Shown here: positions 1-64,000 of the stretch, one piece after another
Layout: each line of letters opens with the position of its first letter
Numbering within the stretch: position 1 is the first letter of the stretch
Assembly: GCF_000009905.1 (NCBI RefSeq)
Contig: NC_006177.1
Coordinates: forward strand, 186,001-250,000
Origin: Symbiobacterium thermophilum IAM 14863
Lineage (GTDB): Bacteria > Bacillota > Sulfobacillia > Symbiobacteriales > Symbiobacteriaceae
Reading direction: 5' to 3'
Length of the DNA: 64,000 nucleotides
Notes under the pieces: generated by a model
Database searches by the model: none
Told to the model about the DNA's origin: nothing
Seen by the model: the letters and a program-made list of their open reading frames with translations, nothing else
Program-made: the position numbers and the translations under genes

Positions 1-122
1 TTCGTAACGCCCGTGCGGAGCGCCGCTGGCCGGGTTCCCCAGACGGTTGATCTATCGCAGGGTTTGACGGCGTGGAACACGAATTCCCCCGTAAAGATTC
101 AGACTCGAAAGGGGGAGTTCCG

Positions 123-1733
123 ATGCGCGTCAAGCGTTGGGTGCGGCGTTGGATGGCCGCCGCCCTGCTGACGGTCGTGATCCTCGCCCCCGCGGCTGCG
201 GCGGAGACGGACCCGGTGCCCCTGCGGTTCCTGGCCGAGGCCGCCGGGGCGACCGTGGAATGGGACGGCGAGACCCGTACCGTGACCGTGGTCACCGCGG
301 ACGGGGTGACCGCGACCTTGCGGATCGGCGATACGGAGGCCTTGGTGGACGGCCAGCCGGTTCCCATCGGCGCGGAGGCGGTCCTCGTGGGCGACCGGAC
401 CTGGGTTCCGCAGGCGTTCATGGAGCGGGTCCTCGCGATGCCCGTCGCCTGGGATCCCGAGAAGGAACAGCCTGTCGTTAACCCCTACGTGCTGAAGGCG
501 TTCCGGCTGGTGAACGACCTGAAGCGCGGCGATCTCGCCGCGGTGAACGCCCAGCTCAGCCCGGCCCTGCAGCAGGCCGTGCCGCAGGAGGCCTGGCTGC
601 AGATCGGCGCGTCCCTGGCCCCGCTGGGTGAGCTCGGCCGGCCGCAGGTGTTGGGCGCGTCGGTCACCGCGGTCCATCACAACGTCGACGTGCTCCTGCC
701 GTTTGCCGCGGCGGCGCAGAAGCTGATCGTCCGCTTCGACGCCAACGGGCTGGTGGATGACTTCCACCTCAACACCTACATGCCCATCGACACCGCTGGC
801 GAGCCGCCTTACGCGGACCCGTCGGCCTTCGTGGAGGAGGAGGTCGTCGTGGGCGAGGCGCCCTGGGCGCTGCCCGGGACCCTGACGCTGCCCGCCGGAG
901 AGGGCCCCTTCCCGGCGGTGGTGCTGGTGCACGGCTCGGGCCCCAGCGACCGGGACGGCACGGCGTACGCGGTGAAGCCGTTCCGCGATCTGGCCCACGG
1001 CCTGGCCTCCCGGGGGATCGCGACCCTCCGGTTTGACAAGCGGACATTCGTCCACTCGCAGAAGTTCGGCGCCAACCCTAACTTCACGGTGCAGGAGGAG
1101 TCGGTGGAGGACGCCCTGGCCGCGGTGCGCCTGCTCGCGGCCGACGAGCGGATCGACGCCCGCCGGATCTTCGTCCTGGGCCAGTCCCTGGGCGGGCTGG
1201 TCGTGCCGCGCACCCTCGCGCAGGATGAAGGCGGCCTGATCCGGGGGGGCATCGCCCTGGCGGCGCCCAACAGCACCATGGACGCGCTGGTGGCGCAGAA
1301 CCGGATCCTGGTCGAGACGGGACAGTTGCCGCCGGAACAGCTCGCGTTCATCGAGGGACAGGTAGCGCTCCTCCGCGACCCCGCCTTCGACCCGGACCAC
1401 CCGCCTGAGGGCTACCTGCTGGGCACCCCGCACTACTGGCACGACTTGGTGCCCAAGGCGTCGGATCTCCTGAAGGAGCAGGAGCAGCCGATGCTGTTCC
1501 TGCAGGGCGGCCGGGACTTCCAGGTGCCCGTTTCGGAGTTCGAGAGCTTCCGGGCCGACCTCGCCGGGCGGACGAACGTGACCTTCCAGCTCTTTCCGAA
1601 GCTGAACCACCTGTTCACCGAGGGCGAGGGCGAGATCAGCACGATGGCCGAGTACCTGGTGCCGGCCAACGTGCCCGAGTACGTCATCGCGGCCATCGCC
1701 GACTGGATTCGCTCGGTGTCCGCGGAGCCGTAG
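123..1733 (+). CDS. Exported alpha/beta hydrolase with copper-amine-oxidase-N domain
   Basis: The protein is 536 aa. The start at 123 is preceded by an AAAGGGGGAG ribosome site; an earlier in-frame start at 72 would give an unlikely N-terminus. A signal peptide (about residues 1-27, ending AAAAAE) is followed by a copper-amine-oxidase N-terminal-like stalk domain (about 30-115), a linker, and a dienelactone-hydrolase-type alpha/beta hydrolase. The oxyanion segment HGSGPSDRDG, the nucleophile motif GQSLGG (Ser355), GGRDFQVP (Asp) and LNHLF (His) form a complete triad. It is probably a secreted or surface esterase or peptidase; the substrate is unknown. The stalk domain is common in exported proteins of thermophilic Firmicutes and may anchor to the wall (inference). 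Confidence 0.88.
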   Translation: MRVKRWVRRWMAAALLTVVILAPAAAAETDPVPLRFLAEAAGATVEWDGETRTVTVVTADGVTATLRIGDTEALVDGQPVPIGAEAVLVGDRTWVPQAFMERVLAMPVAWDPEKEQPVVNPYVLKAFRLVNDLKRGDLAAVNAQLSPALQQAVPQEAWLQIGASLAPLGELGRPQVLGASVTAVHHNVDVLLPFAAAAQKLIVRFDANGLVDDFHLNTYMPIDTAGEPPYADPSAFVEEEVVVGEAPWALPGTLTLPAGEGPFPAVVLVHGSGPSDRDGTAYAVKPFRDLAHGLASRGIATLRFDKRTFVHSQKFGANPNFTVQEESVEDALAAVRLLAADERIDARRIFVLGQSLGGLVVPRTLAQDEGGLIRGGIALAAPNSTMDALVAQNRILVETGQLPPEQLAFIEGQVALLRDPAFDPDHPPEGYLLGTPHYWHDLVPKASDLLKEQEQPMLFLQGGRDFQVPVSEFESFRADLAGRTNVTFQLFPKLNHLFTEGEGEISTMAEYLVPANVPEYVIAAIADWIRSVSAEP

Positions 1734-1763
1734 CCGCCGGCGTCCGGATGCCGCAACGCACAG

Positions 1764-1791
1764 GACCAGGGCCTGAAGAGCCCTGGTCTTT
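1764..1791 (+). terminator. Rho-independent terminator after the hydrolase gene
   Basis: The 9-bp arms GACCAGGGC (1764-1772) and GCCCTGGTC (1780-1788) enclose a 7-nt loop and are followed by a short T run. It lies 30 bases after the hydrolase stop codon. Confidence 0.7.
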
Positions 1792-1941
1792 CCGTCTGCC
1801 TGCCGTCCGGTGCCCGGCCGGGTCCCCTCGCGGCCGGCGGACATCCCGCCCTCCGCCGTCGTTCCGGGGAAACCGCTCCAGGTCGGGGACCGTCAAAGGT
1901 TACAGGTTACAGAATACCTGTCCAGGAGGGCAACCACCCAC

Positions 1942-4707
1942 ATGAAGCGGAAGGCCTGGCTGTTGATCCCGGTGCTGGTGGCTGCGCTGGCCGCTCCCTC
2001 CCCCGCGTCTGCCGCACGGATCGATAATCCTCCGCCGGACTACGTAACGGCCCGGCATGAGGTCACGCCCCTCGCCCAGGGACTCACGCTGACCAACTTC
2101 CAGCGGCTCTACCCGTACGGCTGGGTCAACGGCTGGCTGCTGACCGCGGACCTGTCCCAGCCCACCCTGACCTCCGACGTCATCACCGCACCGGGGCTGA
2201 CCGAGCGGGAGCCGGTGCTGGACATGGCTGCCCGGGAAGGCGCCGTGGCCGCCATCAACGGCGACTTCTTCGCCCTGGGCGGCAGCGGCATCGCCCTGGG
2301 CACCGTGGTCAAGCGCGGCCAGTACCTGCAGTCGCCCCAACCCTCCTGGCCCAACGGGGCCGTGGTGGGCACGGATCGCATCGGCCGGCTGGCCACGGTG
2401 GCGCTGGACGGCACGGTCACGACGCCCTACGGCTCGCACCGGCTCACCGTGGTCAACACCCCGGTGGTGCCTGAGGGCGGCCTGGGCATCTTCACGCCCC
2501 TGTGGACCAAGGACCGGCCCTGGGCCATGGGCGACGCGCAGGAGGGCCGGGAGGTGGTGGTGCAGGCCGGCCGGGTAGTGTCGGTCAGCGGGCGGGTGAC
2601 CAACGTCCCGGTCCCGGCAGACGGGTTCATCCTGGTGGGCACCAACGAAGCGGCCCGGTTCCTGGATCCGCTGAAGCCCGGGGACCCGGTGACGGTCTCC
2701 TACCGCCCGAGCCCGGCGGTGGCGTGGGCGATCGGCGGCCAGAACTACCTGGTCCGTGACGGCGCCGTCGTGTCCGGCCTGGATAACGCCTCTCGCCGCC
2801 CGCGGTCCGCGGTCGGGTTCTCGGCCGACGGTCGGCGCATGTACCTGCTGGTGATCGAGGGCGACTCGTCCCGCAGCGTCGGGGCGACGCTGGCGGAGAT
2901 GGCGGCGTTCATGAAGTCGTTCGGCGCGGCCAACGCGCTGGAGCTGGACGGCGGCGGCTCGTCCACCATCGTCGCCCGCCGCCCCGGTGAGCCCCTGACC
3001 GTGCTCAACCTGCCCGCATCGGCCCAGCGGCCCGTCCCCAACGGCATCGGCCTCTTCGCCCAGCCCGGCTCCGGGCGGGCGCAGCACCTGCGGATCGACG
3101 GCGAGGCGCGGGTCTTCTCGGGCCTTTCCCGCACGTTCACCGTGACGGCATTCGACGAACAGTACGAACCCGTCGCCGTGCAGCAGGTCCAGTGGGGGGC
3201 GAAGGGCCCCGGGGTGATCGGATCGGACGGCCGGTACACGGCGGCGGACGCGCCCGGCTCCCGGGTGACCATCACCGCCGCGGCGCATGGGCTGACGACC
3301 GAGCTGCAGGTGCGCATCCTCGGTCGGGTGGCCCGGATTGAACCGCAGGCGTCGGGCGGCCTGACGCTCCTGGACGCCGCAGGCAGCACCTTCACCGTGG
3401 TGGGCTACGACGCGGACGGATACCGGGCGCTGATCGACCCGCGCGATCTGACCGTCGAGTACGACCCGAGCCTGGTACGGGTGGAGCCGGAGGGGGACGG
3501 CCTGCGCGCCGTGCCGGTGGCGACGGGCTCCGGGTACATCACCGTTTCGGTGCAGGGGCACAGGGCCGTCATCCCCTTCGTGTCGGGGACGCGTTCCACC
3601 CTCCTGGCCTCCCTGGGGCAGACAGCCCTGTGGATGTTCGAACGCCATCCGGAGCAGGTGACCGGCTGGGTGGCCCCGTCCCAGGGGCCCGGGGGCGATC
3701 GGGCGACGGCGCTGTACTACACGTTCGCCCCGGCTGAGGGCAACCGGGCCGCCTACCTGCAGGCGGTCGCGCCGATCGTGCTCCCCGGCCGGCCGGACCG
3801 GATCGGCCTCTGGGTGCAGGGCGACGGGCAGGGGGCGTGGCTGCGGGCAACGCTGCAGGATGCCGCCGGCAACAGCTACACGTTGGACCTGGCCCCCAGG
3901 GTGGACTGGACCGGCTGGCGTTACGTGGAGGCGGCGGTGCCCGGCGGCGTCACCTACCCCGTGAGCCTGCACCGGATCTACCCGGTGGAGACCGATGCCC
4001 AGCGCTCCTACTCGGGGATGCTCGTCTTTGCTGACCTGACCGTGAAGACGGCCTTGCCGATGCCGGACGCGCCCGCCGCGGAGGTCCCGGGGCCGGACGC
4101 CATCCTGAACCCCGGGGTGCCGGCCGGCCCGGAGAGCTGGTCCTTCGCCGTGCTGGCCGCGCTGCCGGATGTCGCGCCGGAGGAATCCGTGAAGGCGGCC
4201 CTGGAGGCGGACCCGCGGTTCTTCCTCGTCGGCCCCGGCCTGCGCAGCCAGGTGCGGGAGATCCTGGCCCGGCTAGGCGCGGCCGCGGTGCCGGTGTATG
4301 AAATGGCGCCGCCGGCGCGCTACTTCGACGCCGGCGGGGTGCGGTTCATCCTGTTGGGCACGGAGCAGGGCGGCCTGCGCGCCACGGCGTTCCACCAGTG
4401 GGAAGGGCTGGACGCCCTGCTTGAGGTGACCTCCCGGGCGGGGTCGATCCGCCGGGTGGTCGTCGTGGGCGGGCAGAGTCCGCTGCGTTTCCGGGACGCC
4501 CGGGAGGGGCAACTGCTGCAGGAGCGGCTGACCGCCTTTGAGGACCGGTCCGGCAAGGCGGCGGCCTACCTGGGCGCAGGCGGCGCCGCCCCCGGCGTGA
4601 CGCGCGTGGAGGGCGTGCCGTACATCGACGCCGGCACGCCCCGGGTTCCCGTGATCTTTACCGTCGATCCCACCGCTGATAGCCTGTGGCTCCGGATGGG
4701 CCGGTAA
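1942..4707 (+). CDS. Exported phosphodiester glycosidase (NAGPA/DUF2233) multidomain protein
   Basis: The protein is 921 aa. The ATG at 1942 follows an AGGAGG site at 1924-1929; the reading frame is open from 1810 but has no supporting signal there. A signal peptide (to about residue 25) is followed by a NAGPA-type domain (about 60-375) with the motifs AAINGDFFALGG, ALELDGGGSST and PNGIGLF, which in this family form the catalytic site that removes sugar phosphodiester caps. Next come Ig-like or beta-sandwich segments, a carbohydrate-binding-like region, and a C-terminal stretch resembling a calcineurin-like phosphoesterase that lacks clear metal-binding motifs. It probably acts on cell-wall or exopolysaccharide glycans outside the cell. 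The NAGPA call is secure and the C-terminal description is tentative. Confidence 0.88.
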   Translation: MKRKAWLLIPVLVAALAAPSPASAARIDNPPPDYVTARHEVTPLAQGLTLTNFQRLYPYGWVNGWLLTADLSQPTLTSDVITAPGLTEREPVLDMAAREGAVAAINGDFFALGGSGIALGTVVKRGQYLQSPQPSWPNGAVVGTDRIGRLATVALDGTVTTPYGSHRLTVVNTPVVPEGGLGIFTPLWTKDRPWAMGDAQEGREVVVQAGRVVSVSGRVTNVPVPADGFILVGTNEAARFLDPLKPGDPVTVSYRPSPAVAWAIGGQNYLVRDGAVVSGLDNASRRPRSAVGFSADGRRMYLLVIEGDSSRSVGATLAEMAAFMKSFGAANALELDGGGSSTIVARRPGEPLTVLNLPASAQRPVPNGIGLFAQPGSGRAQHLRIDGEARVFSGLSRTFTVTAFDEQYEPVAVQQVQWGAKGPGVIGSDGRYTAADAPGSRVTITAAAHGLTTELQVRILGRVARIEPQASGGLTLLDAAGSTFTVVGYDADGYRALIDPRDLTVEYDPSLVRVEPEGDGLRAVPVATGSGYITVSVQGHRAVIPFVSGTRSTLLASLGQTALWMFERHPEQVTGWVAPSQGPGGDRATALYYTFAPAEGNRAAYLQAVAPIVLPGRPDRIGLWVQGDGQGAWLRATLQDAAGNSYTLDLAPRVDWTGWRYVEAAVPGGVTYPVSLHRIYPVETDAQRSYSGMLVFADLTVKTALPMPDAPAAEVPGPDAILNPGVPAGPESWSFAVLAALPDVAPEESVKAALEADPRFFLVGPGLRSQVREILARLGAAAVPVYEMAPPARYFDAGGVRFILLGTEQGGLRATAFHQWEGLDALLEVTSRAGSIRRVVVVGGQSPLRFRDAREGQLLQERLTAFEDRSGKAAAYLGAGGAAPGVTRVEGVPYIDAGTPRVPVIFTVDPTADSLWLRMGR

Positions 4708-4711
4708 GGGA

Positions 4712-5491
4712 TCAGCCGCCGAACGCCCAGAGGGCGTGGCTGAGGTTGCCGTAGCGATAGCTGCGGTGCAGCTCCTGCACGGTGCGCTGGTCGTCGGCCG
4801 CACCCAGGGCGTAGAAGAGCGGAACGAAATGCTCGTTGCCCCCCGGCGGCACGGCGAGCCGTGCGCCGGGGGCCTGCCGTTCGTAGTCAAAGAGGGCGGG
4901 CAGGTCCCATTCGCGGATGCGGCCGAGCAGCCAGTCGTCGAAGGCGACGGCCCACGCGTCCGCCTCCGGCGGGTCGTCCCAGCGGAGGGTCGCGAAGTTG
5001 TGGATGGTGCCGCCACTGGCCAGGATCATCACGTCCTCCCGGCGCAGCGGGGCCAGGGCCTGGCCGATGCGGTACTGCTCGGCCGGCGACGCCCAGGGGT
5101 TCACCGACATCTGCACGACGGGCACGGAGCCGTCGGGGTAGATCAGCCTCAGGGGCACCCACGCCCCGTGATCGAGCCCCCGCCGCCGGTCCCAGACGAA
5201 GGGTATGCCGGCCTCCGTCAGCAACTCGGCCGCGCGCACAGCCGTGGCCGCGTCGCCCCGCGCAGGGTACTGCATGCGGTACAGCTCCGGCGGGAAGCCG
5301 CCGAAGTCGTGGATCGTCTCGTAGGCCGCGACGTCGCTGATGGCCTGGATGTTGCTCTCCCAGTGGGCGGTGAACACGATGACGGCGCGCGGCCGGTAGC
5401 GCTCGCCCAGCGACCGGAGAGCGCGGGTGTATGCGTTCTCCTCCAGGGCCAGCATCGGCGAGCCGTGTGCCGCAAAGATCGCAGGCTGCAC
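4712..5491 (-). CDS. DODA-type extradiol ring-opening dioxygenase (LigB superfamily)
   Basis: The protein is 259 aa, the usual length for the YgiD/DODA family. Conserved segments are AAHGSPM at the N-terminus, FTAHWES near residue 45, HDFGGFPPELY, and LDHGAWVPL, which carry the histidines of the metal site. Members cleave catechols such as DOPA with Fe(II) or Zn(II). It is transcribed divergently from an HxlR regulator, separated by 118 bases with a palindrome 28 bases upstream of this start, so the regulator probably controls it (inference). It ends 5 bases from the convergent upstream gene. The physiological substrate cannot be read from the sequence. Confidence 0.92.
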   Translation of the reverse strand: MQPAIFAAHGSPMLALEENAYTRALRSLGERYRPRAVIVFTAHWESNIQAISDVAAYETIHDFGGFPPELYRMQYPARGDAATAVRAAELLTEAGIPFVWDRRRGLDHGAWVPLRLIYPDGSVPVVQMSVNPWASPAEQYRIGQALAPLRREDVMILASGGTIHNFATLRWDDPPEADAWAVAFDDWLLGRIREWDLPALFDYERQAPGARLAVPPGGNEHFVPLFYALGAADDQRTVQELHRSYRYGNLSHALWAFGG

Positions 5492-5519
5492 GGGCAGCCC
5501 TCCCTTCCTGGAGCGCTAG

Positions 5520-5534
5520 GTTACGATTCGTAAC
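5520..5534. promoter_or_regulatory. Perfect palindrome in the dioxygenase/HxlR divergent region
   Basis: GTTACGA (5520-5526) and TCGTAAC (5528-5534) are 7-bp inverted arms around a single T. A second, looser inverted pair (AACTA/TAGTT) overlaps it. The position between two divergent starts, next to an HxlR gene, suggests an operator for that regulator (inference). Confidence 0.5.
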
Positions 5535-5558
5535 TAAATATACTTACTGTAGTTGGTG

Positions 5559-5586
5559 TTGTCAAGTGAAGTCCTTCGGGTATAAT
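5559..5586 (+). promoter_or_regulatory. Sigma-A promoter for the HxlR gene
   Basis: The -35 TTGTCA (5559-5564), a 16-base spacer and the -10 TATAAT (5581-5586) lie 24 bases before the start codon. The -10 is a perfect consensus. Confidence 0.75.
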
Positions 5587-5609
5587 ACGAACAAGGGAGG
5601 TGATGAGCC

Positions 5610-5915
5610 ATGGCTGCTCTCCAGCTCTGCCCGAAGTTCGAGCACGCCGTCCATATCCTGGGGAAGCGTTGGACGGGCCTGATCCTCTGGACGCTCATGA
5701 GCGGCCCGAAGCGGTTCTCGGAGATCGAGGCCGTGATTCCGGTGAGCGGTCGGCTGCTCTCGGAACGGCTCAAGGAGCTGGAGTCGGAAGGGCTCGTCAC
5801 CCGGGAGGTGTTTCCCGAGGTTCCCGTTCGAGTCGTGTATTCGCTTACCCCGAAAGGGCAGGCGATGGAGCCCATCCTGGCCGCCATCCAGAAGTGGGCG
5901 GAGCGCTGGGGCTGA
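5610..5915 (+). CDS. HxlR-family winged-helix transcriptional regulator
   Basis: The protein is 101 aa, typical for HxlR/MarR-like single-domain regulators. The start at 5610 has a GGGAGGTG site. It shows the family pattern: C-P near the N-terminus (LCPKFEHA), GKRWTGLILWTL (helix 1), RFSEIEAVIPVSGRLLSERLKELE (recognition helices) and the wing VRVVYSLTPKG. The N-terminal cysteine is the residue that senses aldehydes or thiol stress in relatives such as HxlR and YodB. It sits divergent to the extradiol dioxygenase and is likely its regulator and autoregulated through the intergenic palindrome (inference). Confidence 0.93.
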   Translation: MAALQLCPKFEHAVHILGKRWTGLILWTLMSGPKRFSEIEAVIPVSGRLLSERLKELESEGLVTREVFPEVPVRVVYSLTPKGQAMEPILAAIQKWAERWG

Positions 5916-5935
5916 ACCGCAACCTCACAGAGACG

Positions 5936-5960
5936 CAGGCCGGGCGCAGCGCCCGGCCTG
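5936..5960. terminator. Hairpin terminator between convergent HxlR and HNH genes
   Basis: The 11-bp arms CAGGCCGGGCG and CGCCCGGCCTG flank a CAG loop. An outer ACCGCA/TGCGGT pair can extend the stem. There is no strong T run, so it may act in both directions but with uncertain efficiency. Confidence 0.55.
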
Positions 5961-5990
5961 TGTGCGGTTAGAGGCAGTATGGCGGTTGCA

Positions 5991-6575
5991 TCAGTAGAGC
6001 GAGCGTCGGCGGACGGGCTCGGCCTCGAGCAGCCGCGCGAGCCGCGCGAACCGGTGCGGCCGGACTGTCCCGGTCACCGGCTCCGGCGCCGCGGCGGCCT
6101 CGGCGGCCAGATGGCGGCCGGAGAGGATCAGCTGCGGGTGCGGCGTCGGGCGGCCCATCAGGTGGGCAAACTCCGCCGCGTCCATGTCGCCCCGCCGGCC
6201 GTTGCACTCCTCGCAGGCGCAGATGCAGTTGGCCATGGTCGTGCGCCCGCCCTTGGACCAGGGGATGACGTGGTCCATCGTGAAGCCCGGACGGCCGCAC
6301 CAGTAACAGGTGTAGCGGTCCCGGGCGAGAACCTTCAGCCGGATGTGCCGGTAGGCGAAAGGGTCGAAGCGGAGGCGGATGCGCCTGCGGCCGATCCACT
6401 TGGCCCGCCCGAGCCGGACCTCCCGGTCGGCCACCTTCCGCCTGCAGGGGGTGAGCGTGCGCCCCCGGCTGTCGATGACTTCAATCAGGTTCGGATCCGT
6501 CGTGTTCATACCTCCACGGGGCACCTGGCGGTTCGCCCCCTTCTGCTCAGTTTGGCCGCGTCTGGGGTAGCGCAT
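5991..6575 (-). CDS. HNH endonuclease with PLMP/RRXRR-like N-terminus (IshB-like)
   Basis: The protein is 194 aa from the ATG at 6575 (AGGGG 7 bases upstream) or 172 aa from the ATG at 6509, where the conserved region begins but a GGAGG sits only one base away. The HNH domain has paired cysteines CYWCG, the [10 protein letters not shown] strand, N-C-x3-C-x2-C-N and the closing CNGRRGD, so the ββα-metal nuclease and zinc knuckle look intact. The preceding segment, [11 protein letters not shown] then [15 protein letters not shown], resembles the PLMP (RRXRR) domain seen in IscB, IsrB and the short IshB proteins. No RuvC part is present. No transposon ends are visible nearby. A plain stand-alone HNH protein remains the alternative. 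Confidence 0.82.
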
Positions 6576-6732
6576 GCTCCGGCCCCTGGCGCTAACTATT
6601 TTACTATAGCACAAAAGCGAACAAGCCGCAGGTTGCAAACAGGCGTTCGATGCGGTATCATTTGCCTGACGCCACACGTGCTCGCGATGTGGTAAGATCC
6701 AATGTTGAGACTGCGGTGGGGGGCGTTTCGTT

Positions 6733-9597
<2,865 letters not shown>

Positions 9598-9690
9598 AAC
9601 GCACCTGCCGCTGCCTGCCGGCAGGTGGGGCCTGCACGCGGCTCGAACTGATTGAGGAACCGCACAGGCGGCAGACAGGAGAGAGGACTG

Positions 9691-11682
9691 GTGCAACACT
9701 CCAGCAGGTGCCCGTACTGCGGAGCGGCCGTCTCGCCGTCCGCCAATTACTGCGACAGCTGCGGCACCCCCCTGAAGGCGCAGCCCAACGCGCCCGCCCG
9801 CCGGCGCGGCCGCACGACCGGCCGCGTGGCGGTGTGGGTCCTGGCGCTGGTGCTGGCCGCCTTCTTCGGCACGGGCGTGCTGGGGGGATTCCGCGCGCAT
9901 GCGGGGCGCTGGCCGTGGAGCCCGCCGGATCCTGCCGCCGCCTCCCCGGCCGGCCCGGACAGCGCCCCGGATGAGACCGATCCCGGGGAGCCGGAGGACC
10001 GGCCGCCGGCGGTTCCGCCTGAGCGCTTGCTGCGGCCCATCGTGACCATTCAGGTGCGCGGCGCCCAGGGCAGCCGGGTGGGCACCGGTTTTCTGATTGA
10101 CACGGGCGGCCACATCGTAACCAACGCCCACGTCGTGGACGGGTACCGGGAGTGCGTGACCGTCATCGACGACAACGGCACCACCCACCAGGGCAGCGTG
10201 GCCGGCCTCGACCGCAACCGGGACGTCGCCCTGATCACCGTGCCGACCCTCGCCCGCTGGCCGGATGTGCTGTCGCTCTCGGACCGGAGCGTCGCGGCGG
10301 GCGACGCCGTATACGCCTGGGGGCGGGCGAAGGGCAGCGCGGGCAAGGTCGCGGTGCCCGCCGTGGTGACCGAGACCGGCCACAGCCGGCGCATCGAAGG
10401 GCGCTATTACGCCGACCTGATCGTCTTCCGCGGCGCCGAGGTGACCCACGGCTCCAGCGGCAGCCCGCTGCTGGACCCGGACACCGGTGAGGTGGTCGGG
10501 ATCATCACCGCCGGGGCCGATAACGGCCTCGGTTTTGCGGTTCCCGTCGCCGAGGCGGTCGAGAGGCTCATCCAGCGGTGGGTGGCCCAGCCGGCGCCGT
10601 CCGGCTGCGCGGCGGCGCCCGAGGGCGACGCCACGCCGCTGGTGCTGGCGGCGGTGGTCCCGCTGTCCGGGGCCCACGGCGCCTGGGGCCTGGACCTGGC
10701 CAACGGCGTCGAGCTGGCCCTGCGGGATATGGAGGCGGACCTGCTGCGGGTCGGTTACCAGGTGTCGCTGGCCCGCTACGACGATCAGGGGCGGCCCGAG
10801 GAAGCGGCCGCGCACGCGCAGAGCGTGGCCTACGACCAGGGCGTGATCGGGGTGGTGGGCAGCTTCACCGGCGAGGCCACCCTGGCGCTGGCGGAGGGGC
10901 TGCGGGACAGCGGACTCGTGCTGGTCGCGCCCACGGCCCGGTCCGAGGACCTGGTGCAGGAGGGCTGGCCGCATGTGAACCGGCTGGTCGCCCACCAGGC
11001 CCGCCTCGAGTCCGCCGCGGCGGCCTTCGCGAAGGCCAGGCTCGGCGTCCGGTCCGTCCTGCTGCTGCTGGACGGCAGCGAGGAGGCCGAGCGGCGGGCG
11101 GCCACGTTCTCGACGGCTGCGGAGATCATGGGCCTGCCGATCGCCGGGCGGATCGTGGTGCCGGCGGAGGTGAGCGGCTCCGCCCTGGCGGCGGCTGTGC
11201 GGGCGTACGCCCCCGAGGCGATTTTCTACGCGGGCAGCGGCCAGACCGGTTTTGCGGCGGTGAAGGCGTTGCGGGAGGCGGGCGTCGACCTGCCGGTCGT
11301 CGGCGGCGTGGAACTCTACAACCCGGCGTTTGAGACCATTGCGGGTACCGGCTGGCGGAACATCTACTTCACCCACTTCACCCAAGGCAACGACGCACGG
11401 TTCATGCGCCACTTCGAGGCCATCCTGGGCAAGCCGACCCGTGGATACGGCATGTTCGGATACGACGCCGCCCGGGTGATCCTCGAGGCCCTGGTGAGTT
11501 ACGGCGAGGAACACCCCGGCCAGGTGCCGGACCGAGTCGAGCTGGCCGCCCGGGTGAGGGCGACCCGGGGGTTGAAGGGCTGGTCGACGCAGGTCAGCTT
11601 TGACCCGGCGACCGGGGAGAACCAGGCGGCACGGGTTTACTTCTTCGAGTGGGTCGACGGTCGATACGAGTTACAGCATTAG
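9691..11682 (+). CDS. Zinc-ribbon/TM/trypsin-like protease/solute-binding-protein fusion
   Basis: The protein is 663 aa. The GTG at 9691 follows AGGAGAGAGG; the frame extends to 9652 without a better site. The N-terminus is a double-CxxC zinc ribbon (C7, C10, C21, C24), then one membrane segment (about 48-66), a low-complexity acidic-proline linker, a chymotrypsin/HtrA-fold protease (about 110-300) with His147 (NAHVVDG), Asp178 (NRDVALI) and Ser256 (GSSGSP), and finally a periplasmic-binding-protein type 1 domain (about 310-655) like Leu/Ile/Val receptors. The triad appears complete. With the ribbon inside, the protease and ligand-binding parts would face outside. A ligand-gated surface protease is plausible but inferred. 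No PDZ domain is seen. Confidence 0.87.
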   Translation: MQHSSRCPYCGAAVSPSANYCDSCGTPLKAQPNAPARRRGRTTGRVAVWVLALVLAAFFGTGVLGGFRAHAGRWPWSPPDPAAASPAGPDSAPDETDPGEPEDRPPAVPPERLLRPIVTIQVRGAQGSRVGTGFLIDTGGHIVTNAHVVDGYRECVTVIDDNGTTHQGSVAGLDRNRDVALITVPTLARWPDVLSLSDRSVAAGDAVYAWGRAKGSAGKVAVPAVVTETGHSRRIEGRYYADLIVFRGAEVTHGSSGSPLLDPDTGEVVGIITAGADNGLGFAVPVAEAVERLIQRWVAQPAPSGCAAAPEGDATPLVLAAVVPLSGAHGAWGLDLANGVELALRDMEADLLRVGYQVSLARYDDQGRPEEAAAHAQSVAYDQGVIGVVGSFTGEATLALAEGLRDSGLVLVAPTARSEDLVQEGWPHVNRLVAHQARLESAAAAFAKARLGVRSVLLLLDGSEEAERRAATFSTAAEIMGLPIAGRIVVPAEVSGSALAAAVRAYAPEAIFYAGSGQTGFAAVKALREAGVDLPVVGGVELYNPAFETIAGTGWRNIYFTHFTQGNDARFMRHFEAILGKPTRGYGMFGYDAARVILEALVSYGEEHPGQVPDRVELAARVRATRGLKGWSTQVSFDPATGENQAARVYFFEWVDGRYELQH

Positions 11683-11688
11683 CAGGAT

Positions 11689-11740
11689 AAAGACCCCGGC
11701 GCGGCGAAAGAAGAAGAATCTCTCACCGCGCCGGGTCTTT
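11689..11740 (+). terminator. Terminator hairpin after the protease fusion gene
   Basis: Arms of 15-16 bases with one bulged C (11689-11704 and 11726-11740) form a GC-rich stem ending in CTTT. It separates the fusion gene from the ECF sigma gene. Confidence 0.6.
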
Positions 11741-11792
11741 CGATCATAGAAAGTATTATGGTATAGTAATTTGTATATTTAGTGTCCGGGGG

Positions 11793-12452
11793 GTGACGGC
11801 CATCGTTGAGTTGGAGCCCGTGCTTGACGCGGAGCTGGATCTGATTGCGCGCTGCCAGGCAGGAGACCGGCAGGCGTTCGAGGAGCTGTTCACCTTCTAC
11901 CGCGACGACGTGTTCCGCTTTGCCTACCTGGTGGTGCGGGACGCGAACCTGGCCCAGGACGTGGTGCAGGAGACCTTCCTGAAGGTCTTCCGCTCGATCG
12001 CCAACTTCCAGTTCCGCTCGAGCTTCAAGTCCTGGCTCTACCGGGTTGCCGTGAATGAGGCGATCACCCTCCTCCGCCGACGCAGGATCAAGGAAGAGCT
12101 GGATCCGGCGCCGGGGGCCATCCAGGAGCACCAGCGGGATCGGGTGGACCGCGCCTGGCAGCCAGAGGAGGCCGTGCTGGACAGCGAGGAACGCCGCCTC
12201 CTGCACGTCGCCATCGGCCGTCTGGACCCCGTACACCGGACGGTGATCGTGTTGAAGTACTTCCACGAGTTCTCCGATACCGAGATCGCGGCGGTGATCG
12301 GCTGCCCGCCCGGAACGGTGAAGTCACGCCTGCACCGGGCCCGGGAGCTGCTGCGCCACCACATGGCGCGCCAGGCGGGCCGGCCGGACCTCATCGCCCT
12401 GTCCTACACCCGGCTGTCGGCCAAGACGCCGCTTGTGCCTTGCGAGGAGTGA
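11793..12452 (+). CDS. ECF-type RNA polymerase sigma factor
   Basis: The protein is 219 aa from a GTG at 11793 that sits in a G-rich ribosome-site-like stretch, so the exact start is uncertain. Region 2 is clear (CQAGDRQAFEELFTFY, VVRDANLAQDVVQETFLKVF, FKSWLYRVAVNEAI), as is region 4 (LDPVHRTVIVLKYFHEFSDTEIAAVIGCPPGTVKSRLHRARELL). It directs transcription of a small extracytoplasmic regulon. The next gene, starting five bases after the stop, encodes a small one-TM protein that is the likely anti-sigma partner. The AT-rich DNA upstream (GTATAGTAATTTG) probably carries the promoter. Confidence 0.94.
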   Translation: MTAIVELEPVLDAELDLIARCQAGDRQAFEELFTFYRDDVFRFAYLVVRDANLAQDVVQETFLKVFRSIANFQFRSSFKSWLYRVAVNEAITLLRRRRIKEELDPAPGAIQEHQRDRVDRAWQPEEAVLDSEERRLLHVAIGRLDPVHRTVIVLKYFHEFSDTEIAAVIGCPPGTVKSRLHRARELLRHHMARQAGRPDLIALSYTRLSAKTPLVPCEE

Positions 12453-12456
12453 GACC

Positions 12457-12831
12457 ATGCGCGTCGACGAACGGAAGATCCGGCAGTATCTGCGTTCGGA
12501 GGCCACGCGCGTGGTGCCGCCCCCGGATATGTGGGAGCGCATCCAGCGGGAGATGGATCGGGACCGGCTGCGCCAGGAGCGAAGGGCCCTGCGCCGGCGG
12601 CTCTTCAGCGTGCCCCGCGTGGCCGTCGCCGCCTTTGCGGTGGTCATGCTCGGGTTCCTGGTCGCGCCATACGGACTTGCGGCACGCCAGATGACGCTGC
12701 TGCCGGGGCGCTGGTTCGGCATCCACCGCACGTGGATCGCCGCCCTGACCCCGACGGCGTGGTCCGAGGCCGGCCGCCCGGCGGTGACCGACCTGCGCTG
12801 GTCTTCCCAGGAGATCACGCTCCTCCGCTGA
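12457..12831 (+). CDS. Small membrane protein, candidate anti-sigma factor
   Basis: The protein is 124 aa; ATG at 12457 with GAGGAG just upstream, inside the end of the sigma gene region. A charged N-terminal part (about 1-45, PPPDMWERIQREMDRDRLRQ) precedes one membrane helix (about 53-72) and a short outside tail. Gene order and topology fit an anti-sigma factor for the preceding ECF protein. There is no Hx3Cx2C zinc motif, so it is not a classical ZAS-type anti-sigma factor. No family is recognised beyond this; the role is inferred from position. Confidence 0.7.
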   Translation: MRVDERKIRQYLRSEATRVVPPPDMWERIQREMDRDRLRQERRALRRRLFSVPRVAVAAFAVVMLGFLVAPYGLAARQMTLLPGRWFGIHRTWIAALTPTAWSEAGRPAVTDLRWSSQEITLLR

Positions 12832-12844
12832 ACTGGATCCGGTC

Positions 12845-12867
12845 GCCCCGCTGCGGCGGGGCCTTTT
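12845..12867 (+). terminator. Rho-independent terminator of the ECF operon
   Basis: Arms GCCCCGC (12845-12851) and GCGGGGC (12856-12862) with a TGCG loop are followed by CTTTT. It closes the two-gene sigma operon before uvrC. Confidence 0.85.
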
Positions 12868-12909
12868 CCATGGATGCGGATGGTACACTAATGGAGGAGG
12901 TGGGCGCAC

Positions 12910-14799
12910 GTGGGCCTGGAGGAGCAACTCAGACTGCTGCCCGACCGGCCGGGCTGCTACCTGTTCAAGGACGCCTCCGGACGCATCATCTACGTGGGAA
13001 AGGCCCGGAACCTGAAGAACCGGGTGCGCCAGTATTTCCAGTCCTCCCGCAACCTGACCGCCAAGGTGCTCGCGATGGTCGGCCAGATTGTGGAAATCGA
13101 ACACATCGTGACCGATACGGAAACAGAGGCGCTGGTCCTGGAGTCTAACCTGATAAAGAAGCACAAGCCCAAGTACAACATCCGGCTGCGGGACGACAAG
13201 CACTACCCGTACCTGCGGCTGACCCTCACGGAGCAGTGGCCGCGCCTGGTGGTGGCCCGCTCCATGAAGAAGGACGGGTCCCGCTACTTCGGGCCGTACA
13301 CCAGCAGCCAGGCCATGTGGGAGACCATGAAGCTGGCCCGGCGGCTGTTTCCCCTGCGCACGTGCAACGACCCTTCCCGGTATCCCCGCGGCTGCCTGCA
13401 GTACCACATCGGTCGGTGCCTGGGACCCTGCCTGCCCGACTTCGACCGACACCGGGAGTACGCCGAGGCGGTGCGCGACCTGCAGGCGTTCCTGGAGGGC
13501 CGCACGCAGGAGGTCCTGGAGCGGCTGCGCGCCCGCATGGAGCAGGCGGCGGAGCGGCTGGAGTTCGAGCGGGCCGCCGAGCTGCGGGACCAGATCCGGG
13601 CGATCGAGAAGGTCACCGAAAAGCAGAAGATCATCGCCCACACGATGGTGGACCTGGACGTCATCGCCTACGCCCGGCTGTACGACGAGGCCGGCGTGCA
13701 GGTCTTCTTCGTCCGGCAGGGGAAGCTGGTGGGGCGCGACCAGTTCCTCATGTCCGGCGCGGACGAAATGACGGGGGGCGAGATCCTGGCCGCCTTCATC
13801 CAGCAGCATTACAGCCAGACCGACTTCGTGCCCAAGGAGATCCTGGTCAGCGAGGACCTCCCGGACGCCGACGTCATCGCGGAGTGGCTCTCCGCCAAGC
13901 GGGGATCCCGGGTTGCGCTCCGCTGCCCCAAGCGGGGCGAGAAGCGGGCCCTGGTGGAGATGGTGGCGCAGAACGCGCAGGAGGCCATGACGGAGCGCCG
14001 GCAGCAGCGGGAACTGGAGCTGGCCGCGACCGAGGGCGTGCTCCGGGAGCTGCAGGCGTACCTGGACCTCCCGCGGCTGCCGCACCGCATCGAGTGCTTC
14101 GACGTCTCCCATGTGCAGGGCGCCGAGGTCGTGGCGTCCATGGTGGTCTTCGAGGGTGGCAGACCCAAGAAGTCCGACTACCGCCGGTTCAAGATGAAGG
14201 TGGACCAGAACAACGACTTCGCCAACATGGCCGAAGCGGTTGGGCGCCGGTTCCGGCGCGGGCTGGCCGAGCGGGCCGCCCAGGTGGAAGGGCGCGTGCG
14301 CGACCTGGAGGAGGGGCGCGTGGCCGAAGGCGGGGCGGAGTACGGAGGCAAGTTCGCCGACTTTCCCGATCTGCTGATCATCGACGGCGGTAAGGGGCAG
14401 CTCTCCTACGCCCGGGCCGTCATGCGGGAACTGGGCGTTGACCACATCCCCACCTTCGGACTGGCCAAGGAGAACGAGCTGCTCTGTACGGAGGACCGGC
14501 CGGACTGGATCGAGCTGCCCCGGGGCTCCCAGGCGCTCTTCCTGCTGCAGCGGATCCGGGACGAGGCGCACCGCTTCGCGATCACCTACCACCGCAAGCT
14601 GCACCGCAGGGCCAGCACCCACAGCCGCCTCGACGACGTGCCCGGCATCGGGCCCAAGCGGAAGAAGGCCCTGCTGCAGCACTTCGGCTCGCTGAAGGCG
14701 ATCCGGGAAGCCTCGGTGGAGGAGGTCGCGCAGGTGCCGGGGATCACGCTGGAGTTGGCGGAGCGGGTGAAGGAGGCCCTGGGCGGTCCGATGCGCTGA
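12910..14799 (+). CDS. uvrC: Excinuclease ABC subunit C
   Basis: The protein is 629 aa; the GTG at 12910 follows GGAGGAGGTGG. UvrC makes both incisions in nucleotide excision repair. Visible parts are the GIY-YIG nuclease (LLPDRPGCYLFKDASGRIIYVGKA, residues about 10-35), a UvrB-interacting UVR motif (AERLEFERAAELRDQIRAIEKV, about 213-235), the RNase H-like C-terminal endonuclease (ECFDVSHVQGAEVVAS and LLIIDGGKGQL), and tandem helix-hairpin-helix motifs at the end (DDVPGIGPKRKKALL, AQVPGITLELAERV). It is a stand-alone gene behind a terminator, with a short gap to the next gene. Confidence 0.98.
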   Translation: MGLEEQLRLLPDRPGCYLFKDASGRIIYVGKARNLKNRVRQYFQSSRNLTAKVLAMVGQIVEIEHIVTDTETEALVLESNLIKKHKPKYNIRLRDDKHYPYLRLTLTEQWPRLVVARSMKKDGSRYFGPYTSSQAMWETMKLARRLFPLRTCNDPSRYPRGCLQYHIGRCLGPCLPDFDRHREYAEAVRDLQAFLEGRTQEVLERLRARMEQAAERLEFERAAELRDQIRAIEKVTEKQKIIAHTMVDLDVIAYARLYDEAGVQVFFVRQGKLVGRDQFLMSGADEMTGGEILAAFIQQHYSQTDFVPKEILVSEDLPDADVIAEWLSAKRGSRVALRCPKRGEKRALVEMVAQNAQEAMTERRQQRELELAATEGVLRELQAYLDLPRLPHRIECFDVSHVQGAEVVASMVVFEGGRPKKSDYRRFKMKVDQNNDFANMAEAVGRRFRRGLAERAAQVEGRVRDLEEGRVAEGGAEYGGKFADFPDLLIIDGGKGQLSYARAVMRELGVDHIPTFGLAKENELLCTEDRPDWIELPRGSQALFLLQRIRDEAHRFAITYHRKLHRRASTHSRLDDVPGIGPKRKKALLQHFGSLKAIREASVEEVAQVPGITLELAERVKEALGGPMR

Positions 14800-14871
14800 G
14801 CGATGCCCCACGCGATGAGGCCCTGTTGTCCTAAGTAGTCCCCGATAATTAACGAAAGGATATGAATATAC

Positions 14872-15750
14872 ATGAAGAAGCGCTGGGTTGCGATGGCACT
14901 GCTGGTCTCCGTCCTGGTGCCCGGCTGCGGCGGCGCCACCTCCATTCAGACCCCGTCCGGGACGACTCCCCCCGCCGCGGAGGATCCGGCGGGCCCGGGC
15001 TCCCAGGATTCCGGACCCGGAAACGGTGAGCCCGGCGGGCAGGCGGGTGCGGAAGACCCGGCGGGCTCGGCGGATCCCGGCGAGGCGGTTGGTCCGGGCG
15101 GCCCTGCGCCAGATCCGGCGCCTCCGAACGTGACCTGGAAGCCGAGCGGCATCGGCTACCCGCTGGTGCCCAGCGACCCGTCGGTCGACCGGAAGGTGGC
15201 CATGCTCACCTTTGACGACGGCCCCTCGGCGTATACCCCCCAGGTGCTGGCCGGGCTGAGGGAGGCCGGCGTGAAGGCGGTCTTCTTCATCACGGGCTAC
15301 GGCGCGGCGCAGCACCCCGAGTTGGTGCGGCGCATCCACGAGGAGGGGCACCTGCTGGGCATCCACACGATGACCCATCCGAACATGACGGAGCTGAGCC
15401 GGGAAGAGCAGATCGCGGAGATCCAGCCGCTGATCGACCTGATCACGGAGGTGACCGGCCAGCCTCCCAAGTACTTCCGCCCGCCCTACGGCGCGTACAA
15501 CGACCAGCTTCTCGCCACCCTGGATGAGCTGGGGCTCGAACTGATCAACTGGAGCAACGGCTCGCTGGACTGGGACGGCGTTGTGGACGGCTACAAGGAC
15601 CCCAATCAGGTGGTTGCGGACGTGCTGGACCAGCTGCACCCGGGCGCGGTGATCCTGGCGCACGACACGATGAAGCACACCGCCGAGGCCGTTCCGCTGA
15701 TCATCCAGGCCCTGCGGGCGGAAGGCTACGACTTTGTGGTGCTTCCCTGA
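14872..15750 (+). CDS. Polysaccharide deacetylase lipoprotein (NodB domain)
   Basis: The protein is 292 aa. The N-terminus has a lipobox (LVPGC, lipidated Cys at about residue 22), followed by a Gly/Pro/Glu-rich linker to about residue 90 and a NodB homology domain. Catalytic motifs are TFDDGPSAYTP (metal-binding and general-base Asp), the HTMTHPNM motif 2 histidines, RPPYGAYND (motif 3) and ILAHDT (motif 5). It likely removes N-acetyl groups from peptidoglycan or another surface glycan while tethered to the membrane. It is monocistronic, with a terminator after it. Confidence 0.94.
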   Translation: MKKRWVAMALLVSVLVPGCGGATSIQTPSGTTPPAAEDPAGPGSQDSGPGNGEPGGQAGAEDPAGSADPGEAVGPGGPAPDPAPPNVTWKPSGIGYPLVPSDPSVDRKVAMLTFDDGPSAYTPQVLAGLREAGVKAVFFITGYGAAQHPELVRRIHEEGHLLGIHTMTHPNMTELSREEQIAEIQPLIDLITEVTGQPPKYFRPPYGAYNDQLLATLDELGLELINWSNGSLDWDGVVDGYKDPNQVVADVLDQLHPGAVILAHDTMKHTAEAVPLIIQALRAEGYDFVVLP

Positions 15751-15783
15751 GGGCCGCGCCCCTGGCGTGAACTGGAAAGCGAG

Positions 15784-15812
15784 ACACCCCGCCGATGAGG
15801 CGGGGTGTTCCG
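15784..15812. terminator. Terminator between convergent deacetylase and TlpA-like genes
   Basis: Perfect 10-bp arms ACACCCCGCC (15784-15793) and GGCGGGGTGT (15799-15808) with a GATGA loop sit in the 63-base gap between convergent genes, and could serve both. Confidence 0.8.
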
Positions 15813-15813
15813 T

Positions 15814-17073
15814 TCACGGCGCCACGGTCCGTCTCCGCTGACGAATCCAGGCGAGGGTGGCAACCACGGCGGCCAGGAGCTGCACCGGTGTGATCCCCGC
15901 CGGCCCGGCCGACGGCCGTGCGAGGTCGGCCAGGGTGACGGCGAGGGCGCCCAGGAGCAGGGCGGTGACCGCCCCGTCTCCCGGCGGGCCGGCCAGGCGG
16001 GAGAGGCCGAGGCTCAGGAGTCCGGCGGCCAGCAGGGCAGGCCCCAGCGCCCAGTCGGCCGGGTCAGGCGAAGCGAGGGCGCCCACGCCGGCCCCCAGGA
16101 GCAGCCCCGGAAGGGCCCGGTCCCATACCGTTGCCGAGTCCGGGACGCCGCGCAGCCCCCAGAGGCTCAGGGCGAGTCCTCCGGCCACGGCACCCGGGAG
16201 AGCCAGGCGGCCATAGGGGAACGCGAGGAGGAGCGCCGGGCTGCGCACGTACGCGCCGGGGTCCATGAGCACATAGAGCAGCTTGGCGCCCAGCACGCCG
16301 CCGACCGCCAGGTTCAGCACCAGCTCCCGCGCCCGCAGCGAAGGCCCGGGGTCAGACTCCGCCTCAGCGGCGCTCCGCCTCGCGTCCGTAACAGGGCGGG
16401 GAACTCCGGCCACGGCAGCGGCCAGAAGGACGCCGGCCAGCCACAAGAGGGCGCGGGTCGGCAGGGCGGCAGGTCCCAGGGGCACCGACTCCGGCAGCCA
16501 CCTGTTCAGGCTCCGCCCGGCCGTCGCCGACGGGGGGCCGGACACGGCGGCCGTCAGGTACTCCCGCATGGCCCGGTAGGTCAGAGGTCCGGCCACGCGG
16601 GCGGTCACCGCGCCCTCCGGGCTGATGAACAGGCTCGTGGGCATGGAGGCCACCTGAAAGGCGGTTCCGGCCTCATCGCGGGGGTCCAGCAGCACGGGGA
16701 AGCTGTACCCGTGTTCCGCGAGGTACGCCAGCGGCGCGGACGGGCTCGCCTCCCGGCCGGTGAGGTTGACGGTGAGGACCGCTGTCCCGTCGGGCAGCGA
16801 CTCGGCCAGCCGCTGAATCTCCGGCATCTCGGCGCGGCACGGGCCGCACCACGAGGCCCAGAAGTTGAGGAAGACCGCCCGGCCCCGGAAGTCTGCCAGG
16901 CGCACGGTCTGACCAGTGGGGTCGGCCAGTTCCAGCGCAGGGGCGGGGGAGCCGACCGCGGGGCGCGGTGGCCCGTCAGGGGTGGCGGCCCCGGGGCGGA
17001 AGGCGCCTCCCAGGAGCAGGACCGCCCAGATCGCCGCCGCGAGGGTTGCGTGCATCCGGCGCAGCCCGATCAC
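15814..17073 (-). CDS. TlpA-like thioredoxin fused to an Lgt-like membrane domain
   Basis: The protein is about 419 aa. A signal or anchor segment (about 8-30) is followed by a TlpA/ResA thioredoxin fold (about 38-180) with the active site ASWCGPC and the cis-Pro loop SMPTSLF, then six or so membrane segments (about 200-410). One of these, GAKLLYVLMDPGAYV with FPYGRLALPGAVAGG, resembles the core of prolipoprotein diacylglyceryl transferase. The start is ambiguous: a GGAGGTGATC site overlaps the GTG at 17073, a CTG lies 8 bases from it, and an ATG is at 17055. Exported thiol-disulfide chemistry linked to a membrane domain is likely; the function of the Lgt-like part is unknown. Confidence 0.85.
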   Translation of the reverse strand: MIGLRRMHATLAAAIWAVLLLGGAFRPGAATPDGPPRPAVGSPAPALELADPTGQTVRLADFRGRAVFLNFWASWCGPCRAEMPEIQRLAESLPDGTAVLTVNLTGREASPSAPLAYLAEHGYSFPVLLDPRDEAGTAFQVASMPTSLFISPEGAVTARVAGPLTYRAMREYLTAAVSGPPSATAGRSLNRWLPESVPLGPAALPTRALLWLAGVLLAAAVAGVPRPVTDARRSAAEAESDPGPSLRARELVLNLAVGGVLGAKLLYVLMDPGAYVRSPALLLAFPYGRLALPGAVAGGLALSLWGLRGVPDSATVWDRALPGLLLGAGVGALASPDPADWALGPALLAAGLLSLGLSRLAGPPGDGAVTALLLGALAVTLADLARPSAGPAGITPVQLLAAVVATLAWIRQRRRTVAP

Positions 17074-17159
17074 CTCCCTGTCTGTGCTTCTTTCACCTTT
17101 CGACGACCCGGAATTCGGCTCCGGTATGTATCCCGCGATTTAAGGCCATCCTCATCATT

Positions 17160-17270
17160 GTTAATGCCATCCCTCAAGAATGTTAAACAAAGGGCTTGAC
17201 GCGGGGGATGAGCGGACATATGATCAAGTTAAAGGTGCCGTTTTAGGGAAGTTAAGGGTCGGCTTTAACT
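17160..17270. promoter_or_regulatory. GTTAA repeats phased around the DUF2089-operon promoter
   Basis: GTTAA occurs at 17160, 17182, 17228 and 17251, spaced 22, 46 and 23 bases, that is near multiples of two helical turns. The last copy is half of an inverted repeat AGTTAA/TTAACT (17250-17255, 17265-17270). The array brackets the promoter at 17196-17224. This looks like a binding region for a regulator of the downstream envelope operon (inference). Confidence 0.4.
17196..17224 (+). promoter_or_regulatory. Sigma-A promoter of the DUF2089/YvlB-like operon
   Basis: TTGACG (17196-17201), a 17-base spacer and TATGAT (17219-17224) give a strong match about 80 bases before the first gene. Confidence 0.8.
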
Positions 17271-17304
17271 CAGGCTGACAGACACAGGGGAAGAGGTGAT
17301 TGGG

Positions 17305-17697
17305 TTGCGAAAGTGGCGCATGCCGAGTCAGTGCCCCGCCTGCAGCGGGGAGCTGACGGTGACGCGGCTGGAGTGCAGCCACTGCGGCACGGCGGTGGAA
17401 GGTCGCTTCGACGCCTCGCCGTTTGCCCGGCTCACGCCGGAGCAGCAGGAGTTCGTGGCCATCTTCCTGCGGGCCCGGGGCAACATCAAGGAGGTTGAAC
17501 GCGAGCTTTCCATCTCGTACCCGACCGTGCGCGCCCGGCTCGACGCGGTCCTGGAGGCCCTGGGCTACCGGGTGGACCGGGCGGCGCTGGAGGAGGAGAC
17601 CCGGGAGAAGCAGGCCCGGCGCAAGGAAGTGCTCGACCGGCTGAATCGCGGGGAGATCACCGCCGAAGAGGCGGTGGCGGCGCTGAAGAGCCTCTGA
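17305..17697 (+). CDS. DUF2089 family zinc-ribbon/HTH-like protein
   Basis: The protein is 130 aa from the TTG at 17305, which is 8 bases after GAGG; the GTG at 17296 overlaps the ribosome site. It has a zinc ribbon (CPACSGELTVTRLECSHCG), then a helical segment typical of DUF2089 (FARLTPEQQEFVAIFLRARGNIKEVERELSISYPTVRARL) that looks like a helix-turn-helix, and a C-terminal SHOCT-like short helix (LNRGEITAEEAVAALK). It heads an operon with the coiled-coil, DUF4097 and YvlD-like genes and is probably its transcriptional regulator (inference). Confidence 0.88.
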   Translation: MRKWRMPSQCPACSGELTVTRLECSHCGTAVEGRFDASPFARLTPEQQEFVAIFLRARGNIKEVERELSISYPTVRARLDAVLEALGYRVDRAALEEETREKQARRKEVLDRLNRGEITAEEAVAALKSL

Positions 17698-17710
17698 GGA
17701 GGTGGCAGCG

Positions 17711-18325
17711 GTGCAGGAGGATCGACTGATGGTCCTGCAGATGCTGGCCGACGGCAGGCTCACCGTCGAGGAGGCGGACACCCTGCTTCGGTCGCTGGAG
17801 GAGACCGCCGCACACGCCGATGCGGCAGGCGCCGGGCCCGCCCGCCGGGCGGATTCCGCGGCAGACCGGCACGAACCGGGAGCGCGGCTGCGCGTGCTCC
17901 TGCAGCAGATGCTGGACGAGGCCAACGCGGCCCTCGACCGGGCTCTGCGGTCGGTGGAGGAGCGGCTGGCGGAGCTGGAGCGGCGGGAGCCCTACCGGCA
18001 GATCCGCCAACTGGCCGATTCGCTGGATCGGGTGGCGGCGAGGGAGGCCGTAAGGGAGGCCCGGGCAGCCGCGAAGGAAGCCGTGAGGGAGGCTCGGGCG
18101 GCGGCGAAGGAAGCCGTCGAGGAAGCCCTCGAAGAGGTCGAAGAGAAAGTGGCCGACGCCATCGAAACGGCGAAGGAGGCCGTGGCCGACGCGATCGAAG
18201 CGGCCGAGGAAGCGGTGGCGGACGCGCTCGAAGCGGCTGAGGAAGCCGTTGCAGACGCCGCTCACGCGGCGGAGGAAGCCGAGGAGAACGTGCGGTTCAG
18301 GGCCTCCGGGCGATTCGGAAGCTGA
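17711..18325 (+). CDS. SHOCT-like protein with 11-residue helical repeats
   Basis: The protein is 204 aa; the GTG at 17711 lies 8 bases after AGGAGG. An N-terminal SHOCT-like helix pair (LMVLQMLADGRLTVEEADTLL) matches the one that opens the next gene product. Residues about 75-105 form a coiled coil, and from about 110 to 195 the chain is a run of 11-residue repeats such as EAVREARAAAK and EEAVADALEAA, rich in Ala, Glu and Val. Such 11-mers form long amphipathic or right-handed coiled helices and in several families bind membranes. No named family is recognised. The position in a YvlB-type operon suggests envelope association. Confidence 0.82.
   Translation: MQEDRLMVLQMLADGRLTVEEADTLLRSLEETAAHADAAGAGPARRADSAADRHEPGARLRVLLQQMLDEANAALDRALRSVEERLAELERREPYRQIRQLADSLDRVAAREAVREARAAAKEAVREARAAAKEAVEEALEEVEEKVADAIETAKEAVADAIEAAEEAVADALEAAEEAVADAAHAAEEAEENVRFRASGRFGS
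18034..18290 (+). repeat. 33-bp degenerate tandem repeats encoding 11-residue units
   Basis: The coding DNA repeats with a 33-base period, in two subtypes: units encoding EAVREARAAAK near the start and EAVADAIEAAE-type units later. The copies are diverged at synonymous and Ala/Glu/Thr positions, so the array is old or maintained by protein structure. Confidence 0.65.
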
Positions 18326-18360
18326 GCGAGTTGGCAGAGTACATGAGGAGGGTCGGCTGA

Positions 18361-19386
18361 ATGTCCCAGGAGGAACGCCTGCTCATTCTGCAGATGGTGG
18401 CGGAAGGGAAGATCACCGCCAGCGAGGGCGCCGAGCTCTTGCGGGCGTTGGAGGGGCACCGGGAGGAGGAGCCCGGCGTTGAAGCCGCCCCGCCGCGCCG
18501 GGAACGGCGCAGCGGGACCTCGGCGACGCTCGCCTCGGGCCTCTCCAGTCTGTTTGAGGAGGTCGTGGAGCGGGTGACGGGGGCGCTGACCGACTTTACC
18601 GGGCAGCGCTACGAGTTTCCCACCGAGATCACCGGGGTCTTCACGGCGGACCGGGTGCCCCTCAAGGTCCTTACCGGCAACGGCCACGTGGAGCTGAAGG
18701 GATGGGACGAACCGGGCTACAAGGCACAGATCCTGGTCAAGGCGCGCGGGGCCACCGAGGCCGACGCCCGGGCCCGGGCGCAGGACGCGTACCGGTTGAC
18801 GGCCACGGAGACGGGGTTCCAGCTGGAGACCGACCGGCGGTTCGACTGGTCGGACCTCGCGGTTCACGTCACCCTGTTCCTGCCCAAGGGGCACACCTAC
18901 CACCTGGAGACCCGTACGGGCAACGGCAACATCCGGATCGAGGGCATCGACCTCGACGACGGAACGGCCAAGAGCGGCAACGGCCGCATCACCGTGCTGG
19001 ACGTGGCGGCCGACCGGCTCTACCTGAAGTCGGGCAACGGTTCGGTGGACGTGGAGGGCGACGTGGCCGACCTGGAGGCCACCACGGGCAACGGCTCGCT
19101 GCGGGTGGTGCCGCTGGGCCGGCGCTCCGAGCGGATCCAGCTGAAGACCGGCAACGGCCCTGCGGCGATCGATACCGGGCGGCTGAGCCGGGCGGTGGGC
19201 GTCTTCATCGACGCCCACACCGGGATGGGGAGCGTCTCGGTGAACCGTTCGGACCTGGTGTACGAACTGGACGAGCGGAACATCGGCTACAAGCACGTCA
19301 TCGCCCATACCGAGGGCTACGACCGGGCCGAGCAGAGAGTGGACATTCGCGTACGAACCGGTCTGGGGTCCATTTCCGTCGAATAA
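18361..19386 (+). CDS. DUF4097 (YvlB-like) beta-strand repeat protein
   Basis: The protein is 341 aa; the ATG at 18361 follows GAGGAGGG. The N-terminus carries a SHOCT-like helix pair (LLILQMVAEGKITASEGAELLRAL). The rest is a DUF4097/DUF4098 right-handed beta-solenoid with recurring GNG turns (TGNGHVEL, TGNGNIRIEG, SGNGRITV, SGNGSVDVEG, TGNGSLRV, TGNGPAAI, TGMGSVSV). In Bacillus, YvlB-type proteins sit with YvlD and respond to cell-envelope antibiotics; LiaG and related proteins share the fold. No signal peptide is visible. It probably works with the membrane protein encoded next. Confidence 0.92.
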   Translation: MSQEERLLILQMVAEGKITASEGAELLRALEGHREEEPGVEAAPPRRERRSGTSATLASGLSSLFEEVVERVTGALTDFTGQRYEFPTEITGVFTADRVPLKVLTGNGHVELKGWDEPGYKAQILVKARGATEADARARAQDAYRLTATETGFQLETDRRFDWSDLAVHVTLFLPKGHTYHLETRTGNGNIRIEGIDLDDGTAKSGNGRITVLDVAADRLYLKSGNGSVDVEGDVADLEATTGNGSLRVVPLGRRSERIQLKTGNGPAAIDTGRLSRAVGVFIDAHTGMGSVSVNRSDLVYELDERNIGYKHVIAHTEGYDRAEQRVDIRVRTGLGSISVE

Positions 19387-19403
19387 TTCAGGTCGTGCGC
19401 ATA

Positions 19404-19439
19404 GGGGGTTCGCCGCGGCATCGACCGCGGCGAACCCCC
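19404..19439 (+). terminator. Perfect 15-bp hairpin just before the yvlD-like gene
   Basis: GGGGGTTCGCCGCGG (19404-19418) and its exact complement (19425-19439) flank a CATCGA loop. No T run follows; instead the ribosome site of the next gene begins 3 bases later. It may lower read-through or stabilise transcript ends rather than terminate fully. Confidence 0.55.
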
Positions 19440-19451
19440 ATTGAGGAGGGA

Positions 19452-19826
19452 ATGATGTTGCGTCTGCTCGTCCGTTGGGCGCTCGGCGCCCTCACCCTGC
19501 TGGCCATCGCCTACGTCGCGCCCTCGCTGGGCATCCTGCCGGGCTTCCACGTGGCCGGGTTCGGCGCGGCCCTGGTGGCGGTGGTGGTCCTCTCCCTGCT
19601 CAACCTCACGGTCCGGCCCATCCTGAAGTGGCTCTCCCTGCCGATCACCTGTCTCACGTTCGGGCTGTTCACGCTGGTGATCAACGCGGTGGTCATGCTG
19701 CTGACCGACGCACTGGTGGCCGGCTTTGAGGTGGGCGGGTTCCTGAACGCCGTGATCGTGTCGGTCATCTACGCGGTGGTCACGGCGCTGCTGTACGGGC
19801 TGGTCGAGGGGGACCAGAAGGACTGA
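19452..19826 (+). CDS. YvlD-like phage-holin-superfamily-IV membrane protein
   Basis: The protein is 124 aa with about four hydrophobic segments (near 5-25, 30-52, 56-80, 90-118). The LLNLTVRPILKWLSLPITCLTFGLFTLVINAV stretch is characteristic of the YvlD family. GAGGAGGG precedes tandem ATGs at 19452 and 19455. It closes a DUF2089/coiled-coil/DUF4097 operon, an arrangement like Bacillus yvlABCD. The role is envelope-stress related in homologues; the molecular function is unknown. It stops six bases before a convergent gene. Confidence 0.9.
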   Translation: MMLRLLVRWALGALTLLAIAYVAPSLGILPGFHVAGFGAALVAVVVLSLLNLTVRPILKWLSLPITCLTFGLFTLVINAVVMLLTDALVAGFEVGGFLNAVIVSVIYAVVTALLYGLVEGDQKD

Positions 19827-19832
19827 GGCCGC

Positions 19833-20321
19833 TTACTGGGGTTGGGTGCCCTGCATGTAGTTCTGACCGCCCTGCGGCCAGCCCATGGGGCCGGTGCCGG
19901 GCATCTTGCCCCAGGGGCCCATCATCATGCCCTTGCCGAAGCCGTCCTTGCCCCAGCCGCCCATTCCAGGGTAGCCCATCCCGGGGTAACCCATGCCGGG
20001 GTAACCCATGCCGGGGTAACCCATTCCCGGGTAGCCCATTCCGGGGAATCCCATGCCGGGGAAGCCCATGCCCCAGCCGCCCATGTCGGGGTAGCCGGCG
20101 TGTTCAGGCTCACGGGCTTCGCCCCTGGGCATGCCCAGCAGTTGGGGTTCCATGGCCTCCACGAGGCGTATCGCCTGGACGGCCGGCATCCCTGTGCCCA
20201 CCAGCGCGCTCATGAGCGCGACCTCGCGCAGGATATGTTCGCGATCGGCGCCTTCCGTCCGCATCTCCCGCAGCCCGTGGGCGACGATGGGTTCGACCGC
20301 ACGCATCAGCCACTGCGGCAT
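19833..20321 (-). CDS. Protein with helical N-terminus and PGMGY-repeat tail
   Basis: The protein is 162 aa from the ATG at 20321, six bases after GGGAGGTG. The first about 70 residues are a compact helical region (AVEPIVAHGLREMRTEGADREHILREVALMSALVG) of no family I know. The remainder is low complexity: GMGFPGMGF followed by about six GMGYP units, then GWGKDGFGKGMMMGPWG. Gly/Met/Tyr/Pro repeats of this kind occur in spore-coat and other surface structural proteins, which would fit a spore former, but that is a guess. It converges on the yvlD-like gene and diverges from a NUDIX gene. Confidence 0.75.
   Translation of the reverse strand: MPQWLMRAVEPIVAHGLREMRTEGADREHILREVALMSALVGTGMPAVQAIRLVEAMEPQLLGMPRGEAREPEHAGYPDMGGWGMGFPGMGFPGMGYPGMGYPGMGYPGMGYPGMGYPGMGGWGKDGFGKGMMMGPWGKMPGTGPMGWPQGGQNYMQGTQPQ
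19961..20070 (-). repeat. 15-bp tandem repeats encoding GMGYP units
   Basis: About seven copies of a 15-base unit (CCCATGCCGGGGTAA on the plus strand) lie in the reading frame of the glycine-rich protein. Several central copies are identical, so the array is prone to length variation. Confidence 0.85.
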
Positions 20322-20347
20322 GCTGCACACCTCCCATCTCATGCTAT

Positions 20348-20382
20348 GCCCCGGGGCCTATGGGTGACATAAGCCCCGGGGC
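20348..20382. promoter_or_regulatory. Large palindrome between divergent PGMGY and NUDIX genes
   Basis: GCCCCGGGGC occurs at both ends (20348-20357 and 20373-20382) with TATG/CATA pairing inside. It can form a long cruciform or hairpin in the divergent intergenic region and might be an operator or a transcript-end structure. Confidence 0.45.
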
Positions 20383-20439
20383 AGCGGAGACGCCCTTTCT
20401 GGTGTATGATGTTCCGTAGAGCGTGATGGAGGAGCCCGT

Positions 20440-20892
20440 ATGAGATTGGCCGCAATCCTTCGCACCGTGCTCGCAGTTGGTTATGATCTCTTTCTGAAGC
20501 TGAATCCCCGTAAGGTGGCCGCCCACGCGGTGATCTGCGACGACCAGGGGCGCGTGTTGGCGCTGAAGTCGCGCTACGCCGATGTCTGGCTGCTTCCCGG
20601 GGGCGGGCTGAAGCCGGGTGAGCACCTGGACGAAGGCCTCCGCCGGGAGTGCCTGGAGGAGCTGGGCGCGGAGGTGGCCGTGGAGGCCCTGACGGGCGTG
20701 TACTACGTGGAGCGGTCAGCCGCCTACGTCGGGGTCTTCCGCTGCCGGCTGGACGGGCAGCCGATCCGCCTCTCCCACGAGCACGAGGTCTACGACTGGG
20801 TGTTGCCGGACCAGCTGCCGCCCGCCGCCCGCGCCATGGCGGCCGACGCCCTGCGGCCTGCCGGTTCCCCCGTCGTCGCCCGGCTGCCCTGA
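20440..20892 (+). CDS. NUDIX hydrolase
   Basis: The protein is 150 aa; ATG at 20440 with GGAGG upstream. The Nudix box is complete: GGLKPGEHLDEGLRRECLEE then LGAEV, matching Gx5Ex7REUxEExGU, which binds Mg2+ and cleaves nucleoside-diphosphate-linked substrates. The N-terminal segment has an amphipathic or hydrophobic stretch (about 1-20). The substrate cannot be assigned. It is followed after 16 bases by a convergent CPBP protease gene. Confidence 0.94.
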   Translation: MRLAAILRTVLAVGYDLFLKLNPRKVAAHAVICDDQGRVLALKSRYADVWLLPGGGLKPGEHLDEGLRRECLEELGAEVAVEALTGVYYVERSAAYVGVFRCRLDGQPIRLSHEHEVYDWVLPDQLPPAARAMAADALRPAGSPVVARLP

Positions 20893-20908
20893 TTCGACCG
20901 GGTGGGGG

Positions 20909-21952
20909 CTAGCCGAACACCGTGGCCAGCTCCTGCAGCACCGCCCACAGGTAGATGCTCAGCGTGAGTCCGCCCGTGAGCAGCGAGGCGGCGCTCAACA
21001 TGCGGCGCCGGCGACGCCGCAAGACGGCCAGTTCGGCGGCGAGCCGCTGCAGTTCGACGTCCCCGTCTGCCGCCGCCAGGGCCTCGGGAGCGGGGACGGG
21101 CTCCGTCCGCCCCTCGGCCTGCCAGTCCCACTCCACTTCCGCCTCCACGGGGCGGGCCAGGTGGCGGGGGCTGAAGCCGGCGGCCAGGGAGTAGGCCAGC
21201 GCGGACAGGCCGGCGGCCGCGAGGGTCAGCATCATCATCGAGCCCCAGACGGCCGTGTCGGGGAGCATCTCGAGCCCCTGCAGCTCGGCAGGAGTTGCCC
21301 GGTCCTGCACGAAAAATGTCAGCAGCAGGGCCGTGCCGTTGTTGATCAGGTGCATGATCATGCCGGGCAGGATGGAGCCGGAGCGCTGCACCGCCAGGGC
21401 CCACAGCATGCCCAGCAGGGTCAGCGGAATCAGCCGGACCAGGCTCAGGTGCAGGGCGCCGAACAGCAGCCCGGTAAGGACGACCGCGGCACCGGGGCCC
21501 AGCGGGCGGAGCGCGCCGAGCACGTAGCCGCGGAAGGAGAGCTCCTCGCAGAAGGCGGGAACCAGGGCTCCGACGAGCAGGGCCAGCGTGGACCCGGCGT
21601 CCAGGAGGATCTGGTAGGTCTGGACCATCTGGCCGCCCATCTGCTGCACCAGGAGGACCAGCACGGCGCCCATGAGCTGCGCGGCCAGCCATCCGATCAG
21701 GCCAAGCACCACCGCCCGGCCCACCCCCCGCAGCGACAGCATCCGCAGCCGGAGGAAGGGGCGCACGGGCCGCTTCTCGACTGCGAGGGTGAACACCAGC
21801 GGCAGCGCGACGAAGATGAGAAGCTGGGAGACGACGACCCCGGCGAGGCCCAGGGTGTACTGGAGAGCGCTGCCCGCGACCAGCAGCAGGACCAGGGCCG
21901 TGAGGTAGAAGGCGAGGACCCGCAGCAGGGCCACCTGTTGTCTGGTAGTCAC
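20909..21952 (-). CDS. CPBP-family intramembrane metalloprotease
   Basis: The protein is 347 aa; the GTG start at 21952 is 8 bases after GGAGG. About seven or eight membrane segments are visible. The CPBP (CAAX protease/ABI) motifs are EELSFRGYVLGAL (the EExxxR motif), FGALHLSLV (FxxxH) and the third motif HLINNGTALLL. Such proteases process prenylated or bacteriocin-type peptides or activate membrane regulators. The C-terminal about 90 residues form a basic, Leu-rich cytoplasmic tail and a last TM. It is divergent from an ECF sigma operon, and site-2-like cleavage of an anti-sigma factor is conceivable but not shown. Confidence 0.92.
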   Translation of the reverse strand: MTTRQQVALLRVLAFYLTALVLLLVAGSALQYTLGLAGVVVSQLLIFVALPLVFTLAVEKRPVRPFLRLRMLSLRGVGRAVVLGLIGWLAAQLMGAVLVLLVQQMGGQMVQTYQILLDAGSTLALLVGALVPAFCEELSFRGYVLGALRPLGPGAAVVLTGLLFGALHLSLVRLIPLTLLGMLWALAVQRSGSILPGMIMHLINNGTALLLTFFVQDRATPAELQGLEMLPDTAVWGSMMMLTLAAAGLSALAYSLAAGFSPRHLARPVEAEVEWDWQAEGRTEPVPAPEALAAADGDVELQRLAAELAVLRRRRRRMLSAASLLTGGLTLSIYLWAVLQELATVFG

Positions 21953-22003
21953 GCGTCTATCCTCCGCTCATCCGATGAATTCACCACGAAAACTTTGCTG
22001 AAG

Positions 22004-22029
22004 GGGACCCACCCGTTTCACACGTCTAA
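22004..22029 (+). promoter_or_regulatory. Probable ECF-type autoregulatory promoter
   Basis: GGGACC (22004-22009) and GTCTAA (22024-22029) resemble the GGAAC...GTCTAA promoter class used by many RpoE-like sigma factors. They lie directly upstream of the sigma gene, which is the usual place for autoregulation. The spacer is 14 bases, slightly short. Confidence 0.45.
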
Positions 22030-22061
22030 CGGGACAGAACCCCTGAGAGGTGTGGTAAACC

Positions 22062-22688
22062 TTGTCTCCCCGTGACGAAACACTGGCGTTTGCGGCGCAG
22101 CAGGGAGATATGGATGCGTTTGCGGCCCTTGTGGAACGGCACAAGGGTCGGGTTTACCGCACCCTTTATCAGGTGGTGGGCGACGCTGCGGACGCGCAGG
22201 ACCTGGCGCAGGAGGTGTTCGTCAAGGTCTTCCGCAACCTGGGCAGTTACCGGGGCGATGCCGCCTTCACCACCTGGCTCCACCGGGTCACCTTGAACGT
22301 GGCCTTTGACTGGCTGCGGGCCCGCAAGCGAAGACCGCTCACCGTGCCGCTGGAGCCGCCGCCCGGTGAGGAGGAGCATCGGCAGGCCGATCTGCCCAGC
22401 CCCGAGGCGGGGCCCGAGGAGCTTACCCTAAGGGAAGAGCGGCGCCGGCGGCTGCGGGACGCCATCGACCGGCTGTCGCCGGACTACAAAGAGGTTGTGC
22501 TGCTCTACCACTTCTACCACCTGAGCTATCAGCAGATCGCGGACCGGCTCGGTGTTCCGGTGCGCACGGTGGAGACCCGCCTGTACCGGGCCAGGGCGAA
22601 CCTGAAACGGATGCTGGTCAGCTGGGAAGGAGGTGAGCGCGTTGAAGTGCAGCGATGTGCTCCGGCGCCTGGAAGCGTACTGGGATGA
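22062..22688 (+). CDS. ECF sigma factor, RpoE/SigW type
   Basis: The protein is 208 aa from a TTG at 22062 with GAGAGGTG upstream. Region 2 (AFAALVERHKGRVYRTLYQVVGDAADAQDLAQEVFVKVF, TTWLHRVTLNVAFDWLRARKR) and region 4 (LSPDYKEVVLLYHFYHLSYQQIADRLGVPVRTVETRLYRARANL) are well conserved and joined by a Pro/Glu-rich linker. The anti-sigma gene overlaps its 3' end by 47 bases, implying translational coupling. It probably answers to envelope stress, as its relatives do. Confidence 0.96.
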   Translation: MSPRDETLAFAAQQGDMDAFAALVERHKGRVYRTLYQVVGDAADAQDLAQEVFVKVFRNLGSYRGDAAFTTWLHRVTLNVAFDWLRARKRRPLTVPLEPPPGEEEHRQADLPSPEAGPEELTLREERRRRLRDAIDRLSPDYKEVVLLYHFYHLSYQQIADRLGVPVRTVETRLYRARANLKRMLVSWEGGERVEVQRCAPAPGSVLG

Positions 22689-23148
22689 CGAGCTCACGGA
22701 GGCGGAGCGGGCGGACTTCGACGCGCACCTCCGGAGCTGCGGTGAGTGCCGGGACCTCGTGGAGGGCCGGGATCTGCTCGCCGACCTCGAGGACCCCGAG
22801 CTGGCGCAGCTGGTGCTGAACGAACCCCCGCCCCTGCCCGAGGACTTCACCGCGCGGGTCATGGCGCGGGTGGAGGCCGAACGGCCGCGGCCCTTCGCCC
22901 TGCTCTGGCCCTGGCTGCAGGGGCACTGGTCGGTTCACCAGTACGCCAGCGTCGCCTACGCCCTGGCGGCCACTCTTGTGGTAGTTTCGCTGGGCAACCG
23001 GTTTTTCCTCTGGAGCCAGGCCACCGACCGGCTCGCGGTCTGGACCGCGAAGGGGCAGGCGTACTGGGCCGCCATCCAGGCCTGGTCGGGACCGCTGTCT
23101 GAGCGGCTGCTCAGCATGTGGTACGCGCTGACGGCGTTTCTGTACTGA
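22642..23148 (+). CDS. Anti-sigma factor with zinc-binding (ZAS/zf-HC2) domain
   Basis: The protein is 168 aa from the TTG at 22642, eight bases after AAGGAGG; the GTG at 22633 overlaps the site. The N-terminal zinc anti-sigma domain shows the HLRSCGECRD signature (Hx3Cx2C) following CSDVLRRLEAYWDDEL. A single membrane helix lies at about 105-122 (VAYALAATLVVVSLG), with a short outer tail. It overlaps the sigma gene, so it should sequester that factor at the membrane. The nearby CPBP protease could take part in release (inference). Confidence 0.93.
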   Translation: MKCSDVLRRLEAYWDDELTEAERADFDAHLRSCGECRDLVEGRDLLADLEDPELAQLVLNEPPPLPEDFTARVMARVEAERPRPFALLWPWLQGHWSVHQYASVAYALAATLVVVSLGNRFFLWSQATDRLAVWTAKGQAYWAAIQAWSGPLSERLLSMWYALTAFLY

Positions 23149-23168
23149 TTGCGCGGGAGGAGACATCC

Positions 23169-23789
23169 ATGAGCTGCGCCTACCACCCCGACCGCGAGGT
23201 GCGGGGGATCTGCAGCCATTGCGGACGGCCGGTGTGCGCGGAGTGCCTGGTTGACCTGAACGGACAGCCATACTGCAAGCGCTGCCTGGCGGCGCGGATG
23301 CAGCAGCCCGTACGGGAGATCAACGGCCTCGTGCGCTTCGTGCTCTCCATCGCCCCGGGCGTTGGCCATTTCTACATGGGCTACTTCCACCGGGGGACGC
23401 AGCTGTTCCTGATCACCCTCGTGGGGGCTGCGGTCCTCAACCTGGCGTTCCCCGGGCTGCTCGGCCTCTATATTCCGGCCGCGATCTTCTTCAGCATCTT
23501 CGACGCCCGCGAGATCCACCTGCGGCTCAGCCAGGGGTTGGAGGTGGAGGACCGGGGCTTCTTCGACGTGCAGGCGCTGCCGCAGAGGTTCGGCCAGCGC
23601 CAGGCGGGCATCGCCCTGATCGTGGTCGGCGCGCTCGCCCTCTGGCGGGTCCTCACCACCGACCTCCTGCGGTGGATCTTCGGCGCGAACTACTTCCTGG
23701 TCCAGCGGACCCTGAACGGGTTCACCTTCGGCGCCCTTGCGCTGGCGCTCGGCGTCTGGCTGCTGATGCGCCAGCCGCGCGACCGCTGA
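23169..23789 (+). CDS. B-box-type zinc-finger membrane protein
   Basis: The protein is 206 aa; ATG at 23169 preceded by GGGAGGAG. The N-terminus is a B-box-like zinc finger (CAYHPDREVRGICSHCGRPVCAECL, with CKRC), found in many bacterial membrane proteins. Residues about 50-205 contain five or so hydrophobic segments, including FVLSIAPGVGHFYMGYF with a TM2-like pattern. It is the third gene of the sigma/anti-sigma operon, 20 bases after the anti-sigma gene. The function is unknown. Confidence 0.85.
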   Translation: MSCAYHPDREVRGICSHCGRPVCAECLVDLNGQPYCKRCLAARMQQPVREINGLVRFVLSIAPGVGHFYMGYFHRGTQLFLITLVGAAVLNLAFPGLLGLYIPAAIFFSIFDAREIHLRLSQGLEVEDRGFFDVQALPQRFGQRQAGIALIVVGALALWRVLTTDLLRWIFGANYFLVQRTLNGFTFGALALALGVWLLMRQPRDR

Positions 23790-23806
23790 CAGGCACGACA
23801 CGCAGA

Positions 23807-23838
23807 AGGGGCAGGCTTCGCGCCTGCCCCTGCGTTTT
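23807..23838 (+). terminator. Rho-independent terminator of the second ECF operon
   Basis: Arms AGGGGCAGGC (23807-23816) and GCCTGCCCCT (23822-23831) with a TTCGC loop are followed by GCGTTTT. It lies between this operon and a convergent small gene. Confidence 0.88.
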
Positions 23839-23852
23839 CCGGTTCTGAGGGA

Positions 23853-24125
23853 TCACCGGGCGGACGGATCCGCCGGGCGAGGGTCTTCACCGGGGGCGAT
23901 CCAGGTGCCGCAGAAGGGGCAGCGCACCCGGGCCGAGGGCGGAAACGCGCCCAGCCGCTTGCCGCAGCAGGACACCGGCCGGAGCGGCAGCGACGGCAGC
24001 CTGTGCCGGGCCAGCTGTCGCCGGTCCAGTTCCCGGATGTCGGCCTCCACCAGCGCGAGGAACTCCTTCAGGTCGAGACTGCGCAGCTCGCGCTCGCTCA
24101 CGGGCTGCCTCGGATGACCTCCCAC
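23853..24125 (-). CDS. Small zinc-ribbon protein of unknown function
   Basis: The protein is 90 aa from a GTG at 24125, nine bases after GGGAGG. The first half is charged and helical (ELRSLDLKEFLALVEADIRELDRRQL); the second half has CCGKRLGAFPPSARVRCPFCG, which looks like a CxC/CxxC zinc knuckle. No family is recognised. It is divergent from the PHP-like gene and convergent with the ECF operon. Confidence 0.65.
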   Translation of the reverse strand: MGGHPRQPVSERELRSLDLKEFLALVEADIRELDRRQLARHRLPSLPLRPVSCCGKRLGAFPPSARVRCPFCGTWIAPGEDPRPADPSAR

Positions 24126-24242
24126 GGCCTGTCACCTCCCGTGCGGAGCGCCACCGGTCACACTTCCCCTGATCGGAAGGTTTGGCGGCCGGATGCGCAA
24201 TTCCTGCCGGGAATACTAGCGGCTGCGAGGGAGGGAAGCACG

Positions 24243-25070
24243 TTGCGGATCATCGCGGATCTCCATGTACAGGTGCGCAGGGGTCCGGCCGAGGGCCCTG
24301 TGGCGGCGCAGGTGAGCGCGGCGCTCGTCCGGGGCCTGGAGGCCGTGGCCCTTTTCGCGCCCCACTCCCCGGCTGCGCTTCCGGTGCTCCGGGCGGTCCG
24401 GGCGATCGACGCGCGCACGCCGACCCTGCGGGTGCTGTCGGGCGTGTCGTGCCGCATCCTCTCGCCGGAGGGCGACCTGCGGCTGCACACCCGGGCCGGG
24501 CGGGAGCACGACCTGGTCCTGGCGGTGGCCGCGCCGCAGGTGGCGACGGCCCTGGCCCGGTGGGTTCCCCGTTACCGCCCGGCGGCCCGCCGGGCGCTCA
24601 CGGACGCGGTGGTCGCGGCCGTCTACCGGCACGACGTCGACCTCGTCGCCTTGCCGGCGCGGCCTGAGGTGGATCCGGCCGAGGTTGCGCGCGCCCTCCG
24701 GGACCGGGGGGTTGCACTGGAGGTGTGCGCCCGGCGTCCCCGACCGCCGGCGGCTCTGCTCCGGCAGCTCGCACGCCTGGGCGTGCGGTTCGCCGTCACC
24801 TCGGGGGCCGGCCGGCCGGAGGAGGTGGGCGACTGCGGCGCGGCGGTGGCGCTGCTCGCTGCAGCCGGCGTCCCGCCGGAGCAGGTGGTGAACAGCGATC
24901 GGGGCGGCCTGACGGAGTGGCTGGCGGCGCGGCGCCGCCTGTCCGATCCCGGCGGATGGGCCGACTGGTCGCGCCAGGGAGGCACGGAGGGGCGGGAGCG
25001 CCCCGGCGGCCGGGAGCGGCGTCCCGGCGATTGGGCGGACTGGTCCGCACAGGGGGGGGAGATTCACTAG
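24243..25070 (+). CDS. Degenerate PHP-domain protein in the rapZ cluster
   Basis: The protein is 275 aa from the TTG at 24243 with GGGAGGG nine or so bases upstream. The fold reads as PHP (YcdX-like phosphoesterase): IADLHVQVRRGP, EAVALFAPHSP, LRVLSGVSC, LVALPARPEVDPAEVARALRDRGVALEVC and FAVTSGAGRPEEVGD line up with the PHP motifs. Most metal-ligand positions are lost (DLHVQ instead of DLHVH, GVSC instead of GVE, SGAG instead of SDAH), so catalysis is doubtful. The C-terminus repeats a short WADWS-x-QGG motif twice. PHP genes commonly precede rapZ-yvcK-whiA in Clostridia, which supports the assignment. Confidence 0.78.
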   Translation: MRIIADLHVQVRRGPAEGPVAAQVSAALVRGLEAVALFAPHSPAALPVLRAVRAIDARTPTLRVLSGVSCRILSPEGDLRLHTRAGREHDLVLAVAAPQVATALARWVPRYRPAARRALTDAVVAAVYRHDVDLVALPARPEVDPAEVARALRDRGVALEVCARRPRPPAALLRQLARLGVRFAVTSGAGRPEEVGDCGAAVALLAAAGVPPEQVVNSDRGGLTEWLAARRRLSDPGGWADWSRQGGTEGRERPGGRERRPGDWADWSAQGGEIH

Positions 25071-25142
25071 ATCGGCCGCGCGCAACAGGAGAAGCGCGGG
25101 TCGGGAGCGAATGGTGCCCGTGGAAGTCCGGGGGTGATGGAC

Positions 25143-26042
25143 GTGGATCGGTCCATACGGCTGGTGATCGTGACCGGGATGTCGGGCGCGGGGAAGACGC
25201 AGGCCCTCAAGTATCTGGAGGACCTGGGCTTCTTCTGCGTCGACAACCTGCCCCCGTCGCTCATGCCCAAGCTGGCCGAACTGTTCGGCCAGACCGAAGG
25301 CAAGGTCAGCCGGCTCGCGCTGGGGATCGACATCCGCGGCGGCCGGTTCTTCCATGAGATCCTCGGCGCCCTGCGCCAGATCGCCGAGATCGGCGTTGCC
25401 TACCAGATCCTGTTCATGGACGCCTCGGACGAGGTGCTGGTGCGCCGGTACAAGGAGACCCGGCGGCGCCACCCGCTGGCGGCCCAGGGCCGCGTGCTGG
25501 ACGGGATCCAGCGGGAGCGGAGGCTCCTGCAGGAGCTGCGGGGCCTGGCCACCTTTATCATCGACACCACGCACATGACGCCGGCCGACCTGCGTAAGGA
25601 ATTGAACAGGCGGTTCGGCCAGGACAGGGAGAGCCCGCACTTCCACGTGAACGTGGTCTCCTTCGGGTTCAAGCACGGTGCGGTGCTGGACGCCGACCTG
25701 GTGTTCGATGTGCGCTTCCTGCCCAACCCGCACTATGTGCCCGACCTGCAGCCGCTCACCGGCGAAGACCCCGCGGTCGTGGAGTACGTCATGAAGTGGA
25801 ACGTCACGCAGCAGTTCTACCGGCGGCTGACCGGCCTCATCGGTTTCCTGCTGCCGCACTACGTGGCGGAGGGCAAGAGCCTGCTGACCATCGCCATCGG
25901 CTGCACCGGCGGGAAGCACCGCTCCGTCTGCCTGGCGAACCGGCTGGCACACTGGATCCGGGAGCGGGGCTACTCGGTGTCCGTGGAGCACCGGGACATG
26001 CCGCGCCCCGCTGACCGCTCAGACGAGGAGGAGCAGCCGTAA
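25143..26042 (+). CDS. rapZ: RNase adapter protein RapZ
   Basis: The protein is 299 aa from the GTG at 25143, spaced from GGGGGTG; ATG 25137 and GTG 25134 are alternatives. Walker A GMSGAGKT is at about residues 12-19, followed by the RapZ/YvcJ hallmark FFCVDNLPPSLMPKL and the C-terminal sensor region GCTGGKHRSVCL. In E. coli RapZ binds GlcN6P and steers RNase E to the GlmZ RNA; in Firmicutes the YvcJ homologue is a nucleotide-binding protein linked to competence. It overlaps the yvcK gene by one base (TAATG), showing translational coupling. Confidence 0.97.
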   Translation: MDRSIRLVIVTGMSGAGKTQALKYLEDLGFFCVDNLPPSLMPKLAELFGQTEGKVSRLALGIDIRGGRFFHEILGALRQIAEIGVAYQILFMDASDEVLVRRYKETRRRHPLAAQGRVLDGIQRERRLLQELRGLATFIIDTTHMTPADLRKELNRRFGQDRESPHFHVNVVSFGFKHGAVLDADLVFDVRFLPNPHYVPDLQPLTGEDPAVVEYVMKWNVTQQFYRRLTGLIGFLLPHYVAEGKSLLTIAIGCTGGKHRSVCLANRLAHWIRERGYSVSVEHRDMPRPADRSDEEEQP

Positions 26043-27415
26043 TGCGCATCCTGCGCTGGTTCGCGCCCGGCCTTCACATCAAGCGGTGGCTGCTGGTGGC
26101 GGTCCTCGGCGTCGCACTGGTGGTGGTGGGCCTTTCCCTGACCCTGCGGATCAACCTGTACCGGCTCCTGGGTGCGTGGCTGGTGGAGAACGTCGCGGCC
26201 AGCCGGGCCGTGTTCTACACGGGGCCGGTGGTGGCCGGCGTCGCCGCGCTGGCCCTGGGGCTCGTGCTCACCTGGGTCGGCATCAGCCGCCTGGTGAACT
26301 CCGTGCTGTCCACCCTGACGGCCCGGGAAGAGGATGTGGCGGACGCTTTCCTGGAGCGCCGCCTCCTGGTGCGCGGACCGCGCGTAGTGGCCGTCGGCGG
26401 CGGGACCGGGCTCCCGGCCACGCTGCGGGGCATGAAGAACTACACCGCCAACATCTCGGCCGTGGTGACGGTGGCGGACGACGGCGGTTCGTCGGGCCGG
26501 CTGCGCACTGAGTTCGGCATCCTGCCGCCTGGCGACATCCGCAACTGCCTGATCGCCCTGGCGGACATCGAGCCGCTGATGGAGCGGCTGTTCCAGTACC
26601 GCTTCACCAACGGGGAAGGGCTGGCCGGCCATCCCTTCGGCAACCTGTTCATCCTCGCGATGTCCGAGACGACCGGCGACTTCTACCAGGCGGTCAAGGC
26701 CGCGAGCGAGGTGCTGGCCGTGCGCGGCCGGGTCCTGCCGTCCACGCTGGATCACGTCGTGCTGCGGGCGGAGCTGGCCGACGGGCGGATGGTGTCCGGC
26801 GAGTCGGCTATCGGCAGGGCCGGCAGCCCCATCCGGCGCGTCTTCCTGGATCCGGCGGACCCGGGCGGGAAGATCGCCGCCCTGGACGACGTGCTGTCCG
26901 CCATCGCGGAGGCCGAGCTGATCGTCCTGGGCCCGGGCAGCCTCTACACCTCCATCATGCCGAACCTGTTGGTGCCCGGGGTGGCCGATGCGATCCGGCG
27001 CTCGCCGGCGTTGAAGATCTACGTCTGTAATATCATGACCGAGCCCGGGGAGACCGACGGGTTCAAGGTCTCGGACCATATGAAGGCGCTGATCGACCAC
27101 GGCGGTTTCGGGCTGTTCGACGTCTGCCTCGTCAACACCCGGCAGGTGCCCGCGCGGCTGCGCGAGCGGTACCGGGAGGAGGGCGCGGAGCCCGTCGTCC
27201 TCGACCCGGCAGCTCAGCGGATGGGCGTTCAGGTGGTCGCGCGCGACCTGTTGCGGATCGAGGGGGACTACGTGCGGCACGACCCGGAGAAGCTGGCCCA
27301 GGCGATCGGGCACGTGTTCCTGGCCAGGCGGCCGCACGTGGGGCGCACTCCCTGGGAGTTCTTTCTGTTCCGACAGCGGCTGCGGGAGCGTTCCCGCCAG
27401 GAGGGGGTTGGGTAG
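26042..27415 (+). CDS. yvcK: Gluconeogenesis factor YvcK/MgfK (CofD-like)
   Basis: The protein is 457 aa, longer than B. subtilis YvcK because of an N-terminal extension with two membrane helices (about 15-40 and 58-80). The CofD-like core starts near residue 117 with VVAVGGGTGLPATLRGMK, then VTVADDGGSSGRLRTE, PPGDIRNCL and NEGLAGHPFGNLF. In homologues it binds UDP-sugars such as UDP-GlcNAc, supports growth on gluconeogenic carbon and localises PBP1. It is coupled to rapZ and abuts the Enzyme I-like/aldolase gene. The membrane anchor is seen in several clostridial homologues. Confidence 0.96.
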   Translation: MRILRWFAPGLHIKRWLLVAVLGVALVVVGLSLTLRINLYRLLGAWLVENVAASRAVFYTGPVVAGVAALALGLVLTWVGISRLVNSVLSTLTAREEDVADAFLERRLLVRGPRVVAVGGGTGLPATLRGMKNYTANISAVVTVADDGGSSGRLRTEFGILPPGDIRNCLIALADIEPLMERLFQYRFTNGEGLAGHPFGNLFILAMSETTGDFYQAVKAASEVLAVRGRVLPSTLDHVVLRAELADGRMVSGESAIGRAGSPIRRVFLDPADPGGKIAALDDVLSAIAEAELIVLGPGSLYTSIMPNLLVPGVADAIRRSPALKIYVCNIMTEPGETDGFKVSDHMKALIDHGGFGLFDVCLVNTRQVPARLRERYREEGAEPVVLDPAAQRMGVQVVARDLLRIEGDYVRHDPEKLAQAIGHVFLARRPHVGRTPWEFFLFRQRLRERSRQEGVG

Positions 27416-28708
27416 ATGGCCGTTTACCGTGCGCAGGGGGTATGGCCCGGAGAGGCTGAAGGCCGCATCGTCTGGGTGGATCCGGAGTGGCAGCCGGAGC
27501 GGGCCGGGTGCGCGGACAGGCCCGCGGAGATCGGGCGGCTGCGGGAGGCGGTCGGCCGCGCGCTGCACGACCTGGACGCCTGGATGGACCGGCAGCCGAC
27601 CCTCGGGGGGCGGGTGCTGCTGCAGCACTGCCGCGAGGCCCTTCAGGACCCGGCCTTCATGGAGCGGGTCACCATGCTGATCGACCAGCACGGCCTGACG
27701 GCCCCGGCCGCGCTGATGGAGGCGGCTTCCCTGGTGGGCGGCATCATGGCCCGCAGCGAAGAGCTGCGGGAGCGGGCGGCAGCCTTGCGGCAGACGGCCC
27801 GCTGGCTCGCCCGTCGGCTGGACGGCGCCGCGCACCCCGAGGATGCCATCCTCGCGAGCCGCGCCTTCTCGGCGCTGGAGCTCCTCGACCGCACGCGGCC
27901 GGCCGTGATGGCCGCCGGCGAGCCGGTGGTGGTGGGCGACGCGCCGCTGCTCTGGGGCGTGGACGCGGTGGCGCCGGAGTGGGCCGGCAGGCCGGCCCGG
28001 ATCCGCGGCGGCACGCTGATCCTCGGCGAGGAGGACGAGGCCGGCGGCCTCCTGCACGAGGCCGCGCGGCGGGCGGTCCTGGCCGTTGCCCGCCGCATGA
28101 AGGCGGAGGGGTTGGTGCGGATGAAGGAGGGCAACGTCTCCTGCCGCATCCCGGGAACCTCCCTGTTCGCGGTCACCCCCAGCGGCCTGCCCTACGAATC
28201 GCTGGAACCGGCGGACATCTGCATCCTGGACCTGGACGGACGGGTGGTGGACGCGCGGCGGCGGCCCTCCACGGAAACGGCTCTGCACCGGTTTGTCTAC
28301 CGGCGGCGTCCGGACGTGGGCGGGGTGGTGCACACCCACTCCCTCCACGCGACGGCCTTTGCCTGCACCGGGCGGGAGATCCCCGTGATCTCCACGGAGC
28401 TGGCCGCGCTGGTGGGGGCGGAGGTCCCCTGTGCGCCGTACGCCCCCGCCGGCACGGAGCGGCTCGCGGAGGTGGTCGCGGAGGCCCTGGGCGACGAGGG
28501 CGCCGCCGCGCTGCTGCAGAACCACGGCGTTGTCACGGTCGGGGAGACGGTGGAGCAGGCCTACGCGGCCGCGGTGGCGGTGGAGGTGGCCGCGCAGGTC
28601 TTCCTGCTGGCGCGGCAGTTGGGGGAGCCGATCGTTCTTCCGCCGGAGGAGCGTCGACGCATCTTCCGCTCCATGCGCACCGGCTACGGGCAGCCCCGGG
28701 AGGCATAG
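27416..28708 (+). CDS. Enzyme I N-domain-like/class II aldolase fusion
   Basis: The protein is 430 aa; ATG follows directly on the yvcK stop, with GGAGGGGGTTGG overlapping. Residues about 1-150 resemble the N-terminal part of PTS Enzyme I: an opening like KGIxASPGIAxG (RAQGVWPGEAEGRIVWVD), then the helical HPr-docking portion (LLQHCREALQDPAFMERVTMLIDQHGLTAPAALMEA, LRQTARWLARRL). The phosphohistidine swivel domain (GGxTSHTAI) is absent. From about 215 on it is a class II aldolase/adducin domain with GNVSCR, VTPSGLPYESL, STETALH, VVHTHS and LLQNHGVV, so the zinc histidines are in place. It lies between yvcK and whiA. Sugar-phosphate aldolase or epimerase chemistry is likely; PTS-responsive control is a hypothesis. 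Confidence 0.82.
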   Translation: MAVYRAQGVWPGEAEGRIVWVDPEWQPERAGCADRPAEIGRLREAVGRALHDLDAWMDRQPTLGGRVLLQHCREALQDPAFMERVTMLIDQHGLTAPAALMEAASLVGGIMARSEELRERAAALRQTARWLARRLDGAAHPEDAILASRAFSALELLDRTRPAVMAAGEPVVVGDAPLLWGVDAVAPEWAGRPARIRGGTLILGEEDEAGGLLHEAARRAVLAVARRMKAEGLVRMKEGNVSCRIPGTSLFAVTPSGLPYESLEPADICILDLDGRVVDARRRPSTETALHRFVYRRRPDVGGVVHTHSLHATAFACTGREIPVISTELAALVGAEVPCAPYAPAGTERLAEVVAEALGDEGAAALLQNHGVVTVGETVEQAYAAAVAVEVAAQVFLLARQLGEPIVLPPEERRRIFRSMRTGYGQPREA

Positions 28709-28711
28709 GCG

Positions 28712-29656
28712 TTGTCTGAAGAACTCTCTTTCTCGGCGATGGTCAAGGCGGAGCTGGCGCTGCTGACGCCCGAGCTGCCGTGCTGCCGGCGGATGGAGCT
28801 GGCGGGACTGGTGCGGGCGTTGGGGCGCCTGGAACTGTCGGGGCGGGGGCGGTTCGCCCTCACCCTCTCCACCGACTCGGCCCCGGTGTCTCGCAAGGTG
28901 ATCCGGCTGCTGAAGAGCGTCTCGCCGGTGCGGTACGAGGTCATGGTCATGCGGCGCCGCAAGTTACGCAAGAACCTCGTGTACCGGGTGCACATCCCGC
29001 ACCAGCCCGGGGTCGCCGAGCTGCTGCAGCTGGCGGGCTTCATCGACGAGGCGGGGCGGCCCGCCGACTGGGTGGAGCCCCCGGAGTTGGCCAACGACCA
29101 CTGTCGCCGCGCGTTTCTGCGGGGCACCTTCCTGGGCAGCGGCTGGGTGGCGGGTCCGGAAAAGCAGCACCACCTGGAGATCACCACGACGGCCACGGAG
29201 GCGGCGGACGCCCTGGGCCAGATGCTCTTCCGCGGCGGCATCGCGGCACGCATGGTCGCCCGCCGGGAGTCCCTGGTCCTGTACATCAAGGAGGCCGACC
29301 AGATCATCCGTTTTCTCGGGCTCGTCGGCGCGCACCAGGCCCTCCTGCGCTACGAAGAGGTGCGCGTCATCAAGGAGATGAAGAACCAGGTGAACCGCCA
29401 GGTCAACGCCGAGGTCGCCAATATGACCAAGCAGGCGGACGCGGCGGCCCGCCAGGTGGAGGCCATTAAACGGCTGGAGGCGGCCGGTGCCCTGGAGCGG
29501 GTCTCGCCGCCGCTGCGGGAGCTGGCGGGTCTCCGGCTGGCCTACCCTGACGCCAGCCTGAAGGAGCTGGGCGAGCTGTGCCGCCCGCCTGTCAGCAAGT
29601 CCGGTGCGGCGCACCGGATGCGCCAGCTCATGGCCCTGGCGGAGTCCCTGGAGTGA
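28712..29656 (+). CDS. whiA: DNA-binding protein WhiA
   Basis: The protein is 314 aa with a TTG start at 28712, three bases after the aldolase-fusion stop. WhiA joins a LAGLIDADG-like homing-endonuclease fold (two repeats within about 20-215, no catalytic acidic residues expected) to a C-terminal helix-turn-helix (about 225-305, LRELAGLRLAYPDASLKELGELCRPPVSKSGAAHRMRQL). In Streptomyces it controls sporulation division; in Bacillus it affects division and chromosome segregation. FLRGTFLGSGWVAGPEKQHHLEI is a strong family signature. It is the last gene of the rapZ-yvcK-whiA operon. Confidence 0.97.
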   Translation: MSEELSFSAMVKAELALLTPELPCCRRMELAGLVRALGRLELSGRGRFALTLSTDSAPVSRKVIRLLKSVSPVRYEVMVMRRRKLRKNLVYRVHIPHQPGVAELLQLAGFIDEAGRPADWVEPPELANDHCRRAFLRGTFLGSGWVAGPEKQHHLEITTTATEAADALGQMLFRGGIAARMVARRESLVLYIKEADQIIRFLGLVGAHQALLRYEEVRVIKEMKNQVNRQVNAEVANMTKQADAAARQVEAIKRLEAAGALERVSPPLRELAGLRLAYPDASLKELGELCRPPVSKSGAAHRMRQLMALAESLE

Positions 29657-29680
29657 GACCGAGTGCGTAGTCTTTACAGT

Positions 29681-29708
29681 TTGCGATTGACATTCGTCAT
29701 GGTACAAT
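29681..29708 (+). promoter_or_regulatory. Promoter of the polyprenyl synthase gene
   Basis: TTGCGA (29681-29686), a 16-base spacer and TACAAT (29703-29708) lie about 90 bases upstream of the start. An overlapping TTGACA at 29687 is too close to the -10 to pair with it. Confidence 0.6.
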
Positions 29709-29796
29709 AGGAATGATATCACAAGCCCGATGTGCGGCGGCTGGCTCCTCCTTTCGGACCAGGTCCGTTCGACCTTGGGAAAGAGCAGGTGATCAG

Positions 29797-30792
29797 GTGA
29801 GTTCGCAACCGCTCGCCGGCAATATCAGGCCGCTCGACGTCTTCTCATCCATCGCCGATGACCTGCGGCAGGTGGAGACTGCCATTGAAGCGGCGCTTTC
29901 GACGCAGGAGACGATGCTGGAAGAGGTCTCGACCCATCTCTTGCGGTCGGGCGGGAAGCGCATTCGCCCGGCGCTGGTGATCCTGGCCAGCCGCTTCCCC
30001 GGGGTGGAACTGAAGCAGGTCATCGACGTGGCGGTGGCGGTGGAACTCATTCACATGGCCACCCTGGTCCACGACGACGTGGTGGACAACGCCGACCTGC
30101 GGCGCGGGCGGCCGACCGTCAACGCGCTCTGGAACAACCAGGTGTCGGTCCTCACGGGTGACTACCTCTTCGCCAAGGCGTTCACCCTGCTGGCCGACAC
30201 CGGCAACAACCGCGTCGTCCGGCTCATGTCCGAAGTGGTTCGGGAGATGAGCCAGGGGGAGCTTGCCCAGATGGCCTCCTACTTTGACGTGGAGCAGACG
30301 GAGGAGGATTACTACCGCCGGATCGCCCGCAAGACGGGCTACCTGATCGCCGAGGCCTGCCGCCTCGGGGCGGTTATGGCCGGGGTCGGAGAGGAGCAGG
30401 TGCAGGCCGTCTACGATTACGGCATGGGCGTCGGGCTCAGCTTTCAGATCGCCGACGACCTCCTTGACTTCTTCGGGGACGAGGAGACGGTGGGCAAGCC
30501 GGTCTGCGGCGACCTCAAGATCGGCATCCTGACGTTGCCGGTGATTCACGGCCTGGCGCATGCCCCGCGCCGGGCCGAGCTGCGGGAGCTGATCCTGAGC
30601 CGGTCGATCGATGATACCGCGGTCGCGCGCGTCAAGGAGATCCTGACGGAGTCCGGCTCCTTCGACTACGCCCGCGGGAAGGCGCGGGAGCACATCGAGA
30701 AGGCCGTGCGGGCCCTGGACCATGTGCCGACGCTGGCGACCCGGCCGGCCCTCAAGACCCTCGCTGAGTTTGTCATCAACCGGAAGTTCTGA
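29797..30792 (+). CDS. Trans-polyprenyl diphosphate synthase (heptaprenyl type)
   Basis: The protein is 331 aa from the GTG at 29797, 14 bases after GAGCAGGTG; the open frame reaches 29713 without a better start. The first aspartate-rich motif LVHDDVVDNADLRRG and the second QIADDLLDFFGDEE are intact, with the conserved GGKRIRPAL near the N-terminus. It condenses isopentenyl diphosphate onto an allylic primer to give the menaquinone side chain. Length matches HepT/component II proteins; which chain length it makes cannot be read directly. It lies upstream of rex, consistent with respiratory metabolism. Confidence 0.93.
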   Translation: MSSQPLAGNIRPLDVFSSIADDLRQVETAIEAALSTQETMLEEVSTHLLRSGGKRIRPALVILASRFPGVELKQVIDVAVAVELIHMATLVHDDVVDNADLRRGRPTVNALWNNQVSVLTGDYLFAKAFTLLADTGNNRVVRLMSEVVREMSQGELAQMASYFDVEQTEEDYYRRIARKTGYLIAEACRLGAVMAGVGEEQVQAVYDYGMGVGLSFQIADDLLDFFGDEETVGKPVCGDLKIGILTLPVIHGLAHAPRRAELRELILSRSIDDTAVARVKEILTESGSFDYARGKAREHIEKAVRALDHVPTLATRPALKTLAEFVINRKF

Positions 30793-30831
30793 CCCTCCGG
30801 TTGCCATACTTGCGAATCAGGGGGCTGGTGC

Positions 30832-31476
30832 ATGCGACGGACCAACATTCCTGATGCTGCCATCCGGCGATTGCCCGTGTACCTGCGGGTCGTCAGCGAT
30901 CTGGCCGCCGCTGATGTTCCCATCGTCTCGTCGGCAGAGCTGGCCGAAAAGACCGGGCTCTCCCCGGAACAGATCCGGAAGGACCTCGCCTACTTCGGCG
31001 CCTTCGGGACCCGCGGGGTGGGCTATGACACCGCCATGCTCAGCCGCCGGATCGCACGCATCCTGGGCCTTCACCGCGGTGTCAAGGCCGCGCTGGTCGG
31101 CTTCGGCCACCTGGGCTACGCCCTCGCCCGGTACTCGCTCACCCAACACAAGGATATCGTCATCGCAGCGATCTTCGATGTGGATCCCGAGAAGGTCGGG
31201 CAGGAGATCCTGGGCGTCCGGGTGCAGCACGTGTCCGAGATGGTCGAGACCTGCCGGCAGCAGGGCGTGAAGATCGGCATCATCACGGTGCCGGCGTCCT
31301 CGGCCCAGCAGACGGCCGAGCTGCTGAAGGCGGGCGGCGTCGAGGCCATCCTGAACTTTGCGCCCGCGAAGCTGAACGTGGACGGCGTGTTCGTGCAGAA
31401 CATCGATCTGACCATCGAACTGCAGAGCCTGGCCTATTACACCTCGGCCAGCGAGGACGACACGGCCGAGGAGTAG
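30832..31476 (+). CDS. rex: Redox-sensing transcriptional repressor Rex
   Basis: The protein is 214 aa. The N-terminal winged helix (IRRLPVYLRVVSDLAAADVPIVSSAELAEKTGLSPEQIRKDLAYFGAFGTRGVGY) binds DNA, and the Rossmann domain (VKAALVGFGHLGYALARY, about 82-100) binds NAD(H). Rex represses fermentation and respiration genes until NADH rises. The sequence is full length and typical. It follows the polyprenyl synthase gene after 39 bases, so they may be cotranscribed. I found no convincing TTGTGAA-N4-TTCACAA operator in the window. Confidence 0.97.
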   Translation: MRRTNIPDAAIRRLPVYLRVVSDLAAADVPIVSSAELAEKTGLSPEQIRKDLAYFGAFGTRGVGYDTAMLSRRIARILGLHRGVKAALVGFGHLGYALARYSLTQHKDIVIAAIFDVDPEKVGQEILGVRVQHVSEMVETCRQQGVKIGIITVPASSAQQTAELLKAGGVEAILNFAPAKLNVDGVFVQNIDLTIELQSLAYYTSASEDDTAEE

Positions 31477-31488
31477 TGACGCGGAACA

Positions 31489-31524
31489 GGGCGGCGTCCC
31501 CGTCGGGGCGCCGCCCGAACTTTT
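31489..31524 (+). terminator. Rho-independent terminator after rex
   Basis: GGGCGGCG and CGCCGCCC (31489-31496, 31509-31516) plus an inner CCCC/GGGG pair form a long stem, followed by GAACTTTT. Confidence 0.85.
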
Positions 31525-31603
31525 CTGAGCACCTGTTCGTCCAATAGTGAGATCGATCGACGCATGCTATCATAGAGGAAGATGCAGGGGTTCCCGCGAG
31601 GGG

Positions 31604-32470
31604 GTGGCTCCTGTAGACCTGACCAGTGTCGTCAACTTCCTGGCCGGCCTGGGTGTGCGGTCGCTGTGGGACGTCTTCCGCACCGTGCTGGACATCAGCC
31701 TGGTCGCGTATCTTTTTTATAAGTTATTCTCCCTGATACGCGGCACCCGGGCGGTGCCCCTGATCAACGGCGTCATCATCCTGGTGGTCGCGCTCCAGGT
31801 GGCCGAGGCCCTGCGCTTTTATACCATTCAGTTCATCCTGGAGAACGTGTTCATCGCCGCGTCCGTTGCCTTGCCCATCATCTTTCAACCGGAGCTCCGC
31901 CGGGCCCTGGAGCACCTCGGCCGGGGCCGGCTGATCAAGACGAGCTTCCGGGTGGATGAGTTCGGCGACGAGGAGCGGGTGCGCATGATCGACCAGGTCG
32001 TGCGCGCCGCCGAGATTCTCGGGCGCACCAAAACGGGCGCCCTGATCGTCATTGAGCGGGAGACTGGCCTCAACGAGTTCATCGACTCCGGCATCAAGCT
32101 CGATGCGCTGGTCTCGGCGGAGCTGCTGGTCAACATCTTCGTGGAGAAGACCCCGCTGCACGACGGCGCCGCCGTCATCCGGCAGAACCGCGTCGCGGCC
32201 GCTGCCTGCTGGCTGCCGCTGGCCGAGGCCACCGTCCTGCCGCACGAGCTGGGCACCCGCCACCGGGCTGCGGTCGGGATCACCGAACAGAGCGACTGCG
32301 TCGTGGTGGTGGTGTCGGAAGAGACGGGCGTGATCTCGGTGGCGGTGCAGCGTCAGCTCACCCGGAACCTGGACGAGAAGTCCCTGCGGGAGCTGCTGCT
32401 GAAGCTGACGGAGGGCAACAGGCGGCCTGGACCGGTGCGGGGCCTCTTTAACTGGGGGGCTTCGTCATGA
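31604..32470 (+). CDS. cdaA: Diadenylate cyclase CdaA
   Basis: The protein is 288 aa from the GTG at 31604 (GAGGGG upstream). Three N-terminal membrane helices (about 5-80) precede the DAC domain, with PLHDGAAVI (the DGA motif) and the RHRAAVG (RHR) motif that bind two ATP. It makes c-di-AMP, which controls potassium, osmolyte and wall homeostasis. An extended -10 (TGCTATCAT ending at 31573) lies about 30 bases upstream. The gene overlaps cdaR by four bases, in the conserved cdaA-cdaR-glmM operon. Confidence 0.97.
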   Translation: MAPVDLTSVVNFLAGLGVRSLWDVFRTVLDISLVAYLFYKLFSLIRGTRAVPLINGVIILVVALQVAEALRFYTIQFILENVFIAASVALPIIFQPELRRALEHLGRGRLIKTSFRVDEFGDEERVRMIDQVVRAAEILGRTKTGALIVIERETGLNEFIDSGIKLDALVSAELLVNIFVEKTPLHDGAAVIRQNRVAAAACWLPLAEATVLPHELGTRHRAAVGITEQSDCVVVVVSEETGVISVAVQRQLTRNLDEKSLRELLLKLTEGNRRPGPVRGLFNWGASS

Positions 32471-33741
32471 TCCGGCGGCTGCTTGCCCTTCTGCGGCACG
32501 ACTTCTGGCTGAAGCTGCTCTCGCTCGCCGTGGCCGTCCTGCTCTGGGCCATGGTGGTGCAGGACTACAACAAGGTGACGTCGGTGACCTTCGACGTTCC
32601 GCTCGAAGTGATCTCCCATCCGGAGTATGAGATCTATGAGGGCCGCCGGGACCTGGAGACCGAGGTGGAGGTGCGGGTCACCGGCCCCAACCTGCTGGTC
32701 TCGTCGCTGAAGGCCGACGACCTCCGGGCATGGGTGGACTACAGGACCGTGCAGCAGGCGGGCCGGGCACAGGAGGTCCGGGTCCAGGTGTCGGGACCTC
32801 CCCGCTACGAGGGTCAGGTGGAGTACCGGGCCAACCCTGCGACCGTGACCGTCACGCTGGTGGAGAACCGTACCCTGACCGTGCCGGTGGCGGTTACGCC
32901 CGAGTCGGGGATCGTGGCCGTGGGCGACCGGGAGTTCCGCTACACCGCCGTTCCGGTGAACGGCACGATCTTCGTGTCCGGCCGGGCGGACTACCTTGGC
33001 CTGGTGCGCAGCGCGGTGGTTGCGCTCCAGGGGGCGGATCTGGAGCCGCCCCTTCAGGACGGCAGGCTGACGGAGACCCGGACGCGCCTCCAGAAGGCGG
33101 TCCGGCTCGTAGACGCGGTGATGCAGCCGGTGGAGAAGCTGGCCGAGCACTACGCCGAGGTGGAGATCACGTGGGAGGAGCTGCCGCCCGGCAAGCGGGT
33201 GGCGGTGTCGCCCCAGACCGTCGGGGAGCTGCCGCCCGGGTTTGAGCTGGCCGGGGTGAGCGTGAGCCCGGCTGAGGTCACCATCCGGTCCGCGACCCTG
33301 GACGGCAGCCTGCCGCAGGTGTCTGCGGTCCAGACCGAGCCGGTGGACCTTTCGGGCCAGACCCAGAGCTTCACCACGGTGGCCCGGCTGGTGGCCCCGG
33401 CGGGCACGAGCCTGGCGCAGACCTCCGTCGAGGTTGCGGTGTCGATTCGCGAGGTCAGCGCGGAGAAGCTGTTCGGCGCGGTGCCCATCGCGGTGCAGAA
33501 CGCCCCCGAGGGGTTGGAGGTGACCCTGAGCCAGGGCACCGTCGAGGTGCGGCTCACGGGCCGCTACACGCTGGTGCATCCCCTGGACGCCAGCGCGGTG
33601 ATCGCCTACGTGGACGTGGCCGGGCTGGGCCCCGGCACGCACCGGTTGCCGGTGAAGGTGATCTACCCGCCCGAGATCGTCGAGACGGCCATCGATCCGG
33701 CGGTCATCGAGGTCACCATTTCCCCCGCTGAAATCGAGTAG
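32467..33741 (+). CDS. cdaR: CdaA regulatory protein CdaR (YbbR domains)
   Basis: The protein is 424 aa. One N-terminal membrane helix (about 14-34, LKLLSLAVAVLLWAMVV) anchors an extracytoplasmic chain of about four YbbR repeats. Repeat features such as VEVRVTGP, VTVTLVENRTLTVPV, VTIRSATLDGSLPQVSAV and VEVRLTGRYTLVHPL recur along the chain. In B. subtilis and Listeria CdaR binds and modulates the membrane part of CdaA. The ATGA overlap with cdaA shows translational coupling, and glmM follows after 14 bases. Confidence 0.94.
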   Translation: MIRRLLALLRHDFWLKLLSLAVAVLLWAMVVQDYNKVTSVTFDVPLEVISHPEYEIYEGRRDLETEVEVRVTGPNLLVSSLKADDLRAWVDYRTVQQAGRAQEVRVQVSGPPRYEGQVEYRANPATVTVTLVENRTLTVPVAVTPESGIVAVGDREFRYTAVPVNGTIFVSGRADYLGLVRSAVVALQGADLEPPLQDGRLTETRTRLQKAVRLVDAVMQPVEKLAEHYAEVEITWEELPPGKRVAVSPQTVGELPPGFELAGVSVSPAEVTIRSATLDGSLPQVSAVQTEPVDLSGQTQSFTTVARLVAPAGTSLAQTSVEVAVSIREVSAEKLFGAVPIAVQNAPEGLEVTLSQGTVEVRLTGRYTLVHPLDASAVIAYVDVAGLGPGTHRLPVKVIYPPEIVETAIDPAVIEVTISPAEIE

Positions 33742-33755
33742 AAAGGGGTTTCCCT

Positions 33756-35099
33756 ATGCCGAGGATGTTTGGAACTGACGGTGTGCGTGGCGTGGCCAAC
33801 ACGGAGGACCTCTCCCCCGAACTCGCCTTTGCCCTGGGGCGGGCGGCGGCGACGCTGGCGCGCGAGCGGTCCGGCGGCCGCGTCGTGGGGGTGATCGGCC
33901 GCGACACCCGCCGCTCCGGCCCCATGCTGGCGGCGGCGCTCTCCGCCGGGATCTGCTCCGCCGGCGGCGACGTCGTCGACCTCGGGGTGATCACCACGCC
34001 GGGCGTCGCCTACGTCACCACCCACCTGAAGGCGGATTTCGGCGTGATGATCTCGGCCTCTCACAACCCGGCTCCGGACAACGGCATCAAGTTCTTCTCC
34101 GGCGACGGCTACAAACTTCCGGACGAGGTGGAGGACCAGCTGGAGGCGCTGGTCAAGGCCAGGCCCGACACCATGCCGCGCCCCACCGGGGCCGAGCTGG
34201 GGAGCATCCGCCAGAGCCCGGAGGCGGTGGAGGCCTATGTGGAACACCTGGTCTCCACGGGGAGCCCGCTCAGCGGCCTCAGGGTGGTTGTGGACTGCGG
34301 CCACGGCGCGGCCTACCGACTGTCCCCCGAGGTGCTCCGTCGACTGGGCGCGGAGGTGATCGCACTCAACACCGCGCCTGACGGCCTCAACATCAACGCC
34401 GGCTGTGGCTCCACGCACCCGGAGGCCCTGCAGGAGGCCGTGCGGGCCCACGGCGCGGACGCGGGCATCGCGCACGACGGCGACGCGGACCGCTGCATCG
34501 CCGTCGACGAGCGGGGCGAACTGGTGGACGGCGATCAGATCATGGCGATCTGTGCCCTCGACCTGAAAGCGCGGGGCCAGCTGCCCAATGACACCCTCGT
34601 GACCACCGTCATGTCCAACATGGGGCTGGAGATGCTGATGCGCCGGCACGGGATCCGGCTGGTGCGGACGAAGGTCGGCGACCGGTACGTGCTGGAGGAG
34701 ATGCTGAAGGGCGGCCATGGCCTGGGCGGCGAGCAGTCCGGCCATGTCATCTTCGGCGCACTCTCCACCACGGGTGACGGGATTCTGACCGCGGTTCAGC
34801 TGCTCTCCATCGTCGCCCGGGAGAAGCAGCCGCTGTCCACCCTGGCCGGCCGCATGCAGCGGCTTCCCCAGTGGCTCGAGAACGTGCGCGTGGGGCGCAA
34901 GGAGGGCTGGGAGCAGAACCAGGCCATCCAGGCCGCCATTGCCCGGGCCGAGGCGGAGATGGCCGGTCAGGGGCGGGTGCTCGTGCGGGCCTCGGGCACC
35001 GAACCGCTGATCCGGGTGATGCTGGAAGGCACGGATATGGCGCACATCCAGCGGCTGGCCGCGTCCATCGCGGAGGTGATCCGCACTGAGCTCCAGTAA
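33756..35099 (+). CDS. glmM: Phosphoglucosamine mutase
   Basis: The protein is 447 aa; AAAGGGG precedes the ATG. It converts GlcN-6-P to GlcN-1-P for UDP-GlcNAc and peptidoglycan. Motifs: FGTDGVRGVAN at the N-terminus, active-site phosphoserine loop MISASHNPAPDNGIKFF, metal loop HDGDADRC, sugar loop GEQSGHVIF and phosphate loop VRASGTEPLIRVM. In Bacillus it interacts with CdaA, linking c-di-AMP to wall-precursor flux. Its 3' end overlaps the proposed start of the gerMN gene. Confidence 0.98.
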   Translation: MPRMFGTDGVRGVANTEDLSPELAFALGRAAATLARERSGGRVVGVIGRDTRRSGPMLAAALSAGICSAGGDVVDLGVITTPGVAYVTTHLKADFGVMISASHNPAPDNGIKFFSGDGYKLPDEVEDQLEALVKARPDTMPRPTGAELGSIRQSPEAVEAYVEHLVSTGSPLSGLRVVVDCGHGAAYRLSPEVLRRLGAEVIALNTAPDGLNINAGCGSTHPEALQEAVRAHGADAGIAHDGDADRCIAVDERGELVDGDQIMAICALDLKARGQLPNDTLVTTVMSNMGLEMLMRRHGIRLVRTKVGDRYVLEEMLKGGHGLGGEQSGHVIFGALSTTGDGILTAVQLLSIVAREKQPLSTLAGRMQRLPQWLENVRVGRKEGWEQNQAIQAAIARAEAEMAGQGRVLVRASGTEPLIRVMLEGTDMAHIQRLAASIAEVIRTELQ

Positions 35100-36057
35100 G
35101 AAGAAGGGGCCGTCAGGCCGTGGGTCGGCGGGCGCCCGTGCGAGGCGGAGCGCCCGTTCCCGCGCGCGGGAAGGCAGGGCGCTGCGGGAGGCGCTCGCCA
35201 GCCCCCTCACCCCCGTGCTGGTGCTGGTCCTGGTGGTGCTGGCGGCGGGCATCTGGGCCACGAAGGGGGCGGACATGCCGACCGCCACGGACGGTGTGCA
35301 GCTGCAGGCGGAGGCGGAGCCTGAGCCCGCCGTCGGCCAGGCCGCAGAGGGGGCCGCAGACAGGGCTGCCCAAGCAGGTGGGGACCGGCTTGTCGAGGTG
35401 GATGAGGAGCAGGCCGCCGAAGCGGGCGGGGAGCAGGTTGCGGACGCGGCCGCTGACCAGGCGGCCGAAGCGGACGCCGCCGACGCAGCGGCCGCGGGGC
35501 CTGACGCGGGCGTCGGACCGGGGCCGGCGCCGGAGCCTGGATCAGCGGGGGAGCCGGTGTACGCTCCGGCCACCAGCCGGTCGGCCATCGACCGCTCGGT
35601 CGGTGCGGCGGAGACGATGCGGGTCACGGTGTATTACGTGGACTTCGACGCCCACATGGAGGCCCTGCAGCCGGTACAGATCCTGGTGCCTTTCTCCGTT
35701 ACTCCGATCAAGGTCAGCGTGGAGCAGCTGCTCCGTCCCCCGGAGGAGCTCGGGCTGTTCAGTGAGTTCCCTCCGGGAACCACGGCGCGGGGCTTCAACC
35801 TCGTGGACGGCGTCGCGGTGGTAGACCTGTCCGCGACGGTGGAGGGCGTGCGGGGGGAGACAGCGGTGAACGCCGTCGTGGCGACCCTGGTCTACACCCT
35901 CACGGAGATCCCCGGCGTCGAGGCGGTGCAGTTGTGGGCCGACGGAAAGCCGGCCGTCCTGGACGGCTTCACCTGGTCGTCCCCGCTCACCCGGGCGGAC
36001 GTCGCCGCATGGCAGGCGTTCCGGGTGGAGCCGGTGATCGAGTACAGCGGCGGGTAG
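35086..36057 (+). CDS. GerMN-domain membrane-anchored protein (probable CTG start)
   Basis: Starting at the CTG at 35086 the protein is about 323 aa. No ATG, GTG or TTG occurs in frame between the stop at 35077 and a GTG at 35215, while GGAGG (35072-35076) lies 9 bases before the CTG. That start gives a Lys/Arg-rich cytoplasmic tail before the single membrane helix (LVLVLVVLAAGIW, about 45-58), whereas the GTG would begin inside the helix. An Ala/Glu/Pro-rich spacer (about 65-165) leads to a GerMN domain (about 180-295), found in germination and sporulation proteins such as GerM. It sits in the cdaA-glmM operon. Confidence 0.82.
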   Translation: MSSSKKKGPSGRGSAGARARRSARSRAREGRALREALASPLTPVLVLVLVVLAAGIWATKGADMPTATDGVQLQAEAEPEPAVGQAAEGAADRAAQAGGDRLVEVDEEQAAEAGGEQVADAAADQAAEADAADAAAAGPDAGVGPGPAPEPGSAGEPVYAPATSRSAIDRSVGAAETMRVTVYYVDFDAHMEALQPVQILVPFSVTPIKVSVEQLLRPPEELGLFSEFPPGTTARGFNLVDGVAVVDLSATVEGVRGETAVNAVVATLVYTLTEIPGVEAVQLWADGKPAVLDGFTWSSPLTRADVAAWQAFRVEPVIEYSGG

Positions 36058-36092
36058 CCCGGCGCGCACCGGGCTCTCGCCACCCTTTTTTT
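36056..36092 (+). terminator. Terminator of the cdaA-glmM-gerMN operon
   Basis: AGCCCGG (36056-36062) and CCGGGCT (36069-36075) form a 7-bp stem with a CGCGCA loop. A seven-T run follows after ten bases, so the T tract is somewhat distant. Confidence 0.6.
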
Positions 36093-36093
36093 C

Positions 36094-36123
36094 TTGACGG
36101 TTTTCCTTCTTGCTCCGTACATT
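36094..36123 (+). promoter_or_regulatory. Promoter of the glmS ribozyme-glmS transcript
   Basis: TTGACG (36094-36099), an 18-base spacer and TACATT (36118-36123) lie about 80 bases upstream of the ribozyme cleavage site. Confidence 0.65.
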
Positions 36124-36195
36124 GTTGGAGGAAACGAAAGGGGGGAGAAAGGGGACTCGCAGGTACCGGACGGCAAAAGTGCACATGGACGTTCA

Positions 36196-36342
36196 GGATC
36201 CGCAAGCGCCAGGACTTGCGGCCGGCGGGGCCGCAAGTTGACGAGGTGGGGGATCTCGGAGGATTCGGCGGGTGACCCCCGGTTGCTCACGACCGTAAGC
36301 GGCTCTACAAAGGCCGGGAGCGATCCCGGAGACAAAGGGGCC
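36196..36342 (+). ncRNA. glmS ribozyme (GlcN6P-activated self-cleaving riboswitch)
   Basis: The conserved core is present: AAGCGCC at the cleavage site (predicted cut between A36205 and G36206), the paired segments GGACTTGCGGCC/GGCCGCAAGTT of P2-type stems, GTTGACGAGG, the GGGGGATCTCGGAGGATTCGGC region, CCCCCGGTTGCTCACGACCGTAAG, and a terminal stem CCGGGAGCGATCCCGG. In Firmicutes GlcN6P binding makes this RNA cleave itself, exposing the glmS mRNA to decay. It lies 140 bases upstream of glmS. Confidence 0.95.
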
Positions 36343-36396
36343 AGGTGAGGCCGAGGGACGGGCAGTGGTCGTCCCGGGCATCCTATTGTGCCTTTT

Positions 36397-36459
36397 GGCC
36401 GTGTCCACGGTAACCTGCGGCGGTGGAACCGCGCGGGCTGGGTGGACACGGCCCTTTTT
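36397..36459 (+). terminator. Strong hairpin with T run between ribozyme and glmS
   Basis: Perfect 12-bp arms GGCCGTGTCCAC (36397-36408) and GTGGACACGGCC (36442-36453) are followed by CTTTTT. The 33-base loop contains a second GC-rich fold with a GGTGGAACCGCG segment. It is placed like a leader attenuator, 25 bases before the glmS start. Confidence 0.7.
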
Positions 36460-36483
36460 GTGAAAGCGAGGAGGATCATCTGC

Positions 36484-38313
<1,830 letters not shown>

Positions 38314-38377
38314 GTGGACCGTTGCGGTGAGCATCGGTTCGATTCCCACGGCGCATGCCAGCGGGGCAAGTCCGTTG

Positions 38378-38406
38378 TTGACGCAACCCGGGATCGCGAC
38401 TATTCT
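38378..38406 (+). promoter_or_regulatory. Sigma-A promoter for the small basic protein
   Basis: TTGACG (38378-38383), exactly 17 bases, then TATTCT (38401-38406). The leader is about 55 bases to a strong ribosome site. Confidence 0.7.
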
Positions 38407-38466
38407 TGGAAGAAAAAAGGTGGCGCCAAGGAGGCGGACGCCGCCCAGAAGGGAGGGGTGGAAGCT

Positions 38467-38760
38467 GTGAGAGACAGGGTTGTGCGGAGCGCTCCCGGTC
38501 GCACCGGCGGCAGGATCTCGGTTGCCGTGCCGGCAGCCTCGACACTGCGGAGCTGGGAGCAGCGGGTGTACGTGCCACCCGCCCGCAACAAGGGGCGCCG
38601 GAACAAAGGGCGCCACCGCCTCTACACGGAGGCGGATCCCATCCCACTCCGGCCAGGCGGGCGACGGGTCGTCGCTGAGGCGCAGAAGGCCGCCCGCTTG
38701 CGGAGTCGGACAGTCGGACGGCTTCCCACCCGGGCGGTTGGGCCGCTGCGGGCCGGATAG
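38467..38760 (+). CDS. Small, highly basic protein of unknown function
   Basis: The predicted protein is 97 aa, starting at a GTG eight or so bases after GGGAGGGGTG. A promoter lies directly upstream, which supports a real gene. The chain is rich in Arg and Lys with short repeated basic runs (RNKGRRNKGRH, LRSRTVGRLPTRAVGPLRAG) and has no cysteines or membrane segment, suggesting a nucleic-acid-binding or ribosome-associated protein. No family is recognised. It lies between glmS and glnA and may be cotranscribed with glnA, 102 bases downstream. Confidence 0.55.
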   Translation: MRDRVVRSAPGRTGGRISVAVPAASTLRSWEQRVYVPPARNKGRRNKGRHRLYTEADPIPLRPGGRRVVAEAQKAARLRSRTVGRLPTRAVGPLRAG

Positions 38761-38862
38761 GCCGGCACAGGTCAGAAAAACTCCAGAGGCGGACGACCGG
38801 TCGCCATCAGGTTGGGTTCCCGGACAGGATGCGCAACCTTGATGCGAAGGGGAGACGAGAGA

Positions 38863-40278
38863 ATGGCGAAGGTCGATCGCGTGCTGGAGATGATTGCCGA
38901 AAAGGACATTCGGCTGCTGGATCTGAAGTTTGTGGACGTGCTCGGGATGCTGCACCACCTCACCGTGCCGGTGGAGGTCGTGGATGCCGAGCAACTGAGC
39001 CAGGGTTTCTTCTTCGACGGTTCGTCGATCCGGGGCTTCCGCGGGATCGCCGAGTCCGACATGATCCTGCGGCCTGACCCGGCGACGGTGGTCTGCGATC
39101 CCTTCGTCGAGGGGCCGGCGCTTTCCCTGATGGCGGACGTGCTGGAGCCCGGGCTCAGGGAGTACGGCCGCGATCCCCGCGGAGTCGCCCGCAGGGCCGA
39201 GGAGTACCTCCGGCAGACCGGCATCGCCGACACCTCCTACTGGGGCGTCGAGATCGAGTTCTTCGTGTTCGACAACGTCCGGTTCCAGACCGGCCCGGAC
39301 GCCTCCTTCTACTACGTGGACTCCGCGGAGGCGCACTGGAACTCAGGCCGGGTTCCCAACGGCGGGTACAAGGTGAAGCACCAGCAGGGGTACCTGCGGG
39401 CCCTGCCCATCGACGAACAGACCGACCTGCGAACCGCCATGACCCGGCAGATGCAGGCGCTGGGTCTGGTGGTGGAGCGGCACCACCACGAGGTGGCGTC
39501 GGCCGGGCAAAACGAGATCAACTTCCGCTTCTCCACGCTGACGGACACGGCCGACAAGGCGATGCTGTACAAGTACGCGGTGAAGAACGTCGCCAGGGCG
39601 CACGGCAAGACGGCCACCTTCATGCCCAAGCCGCTCTACCGCAACTCCGGCAACGGGATGCACTGCAACCAGTCGCTGGCCAAGGACGGCGTGAACCTGT
39701 TCTACGATCCCAACGGTTACGCCAATCTGAGCCAGATCGCCCTCTGGTATATCGGCGGGCTGCTGACCCACGCGGACGCGCTGCTGGCCATCACCAACCC
39801 GACCACCAACTCCTACAAGCGGCTGGTTCCGGGCTACGAGGCCCCCACCAACCTGGCCTTCTCCCGGGCCAACCGGTCGGCCGCGATCCGCATTCCGGTC
39901 AGCCTGTCGCCCAAGACCACCCGGATCGAGTTCCGCACGCCGGATCCCACGGCCAACCCGTACCTGGCCCTGGCCGCCCAGCTCATGGCCGGCCTCGACG
40001 GCATCCGCCGGCGGATCGACCCGACGGCGGCGGGCTTCGGTCCCGTGGATATCGACATCTACCACCACGCCGGGTCGGCCGCGGTGCAGCTGAAGCACGT
40101 GCCTTCTTCGCTGCGCCAGGCGGTGGAGGCGCTGAAGGCCGATCACGAGTTCCTGCTGGAGGGCGACGTCTTCTCGGAGGACCTGATCGAGACCTTCATC
40201 GCCTTGAAGGAAGACGAGATCCGGAATCTGGAGACGCATCCCCATCCGGTGGAGTTCGAGATGTATTTCGACAACTGA
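38863..40278 (+). CDS. glnA: Glutamine synthetase, GSI (beta-like length)
   Basis: The protein is 471 aa; ATG at 38863 with GGGGAGA upstream. Catalytic features of GSI are present: FFFDGSSIRGF, EIEFFVFD, NEINFRF, KPLYRNSGNGMHCNQSL, NSYKRLVPGYEAP, RIPVS and EFRTPDPTANPYLALAA. Firmicute GlnA of the alpha type is about 444 aa; this one has the longer beta-like layout, including a Tyr in the region adenylylated in enterics (IDIYHHAG). Whether it is modified is unknown, and no adenylyltransferase gene is seen here. It assimilates ammonia and feeds glutamine to GlmS nearby. Confidence 0.96.
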   Translation: MAKVDRVLEMIAEKDIRLLDLKFVDVLGMLHHLTVPVEVVDAEQLSQGFFFDGSSIRGFRGIAESDMILRPDPATVVCDPFVEGPALSLMADVLEPGLREYGRDPRGVARRAEEYLRQTGIADTSYWGVEIEFFVFDNVRFQTGPDASFYYVDSAEAHWNSGRVPNGGYKVKHQQGYLRALPIDEQTDLRTAMTRQMQALGLVVERHHHEVASAGQNEINFRFSTLTDTADKAMLYKYAVKNVARAHGKTATFMPKPLYRNSGNGMHCNQSLAKDGVNLFYDPNGYANLSQIALWYIGGLLTHADALLAITNPTTNSYKRLVPGYEAPTNLAFSRANRSAAIRIPVSLSPKTTRIEFRTPDPTANPYLALAAQLMAGLDGIRRRIDPTAAGFGPVDIDIYHHAGSAAVQLKHVPSSLRQAVEALKADHEFLLEGDVFSEDLIETFIALKEDEIRNLETHPHPVEFEMYFDN

Positions 40279-40296
40279 GCACGTCCCCTACGAGGA

Positions 40297-40339
40297 AGGG
40301 CCGGGAACCCGCCCAGTCTGCAGGCGGGTTCCCGGCCCT
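40297..40339. terminator. Bidirectional terminator between glnA and terC
   Basis: Perfect 17-bp arms (40297-40313 and 40323-40339, AGGGCCGGGAACCCGCC and complement) surround a 9-base loop between the convergent genes. Confidence 0.85.
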
Positions 40340-40363
40340 CTCGCCGTGACGGGGACGTCTCCC

Positions 40364-41296
40364 CTAGTCTGCGCTCTCGGGACGAGTCTTCTCCGGAATG
40401 AGCAGCGAGGCCAGGATGGCGATGGTGATGGTGCCGAGGACGACGGAGAGCGAGATCCAGGTCTCGACGTGGATGCCGAACGGGAGGACGAGCATCTTGC
40501 CGCCGATGAACAGCAGGACGAAGGCCAGCCCCAGGCTGAGGTAACGGAACTTGCCCAGGATGCCGGCGAGCAGGAAGTAGAGCGCCCGGAGGCCCAGGAT
40601 GGCGAAGATGTTGGACGTCAGTACGATGAAGAAGTCCTGGCTGATGGCCATGACGGCCGGGATCGAGTCGACGGCGAAGAGCAGGTCGGTCGCCTCGACC
40701 ATGACGATGGCCATGCCCAGCAGCGTGAGCTCCCAGCGGCCGTTCCTGCGGGTGATGACGGCGTGGCCGTCGTAGCCGGGATAGACGGGCAGCACCCTGG
40801 ACAGCAGCCTGTAGACCTTGTTGTCTTCCAGCGATGCCTTCTCCTCGTCGTTCTCCCGGAGCATCTTGAAGCCGGTGACCACGAGGAAGACGCCGAAGAC
40901 CGGCAGCAGCCAGGAGAATCGCTCCACCGCCTCCACGCCCAGGAAGATCAGCAGGCTGCGCATCGCGACGGCGCCGATCACGCCCCAGGCCAGGGCCCGG
41001 TGCTGAAGGCCGCCGCGGATGCCGAAGAAACCGAAGATCGTGGCGATGACGAACAGGTTGTCGACGCTGAGCGCCTTCTCCATGGTGTAGGCCGTAATAT
41101 ACTGCATCCACATTTCGGTGCCGTACCGGTAGTACACATAACCGCTGAAGAGCACGGCCAGCAGGATCCAGGCCAGTGAGGTCACCGTCGCTTCCTTCAG
41201 CCCGATGTCGTGGTCGTCCTTGTGCAGGACGAACAGGTCGAGCCAGGTGGCGAAGATCACGAACAGAAAGAAGGCCGTGAGTTCCAGATTGTGCAA
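40364..41296 (-). CDS. TerC-family membrane protein (Alx-like, probable Mn2+ exporter)
   Basis: The protein is 310 aa from a TTG at 41296 preceded by AAAGGAGAG. About eight or nine membrane segments are visible, with the TerC signature acidic residues in MEKALSVDNLFVI and MVEATDLLFAVDSIPAV. Relatives such as Alx and MeeF/MeeY export Mn2+, and Bacillus TerC proteins metallate exoenzymes. The yybP-ykoY riboswitch in the leader strongly supports Mn2+-responsive control and hence a manganese role. It is monocistronic and convergent with glnA. Confidence 0.95.
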   Translation of the reverse strand: MHNLELTAFFLFVIFATWLDLFVLHKDDHDIGLKEATVTSLAWILLAVLFSGYVYYRYGTEMWMQYITAYTMEKALSVDNLFVIATIFGFFGIRGGLQHRALAWGVIGAVAMRSLLIFLGVEAVERFSWLLPVFGVFLVVTGFKMLRENDEEKASLEDNKVYRLLSRVLPVYPGYDGHAVITRRNGRWELTLLGMAIVMVEATDLLFAVDSIPAVMAISQDFFIVLTSNIFAILGLRALYFLLAGILGKFRYLSLGLAFVLLFIGGKMLVLPFGIHVETWISLSVVLGTITIAILASLLIPEKTRPESAD

Positions 41297-41380
41297 CGCG
41301 ATCTCTCTCCTTTGCCTAGCGCATAACCTTACCGGGGCAGCAGCCTGTCATGCCGCCGGGGAAATACATAAGGGGCACGA

Positions 41381-41414
41381 CAAGATCCCTGTTCCGCTGT
41401 GGAACAAGGTCTTG
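41381..41414 (-). terminator. Expression-platform hairpin of the Mn2+ riboswitch
   Basis: On the minus strand CAAGACCTTGTTCC pairs with GGAACAGGGATCTTG around a short loop. It overlaps the conserved 3' end of the riboswitch (GCAAGACCTT), so metal binding to the aptamer should compete with this stem. Confidence 0.7.
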
Positions 41415-41512
41415 CCATGCCCCAGTCCATGCTGGCGGCCGGAACAGCCGGGGGCGTCCTGCCCGCACTGACCGACTGCTCCACCTGCAGGTGCAGGTCG
41501 GCTACTCCCCTT
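41405..41512 (-). ncRNA. yybP-ykoY manganese riboswitch
   Basis: Read on the minus strand, the region begins with AAGGGGAGTAGC and ends with GGCATGGCAAGACCTT, the conserved ends of the yybP-ykoY motif, with GGTCAGTGCGGG and ACTGGGGCATGG internal segments. The RNA binds Mn2+ in relatives. It is placed about 110 bases upstream of the terC start, the commonest gene under this riboswitch. Confidence 0.88.
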
Positions 41513-41536
41513 GTATACTCCAGAATCTACTTCATC

Positions 41537-41565
41537 AGTATAGCGGCGGCTTGTGCAGGTGTAAA
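41537..41565 (-). promoter_or_regulatory. Sigma-A promoter of the riboswitch-terC transcript
   Basis: On the minus strand TTTACA (41565-41560), 17 bases and TATACT (41542-41537). Transcription would begin about 20 bases before the riboswitch. Confidence 0.75.
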
Positions 41566-41643
41566 GGGGGCAGTCGCGTTGAAGGGGCGCGGGGCCCATC
41601 CGACGTCATACCAGCAGATGCTGCGCAGAAAGGGCGTGGGAAG

Positions 41644-42120
41644 ATGCAGTCAGGACAGGTGAACCGGAGTGTCTTCTGGGGTCTCACGCTGATAGCGTTC
41701 GGGCTGCTCCTGCTCCTGGGGAACCTCCGCATCGTCGTGTGGCCGCTGCGGGCCCTGTCGGGGCCGTTGGCGCTGGCGATTCCCGGGTTGATCTTCGCCG
41801 CCGTGTACTCTGGCAACCGGAGCCAGTGGTGGGCCATCATCCCCGCCGGCGTGATGCTGACCCTCGCCGGGGTGGCCTTGGTGGACGGGATCCTGCCCTG
41901 GGTCAACACGGGCTGGCTCTTCTTCTTCGGGCTGGCGGTGACCTTCGGGCTCGTCTGGCGGGAGACCGGAGGCGTACAGCGGTGGGCCCGGGTGGTGGCG
42001 CTGGCCTGCCTCGGGATGACCGCCCTGATCCTGCTCGGGTCGCTGGTGCGGATCGTGCTGCCGCTCGCCCTGGTGGGCATCGGCGTCTACCTGCTGGTCG
42101 GGCGAGGCCGGCTGGGATAG
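41644..42120 (+). CDS. Multi-pass membrane protein (LiaF/DUF5668-like topology)
   Basis: The protein is 158 aa. Its start at 41644 has a weak ribosome site (AAAGGGCGTGGG). Five or six hydrophobic helices fill almost the whole chain: NRSVFWGLTLIAFGLLLLLGN, LRALSGPLALAIPGLIFAAV, WWAIIPAGVMLTLAGVALV and others. The pattern resembles the membrane part of LiaF-type proteins, but the C-terminal cell-wall-reactive domain is missing. No specific function can be given. Confidence 0.78.
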   Translation: MQSGQVNRSVFWGLTLIAFGLLLLLGNLRIVVWPLRALSGPLALAIPGLIFAAVYSGNRSQWWAIIPAGVMLTLAGVALVDGILPWVNTGWLFFFGLAVTFGLVWRETGGVQRWARVVALACLGMTALILLGSLVRIVLPLALVGIGVYLLVGRGRLG

Positions 42121-42147
42121 GCGGGGAGAACCCGCGGCGTCAGGCTA

Positions 42148-42177
42148 TTGACAGGAGTCTGTCATCCCGGCTATGAT
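42148..42177 (+). promoter_or_regulatory. Sigma-A promoter for the 32-codon membrane peptide
   Basis: A consensus TTGACA (42148-42153), 18 bases, and TATGAT (42172-42177) lie 35 bases before the start codon. Confidence 0.8.
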
Positions 42178-42212
42178 GAACCCGAGCAAAACGTGCGAGA
42201 GGAGGTGCCGGA

Positions 42213-42311
42213 ATGTCGATCGTCATTCTGCTGGTGGCGATGATCGCCATGCTGACTTTCTGCGCGGTCGCCGCGCGGTTTTTCCGGCACGTCCCCGCAC
42301 GGTCTGCCTGA
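42213..42311 (+). CDS. Predicted 32-aa hydrophobic membrane peptide
   Basis: The ORF encodes 32 residues: a hydrophobic helix (SIVILLVAMIAMLTFCAVAA, about residues 2-21) and a basic tail (RFFRHVPARSA). GAGGAGGTG ends 5 bases before the ATG. It has its own consensus promoter 35 bases upstream and a terminator 18 bases downstream, so it forms a complete transcription unit. It resembles single-helix small membrane proteins that regulate larger partners, but no family is recognised. Too short for routine gene calling. Confidence 0.72.
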   Translation: MSIVILLVAMIAMLTFCAVAARFFRHVPARSA

Positions 42312-42329
42312 GAGACGTAACCAGGCCCG

Positions 42330-42356
42330 ACCGCGGGGCGTTGCCCTGCGGTTTTT
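42330..42356 (+). terminator. Terminator of the membrane-peptide gene
   Basis: ACCGCGGGGC (42330-42339) and GCCCTGCGGT (42343-42352) with one G-U pair and a GTT loop are followed by TTTTT. Confidence 0.88.
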
Positions 42357-42392
42357 GTCTTGTTGATCAAGACGGAGGAGGCCTGGTTCCGC

Positions 42393-42680
42393 TTGGCACG
42401 TTACCTGAACGCCGCAGATGTCCTGCCCGCCGAGTTGCTGGCCGAGGTCCAGCGCTATGCAGCCGGCGAGCAGCTCTATATCCCCCGCCCGCAGGAGCGG
42501 CTGCCGTGGGGCACCCGCACGGGGGCACGGGCGCAGCTGGCCCTGCGCAACGAGCAGATCCGGCAGCGGCGGCGGGAGGGGGCGAGCATCGAGGAGCTCA
42601 TGCGGGAGTTCCATCTGAGCTACGACTCGATCCGCAAGATCCTCTCCGGAAAGAACGGTTCCAACTGTTCACGGGGCTGA
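42393..42680 (+). CDS. CD3324-family small HTH protein
   Basis: The protein is 95 aa from a TTG at 42393, 11 bases after GGAGGAGG; the frame is open from 42360 but that start lies in the terminator. The sequence matches the CD3324/Mor-like pattern: YLNAADVLPAELLAEVQRY, IPRPQERLPWG, LALRNEQIRQRRREGASIEELMREFHLSYDSIRKIL, the last part being a helix-turn-helix. It is probably a DNA-binding regulator; targets are unknown. Confidence 0.8.
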   Translation: MARYLNAADVLPAELLAEVQRYAAGEQLYIPRPQERLPWGTRTGARAQLALRNEQIRQRRREGASIEELMREFHLSYDSIRKILSGKNGSNCSRG

Positions 42681-42828
42681 TTCCGCCCGCCCTGCGGGGT
42701 ACGCTGACGTTGCGGCCGGCCGGCGCGCAGTTCACCTGACGGGAGGGGGGTGATGGCCCTGGTTCACGCAGTGGTCGTCATCCCCGGCGGCCGGTGACCC
42801 AACTGGCCTTGCGGGGATGGCCCGACGG

Positions 42829-42856
42829 AAAGGCAGGCGCCTGGCGCCTGCCTTTT
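42829..42856 (+). terminator. Rho-independent terminator before spoVAC
   Basis: AAAGGCAGGCG (42829-42839) and CGCCTGCCTTT (42845-42855) form an 11-bp stem with a CCTGG loop and a TTTT tail. The 228 bases between the CD3324-like gene and spoVAC also hold a 14-codon ORF at 42753 with a good ribosome site but no other support. Confidence 0.85.
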
Positions 42857-42908
42857 CGCATACCCGCCGGGGCGCAGGCGCAGACTAGCTCTCCGGAGGT
42901 GTCCGAGC

Positions 42909-43382
42909 GTGACGATCCGAGAGGGAGCCTCGCAGGAGACGCAGCAGTCCCTGTACCGGCGGATGGTTGCCCGGGCGGAGCCGAGCCCGCCCCGTCTGCG
43001 CAACGCCGTGATGGCCTTCGTCTCCGGGGGGCTGGTCTGCGCGCTGGGGGAGGGCATCACGGACTTCTGGGAGCGGGTCCTGCGCATCTCGCACAAACAG
43101 GCGGCCGATCCGACGGTGGCCACGCTCATCTTCCTGTCGTCGTTGCTTACGGGCCTCGGCTACTTCGACAAGCTGGCCCGGCACGCGGGCGCCGGCCTGG
43201 CGGTGCCGGTCACCGGCTTCGCCAACGCGATGACGGCCACGGCGCTGGAGTTCAAGCGGGAGGGCCTGGTTTTCGGCATCGGCGGCCGCATGTTCCAGCT
43301 GGCCGGCGCCGTCATCGTCTACGGGGTGGTCACGGCCTTTGCGGTGGGCATCATCACGGGCATCGCCCGGCTGGTGCGGTGA
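42909..43382 (+). CDS. spoVAC: Stage V sporulation protein AC
   Basis: The protein is 157 aa with a GTG start. SpoVAC is a mechanosensitive channel-like membrane subunit that moves dipicolinic acid into and out of the spore. Three or four membrane segments are visible, with family stretches FVSGGLVCALGEGITDFW, FLSSLLTGLGYFDKLARHAGAGLAVPVTGFANAM and EFKREGLVFGIGGRMFQLAG. It heads spoVAC-AD-AE, a forespore (sigma-G type) operon in relatives. spoVAA/AB/AF are absent, as in many Clostridia. Confidence 0.97.
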   Translation: MTIREGASQETQQSLYRRMVARAEPSPPRLRNAVMAFVSGGLVCALGEGITDFWERVLRISHKQAADPTVATLIFLSSLLTGLGYFDKLARHAGAGLAVPVTGFANAMTATALEFKREGLVFGIGGRMFQLAGAVIVYGVVTAFAVGIITGIARLVR

Positions 43383-43391
43383 GGGATTGCG

Positions 43392-44408
43392 GTGGCGAGG
43401 AAGCACATCGGGGCGCAGACGGTTCGTCTGGAGCAGCCGCCCGTGATCGTGGGGGCGGCCGCGGTGGCCGGGCCGGTGGAGGCCCAGGGGCCGCTGGGAC
43501 ACGAGTTCGACCTGACGTATCCCGACCTGACCGTCGGCCAGGACTCCTTTGAGAAGGCCGAACGGCAGATGATGATCGACGCCTGCAACCTGGCCCTGCG
43601 CCGGGCCGGTATCCAGCAGAAACCGCCGGCCGTGGATTACTTCCTGGCCGGGGACCTGCTCAACCAGCTGATCACGACCGCCTTCAGCGGGCTTGAGCTG
43701 GGCGTGCCGCTGTACGGGCTGTACGGCGCCTGCTCCACGTTCACCGAGGCCCTGTCCCTGGGCGCCAAGCTGATCGACGGGGGCTTCGCCGACCGGGTGC
43801 TGTGCGCGGTCTCCAGCCACTACGGCTCGGCCGAGCGGCAGTACCGTTACCCGACCGAGTACGGCAGCCAGCGGAAGCCTTACGCGCAGCACACGGTGAC
43901 CGGAGCGGGGGCCGTCGTGCTCGCCTCCGCCGGGGAGGGGCCGCGGATCACCTACTGCACCACCGGCAAGGTGGTGGACTGGGGAGTCGCCGATCCGCTC
44001 AACCAGGGGGCGGCGATGGCGCCGGCGGCCGTGGACACGATCGAGGCGCACCTGCGGGACACCGGCCGGAGCGTCGACGACTACGACCTCATCGTCACCG
44101 GTGACCTGGCCAAGTTCGGCTACGAGATGGCCCGGCGCCTGGCGGCGGAGCGGAACCTGTACCTGGGCGAAAACTACCGGGACTGCGGCGTCATGGTCTA
44201 CGACACGACGAAGCAGAACGTCGACAGCGGCGGAAGCGGCTGCGCCAGCTCGGCGATCGTCACCTGCGGGCACCTGCTGAAGGAGATGGCGCGGGGCCGG
44301 CTAAGGCGCCTGCTGGTGGTCTCCACGGGCTCCCTGTTCTCGCCGACCAGCTTCCAGCAGGGCGAAAGCATCCCCACCATCGCACACGCGGTCGCAGTGG
44401 AGGCGTAA
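43392..44408 (+). CDS. spoVAD: Stage V sporulation protein AD
   Basis: The protein is 338 aa with a GTG start seven bases after GAGGG. SpoVAD has a thiolase/KAS-like fold without catalysis and binds dipicolinic acid. Seen here: GLYGACSTFTEALSLGAKL, HTVTGAGAVVLA, DYDLIVTGDLAKFGYE, DSGGSGCASSAIVTCGHLLKEM. It is soluble and works with SpoVAC and SpoVAE at the inner spore membrane. Spacing to the neighbours (9 and 4 bases) shows an operon. Confidence 0.97.
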   Translation: MARKHIGAQTVRLEQPPVIVGAAAVAGPVEAQGPLGHEFDLTYPDLTVGQDSFEKAERQMMIDACNLALRRAGIQQKPPAVDYFLAGDLLNQLITTAFSGLELGVPLYGLYGACSTFTEALSLGAKLIDGGFADRVLCAVSSHYGSAERQYRYPTEYGSQRKPYAQHTVTGAGAVVLASAGEGPRITYCTTGKVVDWGVADPLNQGAAMAPAAVDTIEAHLRDTGRSVDDYDLIVTGDLAKFGYEMARRLAAERNLYLGENYRDCGVMVYDTTKQNVDSGGSGCASSAIVTCGHLLKEMARGRLRRLLVVSTGSLFSPTSFQQGESIPTIAHAVAVEA

Positions 44409-44412
44409 CCCC

Positions 44413-44763
44413 ATGATGTACCTGAAGGCCTTTCTCGTCGGCGGCCTCATCTGCCTGATCGCCCAGGTCATCCTCGACAACACCAAACTCAGCCCGGGCC
44501 ACGTGCTCTCCGGCCTGACGGTCGCCGGCGGCGTGCTGGGAGGGCTCGGCCTGTACGACAAGCTGGTGGAGTTCGCCGGCGCAGGCGCCTCCGTCCCCAT
44601 CGCCAGCTTCGGCAACGCGCTGGTGAAGGGGGCGCTGCAGGAGCTGGACCAGAACGGCCTGGTGGGCGTGCTCACCGGGATGTTCGAGGTGACCAGCACC
44701 GGCATCGCGGCGGCGATCGTCTTCGCCTTCCTGACCGCGGTCACGTTCAACCCGAAGAGCTGA
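44413..44763 (+). CDS. spoVAE: Stage V sporulation protein AE
   Basis: The protein is 116 aa, the usual length of SpoVAEb-type subunits. It has about four membrane helices and the family motifs YLKAFLVGGLICLIAQVILDNTKLSPGHVLS and YDKLVEFAGAGASVPIASFGNALVKGA, which echo SpoVAC. It follows spoVAD by four bases and completes the three-gene dipicolinate channel operon. Confidence 0.97.
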   Translation: MMYLKAFLVGGLICLIAQVILDNTKLSPGHVLSGLTVAGGVLGGLGLYDKLVEFAGAGASVPIASFGNALVKGALQELDQNGLVGVLTGMFEVTSTGIAAAIVFAFLTAVTFNPKS

Positions 44764-44829
44764 GGCGTGCGCCGGGCTGACCGCCGGCCCCGCTGCATAG
44801 AGTAGTGGGGCGAAGGAGGGAGGCCCGGC

Positions 44830-45768
44830 GTGTTCGGCTTCGATCCCTACGATTCCTACGCGCTGGTCTGCCAGCACATCGCCGACTGGGCCCGCCAGGC
44901 GCGCACGGCGATCGCGTGCCTGAAGCCGGAGGGCGGAGCGGCAGACGACCTGAGCGGCTGGCAGGAGCGGTTCGAGGCGCTGGAGCGGGAGGCGCAGGCG
45001 GCCCTGCGGGCCGACCGGTCCGCAAGCGGGCGCCCGGACGCGGCGGCTCTGATGCGGCGCGCGTATGAAGCGCTGACGGAGTTCGTACGCGCCGCCGCAG
45101 GCCGGGGGGTGCCGCCGGCGGGGGAGCTGTCCCCGCCGCGCCCGGTGCCGCCGGGCGGCCATCGGCTGCCGCCGCTGCCGTACCCGTACGACGCGCTGGA
45201 GCCGTACATCGACGCGGAGACGATGCGGCTCCATCACGACCGGCACCACCGGAGCTACGTGGAGGGGCTCAACCGGGCGGAGCGGGCCCTCGCCGAGGCG
45301 CGCGCCGCGGGCGACTGGGCCCTCGTGAAACACTGGGAACGGGAACTGGCCTTCAACGGCGCAGGCCACTACCTGCACACGCTCTTCTGGGAGAGCATGG
45401 CGCCGGGCGCCGGCGGTGAGCCCGGCGGCGAGGTGCTGGCGCAGATCCGACAGGACTTCGGGGACTTCAGGCGGTTCCGGGAGCAGTTCAGCAAGGCCGC
45501 CGAGAACGTGGAGGGAGGGGGCTGGGCCGTCTGGGTCTGGGCCCCCCGGGCGAACCGCACGGAGATCCTGACGGCGGAGAAGCACCAGAATCTGAGCCAG
45601 TGGGACGTCGTTCCCCTCCTGCCCCTCGACGTCTGGGAGCACGCCTACTACCTGAAGTATCGGAATGACCGCGCCGCGTACATCGAGCAGTGGTGGAACG
45701 TGGTCAACTGGCCGGCGGTGGAGCGGAGGCTGCGGGAGGCGCGCCGGATCGCCTGGGAGCCGACGTAG
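44830..45768 (+). CDS. Fe/Mn superoxide dismutase with N-terminal extension (SodF-like)
   Basis: The protein is 312 aa from a GTG at 44830 (GAAGGAGGGAGG upstream). Residues 1-110 are a helical extension (FGFDPYDSYALVCQHIADWARQ) of the kind seen in Bacillus SodF/YojM; the SOD domain runs from about 115 with LPPLPYPYDALEPYID, HHDRHHRSYVEGLN (metal His), NGAGHYLHTLFWESM and the C-terminal DVWEHAYYLKYRND (metal Asp/His). It detoxifies superoxide. Location directly after spoVA genes suggests a spore or late role (inference). Confidence 0.93.
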   Translation: MFGFDPYDSYALVCQHIADWARQARTAIACLKPEGGAADDLSGWQERFEALEREAQAALRADRSASGRPDAAALMRRAYEALTEFVRAAAGRGVPPAGELSPPRPVPPGGHRLPPLPYPYDALEPYIDAETMRLHHDRHHRSYVEGLNRAERALAEARAAGDWALVKHWERELAFNGAGHYLHTLFWESMAPGAGGEPGGEVLAQIRQDFGDFRRFREQFSKAAENVEGGGWAVWVWAPRANRTEILTAEKHQNLSQWDVVPLLPLDVWEHAYYLKYRNDRAAYIEQWWNVVNWPAVERRLREARRIAWEPT

Positions 45769-45843
45769 CACTGGCGCCGCGGGCAAGGGGCTCGGCGCCG
45801 CAGGCCGCCCCGGCGACTGTGGCCATGCAAGCGTGAAGTACAT

Positions 45844-45875
45844 GCAGGGCGGCGCATCAACATGCGTCGCCCTGC
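45844..45875 (+). terminator. Hairpin between sod and the convergent secreted-protein gene
   Basis: GCAGGGCGGCGCA and TGCGTCGCCCTGC (45844-45856, 45863-45875) pair over 13 bp with one G-U and a TCAACA loop. No T run follows on either strand. Confidence 0.5.
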
Positions 45876-45918
45876 CGTTGACGGCGGAGAAGCCGGTTCT
45901 ACCCGAAGCCCGGGGGCA

Positions 45919-46350
45919 CTACGGCCGGGCCTTGTGGTGGGCGCGCCGGGCCCTCTGCCATTCCTTGAGGATCCGCTTCGCCTGTTCCTTGGTGAGGCGC
46001 CCGTTCTTCACCGCCTCATCCAGCTTCTCCTTCACCTCGGCCTCCGAGGCGTGCGGGGAGAGCCCCATCCGGCGCACGGCCCGCCATTCCCGGAGCCGGG
46101 CAGCCTCCTCGTCGGTGATCTTCCCCGCCCGGTGAGCCTGGTCGATCAGCTGATCGATCTCCGCGTTCAGCTGCTCCAGCCGGCTCTGTCGCAGAGCGCG
46201 AATGTCCTTCAGCAACTGCTCCATGCCGGGCGACAGCTTGGGCGCCTGCTTCTCCGCCTCGGAGCCGGCGGCCAGGGAGGTGCCCCCCAGCAGCAGGCAG
46301 GCCCAGGCGGCCACCAGCGCTATCGCCAACCAACGTCTCAGCCCGCGCAT
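45919..46350 (-). CDS. Secreted helical protein, DUF2680-like
   Basis: The protein is 143 aa from the ATG at 46350, close after GGGAGGTG. A signal peptide (LRRWLAIALVAAWACLLLGGTSLAAG) is followed by a charged helical domain with two similar segments (AHRAGKITDEEAARLREW and VKNGRLTKEQAKRILKEWQ), a pattern of DUF2680/YckD-type secreted proteins. The function is unknown. It is the second gene of a pair with the small upstream ORF at 46579, four bases apart. Confidence 0.75.
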   Translation of the reverse strand: MRGLRRWLAIALVAAWACLLLGGTSLAAGSEAEKQAPKLSPGMEQLLKDIRALRQSRLEQLNAEIDQLIDQAHRAGKITDEEAARLREWRAVRRMGLSPHASEAEVKEKLDEAVKNGRLTKEQAKRILKEWQRARRAHHKARP

Positions 46351-46354
46351 TGCG

Positions 46355-46579
46355 TCACCTCCCTGTGTCGATGTCCGTGGGGCTTTGGGTGTCCCCCGCA
46401 TCGCCCAGGCTCTGATCGGCCGTCAGGAACTGCCCTTCGTTCCCGCCCGCCAGGTAGCCCATCGCCACCGCCCGGTGGCTCCAGGCCTCCCCTTCCCGCA
46501 GCTGCGAAAGCACCCGCTGGGTCTCGGAGCGCACGGAACCCTGCAGCGCATCCTCCGGGCGATTCCGGTTCTTTTCCAT
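46355..46579 (-). CDS. Small hydrophilic protein of unknown function
   Basis: The protein is 74 aa from the ATG at 46579, with GGGGGG upstream. It is hydrophilic with no cysteine and no membrane segment; a helical part (SETQRVLSQLREGEAWSHRAVAMGYLAGG) leads to an acidic C-terminal tail. It stops four bases before the secreted-protein gene, so the two are likely cotranscribed. No family is recognised. Confidence 0.6.
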   Translation of the reverse strand: MEKNRNRPEDALQGSVRSETQRVLSQLREGEAWSHRAVAMGYLAGGNEGQFLTADQSLGDAGDTQSPTDIDTGR

Positions 46580-46633
46580 GCTCTGCCCCCCTTTGGCATC
46601 TAGTCTGCCCCAGGGAGCGCCGTTTCCATGAAC

Positions 46634-46662
46634 TTGTCTGGGCTCACCGGTTTCTGTATAAT
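46634..46662 (+). promoter_or_regulatory. Sigma-A promoter of lysS
   Basis: TTGTCT (46634-46639), 17 bases, and a perfect TATAAT (46657-46662), 41 bases before the start. Confidence 0.75.
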
Positions 46663-46703
46663 CACCAGGGTAAGAGACCCACGGTGCGGGAAGGAGAAGT
46701 GTG

Positions 46704-48230
46704 ATGAGCAACTATCCGAACCTCTGGCCATACCAGGAAGCACAACGCATCATCGAGCGCTGGCCGGATAAACCGCGCTACATCCTGGAAACCGGGTTCG
46801 GTGCGTCCGGCCACCCGCACATGGGCACCATCGGCGAGGTGGTGCGTACCTTCTACGTGGCCAAGGCCCTCCGGGAGATGGGGCGCGAGTCGGAGATCAT
46901 TGTCTTCTCGGACGACATGGACGGGCTGCGCAAGATCCCGACCAACATCGACGCGCCCTGGCTGCAGGAGCACCTGGGCAAGCCGGTCACCCGGATTCCC
47001 GATCCCTACGGCTGCCACCAGTCCTTCGGGCACCACATGGACGCCGAACTCCTGGAGATGATGGCCAAGACGGAGATCCAGGCCACCTTCCGTTCCGCGA
47101 CCGACTGCTACGCCGACGGCACCTTCGACGAGGGCATCCGGCACATGTTCCGCCATATGCAGGGCATCATCGACCTGGTGCTGCCCACGATGCGGCCGGA
47201 GAACCGGGAAGGCTGGTTCCCGTGGCTTCCGGTCTGCGAAAACTGCGGGAAGGTGTATACCACCCGGGTGGAGTCCTATGACCCGGATGCGGTCACGGTG
47301 ACGTACTCCTGCACCGGCTCGTTCCGCGACGTGCACGGGTGCGGCTACCGGGGCACCCAGAGCGCGCTGGGCGGCCGGGGCAAGTTCTTCTGGAAGGCCG
47401 ATTGGGCCCTGCGCTGGTACGTGTTTGGCGTCAACTTCGAGATGCACGGCAAGGACCTGATCGACTCGGCCAAGCTCTCCAAGGCCATCGTCAGGCTCCT
47501 GGGCGGCGACCCGCCGAACACCATGTTCTACGAGCTCTTCCTCACGGAGGAGGGGCGGAAGATCTCCAAGTCTTCGGGGATCGGCATCTCGATGGAAAAC
47601 TGGGGCCGCTGGGGTACCCAGGATTCGCTCAACCTGCTGATGTTCCGCAACCCGCGCCAGCAGAAGCGGCTCAGCCCCGAGACGGTGATCCAGTACACCG
47701 ACGAGACGCTCACCATGAGCCCTGAAGACCCCCAGTACCCGTTCATCTACTACCACGGCGACCGGCCGGATCTTGGCGGTCTGCGCTACTCCGACATCAT
47801 CAACCTGGTCAACGCGATCTCGGAGACCGACCCCGACGTGCTGCTCGAGTACCTGGGCCGCTCCTTTGGCCACGAGCGCATCCGGGCCAACGAGCCCTTT
47901 GTGCGGGAGCTGCTGGAGAAGGCCATCCACTACTACGAGGACTTCATCCTTCCCACCCGCAGGACCCCGGAGTTGACCGAGGCCGAGTGGGCATTGGTCG
48001 AGGAGTTCGAGCAGTTGATCGAGCGTACCGACGACGCCGAGGAAATCCAGACCGGGGTGTTCGACATCGCCAGGGCCCACGGCATGCAGCCGAAGCGGTT
48101 CTTCCAGATCCTCTACGGCGTGCTGCTGGGATCGGACAGCGGCCCCCGCATCGGCGGCTTTGTCACGCTGGTGGGCAAGGATCGGATCCGCGAGCTCATC
48201 CGCACCGCGCGGGAGAAGGCGCGGAGCTGA
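46704..48230 (+). CDS. lysS: Lysyl-tRNA synthetase, class I
   Basis: The protein is 508 aa; ATG at 46704 with GGAAGGAGAAG upstream. It is the archaeal/spirochaete-type class I LysRS, with the HxGH-like motif GHPHMGTIGEVVRT (about 33-46), DDMDGLRKIPTN, a zinc-ribbon insertion (CENCGKVYTT with CTGSFRDVHGCG) and the KMSKS equivalent EEGRKISKSSG. It charges tRNA-Lys. Most Firmicutes use the unrelated class II enzyme, so this reflects lineage-specific replacement or ancestral retention; codon use does not stand out from neighbours. It is monocistronic. Confidence 0.97.
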   Translation: MSNYPNLWPYQEAQRIIERWPDKPRYILETGFGASGHPHMGTIGEVVRTFYVAKALREMGRESEIIVFSDDMDGLRKIPTNIDAPWLQEHLGKPVTRIPDPYGCHQSFGHHMDAELLEMMAKTEIQATFRSATDCYADGTFDEGIRHMFRHMQGIIDLVLPTMRPENREGWFPWLPVCENCGKVYTTRVESYDPDAVTVTYSCTGSFRDVHGCGYRGTQSALGGRGKFFWKADWALRWYVFGVNFEMHGKDLIDSAKLSKAIVRLLGGDPPNTMFYELFLTEEGRKISKSSGIGISMENWGRWGTQDSLNLLMFRNPRQQKRLSPETVIQYTDETLTMSPEDPQYPFIYYHGDRPDLGGLRYSDIINLVNAISETDPDVLLEYLGRSFGHERIRANEPFVRELLEKAIHYYEDFILPTRRTPELTEAEWALVEEFEQLIERTDDAEEIQTGVFDIARAHGMQPKRFFQILYGVLLGSDSGPRIGGFVTLVGKDRIRELIRTAREKARS

Positions 48231-48247
48231 TCGCTACGTGCACAATC

Positions 48248-48291
48248 GGGGCTGTCCGGAACGCAGAGGGTTCTGCGTCCTGGACAGCCCC
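48248..48291. terminator. Long hairpin between lysS and a convergent small gene
   Basis: GGGGCTGTCC (48248-48257) pairs with GGACAGCCCC (48282-48291), and GAACGCAGA with TCTGCGTCC inside extends it. It likely terminates both genes. Confidence 0.7.
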
Positions 48292-48311
48292 GCCGGCATC
48301 CGGGGGACCGG

Positions 48312-48575
48312 TCAGGCGATCTGGCTCATCTGGTGCAGCAGGTCCAGCGGCGGCGCCGCGGGGAACGTTTCACGGCTGTTGCCGGCGACCCTGGTCAGCG
48401 AGTACGGCTGGTGCTGGTGGGAGATGTGCTGCAGGAACGCAACCAGGTGGGCCCGGGAGCAGAACTTCAGGGCGAAGGCGTCAGCCGCAGGGTGGTTCTT
48501 CCGGCTCTCCGGGAACAGGATGTAGGCCAGGCGCTCATCCTCGAACTGCTCCAGGCAGTACTTGCACATGAACAC
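48312..48575 (-). CDS. Small cysteine-containing protein of unknown function
   Basis: The protein is 87 aa from a GTG at 48575, about 9 bases after GGAGG. The N-terminus has CKYC, with another Cys at residue 39 (KFCSRAHLVAFLQHI), so a metal-binding or zinc-knuckle role is possible. The rest is mixed, with no signal or membrane segment. A good promoter lies upstream. No family is recognised. Confidence 0.65.
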   Translation of the reverse strand: MFMCKYCLEQFEDERLAYILFPESRKNHPAADAFALKFCSRAHLVAFLQHISHQHQPYSLTRVAGNSRETFPAAPPLDLLHQMSQIA

Positions 48576-48610
48576 CCGGATTCACCTCCAGTGTAATCAC
48601 TCCAACGACA

Positions 48611-48639
48611 ATTATAGAACTCCCAATCAACCCCAACAA
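48611..48639 (-). promoter_or_regulatory. Sigma-A promoter for the small Cys protein
   Basis: On the minus strand TTGTTG (48639-48634), 17 bases and a perfect TATAAT (48616-48611). Confidence 0.7.
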
Positions 48640-48710
48640 CGGTGGGGGGCCCACCCTCTTCTTGTGCCGTTTCACGCGACTCCCACCTCGGTCTACGTGA
48701 CGGCGTCACA

Positions 48711-48829
48711 TCGGATAGGTGCCCTAGACATATCGGATACAATTGGTGACAAACGGCTTTAGAAAGTATCCGGCTGATCTTTCATATGATAAAATGTAGG
48801 CGAGTTACAATCGGATGTCCGCGAGTTAC
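48711..48829. promoter_or_regulatory. Repeated short motifs upstream of the SufR-like gene
   Basis: TCGGATA occurs at 48711 and 48733 (22 apart), its near-complement TATCCGG at 48767, and TCGGATG at 48811. Separately GCGAGTTAC repeats at 48800 and 48821, 21 bases apart. These fill the 285-base intergenic region and look like binding sites for one or two regulators, one perhaps the adjacent protein (inference). Confidence 0.4.
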
Positions 48830-48860
48830 GACTGCCGAGTGCGAACAGGAGGGGAACGAG

Positions 48861-49502
48861 TTGCCAGTGGATCTCATGCCCCGCCAGGACGAGACCTCCA
48901 CGCGCCGCGAGATCATCAACCTGCTGCGGGTTGTTGGCCCCCTCACCGTAGGCGAACTCGGAGAGCGCCTTCACATCACCCATGTCGCGGTCCGACGCCA
49001 CCTGACCTCTCTGGAGCGGGATGGGCTGGTAACCTCTGTGCAGCAGCGGTTGCCGATGGGGCGGCCTACCCGGGTCTACTCGCTCACCGAGGCGGCCGAC
49101 AACCTGTTCCCGAAGAAGTACAGCACGCTGACGGTGGAGCTGCTGGATTTCCTGCACGACACGGACCCGGCGCTGGTGGAGGCCTTTTTCCAGCGGCGGA
49201 GGGAAGAGATGGTCGCGCGCTACGGCGCCGACGTCAACGCCGACACCCTCGCCGGACGGGTGGCGCAGCTCGCCGAGATCCAGCAGGCCAACGGATACCT
49301 GGCCCAGTGCGAGCAGGACGAGGATGGCGCCCTGGTGCTGAAGGAGTTCAACTGCCCCGTGCACCTCGCCTCCCGACGGTACCCGCACGCCTGCGACCAC
49401 GAGCTGGCCTTCTTCAAGACCGTTCTGGGGACCGAGAACATCGAACGGCTGGAGTGCATCGCCCACGGCGGCCAGTGCTGCCGCTACCGGATCACGCCCT
49501 GA
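48861..49502 (+). CDS. SufR-like Fe-S winged-helix transcriptional regulator
   Basis: The protein is 213 aa from a TTG at 48861, six bases after AGGAGGGG. The N-terminal DeoR/ArsR-like winged helix is TRREIINLLRVVGPLTVGELGERLHITHVAVRRHLTSLERDGLV. The C-terminal part carries cysteines in the pattern NCPVHLASRRYPHACDHELAFF ... LECIAHGGQCCRY, like the Fe-S ligands of SufR. It could sense iron-sulfur or redox status; no suf genes are in the window. A terminator follows. Confidence 0.88.
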   Translation: MPVDLMPRQDETSTRREIINLLRVVGPLTVGELGERLHITHVAVRRHLTSLERDGLVTSVQQRLPMGRPTRVYSLTEAADNLFPKKYSTLTVELLDFLHDTDPALVEAFFQRRREEMVARYGADVNADTLAGRVAQLAEIQQANGYLAQCEQDEDGALVLKEFNCPVHLASRRYPHACDHELAFFKTVLGTENIERLECIAHGGQCCRYRITP

Positions 49503-49514
49503 CCGGGCACGGAC

Positions 49515-49548
49515 GGCGCCGACCTCTATGGCAGGTCGGCGCCTTTTT
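49515..49548 (+). terminator. Rho-independent terminator after the SufR-like gene
   Basis: GGCGCCGACCT (49515-49525) and AGGTCGGCGCC (49533-49543), loop CTATGGC, then TTTTT. Confidence 0.92.
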
Positions 49549-49679
49549 CAATGCGGCTGAGGTGAGCCTGCCGTCGTGCGCCGGGGGGCAGCCGCCGGGT
49601 ACGAGGAAGGGGAGCGGCCGGAAACGGCGAATCTGTCAGCACTGGCCGAATGTTGCGCGGCTCAGAGGCAGGTGGGGGG

Positions 49680-50537
49680 ATGAAGGCCCGGTCGCTGCTG
49701 TTCAACCTGTGGGGCGACTACATCCAGCATGTCGGAGGCGAGGCCTGGGCGTCGACCCTGGCCGCCTGGGTGCGCCCGTTCGGCGTCAGCGAGGCGGCCC
49801 TGCGGCAGGCGCTCTCGCGCATGGCTCGCCAGGGATGGCTGGAGGTGCGTAAGGTCGGAAACCGGACCTGTTATGCGCTCTCCGCGGCGGGACGCCGCCG
49901 CATTGCCGAGGCGTCGCGGCGCGTGTACGACGGCCGGGACGTGGACTGGGACGGCCGCTGGCGGGTACTGGTCTATTCGGTCCCCGAGGCCCTGCGGAAC
50001 CGGCGCAACGACCTGCGCCGGGAGCTGATCTGGACGGGCTTCGCCCACCTGTCGCCGGGTACCTGGATCTCGCCCAACCCACTCGAGGACTCGGTGCGGG
50101 AGCTGCTCCGGCGCTACGGGCTGGAGCCCTACGCCACGCTGTTCGTCGCGCCGTACGCGGAGCCCTGGTCGGCGCCCGACCTGGTGCGCCGCTGCTGGGA
50201 TCTGGAGGCGATCCAGGCGAGCTACGACCGGTTCATCGCGCGCTGGGAGCCCCGCCTGGAGGCGTCGTCGAGGCTGCACAGCGACGAGGAGCGCTTCGTC
50301 GAGCAGATCCGCCTCGTCCACGACTACCGGAAGTTCCTGTTCGTCGACCCGGGGCTGCCGCGCCGGCTCCTGCCCGATACCTGGCGGGGGCACGACGCGC
50401 GCAGGCTGTTCCAGGCGTACTATGCCAGGCTGCGGCCCGGGGCGCTCCGGTTCCTGGAGAGGCACTTTGAACCCACACAAGCCCACGATGGAGGAGGAGA
50501 GGACCGTGGCGTACGAGAACATCCTGGTCTTTCGTGA
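49680..50537 (+). CDS. PaaX-family transcriptional repressor
   Basis: The protein is 285 aa; ATG at 49680 preceded by GGTGGGGG. PaaX pattern: ARSLLFNLWGDYI at the N-terminus, a winged helix (FGVSEAALRQALSRMARQGWLEVRKVGNRTCYALS), the RWRVLVYSVPEALRNRRNDLRRELIWTGFAHLSPGTWISP core and the C-terminal RLVHDYRKFLFVDPGLP domain. PaaX represses phenylacetate catabolism until phenylacetyl-CoA binds. It heads an operon of two enoyl-CoA hydratases and a hydroxyacyl-CoA dehydrogenase, its 3' end overlapping the next start by 32 bases. Confidence 0.95.
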   Translation: MKARSLLFNLWGDYIQHVGGEAWASTLAAWVRPFGVSEAALRQALSRMARQGWLEVRKVGNRTCYALSAAGRRRIAEASRRVYDGRDVDWDGRWRVLVYSVPEALRNRRNDLRRELIWTGFAHLSPGTWISPNPLEDSVRELLRRYGLEPYATLFVAPYAEPWSAPDLVRRCWDLEAIQASYDRFIARWEPRLEASSRLHSDEERFVEQIRLVHDYRKFLFVDPGLPRRLLPDTWRGHDARRLFQAYYARLRPGALRFLERHFEPTQAHDGGGEDRGVREHPGLS

Positions 50538-51279
50538 GGGAGCTGTCGGCCGGGTGCAGCTGAACCGCCCCCAGGCGCTCAACGCCCTCAACTTCCGCCT
50601 GATGACGGAGCTGGTGGAGGCGTTCCGGGAGATGGAGCGCGATCCGGGCATCGGGTGCCTCCTGCTGCACGGCAATGAGAAGGCCTTCGCCGCCGGCGCC
50701 GACATCAAGGAGATGGCGGAGCTGGGCGCAATCGACATGTACACCCGGGACTACATCGAACTCTGGGATGAAGTCGCCCGCATCAAGAAGCCCATCGTCG
50801 CTGCCGTCAGCGGCTACTGCCTGGGCGGCGGCCTGGAGCTGGCGATGATCTGCGACATCATCGTCGCCTCGGAGACGGCGAAGTTCGGCCAGCCGGAGAT
50901 CAACATCGGCGTCCTGCCGGGCGCCGGCGGCACCCAGCGGCTCACCCGGGCGGTCGGGAAGTCGCTGGCGATGGAGATGGTCCTGACCGGCCGGATGCTC
51001 ACCGCGCAGGAGGCCCTGGCGGCCGGTCTGGTCAGTCGGGTGGTTCCGGTGGAGGTCTACCTCAGCGAGGCGCAGAAGCTGGCCGGCGAGATCGCGTCCA
51101 AGTCGCCCGTGGCCCTGCGGCTGGCCAAGGAGGCGGTGCTGCAGGCCTTCGAGGGCAGCCTGAGCAGCGGACTCGCGTACGAGCGCCGGCTGTTCGCCAT
51201 GGCTTTTGCCTCCGAGGACCAGAAGGAGGGCATGCGGGCCTTCACCGAGAAGCGGAAGCCCGAGTGGAAGGGGAGGTAA
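50506..51279 (+). CDS. Enoyl-CoA hydratase/isomerase family protein
   Basis: The protein is 257 aa from a GTG at 50506, whose ribosome site GGAGGAGGAGAGG lies within paaX. Crotonase motifs: oxyanion segments AAGADIKEMAELG and SGYCLGGGLELAMICDIIVA, then PEINIGVLPGAGGTQRLTRAVGK with the hydratase glutamates in GGGLELA and NIGVLPGAG context. It probably hydrates enoyl-CoA in beta-oxidation; it is close to PaaF/short-chain hydratases. It is part of the PaaX-led operon. Confidence 0.94.
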   Translation: MAYENILVFREGAVGRVQLNRPQALNALNFRLMTELVEAFREMERDPGIGCLLLHGNEKAFAAGADIKEMAELGAIDMYTRDYIELWDEVARIKKPIVAAVSGYCLGGGLELAMICDIIVASETAKFGQPEINIGVLPGAGGTQRLTRAVGKSLAMEMVLTGRMLTAQEALAAGLVSRVVPVEVYLSEAQKLAGEIASKSPVALRLAKEAVLQAFEGSLSSGLAYERRLFAMAFASEDQKEGMRAFTEKRKPEWKGR

Positions 51280-51283
51280 GCCC

Positions 51284-52057
51284 GTGAGCGAGACGGCGGT
51301 GCGCTGTGCCCTGGACGGCGAAGGCGTCTTCCGAATCACCCTGAACCGACCGGAGAGGCTCAACGCCTTCAACCAAGCCCAGCACGAGGGGCTGATTGCG
51401 GCCCTGCAGCAGGCGGAGCGGGATCCGGCCGTGCGGTGTGTGGTCATCACCGGCGAGGGGCGCGCGTTCTGCGCCGGCCAGGATCTGCAGTCGATCGGGG
51501 ACATGCCCATCGGCGACCTGGTGCGCCGCTATTACAACCGCTGGATCGCGCAGATCCGCAGCCTCGAGAAGCCGGTCCTGGCCGCCGTCAACGGGGTGGC
51601 CGCCGGCGCAGGCGTCAGCCTGGCCCTGGCCTGCGATCTCATCGTGATGGCCGAGAGCGCGGCGTTCATCCAAGCCTTTGCGCGCATCGGCCTGGTGCCC
51701 GACTCCGGCGCGTCCTATTTCCTGCCGCGCCTCGTGGGCTACCACAAAGCGATGGAACTGGCCCTGTTCGGCGACCGGGTCAGCGCGGCGGAGGCCCTGT
51801 CGCTGGGGCTGTGCAACCGAGTGGTGCCTGACGACCAGTTCGAGCCGGCGGTGGCCGAGTGGGCCGGGTGGCTAGCGCGGGGCCCCCGCGCCGTGGGGTG
51901 GATCAAGCGGCAGCTGAACCGCGGGCTCGAGCGCTCCCTGGACGAGGTGCTGGCGCTGGAGGCCTACCATCAGGAGATCGCTGCCGCGACCGAGGATGCC
52001 CGGGAGGGTATCCGGGCCTTCGTGGAGCGGCGGGAGCCCAGGTTCACGGGGAGGTAG
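51284..52057 (+). CDS. PaaG-like enoyl-CoA isomerase/hydratase
   Basis: The protein is 257 aa from a GTG at 51284. Crotonase fold: LNRPERLNAFNQAQHEGL, EGRAFCAGQDLQSIGDM, NGVAAGAGVSLALACDLIV, and ARIGLVPDSGASYFLPRLVG. The Asp in the VPDSG segment replaces the hydratase Glu and is typical of PaaG-type ring-oxepin or cis-trans isomerases. It probably shifts double bonds in phenylacetate or unsaturated fatty-acid degradation. It is tightly spaced with neighbours in the operon. Confidence 0.92.
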   Translation: MSETAVRCALDGEGVFRITLNRPERLNAFNQAQHEGLIAALQQAERDPAVRCVVITGEGRAFCAGQDLQSIGDMPIGDLVRRYYNRWIAQIRSLEKPVLAAVNGVAAGAGVSLALACDLIVMAESAAFIQAFARIGLVPDSGASYFLPRLVGYHKAMELALFGDRVSAAEALSLGLCNRVVPDDQFEPAVAEWAGWLARGPRAVGWIKRQLNRGLERSLDEVLALEAYHQEIAAATEDAREGIRAFVERREPRFTGR

Positions 52058-52062
52058 CAGCG

Positions 52063-53616
52063 GTGCGTCGGTTAGGCGTCGTCGGGGCCGGTACGATGGG
52101 CGCGGGGATCGCGCAGGTCGCGGCGCAGTCCGGGTTCGACGTGCTGCTTTATGACGTCGATCCTGAGGCCCTTGCCCGGGCTCTCGGGCGGGTGGAGTCG
52201 GATCTGCAGCGGCAGGCGGCGCGGGGGCGGATCCCGGATGCGCAGGTCGCTGAGGTCCTGGGCCGCATCACCACCACCACCAGCCTGGGGGATTTTGCCG
52301 CCGCGGACTTCGTCATCGAGGCGGCGCCGGAGGACCTGGAGCTGAAGCGTCGGCTGTTCGAGCGGCTGGACCGGCTGTGCCGGGAAGACGTGGTGCTGGC
52401 GACGAACACCTCCTCGCTCTCGGTCACGCAGATCGGTGCGCTGGCCGGCCGGGCAGACCGGGTGGTGGGCATGCACTTCTTCAACCCCGTGCCGGCGATG
52501 CGGCTGGTGGAGGTGGTCGGCGGCGACGCCTCCGGTGAGGCCGCGCTCCAGGCCACGGTTTCCCTGGCCGAGGCGATGGGCAAGGTGCCGGTGCGGGTCA
52601 GGGACACCCCGGGGTTCATCGTCAACCGGGTGGCCCGGCCGTTCACCGGAGAGGCGCTGCGGCTGCTGGGGGATCAGGTGGCGACCGCGGCGCAGATCGA
52701 CCGCATCGCGCGCCTGGCATGCGGCTTTCGCATGGGCCCCTTCGAGTTGATGGACCTGGTGGGTATGGACATCAACTTCGCCGTGCACCGGTCGGTGTAC
52801 GAGCAGTTCTTCGGCGACCCCCGGTTCCGTCCGCACCCCCTCCAGGAGCGCATGGTGAAGGCGGGCAGGCTGGGGCGCAAGACCGGGCAGGGCTGGTACC
52901 GGTACCGGGAAGGGCGGGCGCTGGACGGCCCGGCCCCGGCGCAGCATTCCCTGGCGCCGACGCCCCGATTGCCTGAGATCCGGAACGTGGCGGTGCTGGG
53001 CGATGCGGACCTGGCGGACCTCGCTGCGCGGGCCGGCTACCGCATGGTGGACTGCTGCGCCGACGCCGATCTGGTGGTCCTGGGGGATCCCGCGCTGTTG
53101 GTGGGCCGGCAGCCCGCCCCTGGGGTGGTCGTCCTGATCGAGGCTTCGACCCGGTCGACGACGGAACTGGCGACCCAGGTGGTCAACCCGGCCCGGGTCG
53201 TGGGCTACGGGGGCATCCCCCGGGTGAGCCGGCGCGAGCTGGTGGAGGTGGCGCCGGGGCTGCGGACCGACCCGGCTGCGACGGCCACGGCGGTGCGTTT
53301 CTTCCACTCGCTGGGCCGTGACACCGAGGTGGTGACCGACAGCCCGGGGCTGGTGGCGGCCAGGCTGTTGGCGTGTCTGATCAACGAGGCGGCCTTCGCC
53401 CTGCAAGAGGGAATAGCCACCGCTGAGGCGATCGATACCGCGATGCAGCTGGGGCTCAACTACCCGCTGGGTCCGCTGGAGTGGGCGGACGAACTTGGCC
53501 CAGACAAGGTCCTGGCGGTGCTGGAGGGGCTGCAGCGGGAGACTGGAGAGGAGCGGTACCGGCCTGCGCCGTACCTGCGGAAGCGGGTGCTCGCAGGAAT
53601 GCCTCTGCGGGGGTAG
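52063..53616 (+). CDS. 3-hydroxyacyl-CoA dehydrogenase (PaaH-like, two C-terminal domains)
   Basis: The protein is 517 aa from a GTG at 52063, eight bases after GGGAGG. NAD-binding Rossmann motif VVGAGTMGAGIAQVAAQSG is at the N-terminus, with the signature FNPVPAMRLVEVVGG and the two helical C-terminal dimerisation domains (DTPGFIVNRVARPFTGEA ... and SPGLVAARLLACLINEAAFALQEG). The long form with a duplicated C-terminal domain matches PaaH/PaaC. It oxidises 3-hydroxyacyl-CoA. paaABCDE, paaK and thiolase are not in the window, so general beta-oxidation is also possible. Confidence 0.95.
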   Translation: MRRLGVVGAGTMGAGIAQVAAQSGFDVLLYDVDPEALARALGRVESDLQRQAARGRIPDAQVAEVLGRITTTTSLGDFAAADFVIEAAPEDLELKRRLFERLDRLCREDVVLATNTSSLSVTQIGALAGRADRVVGMHFFNPVPAMRLVEVVGGDASGEAALQATVSLAEAMGKVPVRVRDTPGFIVNRVARPFTGEALRLLGDQVATAAQIDRIARLACGFRMGPFELMDLVGMDINFAVHRSVYEQFFGDPRFRPHPLQERMVKAGRLGRKTGQGWYRYREGRALDGPAPAQHSLAPTPRLPEIRNVAVLGDADLADLAARAGYRMVDCCADADLVVLGDPALLVGRQPAPGVVVLIEASTRSTTELATQVVNPARVVGYGGIPRVSRRELVEVAPGLRTDPAATATAVRFFHSLGRDTEVVTDSPGLVAARLLACLINEAAFALQEGIATAEAIDTAMQLGLNYPLGPLEWADELGPDKVLAVLEGLQRETGEERYRPAPYLRKRVLAGMPLRG

Positions 53617-53654
53617 GCTGAAAGGGTGCCCGCTCTGCCGGCCTGAGCAACAGA

Positions 53655-53692
53655 GGTCCTCGCCGAGGCCGCGGTGCGGCCTGGCGAGGACC
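53655..53692. terminator. Terminator between PaaX operon and DUF47 gene
   Basis: GGTCCTCGCC (53655-53664) and GGCGAGGACC (53683-53692) plus a nested GCCGC/GCGGC pair; placed between convergent genes. Confidence 0.75.
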
Positions 53693-53717
53693 GTGAGCTT
53701 TCCCGGACGGCGGGCGG

Positions 53718-54341
53718 TCACGCCCGCTTCATGATCACGCCTTCGAGGACATTGGCCACCGTCTCGACCTCGTCGGTGGCCTGCTCCAGCATCTCGTAGA
53801 TCTCCTTCATCGTGATGAACAGAACCGGGTCGGACGCGCTGCGATCATAGAGCTCGGACAGGGCGAGCCGCAGCTCGTCGTCGCCGTGGTTCTCCAGGGT
53901 GTTGATCTGCCGGATGCGGTCCTGGATCTCCAGCAGCTTGCCTCCCGCCAGCAGGTCGATGGCGGCGACCAGTTCGGTGGCCTGGGCCCGCAGGATCTGG
54001 GCGAAGGCGCGCAGGTGCTTATCGGACGCCGACAGGCGGTAGATGCCGACCCGGGCGGCGGCCGCCTCCATCGCGTCCACCACGTTGTCGATGGCCACGC
54101 CCAGCGTCGCCAGATCGGTGCGCTCCAGCGGCGTCGCGAACGTCTTGTGGATCAGCTCGAAGAGCCGGTGAGTCAGGTCGTCGCCCTTCGACTCCAGTTG
54201 CTTGATCTCGGGTGCCAGGTTCCCCACGTGGACGGGTTCTTCGAGAAGCCGCCCGAGCAGTCCGGCCACCTCGGCAGCGTTCTCGGTTGCCTCCCGAAGC
54301 AGCTGGTAAAACTGTTGGCTGCGATTGCTGATGAAGATCAT
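53718..54341 (-). CDS. DUF47 family protein (PhoU-like)
   Basis: The protein is 207 aa, typical of DUF47. It is all helical, with the PhoU-like metal-binding pattern EIKQLESKGDDLTHRLFELIHKTFATPLERTDLATLGVAIDNVVDAME and NTLENHGDDELRLAL. DUF47 genes usually sit beside Pit-type phosphate transporters and modulate them; no pit gene is adjacent here, so the partner may lie elsewhere. The next gene on this strand is a small DUF2905 gene upstream. Confidence 0.93.
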   Translation of the reverse strand: MIFISNRSQQFYQLLREATENAAEVAGLLGRLLEEPVHVGNLAPEIKQLESKGDDLTHRLFELIHKTFATPLERTDLATLGVAIDNVVDAMEAAAARVGIYRLSASDKHLRAFAQILRAQATELVAAIDLLAGGKLLEIQDRIRQINTLENHGDDELRLALSELYDRSASDPVLFITMKEIYEMLEQATDEVETVANVLEGVIMKRA

Positions 54342-54397
54342 GGACCCATCCCCCTATCCGCTTGATATCGCAGGCCGGCCTGCCGGGGACCGGCAAG

Positions 54398-54613
54398 TCA
54401 GCGTCCCAACCGCTGCCAGAGCCAGAACAGCAGCGTGAGGCCGATGCTGGCCAGAAGGCTGGTCGCGATCGGGAAATAGAAGGTGAAGTTGCCGCGCCGG
54501 ATGATGATGTCGCCCGGCAGCCGGCCGATGCCGGGCAGGAAGCGCTCAAACAGGGCGATCGCAGCGCCCACAACCAACAGCAGTGCGCCTATGGCCATCA
54601 GCGTGCGACCCAT
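54398..54613 (-). CDS. DUF2905 family small membrane protein
   Basis: The protein is 71 aa; ATG at 54613 with GGGAGATGATCC upstream. Two membrane helices (about 3-24 and 48-66) flank the family signature LPGIGRLPGDIIIRRGNFTFYFPIATSLL. The family is widespread in thermophiles and Firmicutes; function unknown. It is transcribed with the ABC exporter genes upstream, 12 bases apart. Confidence 0.92.
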   Translation of the reverse strand: MGRTLMAIGALLLVVGAAIALFERFLPGIGRLPGDIIIRRGNFTFYFPIATSLLASIGLTLLFWLWQRLGR

Positions 54614-54625
54614 CGGATCATCTCC

Positions 54626-56281
54626 CTACAGCTCGTATTGCGCGTAACGTGCGTCGGCCAGCGCACCCACGATCTGGCCCAGCAGCCACGCCTCCAGTGC
54701 CAGCACGATCACGAGGCCGGGCAGGAAGAACGGGCGGGCGGCTGCGTACAGCACGATGGCGGCGCCGACCGTGACGGCGGTGACCCCGAGGTGGATCAGC
54801 ATGCCGAGGAGCGAGTTGATGTTCCCCTTCATGGCCTGCTGCGGGTCGGTCCAGGTGAGATGGGGCTTCAGGACGTCGATGAGCAGCCCGCTGTACCCGC
54901 TGAGCACGCACACCGGAAGGCCGCCGGCCAGCAGGACGGCCAGGTTGCGCGGCGTGCCGAGCCCCAGCCAGAGGGCGGCGGCGCCCACGATCAGCAGGTT
55001 GAGCAGGTTGAACAGCAGGCTGTGCAGCAGCTTGGCGTGAATCTGCACCCGGGGCGCCACCGGCAGCGACTGGCTGATCCAGAACCACCGCCCCTCCCGG
55101 CTGACGGCCGACGAGGCGATGACGGAGGTGGAGCTCATGCCGAAGACGGCGGCCAGCAGGATCGCGGGCACCCACGGGGAGTCCGCATGCCGGGCCAGGT
55201 CGAACCCCTCCACAACCAGGTTGCCCGTCGCCATCGGAATGGCGATGAAGAGGGGGATGAGCACCGGGGTGGAGATGGCGGTCATCAGGTGCGAGGGGTT
55301 GCGGTTCAGCAGCCGCACCTCCCGGAGGAAGAGCGCCCGGAGGGGCGACTGCACCCGGCCCGTCCGCTCGGCCAGCTCCGATCGGCTGATCTCGCGTCCC
55401 GACGTGGCCCGCTCGCCGCCGCTCAGGAGTCCGCCGAAGAAGAACCGCTCCGCGCCCGCGACCAACAGCGCCAGGGAAGCCGCCACCGCGCCCGTGAACA
55501 GGAGGAAGTACGGGATGCCCAGGGCCGGGCTGCCGGCCTGCAGCGCCTGGGTGCCCCAGGCGGAGGTGACGATCCAGCGGGAGACGCCCTGGATGAGCGG
55601 CTGCTGGTTCTCCAGGAACCGCTGCACGTCCTCGGCCTGCAGGTTCCCCTGCTGGAAGCGGGTCGCGAACTGCAGGGCGATGGCCAGGACGATGCCCAGC
55701 AGGGCGCCGAAGACCCGGAAGAGGTCCCGGTTGCGGCGGAGCGCGGTGATCCGCATCAGGAGCAGGCTGAACAGGCCCGACAGCACCAGCGGGAACACGG
55801 GGAGCATGAGGTAGATCAGCACGGCAAAGGGGATGTACAGTGGCCCCACGTCGGCCAGGAAGCCGTAGACCGCCAGGCCGGGGATCACCACCGGCGCCAT
55901 GCTGAGGTACTCGCCGAGGAGGATCGAGACCAGCTTGGCCAGGACGATCTCCCCCGGCCGCAGGGGCAGAGGGATGAGCAGGCGAAGATCCTGGCTGAAG
56001 TAGAACACGGAGATGACGTAGAGCACGCCGAAAATCAGGCAGAGCAACTGACCGGCCGTGAGCGCAACCGTCAGGACGAACGGGGCCTGACCGAACGGCT
56101 CCAGCCCCCAGTACAGGCCCACGTACATGGCGACGAACAGGAGGATCAGCGGAAGAAAGGCCAGGATGAGAAGGGGGATCAGCAGGAGGCCCAGGCGGGA
56201 CCGGGTACCCGTCATGCGCTCCAGGCTGCCGCGCCAGGTCTGGCGGAGCTGCACCCGCACGAGCGGCCAGACGTTCCTCAT
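54626..56281 (-). CDS. ABC transporter permease (ABC-2 type exporter)
   Basis: The protein is 551 aa with about 12 membrane segments and two similar halves. It begins MRNVWPLVRVQLRQTWRGSL and has the cytoplasmic loop REVRLLNRNPSHLMTAISTPVLIPLF of ABC-2 type exporters. Its ATG overlaps the ATPase stop by four bases (ATGA), so the two are coupled. It probably exports a lipid, peptide or antibiotic; nothing in the sequence defines the cargo. Confidence 0.9.
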   Translation of the reverse strand: MRNVWPLVRVQLRQTWRGSLERMTGTRSRLGLLLIPLLILAFLPLILLFVAMYVGLYWGLEPFGQAPFVLTVALTAGQLLCLIFGVLYVISVFYFSQDLRLLIPLPLRPGEIVLAKLVSILLGEYLSMAPVVIPGLAVYGFLADVGPLYIPFAVLIYLMLPVFPLVLSGLFSLLLMRITALRRNRDLFRVFGALLGIVLAIALQFATRFQQGNLQAEDVQRFLENQQPLIQGVSRWIVTSAWGTQALQAGSPALGIPYFLLFTGAVAASLALLVAGAERFFFGGLLSGGERATSGREISRSELAERTGRVQSPLRALFLREVRLLNRNPSHLMTAISTPVLIPLFIAIPMATGNLVVEGFDLARHADSPWVPAILLAAVFGMSSTSVIASSAVSREGRWFWISQSLPVAPRVQIHAKLLHSLLFNLLNLLIVGAAALWLGLGTPRNLAVLLAGGLPVCVLSGYSGLLIDVLKPHLTWTDPQQAMKGNINSLLGMLIHLGVTAVTVGAAIVLYAAARPFFLPGLVIVLALEAWLLGQIVGALADARYAQYEL

Positions 56282-57000
56282 TTCTCCGTCAGCTCCAGGA
56301 AGATGGATTCCAGCGTTTCGCCGGTCTGCCCGCTGCGCAGCTCATCCAGCGTGCCGCAGGCGATGATGCGCCCCTTGTTGATGATCGCCACCCGGTCGCA
56401 GAGCCGCTCCGCCACCTCCAACACGTGGGTGGAGAAGAAGAGCGTCCGGTTCCGGCGGGCGTGCTCGGCCATCAGTTCCTTCAGTTGATAGGAGGAGCGG
56501 GGATCCAGGCCGACCATGGGCTCGTCCAGCACCCAGACCGGCGGATCGCGCATCAGCGCCGAAATCAGCACCAGCTTCTGCTGCATGCCGTGGGAGTAAC
56601 TGTCCACCCGGTCCAGGAGCGCGTGGGTGAGGTCGAAGGCGTCGGCGAACTGCGCGATGCGCTCCTGCCGCTCCCGGGGGCTGATGCCGTACACGTCGGC
56701 GATGAAGTTCAGGTACTCCAGGCCTGTCAGCTTGTCGTAGACTTCCGGCGTGTCGGGCACGTAGGCCAGCTGCCGCTTGGCCTCCAGCGGCTGCCTGACG
56801 ACGTCGTAGCCGCCGACCCGGACGGTGCCGCTGTCGGGGCGGAGCAGTCCGACGATCATCTTGATGGTGGTCGTCTTGCCGGCCCCGTTGGGACCGAGGA
56901 AGCCGAAGACCTCGCCCGGCCGGATCGTGAGGCTGAGGTTGTCCACCGCCTTCTTCGTCCCGCCGCTGTAACTCTTGGAGACGTTGAGGAGTTCGATCAT
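56278..57000 (-). CDS. ABC transporter ATP-binding protein
   Basis: The protein is 240 aa. Walker A GPNGAGKTTTIK (about 36-47), Q-loop YVPDTPEVYDKLTGLEYL, signature YSHGMQQKLVLI, Walker B VWVLDEPMVGLD and the switch His in FFSTHVLEVAE are all present. The signature is YSHGMQ, as in many ABC-2 exporter ATPases. It forms a transporter with the overlapping permease. It is divergent from the HtrA-like gene. Confidence 0.95.
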   Translation of the reverse strand: MIELLNVSKSYSGGTKKAVDNLSLTIRPGEVFGFLGPNGAGKTTTIKMIVGLLRPDSGTVRVGGYDVVRQPLEAKRQLAYVPDTPEVYDKLTGLEYLNFIADVYGISPRERQERIAQFADAFDLTHALLDRVDSYSHGMQQKLVLISALMRDPPVWVLDEPMVGLDPRSSYQLKELMAEHARRNRTLFFSTHVLEVAERLCDRVAIINKGRIIACGTLDELRSGQTGETLESIFLELTEK

Positions 57001-57122
57001 TCGGGCGATCCCTCCGAGGTCAGACGTATCCTACAGGATTTCACCGGTACCGGATCGCTTCCTGCCACACCATAGAAGAGACGTTTCGGACGAGCCGGTT
57101 CGTTCGGGCCGCCCGACCAGGG

Positions 57123-57151
57123 TTGAGAACGCGCGACAACGTACGTAAAAT
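57123..57151 (+). promoter_or_regulatory. Promoter of the triad-less HtrA-like gene
   Basis: TTGAGA (57123-57128), exactly 17 bases, TAAAAT (57146-57151), 43 bases before the start. Confidence 0.65.
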
Positions 57152-57194
57152 GGCATGTTAGAGTGGCTACGTTGGAAAGATTGGGGGTGTGGGC

Positions 57195-58187
57195 GTGGAC
57201 CCGTTTTCCTCAGCCCTGATTGCGGCGCTCGACCGGGTGCGCCCGGCGGTGGTGCACATCTACGCCGCCACGCCCAAGACGGGGCAAGTTGCCTTGGGTA
57301 CCGGGGTGATCCTGGACCATTATCATATCATCAGCACCGCGCAGATCGTCGCCCCAGAGGACGAGATCACCATCAAGACGGCTGACGGCAAGCGGCGGCG
57401 GGCAGAGTGCATCGGCGTCGATCCGCTCTACTTCCTGACGGTCCTGCAGGTCGAGGAGCGGCTCCCCCACGATCCGCCCACCTTCGCGCCGGACGGCACG
57501 ACGCCGGTGGGGCTCTTCGTCGCCGCGGTGGGTTACGCCCTGGGGCAGGAGCACACGGCCGCCAGCGGCATCATCAGCAGCAGCGACCGCACGGTCTACC
57601 GCCCCAAGGCGCGCGGCCGGGGCAACCTGCCGGTGGACGGACTCCTGCTGACCAGCGCCGCGATCCACCCCGGCAACGCCGGCGGCCCCCTCATCGACCT
57701 GGAGGGCCGGGTGGTGGGCATCAACGGCATCCCGTGGCAGGGCGGCCTGAGCCTCGCCATTCAGGCCTCGGTGGCGGCCCGGGTGGCCAGCCAGATCATC
57801 GACTATGGCTACGCCGTCCACCCCTGGCTGGGCTTCTCCGGCGAGGTCGACGTCATCGACGACATCTGGGTGGAGATGCTCAACCTGCCCACGGACCGGG
57901 GCCTGGTCGTCCAGCACGTCGCATCCGACGGGCCGGGCCGGCGTGCCGGCGTGCAGGAGATGGACATGATCATGGCCGTCGGCGACCGGCAGCCGGTGCT
58001 GAGCACCGGTATGATCCGGAAGCTCCTCTCCGCGCGTCGGTACGGCGATCAGGTGCCGATGACGGTTCTGCGCCAGGGCGAGCTGATCGAACTGCGCCTG
58101 CCCGTGGAGGAGATCCCCGGCCTCGACCGGTTTGACCCGGTGAGCGACGATGACGAGTCCGCCGCACCGGACGATGACGAGGATTAG
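57195..58187 (+). CDS. HtrA-like pseudoprotease with PDZ domain
   Basis: The protein is 330 aa from a GTG at 57195 (GGGGGTG upstream). It follows the S1C protease plus PDZ layout: TGVILDHYHIISTAQIV, IKTADGKRRRAECIGVDP, IHPGNAGGPLIDLEGRVVGING, then a PDZ domain (about 210-305, LVVQHVASDGPGRRAGVQEMDMIMAVGDR). Each catalytic position is changed: Gln50 for His, Phe80 for Asp and Ala162 for Ser. No signal peptide or TM is apparent, so it is probably cytoplasmic. The tail is acidic (DDDESAAPDDDED). It likely binds peptides or folds without cleaving them (inference). Confidence 0.88.
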   Translation: MDPFSSALIAALDRVRPAVVHIYAATPKTGQVALGTGVILDHYHIISTAQIVAPEDEITIKTADGKRRRAECIGVDPLYFLTVLQVEERLPHDPPTFAPDGTTPVGLFVAAVGYALGQEHTAASGIISSSDRTVYRPKARGRGNLPVDGLLLTSAAIHPGNAGGPLIDLEGRVVGINGIPWQGGLSLAIQASVAARVASQIIDYGYAVHPWLGFSGEVDVIDDIWVEMLNLPTDRGLVVQHVASDGPGRRAGVQEMDMIMAVGDRQPVLSTGMIRKLLSARRYGDQVPMTVLRQGELIELRLPVEEIPGLDRFDPVSDDDESAAPDDDED

Positions 58188-58295
58188 GGTGCGTTCGCAA
58201 TTTTCGCGTTGTCAGGATAGCCCTTTGTGTCTAAACCCAACTACCGATACCCCCGGTCCATCCGCGACGGTTAAGATGAACCCGGGGGGATAGCG

Positions 58296-58967
58296 ATGGA
58301 GAAGGCTGCCCGTACCCTCGTGGTGGGTCACTTCGGTTCTGGCAAGACCGAAGTGGCCGTTTTTTTCGCCCTTTCGCTGTGTGCTGAGCAAAAGCGGCCT
58401 ATGCTGCTGGACCTTGACTTTATCACGCCTTACTACCGGTCGCGGGACGTCGCCGACCAACTGGCGGCGGCCGGCGTCGAGGTGGTCCGTCCGGCCGGCG
58501 ACCTGTGGCGCTCGGACCTGCCGGTGGTCGCGGCGCGGGCCGTGCAGGCGATGACCGCCTACGACGGACCGGTGGTGGCGGACATCGGCGGCGGCGAGGG
58601 CGCCCGGGTCCTGGGCAGCATGCGCCTCGGGCCGGGCACGTACGAGGCGCTGATGGTGGTGAACCCCTACCGGCCGGACACGGGGTCGCCGGAGCAGGTG
58701 GCCCGGTACGCCCGCTGGCTGGAGGAGATCGGCCGGATCCGGCTGACCGGCCTCGTGAACAACGCCAACCTGGGTCCGCTGACCCGCCCCGAGCACGTCC
58801 TGGAGGGCCTGAAGCAGGTGGAGGAAGCCGCCCGCCTGCTGGACCTGCCCGTGTGCTGCACGGCCGTGCGCGCCGACCTGGTGGACGCGCTGCCTGGGCT
58901 GAAGCTGTTGCCGCTCCGGCTGTGCATGCGTCCGCCCTGGGAGGCGGAGCCCTTCGCCCTGGCGTAG
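58296..58967 (+). CDS. P-loop ATPase (MinD/ParA-like) beside 2-oxoacid oxidoreductase
   Basis: The protein is 223 aa; ATG with GGGGGGATAG upstream. The P-loop GHFGSGKTE (about 11-19) and LLDLDFITPYYRSRD (a switch-like Walker segment) point to the SIMIBI-class ATPases such as MinD, ParA or CooC-like metal-cofactor factors. It has no dimer-forming deviant Lys upstream. It lies 42 bases before the ferredoxin subunit gene and is probably cotranscribed, suggesting a role in assembly or regulation of the oxidoreductase (inference). Confidence 0.82.
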   Translation: MEKAARTLVVGHFGSGKTEVAVFFALSLCAEQKRPMLLDLDFITPYYRSRDVADQLAAAGVEVVRPAGDLWRSDLPVVAARAVQAMTAYDGPVVADIGGGEGARVLGSMRLGPGTYEALMVVNPYRPDTGSPEQVARYARWLEEIGRIRLTGLVNNANLGPLTRPEHVLEGLKQVEEAARLLDLPVCCTAVRADLVDALPGLKLLPLRLCMRPPWEAEPFALA

Positions 58968-59009
58968 GCGGTCCGGCGGTCAGCGGAGACGACGTGGGAA
59001 AAGGGGGTT

Positions 59010-59231
59010 ATGGGGTTGCGCGGCATCAAGCTCGAGATGAATCAGGATCGCTGCAAGGGATGCGAGCTTTGCACGGAGGCCTGCCCGCGCGAGGTGCTCG
59101 CCATGGGGAACCAGATCAACGCGCTGGGCTATCGGGCGGCCGTGGCCATCGCTCCGGAGCGGTGCACCGGCTGCCGGGCGTGCGCGCTGGTCTGCCCTGA
59201 GGTCGTCTTCACCATTTACAAGATCGCCTAG
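59010..59231 (+). CDS. 2-oxoacid:ferredoxin oxidoreductase, 4Fe-4S delta subunit
   Basis: The protein is 73 aa with two complete 4Fe-4S motifs, [12 protein letters not shown] and [12 protein letters not shown]. Small PorD/VorD/KorD subunits carry electrons from the TPP-linked catalytic subunits to ferredoxin. It starts the four-subunit set D-A-B-C, 13 bases before the alpha gene. Confidence 0.94.
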
Positions 59232-59244
59232 GAGGGGATGCCCG

Positions 59245-60312
59245 ATGGAACCCACCACGACCATGATGATGAAGGGCAACGAAGCCCTGGGCGAGGCCGC
59301 GATCCGGGCGGGCTGCCGGTTCTTCTTCGGTTACCCGATCACGCCGCAGTCGGAGCTGCCGGCGTACATGGCCCGGCGCATGCCCGAGGTCGGCGGTACG
59401 TTCCTGCAGGCCGAGTCCGAGCTGGCCGCGGTGAACATGCTCCTGGGCGCGGCGGCCACGGGCGTGCGGGCGATGACGTCGTCCTCCTCGCCGGGCTACT
59501 CCCTGAAGCAGGAGGGCATCTCGTACATGATCGGGTCGCAGCTGCCGTGCGTCGTGGTCAACATCATGCGGGGCGGCCCGGGCCTGGGCAACATCCAGCC
59601 CTCCCAGAGCGACTATTTCCAGATCGTCAAGGGCGGCGGACACGGTGACTACCACATGATCGCACTGGCCCCCTCCACCGTGCAGGAGCTGGTGGACCTG
59701 ACGATCCTGGCCTTCGACCTGGCCGACGCCTACCGCAACCCCGTGGCCATCGTGGGCGACGGGCTCCTGGGCCAGACGATGGAGCCGGTTTCCTTCCCGC
59801 CGGTACAGACCCACGCGGTGGAGAAGGACTGGGCTCTCACGGGCGCCGCCGGCCGGCCGAAGCGGATCATCACCTCCCTGGAGCTGAACCCGGAGAACCT
59901 CGAAGCCCACAACCGCGTGCTGCAGGCCAAGTTCAGCGCCATGGCGGAGCGGGAGAAGCGGTGGGAGGAGTACCGCTGCGACGATGCGGATCTCGTCGTG
60001 GTGGCGTACGGCACGTCGGCCCGCATCGCCCGGGCGGCGGTCGACGCGGCCCGCAAGCAGGGGCTCCGGGTGGGGCTGTACCGTCCCATCACCCTGTGGC
60101 CGTTCCCGGGCGACGGGCTCGCCCGGCTGGCGGAGCGGGGCGTGCGCCGGTTCCTGGACGTGGAGATGTCCAGCGGCCAGATGGTGGAGGACGTGAAGCT
60201 GGCCGTGCTCGGCCGGGCCCGGGTGGATTTCTACGGTCGGCTCGGCGGCATGGTCCCGACGCCGCGGGAGATCCTGGGCCAGATTCAGGAACGGATGGGA
60301 GGAGAGGCCTGA
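59245..60312 (+). CDS. 2-oxoacid:ferredoxin oxidoreductase alpha subunit (VorB-like)
   Basis: The protein is 355 aa; ATG with GGAGGGG upstream. It matches VorB/Kor[87 protein letters not shown], and a C-terminal domain [39 protein letters not shown]. It binds the pyrimidine half of the TPP site region with the beta subunit. Substrate could be branched-chain 2-oxoacids or 2-oxoglutarate. It overlaps the beta gene by one base (TGATG). Confidence 0.95.
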
Positions 60313-61073
60313 TGAAGTGCATCGCTGGCATGCCCGAGTCGCTGTCGCCCGTGGTCACCCACTACTGCCCCGGGTGCAGCCACGGCGTCCTGCACCGGAT
60401 CATCGCCGAGCTGCTTGACGAGCTCGGCCTGCGCGAGCGGACGGTGGGCGTGGCCTCGGTCGGCTGCTCCGTCCTCGCCTACAACTACTTCGAGACCGAT
60501 TTCGTGCAGGCCCCCCACGGCCGGGCGCCCGCGGTGGCCACCGGCGTGAAGCGGGCGCGGCCGAACCTGTTCGTCTTCACCTACCAGGGCGACGGCGACA
60601 TGGCGGCCATCGGCACCGCGGAGATCATCCACGCGGCGGCCCGGGGCGAGCGCATCACGGCGATCATGTACAACAACACCATCTACGGCATGACCGGCGG
60701 ACAGATGTCGCCGACCACCCTGATGGGCGCCGTGACCGCGACCACCCCCTACGGCCGCCAGGAGGAGAGCGGCCGGCCGTACCGCATGGCCGAGCTCCTG
60801 GCGCAGATGCCGGGCACGGCGTACGCGGCCCGAACGCACGTCGCCGACGTGGCCAACATCGTGAAGACGAAGCAGTACATCCGGAAGGCGTTCGAGGCGC
60901 AGGTGAACGGCCTGGGGTTCTCGATGGTCGAGGTCCTGGGCAACTGCCCGACCAACTGGGGGGTGACCCCGGCCGAGGCCAACCGCTACGTGCTAAACGA
61001 CATGCTCGCCTACTTCCCCGTGGGCGAGTTCAAGGATGTGACGAAGGAGGCGCTGGCCGGTGTACACGCATGA
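60312..61073 (+). CDS. 2-oxoacid:ferredoxin oxidoreductase beta subunit (TPP-binding)
   Basis: The protein is 253 aa, the usual KorB length. The 4Fe-4S/TPP motif HYCPGCSHGVLHRII and VGCSVLAYNYF, HGRAPAVATGVKRARP, and the TPP loop YQGDGDMAAIGTAEIIHAAARGERITAIMYNNTIYGMTGGQ are clear. It decarboxylates the 2-oxoacid and passes electrons toward ferredoxin. Its 3' end overlaps the gamma gene by 14 bases. Confidence 0.96.
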   Translation: MKCIAGMPESLSPVVTHYCPGCSHGVLHRIIAELLDELGLRERTVGVASVGCSVLAYNYFETDFVQAPHGRAPAVATGVKRARPNLFVFTYQGDGDMAAIGTAEIIHAAARGERITAIMYNNTIYGMTGGQMSPTTLMGAVTATTPYGRQEESGRPYRMAELLAQMPGTAYAARTHVADVANIVKTKQYIRKAFEAQVNGLGFSMVEVLGNCPTNWGVTPAEANRYVLNDMLAYFPVGEFKDVTKEALAGVHA

Positions 61074-61617
61074 GATTCTGATCGCCGGATTCGGTGGCCA
61101 GGGCGTGCTCACCGCCGGGCAGTTGCTCGCCTACGCAGGGAACCTGGAGGGACAGCACGTCTCGTGGGTGCCCGCCTACGGACCGGAGCAGCGCGGCGGC
61201 ACGGCCAACTGCTCGGTGGTGATCTCCGACCAGCCGGTGGCCTGCCCGATGGTATCGGAACCGACCGCCTGCATCGTCCTGAATCAGCCGTCGCTGGAGA
61301 AGTTCACGCCGGCGGTGCAGCCGGGGGGCACGCTGGTGGTCAACACCTCCCTCTGCACGGGGCGGGCGACGCGGACGGACATCACCGTTGTGCCGGTGCC
61401 CGCCACGGACCTGGCGGTGGAGCTGGGCAACGTGCGTTTTGCCAACATGATCGCCCTGGGCGCGCTGCTGGCGGTGGTGCCCGTCGTGAAGGTCGAGTCG
61501 ATCCTGGAGGTCCTGCCCAAGGTTATGGGCGAGGACAAGGCGCGGTACATCCCCATCAACCGCGAGGCGCTGTCCAGGGGGATGGAGGAGGCGCGCCGGG
61601 TGCTGGCCGGTTGCTGA
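61060..61617 (+). CDS. 2-oxoacid:ferredoxin oxidoreductase gamma subunit
   Basis: The protein is 185 aa from a GTG at 61060 inside the beta gene. The PorC/KorC signature EILIAGFGGQGVLTAGQLLAYAG and SWVPAYGPEQRGGTANCSVVIS and FANMIALGALLAVV identify it. It completes the D-A-B-C complex and binds CoA region or structural contacts in relatives. It converges on the spo0A-like gene. Confidence 0.95.
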   Translation: MYTHEILIAGFGGQGVLTAGQLLAYAGNLEGQHVSWVPAYGPEQRGGTANCSVVISDQPVACPMVSEPTACIVLNQPSLEKFTPAVQPGGTLVVNTSLCTGRATRTDITVVPVPATDLAVELGNVRFANMIALGALLAVVPVVKVESILEVLPKVMGEDKARYIPINREALSRGMEEARRVLAGC

Positions 61618-61638
61618 TCATCGGAGCCCAGACAGCCG

Positions 61639-61674
61639 GGGGAGCGGGGGCTGCTCAGGAGCCCACCGCTCCCC
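61639..61674. terminator. Hairpin between the gamma subunit gene and spo0A
   Basis: GGGGAGCGG (61639-61647) and CCGCTCCCC (61666-61674) with an inner GGGCT/AGCCC pair overlap the 3' end of the convergent spo0A-like gene. No T run is present. Confidence 0.4.
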
Positions 61675-62413
61675 GCAGGTGATCGGCCAGCATGGCCACG
61701 AACTCGGCGTTGGTCGGCTTGCCCCGCACGTGGTGCACCGTCGAGCCGAAGAGCCGCTGCAGGTCGTTGATGTCGGCCCGCCCCCAGGCGACCTCGATCG
61801 CGTGGCGGATGGAGCGTTCCACCCGGTTGGGCTGGGTGCCGTGCAGTCGGGCGATATGCGGGTAGAGTTCCTTGGTCATCCCGCAGGTCGTCTTGTTGGT
61901 GCTGAGGACGTACTGGACGGCGTCCTTGAGGAAGCGATACCCCTGCAGGTGGGCCGGTACGCCGCTGCGCCGCAGGAGCTCGGCGATGGTGCGTGGGCTG
62001 GGCACCGTGCGCCCCGCGGATGAGGTCTGCGACGCGGCCGGATGGCCGCAGACGAGCAGTGCGCGCTCCGCGACCAGATCCGGCTGGACGGGGCGGAGGA
62101 GGCAGTAGCTGGCCCCTTTCTCGTAGTAGTGCTGCACCAGCAGGTCTGATGCGCAGGAGAGGAGCAGCAGGACGTGGGGGCGCCCCTCCGGGCCCAGCTC
62201 CGCCAGTACGCCCAAGCCGTCCAGGTGCGGCAGGACGTCGTCCAGGATCAGCAGGTCCGGGCGCAGGGTCCGCACCAGTTCCACCGCCTCCAGGCCGTGG
62301 CGCGCCTCGCCCACCACGGTGAACTCGGACATGCCGTCGAACTTGTCCATGAGGCGCTGGCGTTCCTCGTGGTTGTCGTTGGCGATCAGGACGGTGGTCC
62401 GGCCTTCCACCAT
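61655..62413 (-). CDS. spo0A: Spo0A-like sporulation response regulator
   Basis: The protein is 252 aa from the ATG at 62413, nine bases after AAGGAGGGG. The C-terminal effector domain is strongly Spo0A-like: SGVPAHLQGYRFLKDAVQYV, ITKxLYPxIA-type segment, QPNRVERSIRHAIEVAWGRADI and GKPTNAEFVAMLADHL. The receiver has Asp58 for phosphorylation (LLILDDVLPHLDG), but the acidic pair reads N12-D13, the Thr is Ser86 and the conserved Lys is Arg107. spo0A normally follows spoIVB; here it stands alone beside metabolic genes. It may be the organism's Spo0A or a second paralogue. Confidence 0.93.
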   Translation of the reverse strand: MVEGRTTVLIANDNHEERQRLMDKFDGMSEFTVVGEARHGLEAVELVRTLRPDLLILDDVLPHLDGLGVLAELGPEGRPHVLLLLSCASDLLVQHYYEKGASYCLLRPVQPDLVAERALLVCGHPAASQTSSAGRTVPSPRTIAELLRRSGVPAHLQGYRFLKDAVQYVLSTNKTTCGMTKELYPHIARLHGTQPNRVERSIRHAIEVAWGRADINDLQRLFGSTVHHVRGKPTNAEFVAMLADHLRGAVGS

Positions 62414-62516
62414 CTCAAAGAACCCCTCCTTCCCGACAGGAAAGAATCCTAACTTCTGGCATGAAATACCTGCCGGGAGGCCCAAAAAATCTGCCGGCGG
62501 AAGAGGAAAAGGACTC

Positions 62517-62545
62517 TGGTCATCCGCGGCAGGTCGTGTTATACT
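62517..62545 (+). promoter_or_regulatory. Promoter of the uracil permease leader
   Basis: A weak -35 TGGTCA (62517-62522), 17 bases, then TATACT (62540-62545), about 20 bases upstream of the PyrR-binding stem. Confidence 0.5.
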
Positions 62546-62566
62546 GACTCAGAATTAAATACCGGC

Positions 62567-62601
62567 GACCTTTAAGGCAGTCCTGTGAGACTGGCAAGGT
62601 C
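62567..62601 (+). promoter_or_regulatory. PyrR-binding RNA element
   Basis: GACCTT (62567-62572) pairs with AAGGTC (62596-62601), enclosing GGCAGTCCTGTGAGACTGGC, whose loop AGTCCTGTGAGACT matches the conserved PyrR recognition sequence. PyrR-UMP binding here favours the terminator downstream. Confidence 0.85.
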
Positions 62602-62642
62602 ACATGGTTCGGTGCGCCCTGACACGGGTGTGCCTGCCACGC

Positions 62643-62676
62643 GACTTCTTGCCTCGCCGGTAAGAGGTCCTTTTTT
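62643..62676 (+). terminator. PyrR attenuator terminator before the uracil permease
   Basis: GACTTCTT (62643-62650) and AAGAGGTC (62662-62669) with one G-U pair are followed by CTTTTTT. It is the off-state hairpin of the pyrimidine attenuator, ending 38 bases before the start codon. Confidence 0.85.
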
Positions 62677-62714
62677 ATGCGTCGCAGGAGCATCATGATC
62701 AGGGGGTATGTGCG

Positions 62715-63947
62715 ATGGCGGGTTCGACGGGAACGCTCTCTCCGACTAAGCGGTTTGTGCTGGGCCTGCAGCACGTGGCGGCGATGTTCGGGGCCACGGT
62801 GCTGGTGCCCATCCAGACGGGGCTCAACCCCAGCGTGGCCCTGCTGACCGCGGGCCTCGGCACCTTGCTGTTCCACCTGGTGACGAAGGGCAGGGTGCCC
62901 GTGTTCCTGGGCTCCAGCTTCGCCTTCATCGCCGCCATCCAGCTGGTCGGGCAGACGGAGGGGTTGGAGTACGCCGCCGGTGGCATCGTGGCGGCGGGCC
63001 TCGTCTACCTGGTTCTGTCGGGACTCATCTACCTGTTCGGCGTCGACCGGATCCGCAGCTTCTTCCCGCCCATCGTCGCCGGACCGATGATCATGGTCAT
63101 CGGCCTGACGCTGGCGCCCGTGGCCGTGGACATGGCCTCCTCCCACTGGCTCGTGGCCCTTATCACGCTCCTGACGGTGGTGCTGGTGTCGGTCTACGCC
63201 CGGGGCTTCCTGAAGCTGCTGCCGATCATCTGTGGCCTTCTGGTGGGGTTCGCCGCCTCGGCGGCGTTCGGGCTGGTGGACTGGGCGGCCGTGGCCCAGG
63301 CCTCCTGGGTAGCCGTCCCGCCGGTGACGGCGCCCAAGTTCAGCCTCTCGGCCATTCTGGCGATCGCCCCCCTGGCTCTGGTGACGATGGTGGAACACAT
63401 CGGCGACATCACCACCAACGGTGCGGTGATCGGCAAGGATCTGATCCGTGATCCCGGCCTGCACCGGACCCTGATGGGCGACGGCCTGGCCACCGCCCTC
63501 GCCGGCCTGCTGGGCGGCCCGGCCAACACCACGTACTCGGAGAACACGGGCGTCCTGGCCGTCACCCGTGTTTACGATCCCGGTATCCTCCGCATCGCGG
63601 CCGTTGTCGCCATCGCCCTGTCGTTCGTGGGCAAGCTGGGCGCCCTGCTGCAGGCGATCCCGACGCCGGTGATGGGCGGTATCTCCATCGTCCTGTTCGG
63701 CATGATCACCTCCATCGGCATCCGGCAGGTGGTGGACGCCCGGGTGGACCTTACCAACGGGCGCAACCTGGTCATCGCCGCAGTGGTGCTGGTTTTGGGG
63801 ATCGGCGGCGCCGCGCTGCCGCTTCCCGGCGGGCTGCAGTTGGGCGGCATGGCCCTGGCCGCCCTGGTCGGCGTGGTGCTGAACAAGCTCCTGCCGGAGC
63901 AGGTGGTGCGGGAGACCGAGCCGGCCCTGACCGGCGGCGACGACTAG
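62715..63947 (+). CDS. Uracil permease (NCS2 family)
   Basis: The protein is 410 aa with about 12-14 membrane segments; ATG at 62715 with AGGGGG upstream. NCS2 features: GLQHVAAMFGATVLVPIQTGLNPSVALLTAGLGT, VFLGSSFAFIAAI, FFPPIVAGPMIMVIGLTLAP, APLALVTMVEHIGDITTNGAVIGKDL with the central substrate-binding Glu, and PANTTYSENTGVLAVTRVYDP. It imports uracil by proton symport. The PyrR attenuator in its leader supports a pyrimidine substrate, so PyrP/UraA is the fit. Confidence 0.95.
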   Translation: MAGSTGTLSPTKRFVLGLQHVAAMFGATVLVPIQTGLNPSVALLTAGLGTLLFHLVTKGRVPVFLGSSFAFIAAIQLVGQTEGLEYAAGGIVAAGLVYLVLSGLIYLFGVDRIRSFFPPIVAGPMIMVIGLTLAPVAVDMASSHWLVALITLLTVVLVSVYARGFLKLLPIICGLLVGFAASAAFGLVDWAAVAQASWVAVPPVTAPKFSLSAILAIAPLALVTMVEHIGDITTNGAVIGKDLIRDPGLHRTLMGDGLATALAGLLGGPANTTYSENTGVLAVTRVYDPGILRIAAVVAIALSFVGKLGALLQAIPTPVMGGISIVLFGMITSIGIRQVVDARVDLTNGRNLVIAAVVLVLGIGGAALPLPGGLQLGGMALAALVGVVLNKLLPEQVVRETEPALTGGDD

Positions 63948-63979
63948 CGCCGGAGACGAAACCGGAACAGAAACACCCC

Positions 63980-64000
63980 GGGAGGGCTATCGGCCTTCCC
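63980..64000 (+). terminator. Hairpin at window edge after the uracil permease
   Basis: GGGAGGGC (63980-63987) and GCCTTCCC (63993-64000) form an 8-bp stem with one G-U pair. The window ends before any T run can be seen. Confidence 0.5.

Follow-up and report, generated by a model that had tools for sequence, protein, structure and literature searches.

Three genes of the Bacillus cluster, rapZ, yvcK and whiA, are followed by crh, giving the order rapZ-yvcK-whiA-crh. In DhaM, HPr/IIA domains are joined to a truncated Enzyme I. Multiphosphoryl transfer proteins (MTPs) combine Enzyme I with domains of these kinds (PMC2405797). The MTPs were described as known fusions in a 2008 census of PTS phosphotransfer proteins, which included Symbiobacterium thermophilum and mentions no aldolase (PMC2405797). 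A description of an architecture composed of an Enzyme I remnant and an aldolase was not found in the literature searched. The first-pass annotation likewise knew of no described system of this kind. Here, we report a protein of this architecture from S. thermophilum, together with its homology, locus and distribution, the loss of its phosphotransfer residues, and the purifying selection acting on it.

Locus and gene order

The genome of S. thermophilum is represented by one contig of 3,566,135 bases. The window, i.e. the whole stretch of DNA that was analysed, comprises 64 kb of this contig (186001-250000), and the coordinates of the features given below are those of the window. The ORF list and Pfam place the fusion gene, an ORF of 430 aa (27416-28708, plus strand), between yvcK and whiA. 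The ORF, strand, coordinates, and position within the yvcK-whiA operon had all been given correctly at first pass. The features of the locus are as follows:

25134..26042, plus strand: rapZ (yvcJ); PF03668 and PF22740; upstream, in the same gene run
26042..27415, plus strand: yvcK/glmR; PF01933 (E 3e-115); directly upstream of the fusion
27399..27407, plus strand: Shine-Dalgarno-like AGGAGGGGG; 8 nt upstream of the ATG, within the end of yvcK
27416..28708, plus strand: fusion ORF, Enzyme I N-domain remnant plus class II aldolase; the same fusion is found in two other members of the genus
28712..29656, plus strand: whiA; PF02650, PF14527, and PF10298; start 3 nt past the fusion stop codon

The stop codon of yvcK (TAG, 27413-27415) abuts the ATG of the fusion. 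As identified by Pfam, the gene run comprises rapZ, yvcK, the fusion, whiA, polyprenyl synthase, rex, cdaA, ybbR, and glmM, in this order. No promoter-like site was seen in a simple scan from the end of rapZ to the end of whiA, which is consistent with a single operon.

Other genes were also found at this position. A stand-alone gene for a beta-eliminating lyase is located directly between yvcK and whiA in G008 (L108:2329-3741, plus strand), and another one lies within the longer yvcK-whiA gap of G064 (L106:5614-7092, minus strand). This suggests that metabolic enzymes repeatedly enter this slot. In G140, yvcK is part of a single 799-residue frame with a C-terminal beta-eliminating lyase of the tryptophanase/tyrosine phenol-lyase family (PF01212; L122:1116-3515, plus strand); this yvcK-lyase fusion was seen in one genome and may be an assembly error. 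A full-length canonical Enzyme I gene, and then a PTS IIB-like ORF, adjoins the start of whiA in G064 (L106:532-2268, minus strand). This Enzyme I gene shares its contig with yvcK and lies about 8.6 kb downstream of that gene.

Enzyme I homology of the N-terminal part

The following features were recognized in the N-terminal part of the protein:

27416..27493, plus strand: residues 1-26, first strand hairpin of the Enzyme I swivel (G-WPGEAEGRIVWV), by alignment with canonical Enzyme I
27434..27775, plus strand: residues 7-120, match to PF05524 (PEP-utilisers_N), E 1.9e-12 (E 4.5e-13 in the whole-genome search)
27494..27826, plus strand: residues 27-137, helical bundle homologous to the HPr-docking subdomain of Enzyme I, by AlphaFold and Foldseek
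27827..28045, plus strand: residues 138-210, probably what is left of the second half of the swivel after deletion of the phosphohistidine loop/helix, by colinear alignment

The PF05524 match of the fusion scored twice the curated cut-off and persisted with the aldolase cut away. A profile of the five family members described below aligned with canonical Enzyme I over residues 3-157 (E 2.2e-12 in profile-profile comparison). The same five-row profile matched solved Enzyme I N-domains in the PDB (5woy, E 4.7e-4); a single-sequence phmmer search of the PDB with residues 1-214 gave no match. In the AlphaFold model obtained for the N-terminal part from the single sequence, helices span residues 35-57, 63-77, 79-92, 96-111, and 115-135, with pLDDT values of about 62-88, and the flanks are unmodelled. 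The best 13 PDB matches of this model in Foldseek were all N-domains of Enzyme I or EI-Ntr, and the model superimposed on 2hro and 5woy at 1.7-1.9 A over 110-113 columns (2hro, 1.9 A over 113). Taken together, the PF05524 and profile matches and the fold found by Foldseek indicate that the HPr-docking bundle is present in the fusion. The full-length AlphaFold model scored mostly 75-90 in the aldolase blocks and mostly below 50 in the N-terminal part, since the alignment contained no rows there. The first-pass annotation had described the N-terminal region as Enzyme I-like, and this description is borne out by a significant sequence match as well as by a predicted fold that is that of the Enzyme I N-domain.

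The phosphohistidine swivel domain had been regarded as missing. This is true of the phosphohistidine segment: about 14-17 residues bearing TSHT are deleted, no His is conserved in the alignment with Enzyme I, and no Pfam match to PF00391, the phosphohistidine swivel domain, was obtained for the fusion. It is not true of the domain as a whole. The swivel half is shrunken, but the hairpin WPGEAEGRIVWV and the strand AILASRAFSALEL, which precedes the phosphohistidine loop, still align with Enzyme I. The PEP-binding TIM barrel (PF02896), Cys502, and the IGTND motif are absent from the fusion. The free relatives of the N-terminal part possess about 105 extra residues that align colinearly with the last part of the Enzyme I barrel (HPGVQVLLRRALEATREAGLPLLAGGE). 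Both the catalytic Cys and IGTND are missing from this tail, which is only suggestive of a barrel remnant. The swivel and barrel remnants taken alone did not reach significance in profile-profile comparison with shuffles, so that their assignment is based solely on colinearity.

Class II aldolase part

The features of the C-terminal part are as follows:

28073..28603, plus strand: residues 220-396, class II aldolase domain (PF00596), E 1.1e-56
28274..28276, plus strand: Glu287, equivalent of the catalytic Glu73 of FucA, by aldolase alignment
28331..28339, plus strand: His306 and His308, zinc ligands (VVHTHS), by aldolase alignment
28523..28525, plus strand: His370, third zinc histidine (LLQNHG), by aldolase alignment

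Among 20 aldolases, Glu287, His306, and His308 were invariant and His370 was nearly so. The PF00596 match and the three retained histidines confirm the initial assignment of this part to class II aldolases with intact zinc histidines. The closest solved structures are those of the fuculose phosphate aldolases 6btd (E 1.9e-43) and 1dzw. According to the whole-genome search, the fusion is the sole PF00596 gene of S. thermophilum. Judged by its sequence, the aldolase is most likely metal-dependent and would act on a ketose phosphate, the substrate being one that we infer. No substrate-specific NCBIfam assignment was reached, with best scores of 203.8 bits against a cut-off of 251 (PRK06557) and 174 against 264 (PRK06833). 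Naming the substrate from the neighbours of the nearest stand-alone aldolases was also considered and rejected because these neighbourhoods are too mixed; they include PTS-type transporter ORFs, a quinolinate-phosphoribosyltransferase-like gene, and a maleate-isomerase-like ORF.

The phosphate loop (window positions 28118-28144) reads RMKEGNVS in S. thermophilum versus LTAGN/LTSGN in the other three aligned aldolases of the family. Lys is located here at the position of Thr26 in FucA, which is occupied by Thr in FucA itself and in these three aldolases. The dN branch of the aldolase is about 0.12 in S. thermophilum versus 0.045 in its sister G003. The faster branch and the Lys in the phosphate loop suggest that the activity of the S. 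thermophilum aldolase may be altered.

Distribution and evolutionary history

The N-terminal part is present at the yvcK-whiA locus in all five Symbiobacteriaceae genomes examined, without a frameshift or an internal stop in any of them. Three members of the genus Symbiobacterium encode the fusion (429-430 aa), which is intact in each of these genomes; a sequencing or frameshift artefact is thereby ruled out. In two sister genera, a free Enzyme I-like protein (355 and 345 aa) is encoded between yvcK and whiA by a gene that overlaps a separate aldolase gene (221 aa in G001). The presence of two overlapping genes in the sister genera suggests that Symbiobacterium fused a pre-existing pair. In a sister family of the same order, whiA directly follows yvcK.

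Beyond the family, the N-terminal part was not detected outside of full-length Enzyme I in the class (149 genomes) or in the phylum sample, which comprised 397 further genomes, evenly drawn and overlapping the 149-genome class set. All of these other matches in the class and phylum were full-length Enzyme I proteins of about 575-600 aa, with the exception of one frame cut by a contig end. Related loci in the genome contigs were represented only by aldolases of planctomycetes and others, all without the N-terminal part, and no relative was found in the viral contigs scanned. In the tree of the helical bundle, the five family members clustered with a support of 1.0 and were placed, weakly (0.61), beside Enzyme I of the same order, as would be expected for a local duplication. 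By parsimony, the distribution and the tree point to duplication and decay of an Enzyme I, its pairing with an aldolase, and fusion in Symbiobacterium.

HPr-docking face

The positions of the Enzyme I-HPr interface were taken from PMC3724859, and six acidic HPr contacts were scored, namely E67, E68, E74, D82, E84, and D129 (E. coli numbering, PMC3724859). Each of the five family members keeps one of the six contacts. In 32 Enzyme I proteins the number retained is 3-6, and in two diverged Enzyme I proteins it is three. The net charge of the stretch 62-92 is about 0 in the family versus mostly negative in Enzyme I. E67-K69 are deleted, E74 is changed to Gln, M78 to Glu/Asp, and E84 to Ala, while Y122 and D129 are lost; the acidic residue at M78 and the loss of Y122 are common to all five members. 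The family retains R126 and an acidic residue at position 82. The M78 position is also acidic in one aligned HPr-Enzyme I fusion. A 697-residue protein with an HPr-like N-terminus, a full Enzyme I, and an unusual docking face is encoded in G161 (L156:1096-3189, plus strand).

When gaps were excluded, the mean similarity of the 28 interface positions differed from that of the rest of the bundle by 0.16-0.44 (permutation P 0.19-0.35), which overlaps the canonical range. The loss of constraint at the HPr interface that mean BLOSUM scores had suggested arose from counting three deleted positions. Within the family, 13 of the 25 aligned face positions are invariant versus 24 of the 81 others (one-sided p 0.037, uncorrected), in a set of five related sequences not corrected for phylogeny. 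These statistics are weak because the collections searched contain only five related sequences. The greater invariance of the docking face makes it probable that this face has a binding partner, perhaps a new one, and the simplest reading of these patterns is that the former HPr face would still matter, without Enzyme I chemistry.

HPr and Crh genes

Two HPr genes were identified in the genome of S. thermophilum, one at 3505898, beside Enzyme I, and one at 1071430, in a PTS operon. Two HPr sequences from this organism are also listed in the census (PMC2405797). The ptsH-ptsI pair is found in G000 3501500-3509500 (L123), and the second HPr gene ends a run of ORFs for a PTS regulator, IIB, IIC, and IIA, as read by eye from their translations (G000 1066000-1077000, L124). 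According to the whole-genome search, neither HPr nor Crh is encoded in the window. Since both HPr genes are located elsewhere, the yvcK-whiA cluster contains no Crh, and the association of Crh with rapZ-yvcK-whiA, to which the first-pass annotation had appealed, does not extend to this locus. Its further proposal, that the enzyme senses HPr or Crh by docking, is disfavoured both by this absence and by the single acidic contact kept out of six, compared with 3-6 in Enzyme I. The search for HPr kinase gave no match in the genome, and the same search was also without a match in the B. subtilis control.

Possible function

We assign a probability of about one half to the reading that a metal-dependent ketose-phosphate aldolase/epimerase has gained an interaction domain in the form of a dead Enzyme I remnant, with a binding role, partner, and substrate that are putative. 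In the ancestor of the Symbiobacteriaceae, an Enzyme I paralogue would have lost the phosphohistidine segment and most of the PEP-binding barrel, and the decayed paralogue, together with an aldolase gene, would have become established in the yvcK-whiA interval. Fusion of these two overlapping genes in Symbiobacterium would have been accompanied by loss of the remaining C-terminal tail. On this reading, the helical bundle most likely serves now as a regulatory or scaffolding interaction domain, with its former HPr face remodelled for another partner. The fusion would share its transcript with YvcK and WhiA, and YvcK is, by position only, the nearest candidate partner. We hold only tentatively the narrower proposal that the bundle is a docking-only control domain of the aldolase. 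Its ligand would be either HPr, bound in a modified manner, or a new partner, for instance the co-encoded UDP-sugar sensor YvcK, and the domain would link the aldolase to carbon or cell-wall precursor status.

Carriage of a dead segment by gene fusion and translational coupling, on its way to being lost, would fit the stepwise disappearance of the catalytic parts, i.e. the barrel core, the phosphohistidine loop, and then, at fusion, the C-terminal tail. It is very improbable in view of the uninterrupted frames in all five genomes and of the pN/pS values (Nei-Gojobori, three fusions), which lie at 0.29-0.39 in residues 1-210 and at 0.30-0.45 in the aldolase. Both parts are under purifying selection, and the constraint on the N-terminal part is no weaker than that on the aldolase, so that selection evidently maintains the dead Enzyme I segment. 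Such selection needs no partner, and the N-terminal part could simply stabilize or oligomerize the aldolase of a thermophile. The family-specific invariant tryptophans of this part (W10, W20, W56, W130, W180, and W189) resemble a repacking of the shrunken fold and speak for this role. We nevertheless regard a purely structural appendage as rather doubtful, since the domain is a separate protein, unattached to the aldolase, in two genera, and since its conservation is strongest on the face formerly used for docking.

This conservation, together with the retained bundle fold, R126, and acidic position 82, could also be explained by a PTS sensor, in which HPr, phosphorylated or not, would dock on the bundle and switch the aldolase according to sugar supply, without phosphotransfer. 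Enzyme I and two HPr proteins are encoded in the genome, and the intact-looking HPr-Enzyme I fusion on L156 likewise departs from the usual interface. Sensing of this kind appears unlikely, given the deletion or change of E67-K69, E74, M78, E84, Y122, and D129, the near-zero local charge, and a window without an HPr or Crh gene. Reuse of the remnant as an interaction domain thus remains our preferred reading.

The protein presents a pseudo-Enzyme I on an aldolase within a regulatory gene cluster that ranks among the most conserved in Gram-positive bacteria. The transition from a free pair to a fusion within one family offers a stepwise view of a phosphotransfer enzyme being turned into a possible regulatory domain, and these proteins could provide a small, soluble model for the capabilities of the Enzyme I docking bundle when it is uncoupled from phosphotransfer. 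Should the bundle regulate the aldolase, this would constitute a link from the PTS or YvcK to triose/ketose-phosphate metabolism that is missing from current maps.

Comparison with known systems

The N-domain of PTS Enzyme I (PF05524; E. coli EIN 1zym/3eza, S. carnosus 2hro) and the fusion are alike in bundle fold, element order, and the first swivel hairpin. The fusion differs in having no phosphohistidine segment or PEP-binding barrel and in the loss of acidic HPr contacts, of which one of six is kept, and its gene is not located beside ptsH. With the L-fuculose-1-phosphate aldolase / L-ribulose-5-phosphate 4-epimerase (FucA/AraD) family (PF00596; 1fua, 6btd, 1jdi), the fusion shares the whole domain, including the zinc histidines, the catalytic Glu, and the Gly-Asn phosphate loop. 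In contrast to members of that family, it scores below all substrate-specific NCBIfam cut-offs, carries an N-terminal Enzyme I remnant, and has Lys in place of the conserved phosphate-loop Thr. The order rapZ-yvcK-whiA is common to the Bacillus cluster and the Symbiobacterium locus, but the latter lacks crh, contains the fusion gene between yvcK and whiA, and has polyprenyl synthase after whiA. MTPs and DhaM, unlike the Symbiobacterium fusion, keep the phosphorylatable His and their PTS partners; in these systems, too, parts of Enzyme I have become components of fusions associated with triose/sugar phosphate metabolism.
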